From positions 1-36,561 of IMG/VR virus record IMGVR_UViG_3300047300_001178: a stretch of 36,561 nucleotides of DNA; one strand, written 5' to 3'. This DNA is from a virus. Below, one piece after another: positions 1 through 36,561 of this stretch (positions within the stretch are counted from its first letter, which is position 1; each line of letters begins with the position of its first letter). The notes under the pieces were generated by a model. It worked only from the letters and a program-made list of their open reading frames with translations. It ran no database searches and was not told the DNA's origin. The position numbers and the translations under genes were made by a program.

Positions 1-1
1 A

Positions 2-3000
2 GTGGAAGATCACCTGACTCGTTCCAAAGAAGCTCTGGCTGCGTTCCACACTGAGTTGCAGAACGCCGAGATCGATGTAGAGGCTGAAGCCAAAAACATC
101 TCTACCGGGGATGCCAAAACGTCCCAGGCCTCAGCCGACAAGATCATCAACTTGTCCATGGCATCGGCCGAACGCCTGAGTACAGAGCTCGCAGACAGCT
201 TGGCAAGCAATGCTTCGTTGACTGAGGGTCAGCGTGAGTACTTCCGCAAGTTCTCTGCCGCGCGCGCACAGGAAAACAGTCTCCTGAGCTTGGGTGACGT
301 GAGCCAACAGGTCTACTTTGGCAAGGCTGCAGACCCTGCCAAGGGCTTGCCCCGTATGTTGGGTATCAAGGACTACCGATCGGAGGTCGGTGCAGCCTTG
401 GCCAGTGGCAATAAGCGTGCGGCCGACATCATGCTCAGCCATCTCGGCAAGTTTGTCGCTGACCATGCTCAAAAAGCGGCCTTGGCTGAAAGCGCTTTCA
501 AAGCTGCCAAGGCTAGCCCTCAGACGTCACGTCTGGTGAGCGATGGTCAGGGTGGTTGGTCTGTCAAACCCGGTGCTTGGGCATCTGAACAAGCACGTAT
601 CGACAACGGAGGTCTGAACATTCATGGGAACTCGGGCAAGGTTGTCTCCGAGCTCCGCACTGAGTCTGACGCATTGACTGCAGCTCAAGATGAGTTGACT
701 GCAGCCTACAACAACAAGTTTGGTGGTGCCGATGTCAAGAACGTATCACAACCTCAAGAGCAGCAAGCCGTACCGAGCAAGTCTTCCGAAGAAGCCAAGA
801 CAGAAACAGGTGCCGATCAGGGAAGTGGAAACGGACAACCTAAGAAGGTCGCCTCAGTACAGTCTGATGAGAAGGGTGGAGTAACTAAAGCGACTGAGGA
901 GGCTCCTGCCTCTTCTGCGAACTCTGCAGAGAACTCAGATCAACTCCAGTCTAATGAAGGTACCACAGTAGAGCCTGAAGGCCAAACGGCCGAAGGCGTG
1001 CCGGAGGCACATGGCCCTGGTCTGAGCGTGCTCAGCAACAAGACGGCTGAAGAGGAACTCCCAGCGGGTACCAAACTGGGTGCGGTGTACCGCAAGATCA
1101 ACAAAGTAGTGGCATTCCTGAAGCAGTCCAAGGTCAAGGTCGACAAGGATGCGGACATTGCCAAGGATCGTCCACTGGTGTCGGTGCAGAACCTCATGGC
1201 TCTGTGGCGAGACGGCACCGTCACCCCATCGGACTTCTTCCCTGATGGTTTGATGGATGCCGAGATCGGTGCCCTGAACACCTTTCAGAAGTTCCACGAT
1301 CAGTGGGCTCCGCTGATTCGAGCCAACCTGATCAAAGGTGGTTTGCCCAACTTGAAGAGTGGCAAGTTGCCCAACCCAGAGTTCGCATTCGAAGATCCTC
1401 TGCAGGACTTCTTCAATGAAGACGGGTCGATCGACGAGAACGTGGTCACGGCCATTGCCTACGGTGCCTACTCATGGCTCGTGGATTCGATGAACAACCC
1501 AGCGCTTAAGCAGGACGAAGACATCCTGAAGATGCACGGGGTTCAAGACGGTGAGGTGAGTGTTTCCTCCGAAGGTCGTCAGGCCCTGCGTGGGTACGCC
1601 GCTTTCCAAGACACTGCCGCTGCAGCGATCGGCCGCTACGTAGTTGATTCGCTTGGTTTGAAAGCCAACGACAAGGCCGTAGCTGACTACCTGTCCAAGG
1701 TGAAGACAGCTTTTGGTCTCCAAGCCCTGGTGCTCTTGGCTTCGGACAAGGTCAACATGGTGAACTTCGACACGATCAGTGGCGACGTGCTCAACGAGTA
1801 CTTGCCTGGGATCAACATCGAACCCACCGGCCGTACCCAAGGCCGAGTGAACAAGGCTGGCGAGCAGATCGAAGCGCGCGACACGTACCCCATGGTCACG
1901 TACATCGGCATTCGCCGCAACAGCGACTTCAGCCTACCCGACAACAGCAAGTCGATTGCTGATTCGTCGGTGGGCGCCTTTGGTGTGTTGGAGCGTCTTT
2001 TCAGCACTGAGAACTCCGGTACCAACGCCACATGGAAGCCAATCAAGTTCACCCAGCAGCGAGCCAAGCGCACCGGCCAAAGCATCTCCAAGATGCAACG
2101 CAAGATCCTCGAGAAGGCTCAGGCGGTTGAGCATCGCATCATCCCTGACATGTGGACGGCACTGTTCGTGTTGGGTGACAACGTGATTTTGCAAGCAGCT
2201 GGCTGGCAAGAGTACGTCGAAGACAAGATCCAAGCCGAGAACCGCGGTAGTGTTCAAGCCAAGAATCAAGGCTTGGAACACCAGCTCGACGGTATGAAGA
2301 CCTTGGTTCAAGGCGCCATTGACAACTCCCCTGAGGGCATCAATCAGCCGTTCTTCCAGGCCCTGGAAGTGTGGCGGAACTTCCGTGTGGGTGTGTCGAC
2401 CCGAGACATGAACCTGCAAAGCAGCAAGATTCATCGCTTCATGTTCTTCCGCCCTGAGTGGGCATCGAAGATCGACCTACAGGACCAAGCCTCCAAGGAT
2501 GCTTTCTTGCTGACGGTTGCTCAAGCCTTTGGTGTGAAGGTGGACCAGCAGACCAATGCTGAGTCGGTGGCTATGTTCAACGAACGCATGGCGGCAGACA
2601 ACGGTGCCATCAAGACTTTGGCCATGGACCTGAGCAAGGCACTGGCCAATCCAAAAGAGGAAGTGCTGACACCCGGTCAAAAGTCGGACATCGGTCAATT
2701 CGCTTCAGACCGCGAAGGGATGCAGACACTGCAAGCCCTGGTGGCCTATGGCAACTACCTGGTCGCCGAGCAGCGCGGTGATGCAAGTGTCGACGTGCAC
2801 ATGCTAGTGGGTATCGACGGCAAGACCAATGGCCCGATCTTGACCCATCTGGCTTTGGGTGCAGCAACCTCAGCCGATGAGCTCTTCACAGCCATCAACC
2901 GTGGCGGCATGTACCGTGACGCGGATGGTGTCAAGAACTACAACCACTGGTACAAGCGCGCAGCCAGCCTCGACCTGTACCAAGATCTCGCTCACAAGAT

Positions 3001-6000
3001 TTTGCAAGGCATCAAACCTTCACCCAACTTGGCTGCGATCTACACGATCACCAAGGACATGCTGAAGGATGGGAAGGTCACGTCTGCCGGCCGTAACTTG
3101 GCCAAGACACCGTTGACCGCATTCATCTTTGGTTCCTCCATCGACAAGTCGATTGAGAACATGAAGAGCTCGTTCATTCAGAACGTGTTCGACCGTATCG
3201 AAGATGTGGCCACTGGCCGTGACAAAGAGACCTCCACTGCAGAGCTCGTCAAAGCCTTGAACACCTTGATGGGTACCAAGTTGCCGGCCAACACAACGAT
3301 CGAGCAGCTCATGGGCAAGACCTTCACCAAGCAGGAGAAGGATGCGCTGGCCAATGCGTTCTACGAAACCATCGGTACCCACGTCGAAGAGACCATGAAG
3401 TCGTATTTTGACAGCTACCTGACTCGACGCAATGCCGTGAACAAGGCCTTGCAAGGTTCGTTTGCGATCTACCACGCGATCTACGCAGACCTGCGCGCGA
3501 AGGAAATGAATCGTCTGATGGATGAAGGGGAGATCTCCTTCACCGAAACGAAAGCCGGCCGCATTCCCGATCACGACATGACCGTGGAACAGGAGCAAGT
3601 CCTCCGTGACAAAGTCAAAGACATCATGCCTTGGGCACCCACGGCCTACACGCAAGGTACCGATGAAACGGACGCCGGCATCTTCATGGCGAAGACTCGT
3701 CAAGCAGTCAGCGATGCCGAGCATAACAAAGTCAAGGTGCAGCTGGGCAACCGCATCCCATCGAAGGCCAACCCCAACTGGTCCGTGTCTACTGTCACGG
3801 GCTATGCGATGAATCAGGTGGAAACATCCCCTGGTGTTGCTGGTTTGCCGTACTTCATGCACTCGTTGGACAGCTTCATCATGCACGAGTCGTTGGACGG
3901 TACCGACACCTTGAACGTGCACGACGAGGCTGGCAACGGGGTGAACAATGTCAACCGCACAGCCGAGCGTATCAACGCCGCTACATGGAAGGGGATGCTG
4001 AATTTCTCTCCAGCGACCGAAGCTTTCAACCTGCTGGCGCGCACCGTGACGAACGCCGTCAAGTTGATCGAAGCTGGTGACGTGTCTCCCGAAGCCATGG
4101 CTGCAATCCGTGAGTCATTGATTGCACAGCTGCCCTTTAGCCTGCGTGGCAAGGTGACTGATGCTGAGTTGCCTTTGTTGGTTTTGACCTACGCAAACAG
4201 CGCGCAGTTCGATGCCAACAAGATTCGCTTGGAAGCCTTGACCCAGATGACGTCGATCGACCAGTACACCTGGGAAGGTGGTCAGTACGACGTGACTCAG
4301 GCGGACCGTGACCAAGCCCAGAAGATGCTCGAGCAGCACTTGCTCACCGAACGCCTCAGCCCTGAAATGGAAGCTGCAGCCGATGCGTTGGGCAAGGCCT
4401 TGGCCGAGAACGACAAAGTCAAAGAAGCCAAAGCCGAAAAAATTGTGCTCGAGCAAGACAAGACTGGGGCCACTCCCTTCGGTGAGTTGGGTAAGCCCCT
4501 GATCCCAAGCGACCCCGCCTTGGTGGCATTCTTCAAAGCCAACCCCAAGGCAACGGCCAAGCAGGTCATCACCATGTTGGCTGAACCCGGGCGCCTCAAC
4601 GACATCAACCGCAAGTTGCTGATGTTGGTCAGCCGCACGGTGAAGCCTGAGTTGCTGGTTCAGTTCGTTACCGCGGCAACAGCCCAGTCCGATGTGATCG
4701 ACACTGCCGGCCGTCCAGCGCGCGGCTGGTACGTGGTCAACGGCGACCAAGAAGCCATCTACGTGTTGAGCCCTGAGTTCAAGTCGTCTGGTTTGACGAC
4801 CGAAACCCTGTTGCACGAGCTCATCCATGCGGCCGTGGCCACGGTCATCGACAGCCCGTCCGCTGCAGCCAAGGAATTGGTGACCGAGCTCGAAACGCTG
4901 ATGCACAAAGCCGCCGAGTACGCTCAGGCAGCTGGTTTGAGCGAGTTCGCTGATGCGCTCTCCGATGTTCAGGAGTTCGTGGCTTGGGGCATGAGCAACC
5001 GTGACCTCCAAGAGAAGGTGCTGGCCAAGATCAGCGTGCCTACCAAGACCGGCAGCAACGTGCTGGTGCAGGGCATGAAGAAGTTCATCAACACCTTGAC
5101 CCAGCTCCTGTGGAAGAACGACGAGGCCGTCAACAATGGCCTCAGTGTGTTGGTCAGCAACGTGTCAGGGCTCTTCTACGAGGCCGGCCAGCAGAAAGCA
5201 ACCGGCACAAAGTTGAACCTTGCCCAAGCCACTGTTGCCGCCATCGAGAAGTACACGACCTTGGACATCCACGCAGCCTTGGCAAACGGGGCTGTGAGCA
5301 GCGCATTCCAGTTCAAGCAAGCCAAGATACTCACCAGCATCGTTGAGCGCCTCCACGGCCCGTTTGGCACGTTTGCGGCCCAGATGCGCAAGACGGAAGC
5401 CGGCAACCCTCTGGCGGTGTGGCTGAAGGCGATCGAAACCGGCAAGGCGCCATTTGCTTCTGACCTGGTGAACAAGGGATTCAGTTCCTCTGCTCAGGAA
5501 GACTTTGTCATGGAGCAGGTGCAGGCGACCGTGTCTGCAGCGCTGGACCTGAACGAGGTGTCGACCAAGCCGGCCTACCGCGAGCTCTACAAGTTGTATG
5601 TGGAAACCAAAGCCAAGCTGACCGTGGCGGACTTCGTCAACGCCGGCCTCACAGCAGCGGACTACCAGTTCGTGTTTGGGGTAAGCGGTGATGCAGAGAA
5701 TCGTTCGGACTATTTGTCCCGTTTTGCAGCCCTTGGATTGGGCAGCGAAAAGTTCAACAGCCTGTTGAAGTTCGAGACCACCACTGGCCGTGGTGACTTG
5801 GGCAATGCCAAGTCGATGTTTGATCGCTTGGTGAAGTGGTTCGAGTCGATGCTGGCCACCTTGAATGCCAAGGCAACGAACACCTTCATCGGTCAGGATG
5901 CTGACCAGAAGTTGGTGGCGTTGGTCGATCGTCTGATGGACATCGAAGCCAAGCATCGTGCTTCACTGACGGCTACCGAGTCTCGCTTCAACCAGTACAC

Positions 6001-8692
6001 AGCAACCTTTGAAGCCGGTACTAAGAAGGTCGTGGACGCTGGCAAGCAAAAAATCTTGGATCTCGCTATGTCACCGGCCGTGCAAAAGTCGAAGTCGGGT
6101 GCGCTCAAGTGGGCAGCAACTTTGGCAGCAGTGCCGTTGTCTGGCCGCACAGCGCAGTACATGCACAACTTGCGCAGTGTGCGCGACCACATGTTCGACG
6201 AGCGTGACGGTGTGATTGCTGGTTTGCTGCGGGAAGCCAAAGGCCCCGGGGATGTTCTGGAAGCGTTGATCTTGGCAACCAAGCACGCTGAGAACGGTCG
6301 TCAGAATGCCATCAACCAGACAGCGGATGTGCTGCTCAAGGAGTTTGGTGCCTCGTTGGAAGAGCATGAGAAGGCAGCGTTGACGCTTCTTCTGCGCAGC
6401 GGTGCACACAACCTGTTGAGCACGTACAGCCTGCCGGAAGTTCAGCAGTTGCTGGCTGACCCTGCAGCGTTAAACCAAGCCATCGCTGACACGCAAGCCA
6501 AGTTGACCACTCGTCTGAAGGACCAGCATGTTGCTCAGGCGAATGCCTTGGGTTACTGGAAAGCCACGGACCTGAATGCCAGCAAGTTCTTGATGAAGAA
6601 CAGTTACGTCATTGCGCGCATGTTGGGCACCCAGTACGCCGGTCAAATCAGTGAAGCGGAAGCTCTGCAAGAGCAAGACACCATTGCAACCTTGGCCACG
6701 CTCTATGGTCTGAAGTACTCGAGCAGCAAGGACGTGAAGATGGTGGCCGATCTGATGGGTCGTGAGAACGCCCGGGGTGATGGCAACGGTGTCGAGCTCA
6801 TGCTCAAACTGCACCAAGAGATGGAGCAGGAATCAAAGGCACGCCTCTTCAACAACAACCCCATTCAGATGGTGCACGGCTACACCCCCGAGATCTACGA
6901 TCCCTACGTGACGATCAAGGTGGCAAGCGCTGCAGACGGCAAAGATCTCATCGAGCAAGGCTACGAGTTGCAAGATGGTGTGGCTTCGGACAAAGACGTC
7001 CCTGATGCAAATGGTGCCTATGGTGTTCGCCAAGGCCTGTACGTGCGCAAGGATGGTGGCCTCAGCCGCCGTGTGTCGGGCGCCATGTCGTTGACGAGCC
7101 GTCACCACAAGGGGACGACGATCCACAACGGCTACATGAACGTCAACACGTTTGCTGGCGCTGCCAACGCATCGACCCAAGTCGAAGTGACCAACAAGAA
7201 GTTGGCTGCACTGGCTTCAGCGGTAGCCGCACCGAATGCGGACCTGTCGAAAACCAAGGAAGTCAACGTAGCTCCGATCTATGACGATCAAGGCAACGTC
7301 GTCAACTGGGCTCACCTGATGGGTGGGCAGACCAAAGACAACGTGTTGAAGCGTGAGAACCGCTTCGAAAAGGTAATGGGTGCCTTTGCTGGTTCGATCG
7401 TGGACAAGCACACAAGCGAAGAGTTGAACGAGAAAGCGATCACGGCTCTCCGTGACCAGTACAACATCGAGAAGGCAACATCTCCCTGGTCTTACGTGGA
7501 AGTCGGCCCACTCAGCAACGATCCTGAGCTCCGTGAACAGTGGCATCTCCTGCCGGCTGAAACACGCATTGCTGTTCGCAAGATCTGGGGCCGTGATGGC
7601 ATGATGGTTCGCAAGGATTCCTTGGATGGGATCTTTGGTTACCGCAAGGTCTCCGCTGCAGACTTCCTGAACAAGGAGCGCGCTGACTTGAAGGGCATGG
7701 AAAGCATTGCTCGAGCCTTCTTCCATTCGATTGCCAAGTACCGCGGCATGGATGATCACGCCGCTGACAGCTTTGCCAAGCGCATGGGTGTCTACGTGAC
7801 CCAAGGCGAGCGTGGTTGGCAAGAGGTCTACAAGGAAGTCAAGGACATCATTGTGGTGAAGTCGGGCGTCGTGCTCTTGGGCAACATCTTCAGCAACGCC
7901 TCATTGCTCTGGTTGATGGGCGTGGACGATGGTTGGTCGAAGCAGCTCACCGCACTGCGCGGCATCATGGCCTACGAGACTGACCACAAGCGATTGATGG
8001 AGCTGGAGTCGAAGCGTGATGCTGGCTACGGTAACGCTGATGCCAACGAAATTGCGCGCTTGAAAGATGCGATTGCTCGCAACCCAGTGACCAAGTTGAT
8101 TGATGCTGGCTTGATGCCCTCGATTGTGGAAGACGTGGATCTGCAAGACGACCCGTTCTCCTACAAGACACAGCTGGGTGAACGAGTTGATGCTTACGTC
8201 AGCAAAGTTCCTGAGCGCGTGCGCACAGTGGCCAAGCATGTGTGGATGTCGCATGACACCCCACAGTACAAGTTTCTAAGCCGTGCAACGCAGTACTCAG
8301 ACTTTGTGGCTCGCTACGCTCTGTATGAGCACCTGGTGAACAACGAGAAGAAATCTCACGAGGAAGCAATCAAGAAGTCACTGCGCGCGTTTGTTCACTA
8401 CGACGTCCCAATGCAGCGCACCTTGCAGTACATGGATGACATGGGCTTCACCCCGTTCATGAAGTACTTCTACCGCATCCAAAGCGTGTTGATGGAAACG
8501 GCTCGTGAGCGTCCTGCTAGGTTTATGGCAATGGTCTTGTTGAACAGAATGGTGGATTTAGGACCCATCGTTCTGGATAGCTCGGTGATGCACCACGCGT
8601 TCAACAATCCCTTCCATGGCGGGGCATTGCGAATCGGTGAAGTGACGGGTGAGCTGGCTACGGTACAGGCAGCAATGGCCTTGGTGAAGTAA
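2..8692 (+). CDS. Giant virion protein with N4-type virion RNA polymerase and metallopeptidase domains (5' truncated)
   Basis: The frame is open from the left edge, so the GTG at position 2 is probably not the true start; about 2,896 residues are visible and N4 vRNAP is about 3,500. Single-subunit RNA polymerase motifs appear in order: motif A around D939 (VGIDGKTNGP), motif B R1031-G1044 (RNLAKTPLTAFIFG, with K1035), and motif C around H1307-D1308 (LNVHDE), preceded by the typical HSLDSF stretch. Further on, HELIH at 1605-1609 with a downstream Glu near 1658 (QEFVAWGMSN) fits the zincin-like metallopeptidase domains seen in large phage polyvalent proteins. The rest is helical and Ala/Gln-rich, with a low-complexity acidic linker around residues 245-340. 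In N4 the homologous protein is packaged, injected with the DNA and transcribes early genes from hairpin promoters. The peptidase may process the polyprotein or attack a host target; that is inference. Confidence 0.85.
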   Translation: MEDHLTRSKEALAAFHTELQNAEIDVEAEAKNISTGDAKTSQASADKIINLSMASAERLSTELADSLASNASLTEGQREYFRKFSAARAQENSLLSLGDVSQQVYFGKAADPAKGLPRMLGIKDYRSEVGAALASGNKRAADIMLSHLGKFVADHAQKAALAESAFKAAKASPQTSRLVSDGQGGWSVKPGAWASEQARIDNGGLNIHGNSGKVVSELRTESDALTAAQDELTAAYNNKFGGADVKNVSQPQEQQAVPSKSSEEAKTETGADQGSGNGQPKKVASVQSDEKGGVTKATEEAPASSANSAENSDQLQSNEGTTVEPEGQTAEGVPEAHGPGLSVLSNKTAEEELPAGTKLGAVYRKINKVVAFLKQSKVKVDKDADIAKDRPLVSVQNLMALWRDGTVTPSDFFPDGLMDAEIGALNTFQKFHDQWAPLIRANLIKGGLPNLKSGKLPNPEFAFEDPLQDFFNEDGSIDENVVTAIAYGAYSWLVDSMNNPALKQDEDILKMHGVQDGEVSVSSEGRQALRGYAAFQDTAAAAIGRYVVDSLGLKANDKAVADYLSKVKTAFGLQALVLLASDKVNMVNFDTISGDVLNEYLPGINIEPTGRTQGRVNKAGEQIEARDTYPMVTYIGIRRNSDFSLPDNSKSIADSSVGAFGVLERLFSTENSGTNATWKPIKFTQQRAKRTGQSISKMQRKILEKAQAVEHRIIPDMWTALFVLGDNVILQAAGWQEYVEDKIQAENRGSVQAKNQGLEHQLDGMKTLVQGAIDNSPEGINQPFFQALEVWRNFRVGVSTRDMNLQSSKIHRFMFFRPEWASKIDLQDQASKDAFLLTVAQAFGVKVDQQTNAESVAMFNERMAADNGAIKTLAMDLSKALANPKEEVLTPGQKSDIGQFASDREGMQTLQALVAYGNYLVAEQRGDASVDVHMLVGIDGKTNGPILTHLALGAATSADELFTAINRGGMYRDADGVKNYNHWYKRAASLDLYQDLAHKILQGIKPSPNLAAIYTITKDMLKDGKVTSAGRNLAKTPLTAFIFGSSIDKSIENMKSSFIQNVFDRIEDVATGRDKETSTAELVKALNTLMGTKLPANTTIEQLMGKTFTKQEKDALANAFYETIGTHVEETMKSYFDSYLTRRNAVNKALQGSFAIYHAIYADLRAKEMNRLMDEGEISFTETKAGRIPDHDMTVEQEQVLRDKVKDIMPWAPTAYTQGTDETDAGIFMAKTRQAVSDAEHNKVKVQLGNRIPSKANPNWSVSTVTGYAMNQVETSPGVAGLPYFMHSLDSFIMHESLDGTDTLNVHDEAGNGVNNVNRTAERINAATWKGMLNFSPATEAFNLLARTVTNAVKLIEAGDVSPEAMAAIRESLIAQLPFSLRGKVTDAELPLLVLTYANSAQFDANKIRLEALTQMTSIDQYTWEGGQYDVTQADRDQAQKMLEQHLLTERLSPEMEAAADALGKALAENDKVKEAKAEKIVLEQDKTGATPFGELGKPLIPSDPALVAFFKANPKATAKQVITMLAEPGRLNDINRKLLMLVSRTVKPELLVQFVTAATAQSDVIDTAGRPARGWYVVNGDQEAIYVLSPEFKSSGLTTETLLHELIHAAVATVIDSPSAAAKELVTELETLMHKAAEYAQAAGLSEFADALSDVQEFVAWGMSNRDLQEKVLAKISVPTKTGSNVLVQGMKKFINTLTQLLWKNDEAVNNGLSVLVSNVSGLFYEAGQQKATGTKLNLAQATVAAIEKYTTLDIHAALANGAVSSAFQFKQAKILTSIVERLHGPFGTFAAQMRKTEAGNPLAVWLKAIETGKAPFASDLVNKGFSSSAQEDFVMEQVQATVSAALDLNEVSTKPAYRELYKLYVETKAKLTVADFVNAGLTAADYQFVFGVSGDAENRSDYLSRFAALGLGSEKFNSLLKFETTTGRGDLGNAKSMFDRLVKWFESMLATLNAKATNTFIGQDADQKLVALVDRLMDIEAKHRASLTATESRFNQYTATFEAGTKKVVDAGKQKILDLAMSPAVQKSKSGALKWAATLAAVPLSGRTAQYMHNLRSVRDHMFDERDGVIAGLLREAKGPGDVLEALILATKHAENGRQNAINQTADVLLKEFGASLEEHEKAALTLLLRSGAHNLLSTYSLPEVQQLLADPAALNQAIADTQAKLTTRLKDQHVAQANALGYWKATDLNASKFLMKNSYVIARMLGTQYAGQISEAEALQEQDTIATLATLYGLKYSSSKDVKMVADLMGRENARGDGNGVELMLKLHQEMEQESKARLFNNNPIQMVHGYTPEIYDPYVTIKVASAADGKDLIEQGYELQDGVASDKDVPDANGAYGVRQGLYVRKDGGLSRRVSGAMSLTSRHHKGTTIHNGYMNVNTFAGAANASTQVEVTNKKLAALASAVAAPNADLSKTKEVNVAPIYDDQGNVVNWAHLMGGQTKDNVLKRENRFEKVMGAFAGSIVDKHTSEELNEKAITALRDQYNIEKATSPWSYVEVGPLSNDPELREQWHLLPAETRIAVRKIWGRDGMMVRKDSLDGIFGYRKVSAADFLNKERADLKGMESIARAFFHSIAKYRGMDDHAADSFAKRMGVYVTQGERGWQEVYKEVKDIIVVKSGVVLLGNIFSNASLLWLMGVDDGWSKQLTALRGIMAYETDHKRLMELESKRDAGYGNADANEIARLKDAIARNPVTKLIDAGLMPSIVEDVDLQDDPFSYKTQLGERVDAYVSKVPERVRTVAKHVWMSHDTPQYKFLSRATQYSDFVARYALYEHLVNNEKKSHEEAIKKSLRAFVHYDVPMQRTLQYMDDMGFTPFMKYFYRIQSVLMETARERPARFMAMVLLNRMVDLGPIVLDSSVMHHAFNNPFHGGALRIGEVTGELATVQAAMALVK

Positions 8693-8700
8693 CTCTTATG

Positions 8701-9399
8701 GGTGGGGACGGGTGGCAGAATTGCCACTCTATCGCCGGATAATCCGTCCCCGTAAAGGTTGATGGTTACTAGCGCTACGGCCTTTTATGGGCTTTCAACC
8801 TACGCTACTGCGTTCACCATCATTGAACACCTCTTGCCGCGCCGTCGTGGGGCCTGTCTCGTTAACCGGGCCGGGGTCGAGCCGGTCTTGTTAACGTCTA
8901 GCGTTGCTGCTGCAGCAGCGCAAAAGGTGTTCAGTGATAGTCCTCGTCTCTCCGAGGTGTCACGCCGTTCTGCTGGACTTCTGATCTCCAGGCGTTCTCA
9001 TGTCGCAATTACTCACAATCCAGCTTGGGCGGCACCCCGTATCTTGGGCCGACAAGTCACAGGCCGAAGCCTGCAAGAGAAATATGGGTGAGAGCAGGTA
9101 GTGTGCCTACAAGTCGATGCTGCCGAAGCTGCGAGACGGTGCTGCTCTCGTAAAAAGTGATGGGCGTTCCGTTTATTTTTGAGCGTAGGCTCCGACGGAA
9201 CAGCGGAGATAGAACAATATTCAAACCCATCAGAACTGGGAGTTGCTCACATAAAGCAGTGTGGGGAAGTAGGAGTCTCATGTGCAAACGCAATGAACAA
9301 CGGCGCTAACCCGTTGCACAGCTCCCAGATCTGATGGTTCCCGTCTTTCCGGGATGTCAATCTCTTGGCTTAGAGCCCCACTATCGAGATACCGGGCTG
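8701..9399 (+). ncRNA. Candidate large structured non-coding RNA (about 700 nt)
   Basis: No convincing gene fills the gap between the convergent CDSs, but helices do. Pairings seen: 8704-8711/8744-8751 (8 bp) enclosing 8712-8717/8722-8727; 8756-8762/8795-8801; 8819-8832/8925-8938 (14 bp, one wobble) enclosing 8860-8866/8890-8896 and 8901-8908/8914-8921; 8942-8946/8953-8957; 8962-8966/8991-8995; 9042-9046/9074-9078 stacked on 9060-9064/9069-9073; 9090-9097/9142-9149; 9158-9164/9226-9232 enclosing 9166-9172/9195-9201 and 9181-9184/9189-9192; 9236-9245/9319-9328 enclosing 9298-9303/9311-9316; 9339-9343/9350-9354; 9374-9378/9394-9398. The plus strand is preferred because imperfect positions inside the longest helices are T.G in the plus sequence (allowed G.U), which would be A.C on the other strand. 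Size and multi-branched layout recall the phage-associated ornate RNAs such as GOLLD and ROOL, but I cannot match a consensus. Ends are approximate and no intrinsic terminator was seen. Confidence 0.6.
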
Positions 9400-9416
9400 G
9401 TCTTTGGATCGCAATT

Positions 9417-9605
9417 CTACTTGCGTGTAATTCCGCCTTCGCAGACCTCCTTGATCAGGAGCGCTACGAACCCTACTGCTGCACCGCCAACGATGACAGC
9501 ACCGATGGCAGCGAGTATTGCAGAGATGATGGCTCCTGCTGCAATGACGACTGCGATGGCCAGCAGCGCAGCTACAACGTAGCTGATACCTTTAAGCCAA
9601 CGCAC
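9417..9605 (-). CDS. Small hydrophobic membrane protein
   Basis: The predicted product is 62 residues, starting at GTG 9605 with TAAGG about 6 nt upstream and 8 nt after the stop of the preceding gene. Almost the whole chain is Ala/Gly/Ile/Val, giving two membrane segments (about residues 8-30 and 32-52) with a Gly/Ala-zipper look, a basic N-terminus and a basic C-terminal tail. It is the last gene of the minus-strand replication array and abuts the structured RNA region. A holin-like or other membrane role is possible, but nothing in the sequence fixes a function. Confidence 0.55.
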   Translation of the reverse strand: MRWLKGISYVVAALLAIAVVIAAGAIISAILAAIGAVIVGGAAVGFVALLIKEVCEGGITRK

Positions 9606-9613
9606 ACTCAGCC

Positions 9614-9970
9614 TTAGTTAAAAAGGCTGGTGGTCGTCTTGGCGGGAGCGTCTTCTGCGGAATCAGCAGCTTCAGCTTGTGGCGCGTCCCCAGAAGTTTG
9701 GGGCTCTTCAGCCACGGGAGCCTGCGTCACTGCAGGAGCAGGTTGCACCACGCTCAAAGCGGGCTTTGCAGCAGCAGCGTCATCTGCGCTCGAATCGGTG
9801 TAGCCAGGGATGTTGGCGTCTTCGATTGTCACGTCGGCAACGATGCCGGCTGCACCACGGGTAGCAGAGAACGCGATGTCGACGCTCTTGCCTGCCGTGT
9901 TGATGCCTTGGGCAATGATGTACTGCTTGAGAGCAGCAACGATCTCAGCTTGTTTGAACTGGATTTGCAT
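9614..9970 (-). CDS. Small protein with Ala/Pro-rich acidic linker and TTSLF C-terminal tag
   Basis: The product is 118 residues. The compact N-terminal half (about 1-55) has a pattern QAEIVAALKQYI...INTAGKSVDIAFSATRG common in small phage proteins of unknown function. The second half is a disordered Ala/Pro/Glu linker ending KTTTSLFN. The single-stranded-DNA-binding-like protein at 11888-12625 ends in nearly the same peptide, KPTTSLFA, after a similar linker. The start is ATG 9970 with AAGGG upstream, overlapping the end of the RuvC-like gene by 26 nt and so probably translationally coupled. The shared tail suggests both proteins dock on one partner; this is inference. Confidence 0.75.
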   Translation of the reverse strand: MQIQFKQAEIVAALKQYIIAQGINTAGKSVDIAFSATRGAAGIVADVTIEDANIPGYTDSSADDAAAAKPALSVVQPAPAVTQAPVAEEPQTSGDAPQAEAADSAEDAPAKTTTSLFN

Positions 9971-10562
9971 GGGTATTCCCTTGAAGATTCGCTACCAGGA
10001 ATGGCAGCATCTGTTGAAACGGATTGCAGTTGATACCTGCATAGATCGCAGCAATGGAGTCCGCCATGTGTTCGGCTTTTGCTTCACTCACGAGGGTTTG
10101 TCCATTCTGTTTGTAAGTTGGCCAATTGGCTTCGGGATGCTTGGCCATGGCCCACTTGATCATCTCTTGCTTGGTGGCTGTTTTGTTGCCTACAGCTGCA
10201 AGTTTGACCTCTGTTGGGGTCACTTCGAAAAAGGGGATACCATTTGCTCGCAGTGCCCCAAGGACACCCACACAGATCCCGTATGAAGCCATTGCTCGAG
10301 CAGATTGACTGCCGACAGGGACTTCAACAAAGATAGCATGGGCGCCTCTGGAAGCGTCAGCGGCTCCTTTGTAGAGCTGGAGTGCTGACTCAAGATCGCT
10401 GCTATTCTGACGTACTTGTTTGCCGGTAGGCAATACAGGATTTGTCAGATCAACATATTCGACCGTGAGTTTTTTGGTTTCCAGATCGTAGTAGCCGACT
10501 GCACAACCCCAGTTGCGAAGACTGGGGTCTTGCCCAACGACCTTAATTTCCTTGTGGGTCAT
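9945..10562 (-). CDS. RuvC-like Holliday-junction resolvase / RNase H-fold nuclease
   Basis: The product is 205 residues with the RNase H-fold order expected of RuvC-type resolvases: strand one with D12 in VVGQDPSLRNWG, E80 in IFVEVP, and an acidic cluster at E160/E164/D168 in SEAKAEHMADSIAA. A PTEVKLAAVGNKTATKQEM segment corresponds to the substrate-binding region typical of phage RuvC-like enzymes. It likely cuts branched DNA during replication and packaging. Start ATG 10562 overlaps the upstream gene by 20 nt and has no good Shine-Dalgarno, so translation is probably coupled. A frame extension upstream to 10700 looks like a shadow of the neighbouring gene. Fold assignment is strong; exact substrate is unknown. 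Confidence 0.82.
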   Translation of the reverse strand: MTHKEIKVVGQDPSLRNWGCAVGYYDLETKKLTVEYVDLTNPVLPTGKQVRQNSSDLESALQLYKGAADASRGAHAIFVEVPVGSQSARAMASYGICVGVLGALRANGIPFFEVTPTEVKLAAVGNKTATKQEMIKWAMAKHPEANWPTYKQNGQTLVSEAKAEHMADSIAAIYAGINCNPFQQMLPFLVANLQGNTHANPVQTS

Positions 10563-10845
10563 TTGCGGCCGGTGGTTCTTCGACAGCCTCAGCTGCGAAG
10601 GGCAAAGTACCGAGCTCTGCCAAAGCCACGGTGATACCCAGCTTGAAACCTTGTCGCATTTCTGGTGTGAACACATGGTCCACACCTTCGATTTCGACAA
10701 CGGCGTCTTCTGGGATATCTTCCATGTGCTTCAGCAGACGGACTTTGGTGTCATGCCAACGAACAAGCAGGGTCACGAACTGGTCGAGGTCTTCGACCTG
10801 AACGGTTTCTACTTGTTCTGGAGTTTGCTGAGCTGCGTCGATCAT
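10543..10845 (-). CDS. Hypothetical acidic phage protein
   Basis: The product is 100 residues. The start ATG 10845 overlaps the stop of the Tad2-like gene as ATGA, and the 3' end overlaps the RuvC-like start by 20 nt. The centre (LDQFVTLLVRWHDTKVRLLKHMEDIPEDAVVEI by position about 20-52) is helical, followed by MRQGFKLGITVALAELGTLPF and an acidic Pro-rich tail. I do not recognise the family. Tight coupling to a likely anti-defence gene upstream and a resolvase downstream places it in the early operon but does not reveal a role. Confidence 0.75.
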   Translation of the reverse strand: MIDAAQQTPEQVETVQVEDLDQFVTLLVRWHDTKVRLLKHMEDIPEDAVVEIEGVDHVFTPEMRQGFKLGITVALAELGTLPFAAEAVEEPPAANDPQGN

Positions 10846-11327
10846 ACGATGATCCAGTCGTTTTCGAGAATGTCGGATTGACTGGCAACCCATGGCACCA
10901 CCTCGTTGTTCACCGTCTTCATGGCGATGTACGAACGGTAGGGAACCATGGAGTTCTCACCATAGAACGACTTGGCTGCGTCGGTCTTGGCTGGGTAGTA
11001 GTCTGCACCGACGTGGTACAGAAACATGCCCTTGCCATTCCAACCAGCACGGGTCACCTTGTAGCCCATCTTCATGGCTTCTACAGCCAGGCCGAAGGAC
11101 AGGCCTTCAGTCGACTTGTAGGCGCGCTCGAAGACGTCCTTAGGTGACCAGCTCACGTAGCCGGCGTACTCTTTGGTGTTGGCTTGGCCACCATCCAGGT
11201 ACTCGACCAGGTAGCCTTCGTCTTCACCTCGCTCGTCAGTTGGGAGTTCCCAACCACGGAAGGTGTTGTACTCGGCGCGAGTCATGGGTTTTGCGTGGAT
11301 CAGTTTGACCCCGAGAAATTGTTTCAT
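10842..11327 (-). CDS. tad2-like: Two-domain protein with C-terminal DUF2829 (Tad2-like, anti-Thoeris) domain
   Basis: The product is 161 residues. Residues 74-161 match DUF2829: a LSFGLAVEAMKMGYKVTRAGWNGKGMF-type opening at about 76-102, YRSYIAMKT at 130-138 and VPWVASQSDILENDW at 144-158. This domain is the Tad2 family, whose members sequester the cyclic ADP-ribose-type signal of Thoeris and so block the defence. Residues 1-73 form a separate phage domain (PMTRAEYNTFRGWELP, EDEGYLVEYLDGG, YVSWSPKDVFERAY). Start ATG 11327 is chosen over 11351 because GGAG lies 7 nt upstream and it starts 5 nt after the preceding stop. Family identity is strong; anti-Thoeris activity here is inference, as some DUF2829 proteins bind other nucleotides. 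Confidence 0.82.
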   Translation of the reverse strand: MKQFLGVKLIHAKPMTRAEYNTFRGWELPTDERGEDEGYLVEYLDGGQANTKEYAGYVSWSPKDVFERAYKSTEGLSFGLAVEAMKMGYKVTRAGWNGKGMFLYHVGADYYPAKTDAAKSFYGENSMVPYRSYIAMKTVNNEVVPWVASQSDILENDWIIV

Positions 11328-11331
11328 GGGA

Positions 11332-11616
11332 TCACTCCAATCCAGCTTCAAATCGACGTTGCTTCAGGAGGTAACCCTCCAGAGCCCACATTTGCTCAAA
11401 CGCACGCTCATAGGCGAATTTCTCGCCAATGGCTTGGTTGAACTCCTTGGGGTCCACGCACGCACTCGTACCGATCAGCGTGTAGCCGTTCTCGAGTGTG
11501 ATCTCACAGATCGTTGTGGTGGTGCCTTCAAGGCGTTGATAGCGGGTCATTTTGACCTTCGCCTGCAGATCCGACATCGTTACCTTATTCGGAATACGAT
11601 CTTGGTGTTCCATCAT
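11332..11616 (-). CDS. Gp49-like (phage N4 Gp49 / Sf6 gene 66) family protein
   Basis: The product is 94 residues. The sequence follows the small phage family named for N4 Gp49 and Sf6 gp66: a leading VTMSDLQAKV, then TTTTICEITLENGYTLIGTSACVDPKEFNQAIGEKFAYERAFEQMWALEGYLL in segments, including the conserved SACVDP...IG...A...A...W.LEGY pattern. Function is unknown. The start overlaps the upstream stop (ATGATG, TGA embedded), and the stop lies within the Shine-Dalgarno spacer of the Tad2-like gene, so the three genes look translationally coupled. A second Met follows immediately, so the start could be 11613. Confidence 0.82.
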   Translation of the reverse strand: MMEHQDRIPNKVTMSDLQAKVKMTRYQRLEGTTTTICEITLENGYTLIGTSACVDPKEFNQAIGEKFAYERAFEQMWALEGYLLKQRRFEAGLE

Positions 11617-11822
11617 TGCTCAGGCCCTTTCTGATCTTGCTGTTGGCCATCATCAGTCTTGTTGGACTGAAGAGAACGCAGCTGTTCAGCGGTCTGACTT
11701 TGAATGTTGGCAATGACTCCGGCCACCTTGTCATAGGGTTGGGAACCCAACGACGTGATGATGGAGTGCACGGCTTCCAAGTTCAGGTTCAGGCTGATTT
11801 GGGTATTACCGTCGATTTTCAT
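11613..11822 (-). CDS. Small hypothetical protein
   Basis: The product is 69 residues from ATG 11822, with AAGGAG 6 nt upstream. The body (ISLNLNLEAVHSIITSLGSQPYDKVAGVIANIQSQ by position 9-43) is mixed strand/helix and the tail is Gln/Asp/Lys-rich and probably disordered. No family recognised with confidence. It begins right after the terminator-like hairpin at 11840-11868 and ends overlapping the Gp49-like start. The longer frame to 11870 would read through the hairpin and is rejected. Confidence 0.7.
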   Translation of the reverse strand: MKIDGNTQISLNLNLEAVHSIITSLGSQPYDKVAGVIANIQSQTAEQLRSLQSNKTDDGQQQDQKGPEQ

Positions 11823-11839
11823 ATCGCTCCTTGTTGACG

Positions 11840-11868
11840 AAAAAATAGGGGGTGAGAATATCACCCCC
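11840..11868 (-). terminator. Rho-independent terminator-like hairpin between SSB-like gene and small gene
   Basis: Stem 11848-11855 with 11861-11868 (8 bp, five G-C at the base), 5-nt loop, followed on the minus strand by T residues at 11845-11840. It sits 20 nt after the SSB-like stop but only 18 nt before the ATG of the next gene in the same direction, so it probably attenuates rather than ends transcription. Confidence 0.75.
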
Positions 11869-11887
11869 ATTGACTCACCTGGAACGA

Positions 11888-12625
11888 TTAAGCGAACAAG
11901 CTAGTCGTAGGCTTCTTGGCTGCTGCAGGGGCACCTGCTGCGGCTTTAGGAGCACCAGCGGTACCTTGGGCACCTTTGGCCTTGTTCTTCGTCTGACCTG
12001 TCCACTTGGCGCTCCAAGTTTCAATGAACGTTGCAGATTCGGCTTGCGCACGAATCTCTGCAGTGGTCATTTTGTCGCGTGCACGGAACAACTTGTCAAT
12101 GTCGTTCTCGTCACGAGTTTCACCAGTAGCCTCATAAGCACCAGTGCTCTCGTTCTTTTTGGTCTTGTCGACCGTTTGTTTGATCAAACCAACGACGATG
12201 TCTTGGTTCAGCAAGTCCATCAGCACTTCCACTTTCGTGGGCACTTCGGCCTTGGCTTCAGCAGAGTAAACGTTGACCACTTTGGTTTCGGTTTCCAACT
12301 GAGAGATCTCTTTGCCCACAGTCAGCAAGGCCAAGCTGTTGGCGTGCAAGAAGCCGGGAAGGTAGTGCTTTTCGCCGTCTTTCTCGTAGTAGTTCTTGCA
12401 GCCTTTGGCTTCGCCAGAGGTCATCCACAAAGTCTGTTTGACATCTTTGCCGCCTTCGGTCTTCAAGGTCAACACGAGGCCCAATGCACCAGACGATGCT
12501 TTGGACAGGTAGGCCATGGCGATCTTGGCTGCGTAGACACCAGACTCGAGTACACCACCGCCACCGATGCTATCTTTTTCATCGGCAATGGAGGAGTCGG
12601 TGGTCAAGTTTGCGAGCATGTTCAT
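11888..12625 (-). CDS. Single-stranded-DNA-binding-like protein
   Basis: The product is 245 residues. The N-terminal part (GVYAAKIAMAYLSKASSGALGLVLTLK, later KQTLWMTSG and KNYYEKDGEKHYLPGF) is a strand-rich OB-fold type seen in phage SSB-like proteins, with a DKLFRARDKMTTAEIRAQAESATFIETWSAKW segment following. The end is an Ala/Gly/Pro linker leading to KKPTTSLFA, a hydrophobic tip in the place where SSBs usually carry their partner-binding tail, though here it lacks acidic residues. It lies next to the Sak4-like ATPase, as expected for an annealing/recombination module. Start ATG 12625 has a purine-rich GAAAGAAA upstream; ATG 12619 is an alternative. Assignment rests on fold pattern and context. 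Confidence 0.65.
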   Translation of the reverse strand: MNMLANLTTDSSIADEKDSIGGGGVLESGVYAAKIAMAYLSKASSGALGLVLTLKTEGGKDVKQTLWMTSGEAKGCKNYYEKDGEKHYLPGFLHANSLALLTVGKEISQLETETKVVNVYSAEAKAEVPTKVEVLMDLLNQDIVVGLIKQTVDKTKKNESTGAYEATGETRDENDIDKLFRARDKMTTAEIRAQAESATFIETWSAKWTGQTKNKAKGAQGTAGAPKAAAGAPAAAKKPTTSLFA

Positions 12626-12681
12626 GATATTTCTTTCGAAGTTTGTTTAAGGGTTTGGTTTTTGAAATGACTACCGCGCGG

Positions 12682-13407
12682 TTAAGCGTAGTACTCGTGG
12701 AGTCGGTCTAAGACCAGCTGGATGTTGTTGTCGATGAAAGTTTCCTTTGTATCGAACAATCCCAGCGGACCACGCAGACGTTCATTGACTGAGTCTTTTG
12801 TGATCTTGGTTTGGAAGACGTACTTGAATCCAAGTGCTTCCTCCTCTGGGGTCACGGTGAGCAGATCGCTCCCGTAATCCTTGAGGGATTTCAGCGGCAC
12901 CTTCTTCGATGCAATCACCACAGTGAAATAGCTTTCGATGCCGTTGTTCTTCAAGGAGCCCTTGACTGGAACTTTTGTCTCGACTGCCATCTCGCTCTCG
13001 TTGAGAGTGTCCGAGGTGTGTGCGATGAAGATGATGCGCTTTGTTGAGCGTGCGACGTATTGTTGCATCAGTGTCTTGTAATACTGAGCGAACTGGCCCC
13101 ACGCTTGCATGGTATTGCTGGAATTCAGCACATACACGCTCTCGTACATATCCAGGAGATACGTCAGAGAGTCAACCACGATGGTGTGAATATCGGGGTT
13201 TGTTTCTGCCCAATCAAAAGCTTCGTAAATCTGAAGCGGGTCAGTGACCGTTTTCTGGATGAACTTGGCTTTGAAGGGCAGACGTTTGCCGGCTTCACAA
13301 TTCAAATACAAGACCCCTTCAGGATTCTTGATGTTCATCAGTGAAGCGGATTTGCCGGTGGCTGATTTGCCACACAGCAAGACGAGATGGTCGTTGGTTT
13401 CGGACAT
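12682..13407 (-). CDS. RecA-fold AAA ATPase, Sak4-like single-strand annealing/recombination protein
   Basis: The product is 241 residues. Walker A is GKSATGKS at 13-20 and Walker B is TIVVDS ending near D79-S80, with RIIFIAHT further on as the sensor strand; the compact size matches phage Sak4-type RecA-core ATPases rather than full RecA. It likely loads on single-stranded DNA and helps recombination-dependent replication together with the neighbouring SSB-like protein. Start ATG 13407 (MSETND) has AAGGAAAA upstream; the longer frame to 13437 adds residues with no ribosome-binding site. DnaB-like loader roles are less likely given the fold size. Confidence 0.82.
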   Translation of the reverse strand: MSETNDHLVLLCGKSATGKSASLMNIKNPEGVLYLNCEAGKRLPFKAKFIQKTVTDPLQIYEAFDWAETNPDIHTIVVDSLTYLLDMYESVYVLNSSNTMQAWGQFAQYYKTLMQQYVARSTKRIIFIAHTSDTLNESEMAVETKVPVKGSLKNNGIESYFTVVIASKKVPLKSLKDYGSDLLTVTPEEEALGFKYVFQTKITKDSVNERLRGPLGLFDTKETFIDNNIQLVLDRLHEYYA

Positions 13408-13452
13408 GGTTTTCCTTGGTAATTCGCAGAAGCGCACGGAGGCGCCTTTGCA

Positions 13453-13929
13453 TCAGTTGTCGAAGAAGAACACCACGCGCTGATCTTCATCAGGCACGTC
13501 AGACTTCAAATTGCTGATCGTCTCTTCCATACGATCGACGAAGTGATTGATTGCTTCAGCTTTGAGTTCTGGATTAATCAATGCTTCAGTGCGATAGTTT
13601 GCAAACTCAGCAAGCTTGGTTTTGAAGTCGGCTCGAGTCAGGTGCCCATGGCTATGGCCATCAGAATCCCATCGCGTGATCAAACGCGAAACCTCGGGCG
13701 ACATGTCGTCTGGCAATCCGGTTTGAGGAAAGCTGTTATCCCACTCGGAGCGAACTCCAGGTTGAATGAAGCCGAACCACCAGTAATCACGACCCCCATT
13801 CGGGAAGTTGGCCATGTCGTGGTATTCGCCTTCTTTGCCTTCATCTTCTATGGTGTAGGTGTCTGCTTGATCGCAGACCCACTTACCGTCTTTTTTGGTC
13901 TCTGAGTACCAATGAATATCGCAGCCCAT
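13453..13929 (-). CDS. MGCDIH-family phage protein of unknown function
   Basis: The product is 158 residues beginning MGCDIHWYSE, the characteristic N-terminus of a widespread phage/bacterial family whose function is unknown. Other family-like parts are YHDMANFPNGGRDYWWFGFI and the conserved helical C-terminus. ATG 13929 has AAAGGAG with 5 nt spacing. A second, equally good start exists in the same frame at 13983 (AGGAGG with 5-nt spacing), which would add 18 residues (MDHTIDALSYVTQLKGAF). I prefer 13929 because family members start at MGCDIH. Confidence 0.8.
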   Translation of the reverse strand: MGCDIHWYSETKKDGKWVCDQADTYTIEDEGKEGEYHDMANFPNGGRDYWWFGFIQPGVRSEWDNSFPQTGLPDDMSPEVSRLITRWDSDGHSHGHLTRADFKTKLAEFANYRTEALINPELKAEAINHFVDRMEETISNLKSDVPDEDQRVVFFFDN

Positions 13930-13995
13930 GAAGGCTCCTTTCAATTGAGTGACATAGGAAAGGGCATCAATGGTGTGATCCATCTGCCCCTCCTG

Positions 13996-16137
13996 TTATC
14001 GTTTTGCAATGGCCTTGGCTACCGTGATCATGATGGTGGCCATGATCTCGGCTTCCTCGAGCTTGTCTGGCATCTTGTCGTTGAGTGAGATCACTCGCTG
14101 ACGTATGGGTTCAAACTCGAATCCAGCATCCACCAGGATCATGGCGAATCGCAGCAGCATGTTGTTGCGGTTGCCGTCACCGGTGTTATTCATCACCCAG
14201 CGCTCCAAGTTATCCATGGCGTGCTGAGAGTTGAGCAGCTCCTTGCGCTCTTCGTTCTTACTGGTTTTCGGAATGAAGGGCAGGGCATCCAACACATCGC
14301 CTTCGTTGTACTCGAAGTGCCCGTCGTGAGACATCCACTTACGAGCACGCTGACCGGTTGCTGTGTCCACCTCGAATGGAAGCCATTCGTAGATGTTGCT
14401 CATGAACTCCTTGTAGTCCTTGGCATCCAAGGTCAATTCGTAGTTGATGGGGAAGATGATGCGGAAACGGTTCTCTTGCTCGGTGTGACGTTTGGTCGTG
14501 TAGATGAGGTACTTGTAGTTCTTCATCAGCAGCTTGACTGTACTCAGGCTGACACCGCCATCGACGTCGAGTACCACGAGGTTGAAACCTGCAATGCAGT
14601 TTTCTTCGTTGCGGTATCCGCCGTTGAGGTGATGAGCCACCCAGTGCAAGCCTGGGGCTTGAGTCAGCTTGTGCAGCTGCTCAAACGGAGCGGTTTCATT
14701 CCGGTAGTCTGTTGTGATGTCCGTGGAGTAACTCACGACCATCTTGTTGAGGTCCGTCTCTTTGAGAGTCTCGCCTCGCAAGAACTCGATGCCATCAGAG
14801 AAAGATTTTTTGATGATCACGTTGTTCTTGTAACCCCACGCAGTTGCCAGTGTGAGCATTTCGGTTTTCTGTGCAGCAGCACCGCGGTAGAAAGGCAAGT
14901 CCTCAGTGAGGTCAGCTTGTGTGACATCACGTTTGGTCGAGCCCAAATACTTGGCCAGCTTCACATACGCACGATCGCGTGTGAGCAACTTGTTGAACGC
15001 TTCGCCTGATTCCTCAGCAAGCTTGATGGCTTGGTAGAGGTGTTCCTCGGTGAGCTCCACGGAGTCATCGATGAAGGCATAGGCGCCAGCAAGTTTTAGT
15101 GCTTTGAAGTAGCGATGAGAGATCTCGGCTTTCTTGATCTCTTCATGCTCTGGGTAAAGCTCAGCTTCCTTCTCACACTTCAGTCGGTACTCGATGAGCA
15201 CCAAGGATGTCTCCTTGGTCATCACCAAACGACGGTTGACGTTGATGATGTCCGCGAGGCTCTCTAGGCGATCGGAGATTTCGTCCAGGTACTGGTTGCT
15301 GTCTTGGTTTGTGAGCTGGTCGTAGACCTCCTCAGGCGTCATGTCGACGGTCTTGTTGGAGGCACGGCTGTAGCCAAAGAAGCAGCGACGTGCATAGCCT
15401 GTCTCGAGCATCGAGTAGAGCTCTTCCTCAGTCTTGCTGCCGTTGAGCAACTTGGCTGGGGTACCAAACAGAAGCATGTTGGTCGGCGTGCGGCCAACGA
15501 TCTCTTCGTTGCGTGCGTTCTCGGTCGTGTTCTTGATCAGCTTCTGCTTGATCACACCCATGTCGAACAACTCCAAGAAGGTGTTCAACACGTCGACGTT
15601 GCCGATCAGGTTTGAGCCGATCTCATCGATCTGCAAGTTCACGCTGCCGGCATCGGCCATCAACAGCTTGTGACGCATCTGTTTCACCGCTGCTGGGGTA
15701 CCCGAGTCAAAGCTGAAAACCAATGAGCCCAGGCCCTCAAATTCCTTCTGAACGCGGACGAGTTCTTCATCCGGATCAGTGCTCTTGCGGTTGGCCCGTT
15801 TCAGGGAGAGTTTCGGGAGGTTCTGCTCAGCCAATACCGGGAAGGTCTCTTCGAGGAAGCGACCACGGAACTGGTTGATGACTGAGTTCTCCATGATGTT
15901 CGTGGAGAAGCCCTTGCCTGAGCCTGAAGTGCTCAGATTCAACGCGTACATGTTGACAGGGATGTCGCCACGGTCATGCGTTGCAATGGTAGTGCGCATC
16001 ATTGATGCGACCAGGCTGAAGTAGTAGCCAACCAACACACGGAAAAACAGTGGGTTGCTGTTCTGTGTTTTGCTGCACAGGATGCTGACCAGCTTTTCTG
16101 ACGTTGGGTTGTACTCCATTTCGTCGAAGGTTTTCAT
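13996..16137 (-). CDS. Helicase-primase/polymerase fusion (AAA ATPase plus archaeo-eukaryotic-type PrimPol)
   Basis: The product is 713 residues. The N-terminal ATPase has Walker A SGSGKGFST at 71-79, Walker B LQIDE at 168-172 and an ARRCFF arginine-finger candidate at 249-254, in the style of phage DUF3987-type helicase domains. The C-terminal half is an AEP primase/polymerase: the metal-binding VVLDVDGG with D524 and D526, a TTKRHT...ENRFRIIFP nucleotide-binding stretch at 547-563 (H551), and a third acidic candidate D591 in FEVDTAT. A PriCT-like helical end (GDGNRNNMLLRFAMIL) follows at 653-668. Start ATG 16137 has AAAGG 5 nt upstream; the frame to 16227 overlaps the nuclease gene and lacks a site. 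It probably primes and unwinds the replication fork. Confidence 0.85.
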   Translation of the reverse strand: MKTFDEMEYNPTSEKLVSILCSKTQNSNPLFFRVLVGYYFSLVASMMRTTIATHDRGDIPVNMYALNLSTSGSGKGFSTNIMENSVINQFRGRFLEETFPVLAEQNLPKLSLKRANRKSTDPDEELVRVQKEFEGLGSLVFSFDSGTPAAVKQMRHKLLMADAGSVNLQIDEIGSNLIGNVDVLNTFLELFDMGVIKQKLIKNTTENARNEEIVGRTPTNMLLFGTPAKLLNGSKTEEELYSMLETGYARRCFFGYSRASNKTVDMTPEEVYDQLTNQDSNQYLDEISDRLESLADIINVNRRLVMTKETSLVLIEYRLKCEKEAELYPEHEEIKKAEISHRYFKALKLAGAYAFIDDSVELTEEHLYQAIKLAEESGEAFNKLLTRDRAYVKLAKYLGSTKRDVTQADLTEDLPFYRGAAAQKTEMLTLATAWGYKNNVIIKKSFSDGIEFLRGETLKETDLNKMVVSYSTDITTDYRNETAPFEQLHKLTQAPGLHWVAHHLNGGYRNEENCIAGFNLVVLDVDGGVSLSTVKLLMKNYKYLIYTTKRHTEQENRFRIIFPINYELTLDAKDYKEFMSNIYEWLPFEVDTATGQRARKWMSHDGHFEYNEGDVLDALPFIPKTSKNEERKELLNSQHAMDNLERWVMNNTGDGNRNNMLLRFAMILVDAGFEFEPIRQRVISLNDKMPDKLEEAEIMATIMITVAKAIAKR

Positions 16138-16148
16138 GAGGGCCTTTC

Positions 16149-17135
16149 TTATCCAAGGATGAGGTCGCCGGAAGCAACCAGTTGGTCTTTTTGACTGCAG
16201 GCCGCAAATGCTGGGCAGTATTTGCAAGCCGTCACTTGACCAGGAACCTCTTTCACAATGCCGACATTGCCGTCCTCAGAGAGGCGGATCATCGCTTCTT
16301 GCATCGTGTCGAAGTTCTTGGTTGAGCGCGCAGTCTTCTGCGGGTTTTTGTAGTACTTGAAGACCGGCTCGCTTCGCCACAATTCGCTGTCATCACACAG
16401 TGGGATGTCGTCCTCTGGAGCATCCCAATACTGCTCGATGAGGTGCAGCTTGTTGCGAATGAAGTTCTCCGTTTCCTGCAATCCCAGCAGCGGGTAAACC
16501 TGCTTGTGGAATCGCTTGGGCGGGTACTGCGGATCGGTTTTTGCCATTGCTGGTTTCCAGTCCGTAAAGATGTAGTGGATATCCATCTCGTCCTGGGTAA
16601 TCAGCTTCGGATCAAGCCAACGGTAAATGCTACCTTGCTGCGTGTACTTGTCGGCGTTGACTTGCTTTTTGTAGGTGAAGGTGCTGGTGGACTTGAAGTC
16701 TTGAACCTTGCCTTCGCCTACGAAGTCGAACTTGCCTGTCACCGTCCACTTGCCGAGCTTTTTCTTGAGGCGTTGCTCAAGGTAGATCGGAAAGGAATCT
16801 TCGGTGAGGTCTTCTGGTTTGGGGTTGATTTGAATGCGGTCGATGATGCGTTGGGGCAAGCCCAGCGCTTGCATCGCGCGTGCGTAGTTGGTTACCCAAG
16901 CCTTTTCAATGCCGTCGTGAATTGCCGCACCCATGCGGCTGTTCATCATGTCGGCCAGGTTGACTAGACCATCGCCGGGAGGAACCCGGCTAGCCAGGAT
17001 GATCTGGCGAAGTGGTTTGAGCAGGGTGGTTGCGCTGATCTCGTTGGGATCATCGCTGTAGTCGTAGTAGTCGCTGGCCAGGAATACGGCCAGAGCCAGT
17101 GGAACTTCACTGACGTTTGCAAAACGAGCGGACAT
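16149..17135 (-). CDS. PD-(D/E)XK nuclease (RecB/Cas4-like exonuclease)
   Basis: The product is 328 residues. The RecB-type nuclease core is visible: MGAAIHDGIE with H73 (motif I), GKFDFVGEGKVQDFKS with D137, D146 and K148 (motifs II-III), and the QQGSIYRW helix (Q166/Q167-Y171). The C-terminus has a CKYCPAFAAC cluster as in Cas4/AddB-type iron-sulphur nucleases, although a matching fourth N-terminal Cys is not apparent. It probably resects DNA ends in the recombination module with the Sak4-like and SSB-like proteins. Start ATG 17135 has AAAGG 6 nt upstream; upstream frame extension to 17486 reads into the next gene. Confidence 0.83.
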   Translation of the reverse strand: MSARFANVSEVPLALAVFLASDYYDYSDDPNEISATTLLKPLRQIILASRVPPGDGLVNLADMMNSRMGAAIHDGIEKAWVTNYARAMQALGLPQRIIDRIQINPKPEDLTEDSFPIYLEQRLKKKLGKWTVTGKFDFVGEGKVQDFKSTSTFTYKKQVNADKYTQQGSIYRWLDPKLITQDEMDIHYIFTDWKPAMAKTDPQYPPKRFHKQVYPLLGLQETENFIRNKLHLIEQYWDAPEDDIPLCDDSELWRSEPVFKYYKNPQKTARSTKNFDTMQEAMIRLSEDGNVGIVKEVPGQVTACKYCPAFAACSQKDQLVASGDLILG

Positions 17136-17163
17136 AGAAAGCCTTTGGTTATTGGATCGCAAA

Positions 17164-17178
17164 GCGGGGTTTCCCCGC
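17164..17178 (-). other. 6-bp hairpin with 3-nt loop after a stop codon
   Basis: GCGGGG 17164-17169 pairs with CCCCGC 17173-17178 around a 3-nt loop (AAA on the minus strand). It follows the stop of the DUF3310-like gene directly and lies 29 nt before the nuclease start. Only three T residues follow on the minus strand, so it is weak as a terminator. A 5-7 bp stem with 3-nt purine loop is also the form of N4 vRNAP promoters, but the match is not proven. Confidence 0.4.
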
Positions 17179-17511
17179 CTAAGCGGCACCATGCAATTGA
17201 AGGAATCGAGTGAGCGTGTCGCGGGCTTCCTTGATGTCTTCGATCTTGGATTTGCCTCCGGTGCGCACACCTGAGAGAAGAAGTTTTTTGGATGCGTGTT
17301 GAATGCAGCCAGATGGGTCTTCGATGTTGAAGAGCTGGTGCACGATGTACACGTCGATCTCTTCGAGACCCTTGACGCTCTTGTAGTACTTAGGGTACCG
17401 CTGAGCCATCGAGGTTTTTTTGGTTTCTGGTTCTGGCGGCGTGCAGAGTTGACAGAATCGAGTGCTGTCCAAAACGGCCCTGCCACAGCTGGGGTTCTCG
17501 CAATGCTTCAT
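17179..17511 (-). CDS. Zinc-ribbon plus DUF3310-like small protein
   Basis: The product is 110 residues. The N-terminal 30 residues contain CENPSCG...FCQLC, two CxxC-type pairs suggesting a zinc ribbon. The rest follows the DUF3310 layout: PKYYKSVKGLEEIDVYIVHQ, then CIQHASKKLLLSG, GKSKIEDIKEARDTLTRFL, comparable with the Y...G...EPID...IKY..R.GKK....DL.KA..YL pattern. Function of the family is unknown; phage members are often near nucleotide-metabolism genes, as here. Start ATG 17511 has AAGGA 6 nt upstream; a terminator-like hairpin lies 20 nt upstream. Confidence 0.72.
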   Translation of the reverse strand: MKHCENPSCGRAVLDSTRFCQLCTPPEPETKKTSMAQRYPKYYKSVKGLEEIDVYIVHQLFNIEDPSGCIQHASKKLLLSGVRTGGKSKIEDIKEARDTLTRFLQLHGAA

Positions 17512-17530
17512 GCTGTGTCCTTGTGGAGAT

Positions 17531-17553
17531 AAAAAGAGCCCCCGTAGGGGCTC
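17531..17553 (-). terminator. Rho-independent terminator-like hairpin after nrdJ
   Basis: Stem 17536-17542/17547-17553 (7 bp, four consecutive G-C) with a TACG tetraloop on the minus strand, an UNCG-type loop, followed by five T residues (17535-17531). It lies 21 nt after the reductase stop and 20 nt before the next start in the same direction. Confidence 0.82.
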
Positions 17554-17573
17554 TTGGTTTGGTTGAAACAAAA

Positions 17574-19514
17574 TCAGAGGATTTCGCACACACCTGCTGA
17601 GCAAGCCAACTCCTTGGTATTCACCGTGGTGTCGTCTTTTTCGAGGTTTGCCAATGCTGTCCAATCAAAATTGGGCATTTTGGCGAGCAGTGCTTCATAC
17701 TCTTCTTTCGTGCACTCTTGATAGGGTGCTTGCTTATAGGAGTGGTCGCTATGCGGCAAGAAGCTCACACCAGCAATACGATCGAAGTGGCGGTACACCC
17801 AATCACCAACCCCCATCCACTCGTGATCCTTCACGTAGACGGTGATGGACACGTTGTGCTCAGTCCATTCCTCCTGGAGCATCAAGTAGTGCTCGAGTTG
17901 TTCCAGAGCTGTGCGGTCATTGCGGAAGACTGCATGGCTTGGGGCATGGACTGGGAAGCTGAACACGTCAGTCGAGTGGGGCTTCATTGCATCGTCCTCG
18001 ACAGGGAAACCTTGTTCACGCATCAACTGAGCGAGCGGGTCTTTCTTGTCGGCACGGACTGTGCGGATGTAGTACTCGGAATAACGTGGATGGATGCCGG
18101 AGGCTGAGTCCACCAATTGAGACACGGTGCCTGATGGTTTGACCGTGGTGATTGCTGCTGCTGGGTTGATGCCCAACTGTGCTGCCCAGTTCTTGTTGAC
18201 ATGGATGGCCCATGACTTCATGTCACGGAGCCATTCGCGAGCAACGTCGTTGGTTTGGCTCAGCACAGGGTGATCCATGATGCCGGTCAAGCTCACACCG
18301 AGCAGACGTTCTTCTTCTTGGTTTTTCTTCCAAATCGAACGAACGTGACGGAAGTTGGTCAACATCGACTGGTAGGTACCAATGATGGTGGCCACTTCAA
18401 CCTTGGCCAGCAAATCGTCCAAGGTGTCTTCCTTGCGGATGACGATCTCAGACAAGTTACAGACGCCGGCTGAACGCAGGGTGATCTCCGCGCATGGGTT
18501 GGTACCCACGATCTTGGTGTGATCACGACGGCCGGTCTCAATCGCTTTGTTGATAGCAGCTTGGCGATTGAAAATGCCGCGCTCACCAGACTTGCTTTCG
18601 ATCAACGACAGCCATTCCTTCATGAAGAGCTCCATACCTGGGCGCTCTGTGTAGGCAGCTGAGTTGTTGGCCAACGCGCGCTGGGGTTCGATGACCCACC
18701 ACTGACCGTTCTTGGCGCCGCGCATACGGTCATCGCTGAGGTTGCTCAACGAGATCAATGCAGAGCGGCGCACACCGCCTACGACTACGATGTCAGCGAT
18801 CTTGCAGACGAGGTCATGGCATTCGATGGAAGTCAGCTTGCGGCCCACGGCGCCTTTGAACAGATCCACGCAGAACGTGAAGAGGTCAACGAGCGGTTGG
18901 GGACCAGATGCACGACCACCAAAGGTCTTCAACTTTTCGCCGGCAGGACGAATCTTGCTGGTGTCCCACTTGGGGATGTGGCCTGCGTAGAGGTGGTTCA
19001 GAAGTTGGCGAAGAGCCATGGCCCAGCCACCTTTGGAATCACGCACTTCGATGGTCACATCGATAGGCTGCAGCTTTTCAGCGCAACCTACGACGGGCTT
19101 GCCGTCACCATCAAACGAGACTTGAATACCGACGATGGGCAGCTTGGTGATGAACTGACGTTCCACACTAAAGCCAGCACCGGTACCACACATCAAGATG
19201 TACAGGATGTCGTCGAAGGCTCGAATGTCATCGATGGCTGTGAACGAGCAGTTGTAACCAGCCATGGGATCACGCTCGAGAGCAGGACCGGCTGTCATCA
19301 GAGCTCGCATCGAAGGCATCGTTTTCAGATTCACGATCGACTCGTAGATCTTTTCGGTGGGGTAGTGCGGGAACTTGTTGGAGAAGTAGTTCACGTAGCG
19401 CCGCACGGTCTCTTCCCAAGTTTCACGACGCTGTTCGCTGTCGATCCATCGGGCGTAGCGGCTCTTGTGCACATACTCCTGGAGGGGCGTCGGGAGATGT
19501 TTTTCTTGTGGCAT
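17574..19514 (-). CDS. nrdJ: Class II (adenosylcobalamin-dependent) ribonucleotide reductase
   Basis: The product is 646 residues, resembling the monomeric Lactobacillus leichmannii-type ribonucleoside-triphosphate reductase. The catalytic set is complete: C89 (YNCSF), C341 and E343 in NPCAEITL, C352 in VCNLSE (11 residues after C341, as in the type enzyme), and the tail redox pair C638/C643 in ACSAGVCEIL. It reduces ribonucleotides to deoxyribonucleotides using B12, without oxygen and without a second subunit, supplying DNA precursors for the phage. Start ATG 19514 is chosen because the frame above it runs through a terminator hairpin; its ribosome site (AAAG) is weak. ThyX is the next gene upstream. 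Confidence 0.93.
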   Translation of the reverse strand: MPQEKHLPTPLQEYVHKSRYARWIDSEQRRETWEETVRRYVNYFSNKFPHYPTEKIYESIVNLKTMPSMRALMTAGPALERDPMAGYNCSFTAIDDIRAFDDILYILMCGTGAGFSVERQFITKLPIVGIQVSFDGDGKPVVGCAEKLQPIDVTIEVRDSKGGWAMALRQLLNHLYAGHIPKWDTSKIRPAGEKLKTFGGRASGPQPLVDLFTFCVDLFKGAVGRKLTSIECHDLVCKIADIVVVGGVRRSALISLSNLSDDRMRGAKNGQWWVIEPQRALANNSAAYTERPGMELFMKEWLSLIESKSGERGIFNRQAAINKAIETGRRDHTKIVGTNPCAEITLRSAGVCNLSEIVIRKEDTLDDLLAKVEVATIIGTYQSMLTNFRHVRSIWKKNQEEERLLGVSLTGIMDHPVLSQTNDVAREWLRDMKSWAIHVNKNWAAQLGINPAAAITTVKPSGTVSQLVDSASGIHPRYSEYYIRTVRADKKDPLAQLMREQGFPVEDDAMKPHSTDVFSFPVHAPSHAVFRNDRTALEQLEHYLMLQEEWTEHNVSITVYVKDHEWMGVGDWVYRHFDRIAGVSFLPHSDHSYKQAPYQECTKEEYEALLAKMPNFDWTALANLEKDDTTVNTKELACSAGVCEIL

Positions 19515-19542
19515 CGGAGCACTTTCTTTGTTCCTGGAAGAC

Positions 19543-19590
19543 AAAAAAAGAGCCAAGACTCCCCCAGGAAACACCTGGAAGCCTTGGCTC
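19543..19590 (-). terminator. Nested terminator/attenuator hairpin between thyX and nrdJ
   Basis: Outer stem 19550-19557/19583-19590 (GAGCCAAG with CTTGGCTC, 8 bp), inner stem 19564-19568/19574-19578 (CCAGG with CCTGG), and on the minus strand a run of seven T residues (19549-19543). It begins 64 nt after the thyX stop and ends 28 nt before the nrdJ ATG, leaving little room for a separate promoter for nrdJ. Confidence 0.78.
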
Positions 19591-19653
19591 AAATTAGCTG
19601 GCTGCTGACCTGCTAATTGAATCGCGGAAGTGGAGTTTACTGGGTTTGGGTCC

Positions 19654-20397
19654 TCAGTAATTGCCCTTGGTCAAAGCCGACCAAGATACTGGGAACAGAG
19701 GTGAAATAATTTGGTTTACTTGCTCCGCAAGTTCTTGTATTTCCTTCTGCGCATGGGAATCGGAGCGTTGGTTGTAGAAGTTGGCAAACGCATACAGCGA
19801 GCCGGTCCACACCCAATTCACCTCACAGCCCTGGGGCAGGAAGAAGCGCGCTTGCTCTGGACACACGCCGTCTTTGATGGCGTCCTCGTAGAGGTCAATC
19901 ATCTTGCTGGTTTCGTTCCAGTACTTGGCCATCCAGAAGCCATTGCGTGGGTGCTCGCCTGAAGAGCCCTGCTTGACGTTTGCTGCCTTCTCACGGAAGC
20001 GCTCAGGCAGGTAGATCTCTGGACGGGAGCTGATGTAGCGGCGACTCTCTTCTGATTCCACGAAGCCGATCTTGTGCTTGAAGCACTGGACACGGATTGG
20101 AACCGGTGCGGCCATGCGCAGCGTGACGTGCGGGTGCCCGAAGGGCACCCAATGCTCGGGAATGCTGCGCAGGTACACAGCCATGTCATGGAGCTGCTTA
20201 GGCGTCATGCCGTGCGGGGTACCGATCTTTTTCAGCAAAGCTTCCCAGTCGCCTGACTGCATACCGCGAGCCAGGAACTGGATGAGCTTGTTGTTTTGCT
20301 CGTCCGAGAAGTTCTCGGCCAGCTTGGCAAAGGACTGACGGGCGTAGTTGGCAACATCGCGGTCGGTGAGATAATGGGCTAAATATTCTGCTTTCAT
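19654..20397 (-). CDS. thyX: Flavin-dependent thymidylate synthase
   Basis: The product is 247 residues. The ThyX signature region appears as PIRVQCFKHKIGF followed by ESEESRRY (residues 100-121), a variant of the RHR...S motif with K107-H108-K109 in place of RHR. Other family parts are HVTLRM (90-95), ARFFLPQG (183-190), and the C-terminal FANFYNQR...HAQKEIQELA (204-224). It methylates dUMP to dTMP with FAD/NADPH and methylene-tetrahydrofolate. With nrdJ it makes a compact deoxynucleotide supply module. Start ATG 20397 has only a purine-rich GAGAGAAA upstream. Confidence 0.9.
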   Translation of the reverse strand: MKAEYLAHYLTDRDVANYARQSFAKLAENFSDEQNNKLIQFLARGMQSGDWEALLKKIGTPHGMTPKQLHDMAVYLRSIPEHWVPFGHPHVTLRMAAPVPIRVQCFKHKIGFVESEESRRYISSRPEIYLPERFREKAANVKQGSSGEHPRNGFWMAKYWNETSKMIDLYEDAIKDGVCPEQARFFLPQGCEVNWVWTGSLYAFANFYNQRSDSHAQKEIQELAEQVNQIISPLFPVSWSALTKGNY

Positions 20398-20436
20398 GGT
20401 TTCTCTCTGGTTGGTTGGGGGAAAAGGGGTGTCTTG

Positions 20437-21531
20437 ATGACCTGTTCTGAAAATACTTGCGGTACCGGAATTGGGTCGGTGATCCTACCCGGGGATCCGG
20501 ACAACAATTCAATTCTTACGGCAACGTCAACATTTGGCGGCATTGAAGTTTCTTGGACAATGCCAAGCACGAATGCGCATGGGGTAGCGTACACAAAGGT
20601 GTGGCGAGGGCTTACTTCTGACTTTGACTCCGCACTGCACATTGCAGATGCTGCAGGGGATCGTTTTTTTGATCGGTCAGACCTCATTCCTGGGATCTTG
20701 ACGACATTCCATTATTGGATTCAGTTTGTCTCTATCAACGGGACAGTCAACGCACTTATTGGGCCTGCTTCTGCAATCCCTCGTCAAACCATTGACCAGA
20801 TCATAGAAAGCCTGTCAGCAAAGATTGACTATGGACTGTTGTCTGCTAGTCTGAAAAGCACAGTAGACAAAGCAGACCTGTACAAGATTGCTCAAGATGT
20901 TGCAAACGCCTCGATACAAGGCGAGCAAATCAGTATCCGCAATGCAGTAGCCTTGGTACAAGCAGATGTTGAAAATGCTTTCGTGCTTATTAGCCTAGAG
21001 ACAGAAGCTCGCCAGAGCGCGGGGAACGCGTTTGCAAGCCAGATCAACACATTGGCTGTATCAACCGGGGAGCATATTGCCACGGTACAAACTACCATGG
21101 AAGCGTTCGTCAATGATCTGGACAACAAGGTTGGCGCGCTGTACACAGCCAAACTAACTGTTGATGGATTGGTAGGGGGTTTCGGTATCTACAACGATGG
21201 CACTGAAGTTGAAGCCGGGTTTGACGTAGACACTTTTTGGGTAGGGCGCACCCAACTAGACAAGAAGAAGCCCTTTATTATTTCTGGTGGTGAGGTGTTC
21301 ATCAACCAGGCAGTGATTCAAGAAGCCTCCATTGACATCGCAAAGATCGACAAAGCCACAATTCAAAACCTGTCGGCACTGAATGCAGACATGGGTACAT
21401 TGACTGCCGGCAAAATCTTGTTTGAGCAACAGGGTGACCCAACAAGTTACACCGTAATTGATGCTGCAAGCCAAAGCCTGCAAGTATGGAATGCCGGCGT
21501 GTTGCGCGTGAAGATTGGGAAATTGTCATGA
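20437..21531 (+). CDS. Tail tip / central fibre protein resembling the C-terminus of lambda gpJ
   Basis: The product is 364 residues. It starts with a fibronectin type III-like domain (about 25-120: GGIEVSWTMP...YTKVWRG...YWIQFVSING). The middle is helical, and about 225-350 follow the gpJ C-terminal pattern (DUF1983-like): LYTAKLTVDGLVGGFGIYND, FWVGR, PFIISGGEVFINQA and a repeated IDIAKIDKATIQNLSALNADMGTLTAGK. Full gpJ proteins exceed 1,000 residues, so this is a minimal or split version. ATG 20437 has AAAAGGGG 7 nt upstream; TTG 20434 is possible. It diverges from thyX with only 39 bp between starts and ends ATGA-coupled to the next gene. Confidence 0.78.
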   Translation: MTCSENTCGTGIGSVILPGDPDNNSILTATSTFGGIEVSWTMPSTNAHGVAYTKVWRGLTSDFDSALHIADAAGDRFFDRSDLIPGILTTFHYWIQFVSINGTVNALIGPASAIPRQTIDQIIESLSAKIDYGLLSASLKSTVDKADLYKIAQDVANASIQGEQISIRNAVALVQADVENAFVLISLETEARQSAGNAFASQINTLAVSTGEHIATVQTTMEAFVNDLDNKVGALYTAKLTVDGLVGGFGIYNDGTEVEAGFDVDTFWVGRTQLDKKKPFIISGGEVFINQAVIQEASIDIAKIDKATIQNLSALNADMGTLTAGKILFEQQGDPTSYTVIDAASQSLQVWNAGVLRVKIGKLS

Positions 21532-21809
21532 GCCATGGCTTAGCTACTTTTAAGTCAAACGGTGCTTTGTCTTTTTCTTCTGATGACGTTACTTGGAACC
21601 AGGTGGATTTCTTTTACGTTACAGGCAACAGCGACACTACAAAAGATTTTCCTGTGTTAGCAGGTAAAGAAGTAATGGTGGTGCAGATCATGATTGATGC
21701 CCCACCAATTGACCGCAAAGCGCTTGCGCACACCATCATTGTTTCTGGGACAAGCGTGCAGGTATCTGGTGGCTCCGAGAAAGCTTACATTTTGGTGTTG
21801 ATGCGATGA
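21528..21809 (+). CDS. Small tail-associated protein
   Basis: The product is 93 residues, starting at ATG 21528 which overlaps the upstream stop (ATGA). It is strand-rich and opens MSHGLATFKSNGALSFSSD, closely similar to the opening of the next protein (MTHGFLATNNSGQVLISSE), so the two appear to share a structural domain. The family is met next to gpJ-like genes in tailed phages and is likely part of the tail tip; its function is not known. Confidence 0.75.
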   Translation: MSHGLATFKSNGALSFSSDDVTWNQVDFFYVTGNSDTTKDFPVLAGKEVMVVQIMIDAPPIDRKALAHTIIVSGTSVQVSGGSEKAYILVLMR

Positions 21810-22726
21810 CTCATGGATTTTTAGCAACAAACAATAGCGGACAAGTCCTGATCTCAAGTGAGACCAGGAATCTACATTTCATTGGCAAAGCAACCTTAGA
21901 TCGCACAATACGTGCGTTTGACGGTTATGGTGGTTTGAGGCATTTCGCGTTTCGCATCCCATGCGGGGTTGCCCCAGTTCCGTTCTTTACGGCACCCACT
22001 GCTGACTATTACGGCGTGGCTGCTGTACGAGAAGTATCAAGCGGTACCTGGGAAATTGAAATCATTCGATCTGGTATTGGGGCATCTATTCCAGAGGTGT
22101 ATATCTTTGCTGATCCACGAAGCATTGCAGCTCGGGATTCTGATTATGGTTTGTTGGTTTATCGAGACGACGGGACGCCCGCTTTCGATAGCCGCCTATC
22201 CCCTTTAGCAATTACAGGGGGCACAAACGTGGTTCCCCCAAGCAACCCTTTAACAGCGACAGTGTCAGGCCTCAGCGGGAAATATTGCACTAGCGACCCG
22301 GGTGGGAGTATGGGTCCAAACAATTTCAACACAACAGACTTTTCTCCTTTAGGGGACAAACCGATTTACTTTTATTCTTCCGTTGCGCAAGCAGAACGTG
22401 AGTTTGGTTTTTCTGAGAGTGAAGAAGAGTGTGACGGTGTCGATGATGGGTATGGTGGTTGTATTGGCGCACAACGAAACTACAGTTGGACCAGTGTGTA
22501 TTGGGCGTTTTATCGGGGCGGCATTCAACAAGCAGGAAACCAACTGAAAGTTGGGTGGATCACGACAGCTTTTGGATGTAAATGGTCTGAAAGCATGGAC
22601 GGCAGCTTTATTGGTATTGGTACTGGTGGCGACTCTGGCGATGGTGGATCTTGGCCATATTCAAATGAAACACTCAATCTCGCATCTACGGCTGTAATCA
22701 CAGCAAATGGAGCACGGTATGACTGA
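21806..22726 (+). CDS. Tail-associated structural protein
   Basis: The product is 306 residues, ATGA-coupled to the preceding gene. The N-terminal ~120 residues (MTHGFLATNNSGQVLISS, then NLHFIGKATL, later YFIADPR-like IPEVYIFADPRSIAARDSDYGLLVY) form the conserved beta-rich part; the C-terminal ~150 residues are Gly/Ser/Tyr/Trp-rich with several Cys (for example YCTS, EEECDGVDDGYGGCIG) and look like a surface-exposed variable region. A tail tip or receptor-contacting role is inferred from position between the gpJ-like protein and the fibres. No enzymatic motif seen. Confidence 0.75.
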   Translation: MTHGFLATNNSGQVLISSETRNLHFIGKATLDRTIRAFDGYGGLRHFAFRIPCGVAPVPFFTAPTADYYGVAAVREVSSGTWEIEIIRSGIGASIPEVYIFADPRSIAARDSDYGLLVYRDDGTPAFDSRLSPLAITGGTNVVPPSNPLTATVSGLSGKYCTSDPGGSMGPNNFNTTDFSPLGDKPIYFYSSVAQAEREFGFSESEEECDGVDDGYGGCIGAQRNYSWTSVYWAFYRGGIQQAGNQLKVGWITTAFGCKWSESMDGSFIGIGTGGDSGDGGSWPYSNETLNLASTAVITANGARYD

Positions 22727-22928
22727 AACAGTTAAGCCTTTTAAAGTTGTGAACACACGCATAGAAGATGACGGCGAATTGGGTGTGACATACCAAGTTC
22801 AAAAAATAATTGTGCTTGGACGAAGTAAGGTAGAAATTAAGCGGCTAGAGGGGTATATGAGTGTTCCCGTTGGTCAAGATGCTGATGTGTTTTTATTTAG
22901 CGAGTTGTCAAAAGCAGGGTGGTTTTAA
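22719..22928 (+). CDS. Small hypothetical tail-region protein
   Basis: The product is 69 residues. ATG 22719 overlaps the previous stop by 8 nt and has GGAG 6 nt upstream; an in-frame ATG at 22707 is the alternative. The chain is a mixed strand/basic sequence (FKVVNTRIEDDGELGVTYQVQK...). The stop overlaps the next start as TAATG. I do not recognise the family. Confidence 0.65.
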   Translation: MTETVKPFKVVNTRIEDDGELGVTYQVQKIIVLGRSKVEIKRLEGYMSVPVGQDADVFLFSELSKAGWF

Positions 22929-23554
22929 TGCAAGAAACACAATACTCAGGTGACAGCATTCGTCAGATGTTCCTCATCAATGAAGAGGGTGCATCAAACA
23001 TGTTTGAACCTGTACAAGCTAAGTTCCCTTGGGCTATGCAAACAGACTACGTGTCTGTGTCGACACCGACTTTGCATGAAGTATTGGGTGAGCCTGTGGT
23101 CACTTGTGTGTTGCCCCAAGTTCAAACAGCTTTTCTGCTTGGCTTAGACTGCCATCCCATATCCGCTCGCAAATTCTTGCTTGAATCTGGTACGTCGTAT
23201 TTGCGCGCGTATCGACTATTCGAGGGAGACAAACCTGCTTGGGCTCCGGTTTCTGCCAAGATTTTGAGTTACGGCGTCAATATGGTTGACTTTGGGCGGC
23301 CGGCCCCCGAAGGACTTGATACCTTCCAAGACTTCTACTTTTCTGGGGAACCTGCGGATGTTGAAGCACATCTGGGTTTGCCAAAATTAAGGGGAACTTA
23401 CGATACTTACTATGGGGTCACTGTTTTGAACGGTGCTGTGGTTCGCTGTAAGCAATACGTTTACAACGAGCAAACGGCCTACTCAGATTGGGACGTTTGC
23501 TACTGGCTGAAGAAGAAGCAAAAAGAACAAGCTGCAGAGCAATCTATGGTCTAA
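22928..23554 (+). CDS. Hypothetical tail-region protein
   Basis: The product is 208 residues from ATG 22928, sharing the TAATG overlap with the previous gene (AGGGTGG upstream); the frame from 22919 has a weaker GTG. The sequence is beta-rich with many aromatic residues and ends in a Lys/Gln/Glu-rich helix (YWLKKKQKEQAAEQS). No catalytic motif and no family recognised. Position among tail tip genes suggests a structural or assembly role. A 90-nt untranslated spacer follows. Confidence 0.68.
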   Translation: MQETQYSGDSIRQMFLINEEGASNMFEPVQAKFPWAMQTDYVSVSTPTLHEVLGEPVVTCVLPQVQTAFLLGLDCHPISARKFLLESGTSYLRAYRLFEGDKPAWAPVSAKILSYGVNMVDFGRPAPEGLDTFQDFYFSGEPADVEAHLGLPKLRGTYDTYYGVTVLNGAVVRCKQYVYNEQTAYSDWDVCYWLKKKQKEQAAEQSMV

Positions 23555-23644
23555 TACCCCTTAATCAACCGGATGACTGGCATTGCAGGAACTTCCGACA
23601 CGTCGCTAAGTACCACCCGGTAGCAAGCAAGTTGGAGTACACAG

Positions 23645-23974
23645 ATGTCTGGAAGAATTAAGCTAGTTCAAGGCGACACGCGCCCCTTTATTCGCATCAT
23701 CCTTCGAGACGGTGACGGTACCCCAATCAACGTCACAGGTGCCACAGTGGTCTTCAAATTCCGTGAACACGGGATGTTGGAGACTCTTTTTACGACACCT
23801 TGCATCTTGCCAACCGGCGGTGGAGATGGTCAGGCTGTTCTGGTTTTCCCAGAAGGAAGTCTGGATGTTCCACCTGGACATTACGAAGGCGAAATTGAAA
23901 TCCAATACGGTATGGGCGATGTCCAGACTGTGTATGATTTGATGAAATTCACGGTCCGTGAACAATTTTCTTGA
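23645..23974 (+). CDS. BppU-like baseplate/fibre-anchoring domain protein
   Basis: The product is 109 residues. The pattern IKLVQGDTRPFIRIILRDGDGTPINVTGATVVFKFRE is that of the N-terminal beta-sandwich of phage baseplate upper proteins (BppU/DUF2479-like), here as a stand-alone domain; GHYEGEIEIQYGMGDVQTVYDLMKFTV completes the sandwich. Such domains anchor fibres to the tail tip. Start ATG 23645 has GGAG 7 nt upstream. Confidence 0.75.
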   Translation: MSGRIKLVQGDTRPFIRIILRDGDGTPINVTGATVVFKFREHGMLETLFTTPCILPTGGGDGQAVLVFPEGSLDVPPGHYEGEIEIQYGMGDVQTVYDLMKFTVREQFS

Positions 23975-23985
23975 AAGGGTGCCCC

Positions 23986-24423
23986 ATGTCCGCAATGTCT
24001 AACTATCTGGAAAACAAACTGATTGACCAAATTTTCCGTGGTCAAGCCTTCGCATTCCCAGCCACACTGTATGTGGGTCTTTTTAACACCAGCCCCGCTG
24101 ATGCAGGTGGTGGTGCTGAAGTAGCTGGTGATGCCTATGCACGTTCGCAAGTCGACGCCACTTTGATCAACTGGGCAGGAACACAAAGCTCTGGCAGCAC
24201 TACCGCTTCTGATGGTGATACAGCTACCACAAGCAACAACAGTGCAATCACTTTTCCGACCCCTACAGGCTCTTGGGAAGTGGTTACAGCCTTTGGTATT
24301 TTTGATGCTGCAGAGGGTGGTAATTTGTTGTTCTATGGCAACTTGACCATCTCTAAAACCATCAACCCAGGTGACTTGGTTACTTTCCCTGCCGGTACTT
24401 TGTCGCTGCAACTCGACAACTGA
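23986..24423 (+). CDS. Conserved tail/fibre-associated structural protein
   Basis: The product is 145 residues starting MSAMSNYLENKLIDQ. The segments YLENKLIDQIFRG, ATLYVGLFNTSPADAGGGAEVAGDAYARSQV and NNSAITFPTPTGSWEVVTAFGIFDAAEGGNLLFYGNL are typical of a widespread small phage tail protein family found beside fibre genes. It is probably a virion collar/tip component; the precise role is not fixed. ATG 23986 has GAAAGGG upstream; the frame from 23971 starts at a TTG inside the previous gene. Confidence 0.78.
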   Translation: MSAMSNYLENKLIDQIFRGQAFAFPATLYVGLFNTSPADAGGGAEVAGDAYARSQVDATLINWAGTQSSGSTTASDGDTATTSNNSAITFPTPTGSWEVVTAFGIFDAAEGGNLLFYGNLTISKTINPGDLVTFPAGTLSLQLDN

Positions 24424-24429
24424 TAGACC

Positions 24430-25350
24430 ATGCTCATTAACTCGGCAACACTCAATGCTGCCGTAGTTAACGGGGCTGCTGCCAACGTGGTTTCGTTGGC
24501 GGCTTTTGTTCAAACATCCTCGAACACTACGGCCCCACTTGACTTAGTCAAGCGGATCGGTTCGTCAACTTTTGACACCGTTAGCAGCGTAGGTGATCTG
24601 ACAAACACAATCCCTTTAGCAGGGGTTGTGGCTTTGTCTGCTACAGGTTTTGGTACCACACACCAAGACATTCCTTTAGCTGGTTTTTCGGCCGCTACAC
24701 CCAATACAGCTGCATGGCTTGGTGTGACCAAGAGCCTGCTTGCTGGAGGCCTTAGCGATACAGTTAACTCTGCTCCATTGGGCGATCAAGCTTTTGGTGG
24801 TGGGTCTTCTTTTGTTGGCTCCATTGCTTCAGTTGCTGATGCAAACTTAGACGTTATTCGTGCGGTAGCTGCAAAGGTGTACTGTGTTGCTACAGCTACA
24901 GGAGATTTGCATCTTGACGTCCCAATCGGGGTTTTACAGGGCACTGCAGCGATCAGCAATGTGATGTCTGCAGACTTGCATCTGTACATCCCTATTGCTG
25001 GCTCTGCGTATTCTGAGACAGATGCTGTTAGTGGCTTGCATGCCACTAAAACCATGGGCGCCTACCTGTTTACTCAGAGCAGCGCGGGTGGTGATGTTCA
25101 CATTGACAAACCACTAGGGGCTTTGGCAGGCACTGCTGCAATCACAAACACGATCTCTGCGCGCTTGCACCAGATCATTCCATTGGCTGGTTTTAATCAA
25201 TCCGTTGTTGGGTATAACGTCCGACTGTTGGCAATTGATGCGATCGATGCTAGTGTCACTAAGGGCTCGTATGCTGACGTAGAATTCGTCTCGATATACG
25301 CTGAAGCAGAGCTCTTCTATCCAAACCACCAAGAACGACTTGCTGCTTAA
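24430..25350 (+). CDS. Repeat-containing tail-region structural protein
   Basis: The product is 306 residues, opening MLINSATLNAAVVNGA, a style common to short phage structural proteins. It contains a degenerate internal repeat: NTIPLAG, HQDIPLAGF, LHLDVPIGVL..GTAAISN, LHLYIPIAG, VHIDKPLGAL.GTAAITN and LHQIIPLAGF, at about 20-40 residue spacing, suggesting stacked beta elements of a fibrous or tip protein. No Shine-Dalgarno is obvious, and the start follows the previous stop by 6 nt. Family not recognised. Confidence 0.7.
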   Translation: MLINSATLNAAVVNGAAANVVSLAAFVQTSSNTTAPLDLVKRIGSSTFDTVSSVGDLTNTIPLAGVVALSATGFGTTHQDIPLAGFSAATPNTAAWLGVTKSLLAGGLSDTVNSAPLGDQAFGGGSSFVGSIASVADANLDVIRAVAAKVYCVATATGDLHLDVPIGVLQGTAAISNVMSADLHLYIPIAGSAYSETDAVSGLHATKTMGAYLFTQSSAGGDVHIDKPLGALAGTAAITNTISARLHQIIPLAGFNQSVVGYNVRLLAIDAIDASVTKGSYADVEFVSIYAEAELFYPNHQERLAA

Positions 25351-25362
25351 CAAGGAATCCGT

Positions 25363-26280
25363 ATGAACCTCAAACTAACCAACAATGCTGCAACCACGCT
25401 GGCTGCAGCAATTTCTGCAAGTGACAGCAGCATTACTTTGACCTCTGGCGGCGGTGCTTTGTTTCCTGCGCTTGCTGCTGGCGAATACTTTTTTGCCACT
25501 CTGGTAAACGCATCAAATAGCTTGGAAGTGGTTAAAGTCACTGGCCGTGCTGGAGACGTTTTAGCAGTGGTGCGTGGTCAAGACAACACAACCGCTCGCG
25601 CATACACTGCTGGCGACAAGGTAGAGCTTCGCTTGGTCGCTGCCGTGTTCTCTGAGATGATTCAGCGCGATGGCTCTGTTGCTATGACTGCCAACTTGAA
25701 TCATGGTGGCTTCAAAGCAATCAACGTAGCAGACCCTATCGCAGCCCAAGATGCTGCGACAAAAAATTACGTTGATACAACTGCGGTTGCCGCAGTCAAT
25801 GCCGAAGCTGCTGCTCGTGCTGCTGCCGATACTGCACTGATAAACAGCACAAACTCCGCAATTGCTTCGGAAGCAGCAGCTCGTGCAGCTGCAGACGCTA
25901 CAAAGGTATCCAAGGCTGGCGACACAATGACTGGCAATCTGACTGTTCAGAACACATCACCAACCATTGTTCTTCAAGATACGGACAACGGAGTAACCAA
26001 GCAACTACACCACAACGCAGACCTGATTGGCTTTTTGTCTAATGACTCAAATTGGTTGATGTACGGCAACAACGGTGGTCAAATCTGGTCGCGTAACTAT
26101 GGATGGTTGCACGATTTCTTTTTCAGTCAAGTGGCAAACTGCGGTGGCGTTTCTGGCTCTGGATATGCTGGAACTGGTATTGCTGGCGGGTACACTTTGT
26201 ATGACGATGGCTATCGAGTTCGACTGAACGGTACTGTCACCATGACTGCTTGTAACTGCGCTTGCTGCGGCTGCTGCTAA
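25363..26280 (+). CDS. Tail fibre protein with Cys-rich C-terminus
   Basis: The product is 305 residues. The N-terminal ~130 residues (SSITLTSGGGALFPAL..GEYFFATL..VVKVTGRAGDVLAVVRGQDNTTARAY) are the usual fibre attachment part, followed by an ADPIAAQDAATKNYVDT segment, an Ala-rich coiled coil (140-182), and GDTMTGNLTVQNTSPTIVLQDTD (187-208) typical of trimeric fibres. The C-terminal domain is Gly/Trp/Tyr-rich. The last nine residues, C297 N C A C C G C C305, hold six Cys; C260 is the only other. Such a tip could bind metal, form disulfides, or be a substrate for the radical SAM and oxygenase genes just downstream. ATG 25363 has AAGGA upstream. Confidence 0.85.
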   Translation: MNLKLTNNAATTLAAAISASDSSITLTSGGGALFPALAAGEYFFATLVNASNSLEVVKVTGRAGDVLAVVRGQDNTTARAYTAGDKVELRLVAAVFSEMIQRDGSVAMTANLNHGGFKAINVADPIAAQDAATKNYVDTTAVAAVNAEAAARAAADTALINSTNSAIASEAAARAAADATKVSKAGDTMTGNLTVQNTSPTIVLQDTDNGVTKQLHHNADLIGFLSNDSNWLMYGNNGGQIWSRNYGWLHDFFFSQVANCGGVSGSGYAGTGIAGGYTLYDDGYRVRLNGTVTMTACNCACCGCC

Positions 26281-26291
26281 GAAAGGCTAGT

Positions 26292-27107
26292 ATGAAAGTT
26301 TATATCGTTCACAACCAAAACCAACCTCACGATGGCCAGCAGTCTGTTCATTTGACCGTTGATGCTGCGGCTGAAACTGTCACTGCGGCTTTGTTGCTTT
26401 CCGACTATCTTGCCGAGGATTCTGGCTCTGAGGTTTTGGAAATCAATGGCAAGGCTTGGAGCGTCAGAGACCGCAAGACAATCCAATTTTCTGCATTGAA
26501 AAATCAGCGCGAGTTTTCAGATAGAACAGCGTTCATGGTTGGCATTGACTGGTCAAAAAATAAATGGTCTGATGGCTTGATTCCCCTCTACGCCGTGTCA
26601 GCAGAAAACAAACTCACTGCTGTTGACTTGGTTAAGACGGGACTCGTGCCGCCACTTGTTGTTGGATTTAATGTCCCGTTTGCGTCGGCCAGCTTTTCTG
26701 AGTGTGACATCACGGTTAACATCCCATCTTCTACCGGAGTTTGCTTGGTTGATGGGTTGCCACAAGATTGCGTTATTGAGTCGCCTTACTCTACGTCCGG
26801 ACTAGTTCGAGAGATGGTAATCTTCCCGGGCTTGGAGGTGAGTGCGCCACAGTCTTCTGCTGCTGGCGATGATATTGAGTTCACTGTAAAAGTCACAGAC
26901 GCATCAGGCAACCCTATTCAAAAAGATGTGCTGCTGTTTTTAGAATCTGTGAACGGCCTACTCCCAGTCAACAGGCTGATGACGAGTAGCGGTCAGGCAA
27001 AGGTCAAAGTTCTCACGAACGGCCTTAGTGCTGGCGGCACTGTCCGACTAAAAGCGGGGTTTAAGTTTTTTGCTGGCGCGGCTGACAAAGAGGTCTTGCT
27101 CACATGA
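26292..27107 (+). CDS. Fibre-associated protein with C-terminal Ig-like domain
   Basis: The product is 271 residues from ATG 26292 (GAAAGG upstream), 11 nt after the fibre stop. The N-terminal half begins MKVYIVHNQNQPHDG and holds three Cys in ECDITVNI..GVCLVDGLPQDC. The last ~85 residues (APQSSAAGDDIEFTVKVTDASGNPI...VLLFLESVNG...ANGLSAGGTVRLKAGF-like) have the strand pattern of bacterial Ig-like domains. It could be a fibre assembly partner or a second substrate for the modification enzymes. The stop overlaps the first oxygenase start as ATGA. Family not recognised. Confidence 0.72.
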   Translation: MKVYIVHNQNQPHDGQQSVHLTVDAAAETVTAALLLSDYLAEDSGSEVLEINGKAWSVRDRKTIQFSALKNQREFSDRTAFMVGIDWSKNKWSDGLIPLYAVSAENKLTAVDLVKTGLVPPLVVGFNVPFASASFSECDITVNIPSSTGVCLVDGLPQDCVIESPYSTSGLVREMVIFPGLEVSAPQSSAAGDDIEFTVKVTDASGNPIQKDVLLFLESVNGLLPVNRLMTSSGQAKVKVLTNGLSAGGTVRLKAGFKFFAGAADKEVLLT

Positions 27108-27682
27108 ATCTAAGAGAGATTTTCTCTGCGCGTGTCTATGTTGGGGTGCATACCTACGAGCAAGATGTGATGTCTCGAATGCGAGATGTCGCCATCGAAA
27201 CAAGTTACGCCCTCAACCCACTTGGTAAGCCTTGGACGAGAAAGTGCAAGGATTCGATTCTGTCAACTGGTGCGTATGACCCGCTGGTCAAGGACTTGCT
27301 TCGAGTCGTTTCTAAGTGCTACGGGTGCGCACCAACATCAATTACAGCGAGAGAGGTAATTGTTCCAAATGGCAGCTTTGTCCCGTTTCATGCAGAAGAC
27401 GCTCACCTTTCGGCGGTCTACTTCGTTGATACATCGGCAACTCCTGAGCCTGAATTGCAGGACTACTCTGGGGCGTTTGTTTTGTCCCACCCCGGCGGGC
27501 CACTCGGAGTTAGGGCGCTTCCTTGGGAGGGGCCAAGAACAGATTTAATTCTGCCAAAGACGGGGAATCTTATTGTTTTCCCGAGCTACTTGGGCCACCA
27601 CTCTTTTACATACAATGGCGAGCGACCATCGGTTGAAATCCACTTTGAGCTAACAGTTCAGGCCATGAATGCAAGTCGTTGA
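27104..27682 (+). CDS. 2-oxoglutarate/Fe(II)-dependent oxygenase-like protein 1
   Basis: The product is 192 residues, ATGA-coupled to the preceding gene. The double-stranded beta-helix fold is suggested by VPNGSFVPFHAEDAHLSAVYFVD (H96-x-E98 as iron ligands, with the LSAVYFV strand as in phage oxygenases of the TIGR02466 type), GNLIVFPSYLGHHS (distal H165 or H166) and the 2-oxoglutarate-binding ERPSVEIHFE (R174). Family members hydroxylate proteins or small molecules. The proximal motif reads HxE rather than the usual HxD. Position suggests a protein target in the fibre block; this is inference. Confidence 0.75.
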   Translation: MNLREIFSARVYVGVHTYEQDVMSRMRDVAIETSYALNPLGKPWTRKCKDSILSTGAYDPLVKDLLRVVSKCYGCAPTSITAREVIVPNGSFVPFHAEDAHLSAVYFVDTSATPEPELQDYSGAFVLSHPGGPLGVRALPWEGPRTDLILPKTGNLIVFPSYLGHHSFTYNGERPSVEIHFELTVQAMNASR

Positions 27683-28247
27683 TGATTTAGTTGACCCGCA
27701 TCTCGCGAAAGCGTCAAGAGAATTTATTGCAGCCACACCGTCCCTGTATGGATGGAAGGCTCACTCGTCTGCGTCTGGGTCTTTTTGGCATCAGAACCAC
27801 GTCCTACCGGGCATCTATGAACATCATTACGATGATGGAACATGGAATCCTGAACTCTCTTATGACGCCTTCGTTAAGAGTGGCAGCCCACTCTCTGTTG
27901 TTGCTGAAAAAATTCGTCACGACTTATTCTGCGGAGTAAAAATGACAAGGGTGTGGGTGAACATTCAAACCTTTGGCGACGAGTCTGCATTTCACAGGGA
28001 CTTCCCTGACAAGTTCATTGGCTCTGCTAGAACTGCTGTTTGGTATCCAGTTGAATCATGGGAGCGAGATTGGGGTGGTGATTTTGTAACCCTTGATAAG
28101 AACGGCGAGATTGATGATTGCATCATGGTAAAGCCAAACAGGTTGGTTGTTTTTGATGGAACAACTCCACACGCGGCTAGGCCAATCTCCCGCTACTGCA
28201 ATGCAACGCGCATAGCAGTTTCTTTTGCTTGTGAGGTGGTTAAGTGA
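27669..28247 (+). CDS. 2-oxoglutarate/Fe(II)-dependent oxygenase-like protein 2 (prolyl-hydroxylase type)
   Basis: The product is 192 residues, overlapping the previous gene by 14 nt. The facial triad is clear: H109-R-D111 in ESAFHRDFPD, H168 in FDGTTPHAARPI and R181 in ATRIAVSF; RTAVWYPVESWERDWGGDFVTLD is the strand between. This is the layout of the prolyl 4-hydroxylase-like 2OG-FeII_Oxy superfamily found in many phages. It likely hydroxylates a protein or peptide side chain. It sits between two other oxygenase-like genes, so the three may act in sequence on one substrate or on different residues. Confidence 0.82.
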   Translation: MQVVDDLVDPHLAKASREFIAATPSLYGWKAHSSASGSFWHQNHVLPGIYEHHYDDGTWNPELSYDAFVKSGSPLSVVAEKIRHDLFCGVKMTRVWVNIQTFGDESAFHRDFPDKFIGSARTAVWYPVESWERDWGGDFVTLDKNGEIDDCIMVKPNRLVVFDGTTPHAARPISRYCNATRIAVSFACEVVK

Positions 28248-28909
28248 TTCACAACTTCTGGCCAACCCCCGTCTATATTGGGACATTGCCTTTCGATGGC
28301 GCATCAATGCTTGAGCTGAAAAGGCATGTTCTTTCCAGATACGAGGCATTTAAGGCATCGCCGCCAAGCTATCCTTTACCGGAGGTTGGTTGCGCTCTTC
28401 GTCCGCAGTTCAATCTGTTCTCCACAGTGGAGGAGGATGGAGCGCCACCCGTTTGGTTTGAGTTCCGCAGATGGGTTGATAAAACATATCGCGACTACCT
28501 AACCGAGACAACCGGGATGAAAAACGCCAGCGACTTAAAAATCGTGGCGCGAGCTATTCCCGGGCACTTTAAGCAAAGAGAGAAGCGCACTCCACCTCAC
28601 TATCATCACACATGCGACCATGTGATGATTACTTATCTTGACTGTGGCGAGAACAGAACTCCATACGAGTTAAGAGATTGGACTATTGGGGATGGTGAGC
28701 TAATACTTCAAGACCCAAGACCAATGGGCGGGTTCCCATTCTGGGACAAAGTGAAGTACATCGACACAAACCCGGGGCTTGTTGTTATTCATCCATCGCG
28801 TCTTTGGCACGAGACCAATGGCTTTCACTCTGATGGCGATAGGGTATTGATTGCCGTAACAATGCGCGTTGAATCGCACAACTACTTTGATATTTACGAG
28901 ACACTCTGA
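28244..28909 (+). CDS. 2-oxoglutarate/Fe(II)-dependent oxygenase-like protein 3
   Basis: The product is 221 residues from GTG 28244, overlapping the upstream stop as GTGA. The opening FWPTPVYIGTLP is the hallmark start of the TIGR02466-type putative oxygenases; PPHYHHTCDHVMITYLDCG supplies the first ligands (H119-x-H121 or H121/H122-D125), WTIGDGELILQDPRP is the middle strand, and GLVVIHPSRLWHETNGF..GDRVLIAVTMR gives distal H189 and R200. It differs clearly from the two upstream genes, so they are not simple duplicates. Confidence 0.78.
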   Translation: MIHNFWPTPVYIGTLPFDGASMLELKRHVLSRYEAFKASPPSYPLPEVGCALRPQFNLFSTVEEDGAPPVWFEFRRWVDKTYRDYLTETTGMKNASDLKIVARAIPGHFKQREKRTPPHYHHTCDHVMITYLDCGENRTPYELRDWTIGDGELILQDPRPMGGFPFWDKVKYIDTNPGLVVIHPSRLWHETNGFHSDGDRVLIAVTMRVESHNYFDIYETL

Positions 28910-28918
28910 AAGACACAA

Positions 28919-30259
28919 ATGAAGTTCACAATCTCTGCAACAAAACGCGACAACTCAGAAAGAGCGTTATTCATTTACGACAATCAATCAAACGAGCTGT
29001 TGCATGAGGATGGTCGTCCGGTGATTGAACCTGTTCATGCGGAGCGTGCCAAGTCGTCCCTTGGTCTTGGCATTGTGGCTGGCAAAGTATCCCCCAAGGT
29101 GTTAAAAATTTCCCTTGGTCTTTCTTGCAACTATGAATGCGAGTATTGCTCGCAGAGATTTGTTCCTAGGTCAAACGAATCAAACCACTCAGAGCTTGAG
29201 AGTTTTATGTTTGGCCTTGATTCTTGGGTAAGCAGTCCTCCGGATAGGATTGAGTTTTGGGGCGGAGAGCCGCTTGTTTACATCAAGACTTTGATTCCAC
29301 TTGCCGAGTCTTTGCGCTTGAAGTACCCAAGAACAGAATTTGCCATCGTCACAAATGGCTCACTGTTGACATCTGAAATCAATGAATGGCTTGATAGGCT
29401 TGGCTTTGTTGTTGGCCTTTCTCATGATGGCCCAGGTCAGCATGTTCGCGGCCCAGACCCGCTTGAAGATGTGGAGAAGCGAGCTGCAATTCTCGACTTG
29501 TATCGACGACTTGCGCCCAAGGGTCGCATGAGCTTTAATGCGATGATGAATCGTGTCAACGTGTCACGCGCCGAGGTTGCCGATTTTTTTATTACCCTGA
29601 CTGGCGACAAGGATGTTCAGGTTGGAGAGGGTGGAATAGTTGATGCGTATGATGAAGGTGGACTTGCGACATCGCTTAGAAGTCAAGACCACGCCGATTA
29701 CAGACGCAGGGCGTTCCTTGAAATTTCAAGCGGACAGGCCAAAAATTTTGACAACATTCGCAAGAAGCTAGTTGGATTTATCAATGCTGTTCGCACAAAG
29801 CGCCCACTTTCTGCGATGGGGCAGAGATGCAGCATGGATAGAAGCGACAATGTTGCCGTTGATTTGCGCGGCAATGTTTTAACGTGTCAAAACGTCAGTG
29901 CGGTCGCCATATCTCCAAATGGAAACTTGCACAAAATTGGCACAGTGGATAGTCTTGAGAGTGTTAATTTGAAGACCGCGATTCACTGGAAGGATAGGGC
30001 TGATTGCCCAAGCTGCCCGGTGGTAAACCTTTGCGGCGGTGCTTGCATGTTTCTTGATGGCCCACTTTGGGACGTAACGTGCAACAACTCTTACTCAGAC
30101 AATATTCCAATCTTTGCCGCAGCTTTTGAATTTATGACTGGATTTGTTCCGGTTCGAATTGATGGCAATTTTAGGGATGACCGCAAGGATGTGTTTGCGC
30201 CAAGCGTGACCCCTGAGCGAACCGAAAAGAAGTTTCCCATTCCGGTTGTGACCGGGTAA
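28919..30259 (+). CDS. Radical SAM/SPASM-domain enzyme
   Basis: The product is 446 residues. The radical SAM cluster motif is C70-x3-C74-x2-C77 (SCNYECEYC), with GGEP at 115-118. The C-terminus carries a full seven-cysteine SPASM set: C304...G318-x4-C323, then C363-x2-C366-x5-C372-x3-C376 and C388, expected to bind two auxiliary 4Fe-4S clusters. Enzymes of this kind modify ribosomal peptides or proteins (sactionine thioether, other C-C or C-S links, anaerobic sulfatase maturation). It follows three oxygenase genes 9 nt after their last stop, downstream of a fibre with a Cys-rich tip. Codon use includes many AGA/AGG and lower GC (two sampled 60-nt stretches 43-47 %) than the left-hand gene. 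Target is inferred, not shown. Confidence 0.9.
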   Translation: MKFTISATKRDNSERALFIYDNQSNELLHEDGRPVIEPVHAERAKSSLGLGIVAGKVSPKVLKISLGLSCNYECEYCSQRFVPRSNESNHSELESFMFGLDSWVSSPPDRIEFWGGEPLVYIKTLIPLAESLRLKYPRTEFAIVTNGSLLTSEINEWLDRLGFVVGLSHDGPGQHVRGPDPLEDVEKRAAILDLYRRLAPKGRMSFNAMMNRVNVSRAEVADFFITLTGDKDVQVGEGGIVDAYDEGGLATSLRSQDHADYRRRAFLEISSGQAKNFDNIRKKLVGFINAVRTKRPLSAMGQRCSMDRSDNVAVDLRGNVLTCQNVSAVAISPNGNLHKIGTVDSLESVNLKTAIHWKDRADCPSCPVVNLCGGACMFLDGPLWDVTCNNSYSDNIPIFAAAFEFMTGFVPVRIDGNFRDDRKDVFAPSVTPERTEKKFPIPVVTG

Positions 30260-30274
30260 CAAATCGGAGCAAAC

Positions 30275-30586
30275 GTGTTTACAGATGACCAAGGCAACAA
30301 ACAAGAAACGCCAGAAGAACTGACGATCGAGAAAAAGCTCGACCTCATCCTGGCTGAAGTCAAACACATGCGTTCAGCATTCCCCAAGGATGCTGATGGT
30401 GATGTCGACTACGATGGGCATCGTGCTTACCACGAGCAACTGATTGCCACCGCTAAAGCTCAAGAAGATTTCTGGAAAGATCTGAAAAAAGATGTAGCCA
30501 AGAAAGGCATTCTTGGTTTAATCACTTTGGCTTGTGGTTTACTTTGGCTTGGTGCACAAGCCAAGTTGGGTTTGCTCCCTCAGTGA
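30275..30586 (+). CDS. Small membrane protein
   Basis: The product is 103 residues from GTG 30275 (GGAG 5 nt upstream). A soluble helical/acidic N-terminus (EKKLDLILAEVKHMRSAFPKDADGDVDYDGHRAYHEQL) is followed by one C-terminal membrane segment (about 77-95, GILGLITLACGLLWLGAQA). This is the layout of small phage proteins often found beside holin and lysis genes; function unknown. It begins the lysis block 15 nt after the radical SAM gene. Confidence 0.75.
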   Translation: MFTDDQGNKQETPEELTIEKKLDLILAEVKHMRSAFPKDADGDVDYDGHRAYHEQLIATAKAQEDFWKDLKKDVAKKGILGLITLACGLLWLGAQAKLGLLPQ

Positions 30587-30596
30587 TCGGGATTAT

Positions 30597-31406
30597 GTGG
30601 ATCCCATCAGCCTTCTCATGGCCGCACAAGCTGCAGTGGCAGCTGTGCGCAAAGGCTGCGAGATGCTCTCTGAGGGCAAGGCTGAGATAGGGAAACTTAA
30701 GAAGACAGTCGAACAAGGCATTGGCGATGCCAAAGCCATCTACAAAGAAGTCACTGGTCTATGGTCGTGGCTTCTTGGTTTATTTGGGCAAGCAAAACCC
30801 AGCAAGGTTGTAGAGGTTCAACCCCCAGTTGAGACTCCACAAACCGTGTTGCAGAGCCCAGCGGCTCCACAAAAGAAGAAAAAGAAAGAGCCTGTCGAAG
30901 AGCTCAGCTACGAGGAATACCAGACCCAGGCGATTCACCAGGTCTGCGAGCAGCTAAAGACTTTCTTTGAGATTCGCAGGAACTTGCGTGAGTACTGTAA
31001 TGAGCTCGAGGAAATTTCTAAAACTACGGCGACAATTGAGGACAGTGCGATTGATCGAGTCGAGATTGAACTCCAGCTGGAGAACATGACCGTCCAAATC
31101 AGAGAAGCCATGGTTTATGCACCACGCGAATTGCGTGACATCTACAGCCGGTTTTTGCATATGTACGATCAGATTCTTGAAGAACAGGAATTTGCTCGTC
31201 AGGTCAAAAAGAAACAGGAACGTGATGAGGCAGCAAGACAATGGCGACTCAGAGACCATCGAATCGAAATGGGAGTGCAAGCAGCAGCTACGGCAATCCT
31301 CTCCCTAATAGTGCTGGGAATACTGTTGGATCTCAGGATTCAACACTGCGCACGCTCCAACTTCTGGGTCGCGTCCTCATATACGTGGCCATTGTTGTGT
31401 TTGTAG
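30597..31406 (+). CDS. Coiled-coil membrane-associated protein
   Basis: The product is 269 residues from GTG 30597 (start V/M-DPISLLMAAQAAVAAVRKGCEML), 10 nt after the previous stop; the frame further upstream overlaps the preceding gene. It has an N-terminal helical part, a Pro-rich linker ending in a KKKKKEP run, a long coiled coil (about 115-215), and one membrane segment near the C-terminus (about 229-245, AAATAILSLIVLGILLDL). The final ~55 codons overlap the next gene in another frame. Family resembles phage proteins of unknown role near lysis genes. Confidence 0.68.
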   Translation: MDPISLLMAAQAAVAAVRKGCEMLSEGKAEIGKLKKTVEQGIGDAKAIYKEVTGLWSWLLGLFGQAKPSKVVEVQPPVETPQTVLQSPAAPQKKKKKEPVEELSYEEYQTQAIHQVCEQLKTFFEIRRNLREYCNELEEISKTTATIEDSAIDRVEIELQLENMTVQIREAMVYAPRELRDIYSRFLHMYDQILEEQEFARQVKKKQERDEAARQWRLRDHRIEMGVQAAATAILSLIVLGILLDLRIQHCARSNFWVASSYTWPLLCL

Positions 31407-31576
31407 TGCTATCGTTTTTGGCCAACATCGAAACCAAATGGATAAAGGCCGAAATTAAGGGTGAAGCTAAAGAGCTTCGCAAACTAAGACGTGAAGTCGA
31501 GGAACTTTTATCGAAGGAGAAAAATGAAAAAGCTTCTGTACCTAAGCCTGGCATTGCTGGCGCTGACGGCCTGTGA
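31241..31576 (+). CDS. Membrane-anchored coiled-coil protein
   Basis: The product is 111 residues: a Ser/Asn/Gly-rich N-terminus, one membrane segment (about 43-62, GRVLIYVAIVVFVVLSFLAN), then a charged coiled coil (IKAEIKGEAKELRKLRREVEELLSKEK). The layout recalls an inner-membrane spanin-like protein, and the next gene, which overlaps its end, codes for a lipoprotein. It overlaps the preceding gene by 166 nt and its ribosome site is weak. Since a clear Rz/Rz1 pair exists downstream, this may be a second such pair or unrelated. Confidence 0.58.
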   Translation: MATQRPSNRNGSASSSYGNPLPNSAGNTVGSQDSTLRTLQLLGRVLIYVAIVVFVVLSFLANIETKWIKAEIKGEAKELRKLRREVEELLSKEKNEKASVPKPGIAGADGL

Positions 31577-31745
31577 AGACCGTTACCGTTACTTTTGCCA
31601 AGACCCAAAGAACTTTGCGCAAACGCGCTGTCAAAAACCTAATTGCTTGTTTACCCAGGACTGTCCTGAGTATCTTGTAGCACCTGTCCTGGAGAAAAAA
31701 GTTGAACCCACTCAATCCCCCTCGAACGCTGTTCCAAACAACTGA
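31524..31745 (+). CDS. Small lipoprotein
   Basis: The product is 73 residues. ATG 31524 has AAGGAG upstream. A signal sequence MKKLLYLSLALLALTAC ends in a lipobox with Cys17, so the mature protein is lipidated and probably in the outer membrane. The mature part (EDRYRYFCQDPKNF...CQKPNCLFTQDCP) has four more Cys. Similar small phage lipoproteins occur near lysis genes and may act in superinfection exclusion or spanning; function unproven. It overlaps the previous gene by 53 nt and the next by 44 nt. Confidence 0.75.
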   Translation: MKKLLYLSLALLALTACEDRYRYFCQDPKNFAQTRCQKPNCLFTQDCPEYLVAPVLEKKVEPTQSPSNAVPNN

Positions 31746-32271
31746 GGAACTGATCGCATTCTGTGAAGTCATGGTGTGGGCGTTCGTCGTCTGCGTCGTG
31801 ATGCTTGTGTTTGGTGGCTTGGTTTTCACCATGCTCTATTCCGTGACCTTCGTGCAGCAGCCGCTGAAAACGATGGCACCGATCGACATGGCCTATACCA
31901 AGATGCTGAACGACATCGTGTTGCTCATGACGGGTTCGATCACGACCCTTATCGGTATGCGCGTAGCCAAGAAGGCATCAGAGATGATCGCCAACAAGGT
32001 GGCCCCCATCCTTGTTCCCCAAGCTGCAGCTGCCGCGGCAACTATTCCTGGGGTTGTGACGACGCCTGCGAGTACCTCCCCAAACGGTCCGGTAGCTGAG
32101 GCCCCAAAGCCAAGTGTAATGCCGGACTGGAATTGGATGGGCTGGACCAACCCGCAGCTCGATGAGAACTGGACACCGCCCCCTCCTCCCACGACGCCTG
32201 CGGATCACCGAGAGCCTGAAGAGGATCTCCATGACCTTGCCGTGGCGCGCGCTGAGCAAAGGAGCACCTGA
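31702..32271 (+). CDS. Two-span membrane protein, holin candidate
   Basis: The product is 189 residues from TTG 31702, with GGAG 7 nt upstream; a later in-frame start is ATG at residue 24. Two membrane segments are visible (about 24-48, VWAFVVCVVMLVFGGLVFTML, and 72-88, IVLLMTGSITTLIGM). The second half is Ala/Pro-rich and probably soluble (up to PPPPPTTPADHREPEED). Gene order (membrane protein, Rz/Rz1, endolysin) fits a holin role, but length and tail are unusual for small holins. The stop overlaps the next start by one base. Confidence 0.62.
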   Translation: MNPLNPPRTLFQTTEELIAFCEVMVWAFVVCVVMLVFGGLVFTMLYSVTFVQQPLKTMAPIDMAYTKMLNDIVLLMTGSITTLIGMRVAKKASEMIANKVAPILVPQAAAAAATIPGVVTTPASTSPNGPVAEAPKPSVMPDWNWMGWTNPQLDENWTPPPPPTTPADHREPEEDLHDLAVARAEQRST

Positions 32272-32738
32272 TGCCTAAGCTTCCCAATACCTACGTTGTG
32301 ATCGGGACGCTGTTGGTGGTCATTGGTTTGTACCAGTATGGCCACCACAAGGGCTGGGCAGAGCGTGATGCCGAGATGCAGTCTGAGATCGCAACCAAAA
32401 ATGAAGAGGCTCGTGAGCGTGAAAACACCATGCGCACTGAGCTCGACAACACACAAAAACAACTGAAAGAAGCCAATGACACCGTTGATCAAAAACAGTC
32501 TGCTCTGGATCGCGCTATCAGTTCTGGCAGGATGCGCCTCCGCTCCTCCAGTTGCGTACAAGCCAGCGCAAGTCCCACCGCTCCCGCCGTCGATCGGAAT
32601 GAAACTCAAACCGAATCTGACCGAGAGACTCTCCGACTTATTGCAGCCATCGCAGCCGACGGCGATAGAGCCATCGTTCAACTCAACGCCTGCATCGACG
32701 CCTACAACGCAGTCAGGGAGCAAGTAAATGGTCACTGA
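32271..32738 (+). CDS. Rz: Rz-like inner-membrane spanin
   Basis: The product is 155 residues. ATG 32271 has AAAGGAG upstream. An N-terminal membrane anchor (about 8-25) is followed by a long charged coiled coil (AERDAEMQSEIATKNEEARERENTMRTELDNTQKQLKEAND...), as in Rz. It works with the outer-membrane lipoprotein Rz1 to fuse inner and outer membranes in the last step of lysis of a Gram-negative host. The Rz1 gene lies entirely within it in another frame. Confidence 0.85.
   Translation: MPKLPNTYVVIGTLLVVIGLYQYGHHKGWAERDAEMQSEIATKNEEARERENTMRTELDNTQKQLKEANDTVDQKQSALDRAISSGRMRLRSSSCVQASASPTAPAVDRNETQTESDRETLRLIAAIAADGDRAIVQLNACIDAYNAVREQVNGH
32476..32727 (+). CDS. Rz1: Rz1-like outer-membrane lipoprotein spanin (nested in Rz)
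   Basis: The product is 83 residues: signal sequence with lipobox LSVLAGC (Cys20), then a Pro-rich mature part (PPVAYKPAQVPPLPPSIGMKLKPN), as is typical of Rz1. It is embedded in the Rz gene in a different frame, the classic lambda arrangement. Its stop immediately precedes the endolysin ATG. Confidence 0.85.
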   Translation: MTPLIKNSLLWIALSVLAGCASAPPVAYKPAQVPPLPPSIGMKLKPNLTERLSDLLQPSQPTAIEPSFNSTPASTPTTQSGSK

Positions 32739-33342
32739 ATCCCAACTGCAAAGACTCCACATCGATCCCAAGTTGTGCGGCGCGCTGAATGAGACGTTTG
32801 CGATGTTCCACATCGACACGCCTCGTCAGCAAGCAGCCTTCTTGGCTCAGTGCGGACACGAAAGTGGCAACTTCACGAAGCTCGAGGAAGACCTGCGCTA
32901 TCGTGGAGCGACTTTGTTCAAGATGTTCCCCAAGACGCCGAAACGTCCCTGGGGATTTGTGGACTTGGCCGAAGCCACGAAGTACCAGGGTCACCCTGAG
33001 CGCATTGCTAGCCGCATCTACGGTGGCCGCATGGGCAACCGTGATGAGGCATCAGGCGATGGCTGGTTGTACCGTGGCTCAGGCAACATGCAACTCACCG
33101 GTGCTGCGAACTTCTACCATGCCGGCAAGGCCTTGGGTGTCGACTTCGTCAAGAACCCTGATCTGGTGCGCACACCGGAATGGGGTCTGAAGACGGCCGG
33201 TTGGTACTGGTCCACCCACAAGTGCAACCAGTTGGCCGAGAAGTCAGATTGGGTTGGTTTGACCAAGGCAGTCAACGGGGGCCTGATTGGCTACGATGAC
33301 CGCGTCAGTCACACTGCCCTAGCACTGAATGTGCTTGCCTGA
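32728..33342 (+). CDS. Endolysin, GH19 chitinase-like lysozyme
   Basis: The product is 204 residues of the glycoside hydrolase family 19 lysozyme type. The catalytic acid E45 lies in AQCGHESGNF, with another acidic residue E53/E54 in KLEEDLRY; ASRIYGGRMGNRD, GDGWLYRGSGNMQLTGAANFY and KAVNGGLIGYDDR are the standard family segments. It degrades peptidoglycan once released by the holin. No signal peptide is present. It overlaps the end of Rz by 11 nt and closes the lysis operon before a terminator. Confidence 0.92.
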   Translation: MVTESQLQRLHIDPKLCGALNETFAMFHIDTPRQQAAFLAQCGHESGNFTKLEEDLRYRGATLFKMFPKTPKRPWGFVDLAEATKYQGHPERIASRIYGGRMGNRDEASGDGWLYRGSGNMQLTGAANFYHAGKALGVDFVKNPDLVRTPEWGLKTAGWYWSTHKCNQLAEKSDWVGLTKAVNGGLIGYDDRVSHTALALNVLA

Positions 33343-33350
33343 TGTGAAAG

Positions 33351-33376
33351 AAAAAGCCCCTTCGGGGGCTTTTTTA
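33351..33376. terminator. Bidirectional rho-independent terminator
   Basis: AAAAAGCCCC 33351-33360 pairs with GGGGCTTTTT 33365-33374 around a TTCG tetraloop (cUUCGg type). On the plus strand it follows the endolysin and has a T-run; on the minus strand A/T symmetry gives T residues too, ending the small-gene array that stops at 33374. Confidence 0.92.
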
Positions 33377-33790
33377 TTGGGGCACCATGTCACCGAAGTA
33401 GGACATGGGTACCGCCATCAGCTCTGAAGCATTGACGAACGTCGTGTACTCGCTCCAGGGTTCCTCAGGAGTAAAGGCTAGAACCTTCACACGAGCCCCT
33501 GTTTCGAGCGCTATGACGTGCATTCCGCCCCAGAGGTACCGATGCCCCTGCCGAGCAATTTGAGGGCCTTCTGGGCCCGTTACGAGCCCTTTGTTCCATC
33601 GAACCACGGGTTTGATATGGCAGGAGTGGTGCAGCACCGAATTTCCCTTGGCGCCTTCCCTGTGCACGGTGTACTTGATGCCACCCAGTGGTGATGGGGC
33701 GGCTGCGATCAAGGTGAAGCGCTGGCCGGTACGGACCAGGTAGAAGTCGAAACCAACAGGCAAGAGCCTGAGGGTCATAGGCTTTCTCAT
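33374..33790 (-). CDS. Hypothetical protein
   Basis: The product is 138 residues from ATG 33790, overlapping the upstream stop as ATGA (AGGTGG before it); ATG 33778 is an alternative. It is beta-rich with repeated Gly and aromatic residues (GFDFYLVRTGQRFTLIAAAPS, HRYLWGGMHVIALETGARVKV). No family recognised. It is the last of the minus-strand small-gene array and its stop lies in the terminator stem. Confidence 0.68.
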   Translation of the reverse strand: MRKPMTLRLLPVGFDFYLVRTGQRFTLIAAAPSPLGGIKYTVHREGAKGNSVLHHSCHIKPVVRWNKGLVTGPEGPQIARQGHRYLWGGMHVIALETGARVKVLAFTPEEPWSEYTTFVNASELMAVPMSYFGDMVPQ

Positions 33791-33990
33791 GTCACCCACC
33801 TTTGCTCAATGGAGCACCAAACGACGTGTTCAGATTCGGTGATGACATGGCCAGCCATGACTTCGTCGACCTGACCGCCCAAACGGAAGTAGCGATCGTC
33901 ACGGAAGCACATGAGGTGGTCGCCCTCCTCGAGCACGACGGTGACTTCTCGTTTACCTTGTCGGTTAAGTTTTTCTTTGATGATTTTCAT
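33787..33990 (-). CDS. Small hypothetical protein
   Basis: The product is 67 residues, ATGA-overlapping both neighbours. A basic start (MKIIKEKLNRQGKREVTVVLEEGDHLMCFRDD) leads to a short strand-rich domain. No family recognised; coupled to its neighbours. Confidence 0.65.
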   Translation of the reverse strand: MKIIKEKLNRQGKREVTVVLEEGDHLMCFRDDRYFRLGGQVDEVMAGHVITESEHVVWCSIEQRWVT

Positions 33991-34217
33991 TGGACCAGTC
34001 CTTTCACAGGCTCTCGGAGTGGGTCTGGGTACTCCATGATGTAGTTGAAAGCAATACGATCTTCTTGCATTAGGTGCGCGCCAATTTCGTACTCACGAAC
34101 AAACGGCACCCCGTTTTTGTAGGTGCCGTGGACTGTGAGCTTCTCGACGTAGAGAGGCTGGGCAGTCTGGATTGCTTCGTTCTCTTCTTTGCTGAGTGGC
34201 TTAGTCGAGTCGAACAT
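33987..34217 (-). CDS. Small hypothetical protein
   Basis: The product is 76 residues, MFDSTKPLSKEENEAIQTAQPL..., with a central strand-rich part (YVEKLTVHGTYKNGVPFVREYEIGAHL). Start ATG 34217 overlaps the previous gene by 17 nt and has only a weak GGA upstream. No family recognised. Confidence 0.62.
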   Translation of the reverse strand: MFDSTKPLSKEENEAIQTAQPLYVEKLTVHGTYKNGVPFVREYEIGAHLMQEDRIAFNYIMEYPDPLREPVKGLVQ

Positions 34218-34401
34218 GTGGAGTCCGATCTTTTAAGATGCCCACACAGCCTTGAGTTGGTGGCTTGTAGGGCACGCGCTGGTCACCAATGCGCGATGGC
34301 ACTGCAAGAGCATCTTCAGAGCCTGGACGAAGCGCTGGCTTGGATGGAACGTAGTAGGCCTCATGACGAAGACCGAGGCGGGTGTTGTTGAATGAGTTCA
34401 T
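34201..34401 (-). CDS. Small hypothetical protein
   Basis: The product is 66 residues, basic and probably mostly disordered (NTRLGLRHEAYYVPSKPALRPGSEDALAVPSRIGD). Its ATG overlaps the previous stop as ATGA, which is the main reason to accept it. No family recognised. Confidence 0.52.
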   Translation of the reverse strand: MNSFNNTRLGLRHEAYYVPSKPALRPGSEDALAVPSRIGDQRVPYKPPTQGCVGILKDRTPHVRLD

Positions 34402-34583
34402 GGTATTGAAAATCTAAGGGTGAATGGGGCGTAGTGAAATGCTGCGTACAGCATGATCAAACCAATAGAAGAAAGAACGCCTCCGAGTGGTCGATCAAAG
34501 AAGTACACGCAGCAGCCAGCAATGAAGAACTGAGCACCAATGTACGTGAGCACGGCGATACCAAGCCAAATGATGAAAAGCAT
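34398..34583 (-). CDS. Small two-span membrane protein
   Basis: The product is 61 residues with two membrane segments (about 2-28, LFIIWLGIAVLTYIGAQFFIAGC, and 34-52, LGGVLSSIGLIMLYAAFHY). AAGGA lies 8 nt before ATG 34583, just after the previous stop. Function unknown. Confidence 0.65.
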   Translation of the reverse strand: MLFIIWLGIAVLTYIGAQFFIAGCCVYFFDRPLGGVLSSIGLIMLYAAFHYAPFTLRFSIP

Positions 34584-34585
34584 GG

Positions 34586-34852
34586 TCAGAGTCCTTCTTC
34601 GAGATAGACGATTTTGGTTTTTGGCTTGCTGAGCTGATAAGCCCGGGGGAACTCTTTGAGATTGTGAATGTGCCGATGCACTTCAACATGTTCAGGTCCG
34701 GTCTCGCAGCGCCACCAGACTTTGTCATCAAGAGTCACGTACCCGTCTAGGACGGGGAAATATTCTTTCTTTTTCAAGCCAAAGACGGTAGCAATCTGGT
34801 TCAGTTGCGCTTCGGTGAGAAGCGTTGATAGTTGGGCCGGATCAAACATCAT
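34586..34852 (-). CDS. Small hypothetical protein
   Basis: The product is 88 residues (or 87 from the second Met). The sequence (QLNQIATVFGLKKKEYFPVLDGYVTLDDKVWWRCETGPEHVEVHRHIHN) looks like a compact alpha/beta domain with a His-rich strand. AAAGG precedes the ATGATG start, which overlaps the previous stop. No family recognised. Confidence 0.66.
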   Translation of the reverse strand: MMFDPAQLSTLLTEAQLNQIATVFGLKKKEYFPVLDGYVTLDDKVWWRCETGPEHVEVHRHIHNLKEFPRAYQLSKPKTKIVYLEEGL

Positions 34853-35031
34853 TTGACCTTTCTGATTTCAATGCACAGCGCTTTTTTGAAGTCGAAGCGC
34901 TTGTCGAGTTCTTCACCGACACGCTGGCATTCAGCTTTGTCAGGCATGTCGGGAATGATGATATTGCGGGTGGGGTAGGTAGGGCTGCTGCCAGAAACGG
35001 TGGCCACAAGAATCCAGGTGGAAATGATCAT
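34849..35031 (-). CDS. Small hypothetical protein with N-terminal signal-like segment
   Basis: The product is 60 residues starting MIISTWILVATVSGSSPTYP, a short hydrophobic segment that may be a signal or anchor, followed by a charged helix with two Cys (AECQRVGEELDKRFDFKKALCIEI). ATGA overlap at both ends. Function unknown. Confidence 0.6.
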   Translation of the reverse strand: MIISTWILVATVSGSSPTYPTRNIIIPDMPDKAECQRVGEELDKRFDFKKALCIEIRKVK

Positions 35032-35153
35032 TTGCAGCCCTCCACAGTCAGGCCGGCGGAGTGCCGAAGACAGTCCCAGACGTCGGGCTCGCCTTGGAAG
35101 AGGAATAGCAGGATCAAAATCAGGATCCAGAAACGGGTGTCGTCGCGGCTCAT
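35028..35153 (-). CDS. Small single-span membrane protein
   Basis: The product is 41 residues, MSRDDTRFWILILILLFLFQGEPDVWD..., with one membrane segment (8-19 or slightly longer) and two Cys in the outer part. ATG 35153 is chosen over 35228 because GAGGAG lies 7 nt upstream and it overlaps the preceding stop as ATGA. Function unknown. Confidence 0.6.
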   Translation of the reverse strand: MSRDDTRFWILILILLFLFQGEPDVWDCLRHSAGLTVEGCK

Positions 35154-35383
35154 GGCTTGCTCCTCTGGGGGCAGATGCCGTCGGGAGTCAACATGCAAGG
35201 CTCTTCGGGATGGCAAAGGGATGAACACTGGCTGGGAATAGGAACGTGTACACCGAGTGCTCGAGCAAACTTAGTTAGTTGCTCGTAGGTCATGGAGACC
35301 CCTTGCACGGCGCGCAGTGGGGGCGGGGAGTAAGGTACGGCACCGCAGTTGAAGGCAAGCGTGCGCAGTTGTTCTTGGTTCAT
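35150..35383 (-). CDS. Small Cys-containing hypothetical protein
   Basis: The product is 77 residues, with a helical MTYEQLTKFARALGV segment and a Cys-rich C-terminus (PSQCSSLCHPEEPCMLTPDGIC), possibly metal binding. The Shine-Dalgarno before ATG 35383 is weak (AAAG). No family recognised. Confidence 0.58.
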   Translation of the reverse strand: MNQEQLRTLAFNCGAVPYSPPPLRAVQGVSMTYEQLTKFARALGVHVPIPSQCSSLCHPEEPCMLTPDGICPQRSKP

Positions 35384-35404
35384 GGGGAACTTTCAATGCA
35401 CAAG

Positions 35405-35617
35405 TCAGAACTTGTTGTTGGGGTCAATTAGGAGTACTAGGCGAAGCTCCCGTTGAGCGATTTTGGATCGCACGGCAAGCTCTCGCTGGTGGGCGTAAGT
35501 AACGCAGTCGTTGCAAGGCGGGGCGATGTGGCAAGAGCAGTTCTTTTCTGGTACCGAACCGCACGCGTAGTCTGTGAGCTCTTCAATGAGCTCCAACAGC
35601 GAAGCCGTCCGGATCAC
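35405..35617 (-). CDS. Small Cys-rich hypothetical protein
   Basis: The product is 70 residues from GTG 35617, overlapping the upstream stop as GTGA. The middle holds a CGSVPEKNCSCHIAPPCNDC cluster, suggesting zinc binding, followed by a basic helix (QRELAVRSKIAQRELRLVLLI). Function unknown. Confidence 0.62.
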   Translation of the reverse strand: MIRTASLLELIEELTDYACGSVPEKNCSCHIAPPCNDCVTYAHQRELAVRSKIAQRELRLVLLIDPNNKF

Positions 35618-35775
35618 CGCATAGCCCTCAGCTTGAGCATGTAGCCCATGGTGTAGAGCTTAGCCCAAGATTCGAGGCGCCCACTCTCCTGAGCCAAAGG
35701 CAAGACGCGCAGTAACTCACGAAGAGTGGTATCGGCCGCTTGAACAAGTTGATCTCGACTTGGCTTAGTGTCCAT
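35614..35775 (-). CDS. Small hypothetical helical protein
   Basis: The product is 53 residues, MDTKPSRDQLVQAADTTLRELLRVLPLAQ..., entirely helical. ATG 35775 overlaps the previous stop by 11 nt. Not recognised. Confidence 0.58.
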   Translation of the reverse strand: MDTKPSRDQLVQAADTTLRELLRVLPLAQESGRLESWAKLYTMGYMLKLRAMR

Positions 35776-36160
35776 AGAGTTCAGCCTGTTGACAAATGTG
35801 CTCGTCATGAGCAGCCTGGTGTTTGGCTTCTAGCATGGCAAAGGCCTCGGGATCTACAAAAGCCAAGCCCTTGTCAGGCAGCGGCATGTTGAAAATATTG
35901 GCCCATGCGCTGTTTCGGACGTGAATTACACGGCCGGTGCGCTCGGCATCGAGCAAAGATTGAGGGCGGTTTTTAACTTCGATCAAGGCTGTAAACCCGT
36001 CATGACAGAGTTTCTGGTGCTCCTCACACATTTTGAAGCCAGCGAATTCTTTGGCGGTCAAGGTGTTTCTTAGCCGGCGGTCAAGTAAGACCACAGGATC
36101 GTGTTCGACGCCACAAACTGGGCAGACATGGTGGGCCATGCCGACGTGGGATTTTTCCAT
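35765..36160 (-). CDS. Hypothetical protein with zinc-finger-like N-terminus
   Basis: The product is 131 residues, MEKSHVGMAHHVCPVCGVEHDPVVLLDRRLR..., with a CPVCG...C(E)EH(Q)KLC-type arrangement (CPVCG and MCEEHQKLCHDG) suggesting a zinc-binding fold. ATG 36160 is preferred to the GTG at 36292, since upstream codons overlap the divergent gene. It is the first gene of the minus-strand array and diverges from the plus-strand gene at 36203 with 42 bp between, which should hold both promoters. Function unknown. Confidence 0.7.
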   Translation of the reverse strand: MEKSHVGMAHHVCPVCGVEHDPVVLLDRRLRNTLTAKEFAGFKMCEEHQKLCHDGFTALIEVKNRPQSLLDAERTGRVIHVRNSAWANIFNMPLPDKGLAFVDPEAFAMLEAKHQAAHDEHICQQAELYGH

Positions 36161-36202
36161 GATTGGTCCTAAAATACAGAGGTCTTTTCGAAAGGATCCT
36201 CT

Positions 36203-36561
36203 ATGTCTTGTGGTGAAATGGTAATGCGGCTTTTCCATGCCCGCACTGCTGCGCACGTTGCGCATTTGCAAACCCGTTCCTATGCGGAACACAAAGCCTT
36301 GAATGAGTTCTATGACGGCATCGTTGGTCTAGCCGATGATTTCGCTGAAACCTATCAAGGCATCTTTGGTTTGATTGGTGATTACCCAGCACTGTCTTTG
36401 CCTACTGGCAAAGCCTGTGATTGGATTGAAGCTCTTCGTGCGTGGTTGAAGCAAAGCCGTGCGGCTTGCTGCAAGGGTGAAACCACTCTTGAGAACATCC
36501 ACGACGAAATTCAAGCCCTGTGTGCATCGACCTGCTACAAGCTGCGCTTCTTGGACAGCGG
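36203..36561 (+). CDS. Small helical phage protein, DUF5856/ferritin-like (3' truncated by window edge)
   Basis: The frame is open from ATG 36203 to the window end: at least 119 codons. AAAGG lies 7 nt upstream. The product begins MSCGEMVMRLFHARTAAHVAHL and continues with QTRSYAEHKALNEFYDGIV, LADDFAETYQGIFGL, then a second helical part (CDWIEALRAWLKQSRAAC...IHDEIQALCAST). The His/Glu/Asp spacing in the first two helices and the overall pattern resemble the small Dps/ferritin-like phage proteins grouped as DUF5856. Function is unknown; metal binding is possible. Minus-strand frames here are shadows. Confidence 0.75.
   Translation, partial: MSCGEMVMRLFHARTAAHVAHLQTRSYAEHKALNEFYDGIVGLADDFAETYQGIFGLIGDYPALSLPTGKACDWIEALRAWLKQSRAACCKGETTLENIHDEIQALCASTCYKLRFLDS

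Follow-up and report, generated by a model that had tools for sequence, protein, structure and literature searches.

A widespread phage cassette couples Cys-rich tail-fibre tips to a radical SAM/SPASM enzyme proposed to modify them

Introduction

Why should a phage tail fibre that ends in a dense run of Cys be followed directly by three oxygenases and a radical SAM/SPASM enzyme? The question is raised by a 36,561-nt stretch of viral DNA (IMG/VR IMGVR_UViG_3300047300_001178; hereafter the window), in which these genes occupy positions 25363-30259. A preliminary description had proposed that the phage modifies its own fibre tip, perhaps changing stability, metal binding or host range. No viral structural protein is known to us to undergo radical-based modification, nor did the literature searched describe one; no report of fibre-tip modification by a radical SAM enzyme or an oxygenase was found there. 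Here, we examine the locus and its relatives and weigh the explanations for their gene content.

Results

The cassette lies on one strand within a tail operon, with tail genes and an endolysin on its flanks. The fibre gene is followed by close or overlapping genes for an Ig-like protein, three 2OG-oxygenase-fold proteins and a canonical radical SAM/SPASM enzyme (Table 1), the gene set first described. Searches of the window and the cassette for RNA families and tRNAs found none, and promoter and terminator scans of the cassette region were uninformative. The fibre matches PHROG tail-fibre families and its C-terminus reads ...MTACNCACCGCC, the last nine residues being CNCACCGCC. Its Cys occupy positions 260, 297, 299, 301, 302, 304 and 305, so that six fall within the last nine residues and one elsewhere, as originally stated. 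At the Cys frequency of the window (1.29%), the probability that a given 9-mer contains at least six Cys is 3.7e-10, or about 4e-6 over 12,000 9-mers; together with the recurrence of the tip, this value rules out a chance cluster.

Table 1. Features of the fibre-tip cassette, in window coordinates.
Feature	Position	Strand	Evidence
Tail-fibre protein, proposed substrate, 305 aa	25363..26280	+	phrog_8469 tail fibre best (1.3e-30); Cys at 260 and in tip only
C-terminal Cys tip CNCACCGCC, residues 297-305	26251..26277	+	recurrent (C-N/D/A)n tip of the family
Ig-like (Big) partner, 271 aa; proposed tip-presenting chaperone/adaptor	26292..27107	+	PF16640/PF02369 below cut-off; relatives in 48/64 distinct cassettes; AlphaFold2 pLDDT 95.4
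2OG-Fe(II) oxygenase A, Oxy_5 type, HAE variant	27104..27682	+	PF13759 1.2e-6, above cut-off
2OG-Fe(II) oxygenase B, Oxy_3/FlmC-like, HRD...H; tracks CC[GD] tips	27669..28247	+	PF13640 1.1e-7, above cut-off; NF052475 5.6e-13, below cut-off; 9/9 vs 0/78
2OG-Fe(II) oxygenase C, Oxy_5 type, HYH variant	28244..28909	+	PF13759 1e-6, above cut-off; phrog_81 6.8e-17
Radical SAM/SPASM maturase, 446 aa	28919..30259	+	PF04055 and TIGR04085 above cut-off; phrog_1802 4e-54; AlphaFold2 pLDDT 91.7; Foldseek best CteB 1.1e-12
CX3CX2C radical SAM cluster motif, C70-x3-C74-x2-C77	29126..29149	+	invariant in 71 sequences
SPASM region, C304-x13-G-x4-C323 / C363-x2-C-x5-C-x3-C376 / C388	29828..30082	+	seven Cys invariant in 71 sequences

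Tips of this kind, such as Cys-Asn-Cys-Asn-Cys-Asp-Cys, end tail-fibre proteins in many unrelated phages and are carried on unrelated fibre bodies. They stand at the extreme C-terminus or immediately ahead of a Hint-like self-cleaving domain; in Achromobacter phages JWF and 2-1 and in two further loci (L109 and L036), the last tip Cys is the start of that domain. N, D or A make up 409 of the 486 residues between tip Cys (84%). Carriers include an N4-like phage, siphophages, Proteobacteria prophages and marine phage contigs; the two Achromobacter phages are cultured carriers. The cassette of the window is one case of a widespread phage cassette, undescribed so far.

The preliminary description suggested testing whether the tip recurs beside SPASM genes, and held that Cys-tip fibres found mostly without the enzymes would speak against modification. 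We searched IMG/VR by tip codon patterns alone and counted fibres followed by 3 kb of DNA or more. Of those carrying CNCNC[N/D]C at the C-terminus, 71/71 have a same-strand radical SAM gene within 5 kb downstream (two of these genes are fragments), as do 38/38 clusters at 80% identity. Where the tip precedes a domain of 130-230 aa, a downstream gene on the same strand was present in 5/5. Scores under 300 bits were obtained for 14 of the 71 enzymes. Eleven of these genes are complete and encode CX3CX2C, one (L233) is cut by the contig end, and two (L273 and L289) are 99-aa fragments lacking the motif. As controls, spurious motif frames had a radical SAM gene in 0/12 cases and DNA matches outside ORFs in 2/81, both being true tips cut by contig ends (0/79 without them). 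The motif-first result and these DNA-only matches rule out a plain neighbourhood effect of tail genes.

The reverse search gave the same picture, with a tip in the same locus for 68 of 73 distinct enzymes (64 upstream; four elsewhere in the locus or in short form). The other five members are chromosomal and have no CxC tip nearby; one of them, an outgroup, adjoins a YcaO/nitroreductase, YcaO being a RiPP enzyme. No CNC tips were seen at other phage radical SAM loci (SPN3US, Thermus Cumys, Campylobacter CPt10 and gut scaffold MT836984). In SPN3US and Cumys, other repetitive proteins adjoin the radical SAM enzyme.

The enzyme belongs to the radical SAM/SPASM superfamily, and the complete motif and seven-Cys domain noted at the outset are both conserved. 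Cys70/74/77 and the W114-GGEP SAM-binding motif are invariant in 71 sequences, as are SPASM Cys 304, 323, 363, 366, 372, 376 and 388, whose spacing follows the CX9-15GX4C - CX2CX5CX3C - C pattern (C304-x13-G318-x4-C323, C363-x2-C366-x5-C372-x3-C376, C388). The AlphaFold2 model places the predicted fold nearest to peptide- and protein-modifying SPASM enzymes: CteB leads the Foldseek neighbours, followed by anSMEcpe (3.6e-11), with ChlB, SkfB, SuiB and EpeE also listed. An RRE (winged helix) was not seen in this model, the first 60 residues being predicted as strands lacking RRE helices. None of the NCBIfam equivalog cut-offs was passed (QhpD, 48.5 bits against 453; PapB, 50.4 against 340; SCIFF, 25.7 against 425; anSME, 36.6 against 349), which rules out membership in the QhpD, PapB or SCIFF families. 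The JWF homologue is annotated as a sulfatase maturase, a label rejected because the cassette holds no sulfatase and the score falls under the cut-off.

Each of the three oxygenases exceeds the cut-off of a 2OG-Fe(II) oxygenase profile. Facial-triad residues had been ascribed to all three; this holds for the middle protein, oxygenase B (H109-x-D111, H168), while A and C show HxE and HxH variants, so that only for B is the triad certain. Co-evolution, also suggested there as a test, was detected for oxygenase B, whose gene occurs in 9/9 cassettes with a CC[G/D] tip and 0/78 others (Fisher 2e-12). Gene and tip ending change together five times on the enzyme tree. The rule was recognised post hoc, and with five independent changes the lowest p that a sign test can give is 0.0625. 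An Oxy_5-type oxygenase is present in 27/64 cassettes, and some cassettes lack the Ig-like partner or oxygenases. The oxygenases are variable accessories to a core of tip and radical SAM enzyme, usually joined by the Ig-like partner.

The Ig-like gene starts with ATG at 26292, where ORF-calling instead begins at TTG 26262. Its product matches Big_3_5 and Big_1, both below the Pfam cut-off. Fold searches of PDB and BFVD matched it to nothing more specific than generic Ig/intimin domains and phage proteins without a name, so that its role is proposed by inference.

Discussion

Gene content, conservation, two-way co-occurrence, covariation of tip and oxygenase, and the predicted enzyme fold are established. 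A phage-encoded cassette for fibre-tip maturation best explains them, with a probability that we put at roughly three in four. Since tip-bearing fibres are almost always accompanied by a downstream radical enzyme of the peptide-cross-linking type, these phages very probably remodel a part of the virion that contacts the host; co-occurrence alone does not single out the residues changed and also fits an enzyme acting on another cassette protein. We consider it highly probable that the tip is the substrate. The reading of the preliminary description is supported: its genomic test came out clearly positive in both directions, and the pattern that would have spoken against it, Cys-tip fibres mostly lacking the enzymes, is contradicted. 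The modification, its chemistry and any consequence for stability, metal binding or host range are inferred.

In the proposed mechanism, the fibre would be made with alternating Cys, (C-N/D/A)n, at its C-terminus, and the radical SAM/SPASM enzyme would bind this tip before or during virion assembly and modify it, probably by cross-linking. The Ig-like partner would probably serve as an adaptor or chaperone that presents the tip. The likeliest reaction would join tip Cys sulfurs to carbons of adjacent Asn, Asp or Ala as thioethers, giving a rigid, oxidation-proof knob; we advance this chemistry tentatively, at a little under even odds. Optional 2OG oxygenases would then hydroxylate the tip or adjoining residues, with the type-B enzyme acting on tips that end Cys-Cys-Gly/Asp, as in the fibre of the window. 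In some relatives, the Hint-like domain behind the tip is expected to excise itself, leaving the finished tip exposed. A role of the modification in adsorption or stability is more likely than not.

The closest functional parallel is the QhpC/QhpD/QhpG system of quinohemoprotein amine dehydrogenase, in which a radical SAM/SPASM enzyme forms Cys-to-Asp/Glu thioethers in a protein subunit that shares its operon, and that subunit is also hydroxylated by a partner oxygenase (PMC7876137). Both systems combine a SPASM enzyme and an oxygenase with a protein target in the operon, a proposed one in the phage; however, the Qhp target is a bacterial periplasmic enzyme rather than a virion protein, carries a CTQ cofactor and loses its leader to a dedicated protease. 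Ranthipeptide systems (freyrasin PapA/PapB, SCIFF/CteA-CteB) likewise set a SPASM enzyme next to a C-terminal region rich in Cys, and CteB is the nearest solved structure. Their small precursors bear a leader and PapA spaces its Cys as Cx3D (PMC8172795), whereas the phage array is an alternating CxC run ending a large fibre. The maturases SkfB, SuiB and ChlB share the fold and SPASM-type architecture but serve peptide natural products with a leader, export and usually a protease. Anaerobic sulfatase-maturating enzymes also act on a residue of a full-size protein, while the candidate site here is a multi-Cys tip. Like other accessory genes of phage tail fibres (fibre chaperones, Hint-bearing fibres), the cassette sits directly downstream of the fibre and ahead of the lysis genes, as in JWF and 2-1. 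It would work like QhpC/QhpD/QhpG yet fits no described family.

The alternative that survives best disputes only the thioether step and has a reasonable, lesser chance of being correct: the enzyme would act on the tip by Asn/Asp/Ala epimerisation, C-C cross-linking or sulfur chemistry, leaving thiols for metal or disulfides. Epimerases and C-C forming enzymes are known among SPASM-type and related radical SAM enzymes, EpeE and SuiB are among the Foldseek matches, and N, D or A predominate between the Cys. Against this, thioether-forming enzymes are among the closest neighbours in structure and sequence (CteB, as well as the PapB and QhpD models, which match at E ~1e-13, far below cut-off), and alternating Cys form an obvious array of thioether donors.

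Alternatively, the tip could be a metal-binding or disulfide-linked knob formed without an enzyme, the radical SAM protein modifying a small molecule or host factor in a fibre-lysis interval that collects accessory genes. Metal-bound tips are known on phage membrane-attack needles, and published surveys count the radical SAM genes of phages among auxiliary metabolic genes (PMC5332604, PMC7150976). This explanation is unlikely, as it accounts for neither the enzyme beside every motif-first tip, the tip on unrelated bodies nor the tracking of the tip by oxygenase B, and the enzyme has a full SPASM domain and a maturase-like predicted fold.

Release of a small peptide (bacteriocin or signal) from a RiPP cluster, with the fibre as mere carrier, is very improbable. 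It would suit the Rhodoplanes locus L122, where three tandem small proteins of 72-92 aa with Cys-rich ends precede the enzyme, the Hint-like domains capable of cleavage and the chromosomal relatives in RiPP-like loci. In the cassette of the window, though, no exporter or peptidase was recognised, and the Hint position would keep the tip on the fibre. Nor does the cassette encode a short dedicated precursor with leader and core: tips end full-size fibres within the tail operon in most relatives, the L122 proteins being the exception. Finally, a viperin-like antiviral or anti-competitor nucleotide enzyme, suggested by a viperin model among the best weak NCBIfam matches (51.3 bits against a cut-off of 180), is rejected on that score and on a SPASM domain that viperins lack and all relatives possess; it would also leave the Cys-tip linkage unexplained, and Foldseek ranks SPASM peptide maturases first.

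Taken together, a widespread mobile system in which radical SAM chemistry and tip-matched oxygenases cross-link and decorate receptor-facing fibre tips is a likely account. It would constitute a new kind of virion maturation and would account for many of the radical SAM and 2OG genes that are at present classed in phages as auxiliary metabolic, and for the recurrence of radical SAM and oxygenase genes beside tail fibres. Because the tip is a short C-terminal peptide and cultured phages JWF and 2-1 carry the cassette, the system is experimentally accessible. If correct, this reading would provide a large natural collection of SPASM enzymes that modify proteins and come with their own substrates, and it would give host recognition by phages an additional, chemical level.

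Results

The window is linear as recorded in IMG/VR (36.6 kb) and, judged by gene content, represents part of an N4-like podophage genome, because its truncated first ORF matches phrog_2206 (N4-like virion RNA polymerase) along 2,880 residues and it further encodes primase, ribonucleotide reductase, and thymidylate synthase (within 9–20 kb) as well as exonuclease and Sak4-like genes. A row of six like-oriented genes leads from the fibre to the radical SAM enzyme, neighbors either overlapping slightly or standing no more than about 11 bases apart. These adjoining genes, the fibre Cys positions (260, 297, 299, 301, 302, 304, and 305), and the profile matches confirmed the preliminary description of a Cys-tipped fibre heading a putative modification cassette.

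Features of the window around the fibre-tip cassette
Feature	Position	Remarks
First ORF (virion RNA polymerase)	2-8692	cut by left end
Tail region	about 20.4-26.3 kb	upstream of cassette
Fibre	25363-26280	C-terminal end CNCACCGCC
Oxygenase B (middle 2OG-Fe(II) oxygenase)	27669-28247	
Radical SAM/SPASM enzyme, 446 aa	28919-30259	above cut-off in Pfam Radical_SAM and NCBIfam SPASM domain models
Endolysin gene	32728	downstream of cassette

The enzyme's three cluster Cys, W-G-G-E-P motif, and seven SPASM Cys are all invariant among 71 relatives, with canonical SPASM spacing (C-x13-G-x4-C, C-x2-C-x5-C-x3-C, C). Its AlphaFold2 model (pLDDT 91.7) lies nearest to CteB, anSMEcpe, ChlB, SkfB, SuiB, and TigE, which are mostly known peptide- or protein-modifying enzymes. 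No known equivalog family was reached, the QhpD, PapB, SCIFF, anSME, and viperin models scoring far under cut-off. All three neighboring oxygenases matched family profiles above cut-off (A, PF13759; B, PF13640; C, PF13759), whereas the facial-triad residues that had been ascribed to each appear as a textbook HxD...H only in the middle one. The phrog_274 family, labeled "DNA endonuclease V," also matches oxygenases B and C, and that label looks wrong. The Ig-like partner gave a high-confidence model (pLDDT 95.4) whose only resemblances are to generic Ig domains and to unnamed phage proteins.

Between the tip Cys of 96 distinct tips stand Asn (270), Asp (75), Ala (64), and then Ser, Gly, Thr, Gln, and Tyr; Asn precedes the first tip Cys in 92 of 111 representatives. 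The fibres that carry tips split into several body families with no detectable similarity between them, although single linkage brings most of these together in one large group. On these comparisons, the tip is the element common to differing fibres. It occupies either the extreme C-terminus, as where NCNCNCDCNCTCK or NCNCACDCNCGG ends the fibre immediately ahead of the enzyme or its cassette in other viral contigs, or the position directly ahead of a Hint-like domain, which suggests that exposure at the C-terminus matters. A following Hint-like domain would cleave itself off. The fibre of L036 ends like that of the window, NCGGVSGGGYYGTGITGG...GTITLTACACNCNCSTC, and has a Hint-like domain after the tip, with a Hint match below the Pfam cut-off.

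Close homologues in cultured phages were confined to Achromobacter JWF and 2-1 (47% identity over 96%; 50,697 records), and two further family queries returned the same pair. Both phages place the fibre after a tail hub and a small gene and follow it with a partner gene, the radical SAM enzyme, and then endolysin; the fibre has NCNCDCNCNCSC, with a Hint-like domain starting at the last Cys (Hom_end_hint, 3e-12).

To avoid picking loci by their enzyme, IMG/VR was scanned with codon patterns of CNCNCNC and CNCNCDC only, yielding at least 222 loci. Tips were called where an ORF reached 60 aa or more and the motif lay no more than 8 residues from its end (106 of the 222 loci listed). A positive required a radical SAM gene above 50 bits against the family profile, on the same strand and within 5 kb; only tips with 3 kb or more of DNA beyond them were counted. 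Among the matches listed, such a gene followed 71/71 C-terminal tips (38/38 at 80% clusters) and all five tips that continue for another 130–230 aa. Fifty-seven of the 71 genes exceeded 300 bits. The 14 that scored lower comprise 11 complete genes with CX3CX2C, one gene truncated where its contig ends (L233), and two 99-aa fragments lacking CX3CX2C (L273 and L289). Differently shaped motif ORFs, for the most part spurious frames, gave 0/12, and DNA-only matches outside ORFs gave 2/81, again among the matches listed; because both positives are genuine tips truncated at the edge of a contig, the latter becomes 0/79.

Starting from the enzyme instead, the profile search returned at least 80 viral and 52 bacterial-genome loci. 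Pooling these with the motif-first loci, at one representative per 75% identity, left at least 78 enzymes, five of which showed no tip but had insufficient sequence upstream and were set aside. A CxC tip lay upstream on the same strand in 64 of the remaining 73 distinct enzymes among the matches listed. In two others the tip is directly downstream of the enzyme (L158 and L326); further along L133 come a tip, an Ig-like gene, and a second radical SAM gene, and in L038 the Ig-like gene is preceded by a short tip, YNCNCACK. The other five, all chromosomal, had no CxC tip in the locus among the matches listed. One adjoins a fused nitroreductase/YcaO protein (L123) and another an ABC exporter (L119), a gene context that points to RiPP-like roles for this outgroup. 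In an Oligoflexia genome, a chromosomal relative has a likely cellular substrate encoded a short way ahead of it, a peptide of 83 aa rich in Cys and Gly (L132, 8701-8952).

Across 64 distinct cassettes, the Ig-like partner occurs in 48, an Oxy_5 oxygenase in 27, another partner type (as in JWF) in five, and window-type oxygenase B in four. Dereplicating the cassettes at 85% enzyme identity left 87, in which oxygenase B accompanied 9/9 tips containing Cys-Cys-Gly or Cys-Cys-Asp (CC[GD]) and 0/78 others (Fisher 2e-12), a rule noticed in these data first and tested afterwards on the same data. Tip and oxygenase each change five times on the enzyme tree, always jointly, and five pairs place significance out of reach (sign test, p = 0.0625). 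The pattern still yields a sharp prediction, namely that oxygenase B should act on the CC[GD] end.

Several loci depart from the usual arrangement. Rhodoplanes tepidamans (L122, 9179-11257) has, unlike the usual single fibre, three tandem small proteins (72–92 aa) with Cys-rich ends upstream of the enzyme. One tip gene precedes two or more radical SAM genes in L118, L181, L331, L150, L228, and L312, and several extra genes separate the Ig-like gene from the enzyme in L004, L038, and L060, one in L004 resembling a fatty-acid desaturase. A marine contig (L145, 4014-6044) encodes a DctP-type solute-binding protein and an Asn-synthase-like protein downstream of the enzyme. In jumbo phage SPN3US (L361, JN641803; 4100-4916 and 6190-8305), two radical SAM genes are preceded by a pair of ORFs, each about 133 aa long and carrying Cys-rich repeats (CSGGCSSSCTGNCTGGC...); the phage's annotation places the gene there in a different frame. 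In Thermus phage Cumys (L362, PQ109079; 5940-8230), the unit His-x-Asp is repeated dozens of times in a 344-aa protein encoded directly ahead of a radical SAM gene, and the C-terminus of that gene's own product carries the same repeats, which makes the pair possibly a His-based analogue.

Discussion

At the comparative-genomic level, the evidence supports the proposal that the phage modifies its own fibre tip (71/71 motif-first and 64/73 enzyme-first, among the matches listed). Our working model closest to the cassette is QhpC/D/G, in which one protein subunit receives Cys-Asp/Glu thioethers from a SPASM enzyme and hydroxylation from a companion oxygenase, both enzymes being encoded with the substrate (PMC7876137). 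Ranthipeptide enzymes likewise install Cys-Asp S-Cβ links in Cys-rich C-termini (PMC8172795). By analogy with both, the phage enzyme most likely joins tip Cys to the intervening Asn, Asp, or Ala; the main rival is that the same tip undergoes a different chemistry. As alternate residues of an extended strand point one way, a trimeric fibre end could carry its Cys along a single face.

In marine surveys, radical SAM genes of phages are counted among auxiliary metabolic genes (PMC5332604, PMC7150976), and one survey notes radical SAM cassettes in the tail-fibre region of pelagimyophages (PMC7029224). Across 5.39 million open-access papers, searches on radical SAM enzymes with tail fibres, on phage RiPPs, on Hint-bearing fibres, and on the motif yielded no description of such a system; one in a subscription journal or a preprint, most of which lie outside that set, might have escaped notice. 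On this coverage, the fibre-tip maturation system appears undescribed. The proposed radical-enzyme maturation of a virion tip would be new as a system, falling outside RiPP pathways and all named SPASM families on the features compared; the enzyme superfamilies on which it draws are already known.
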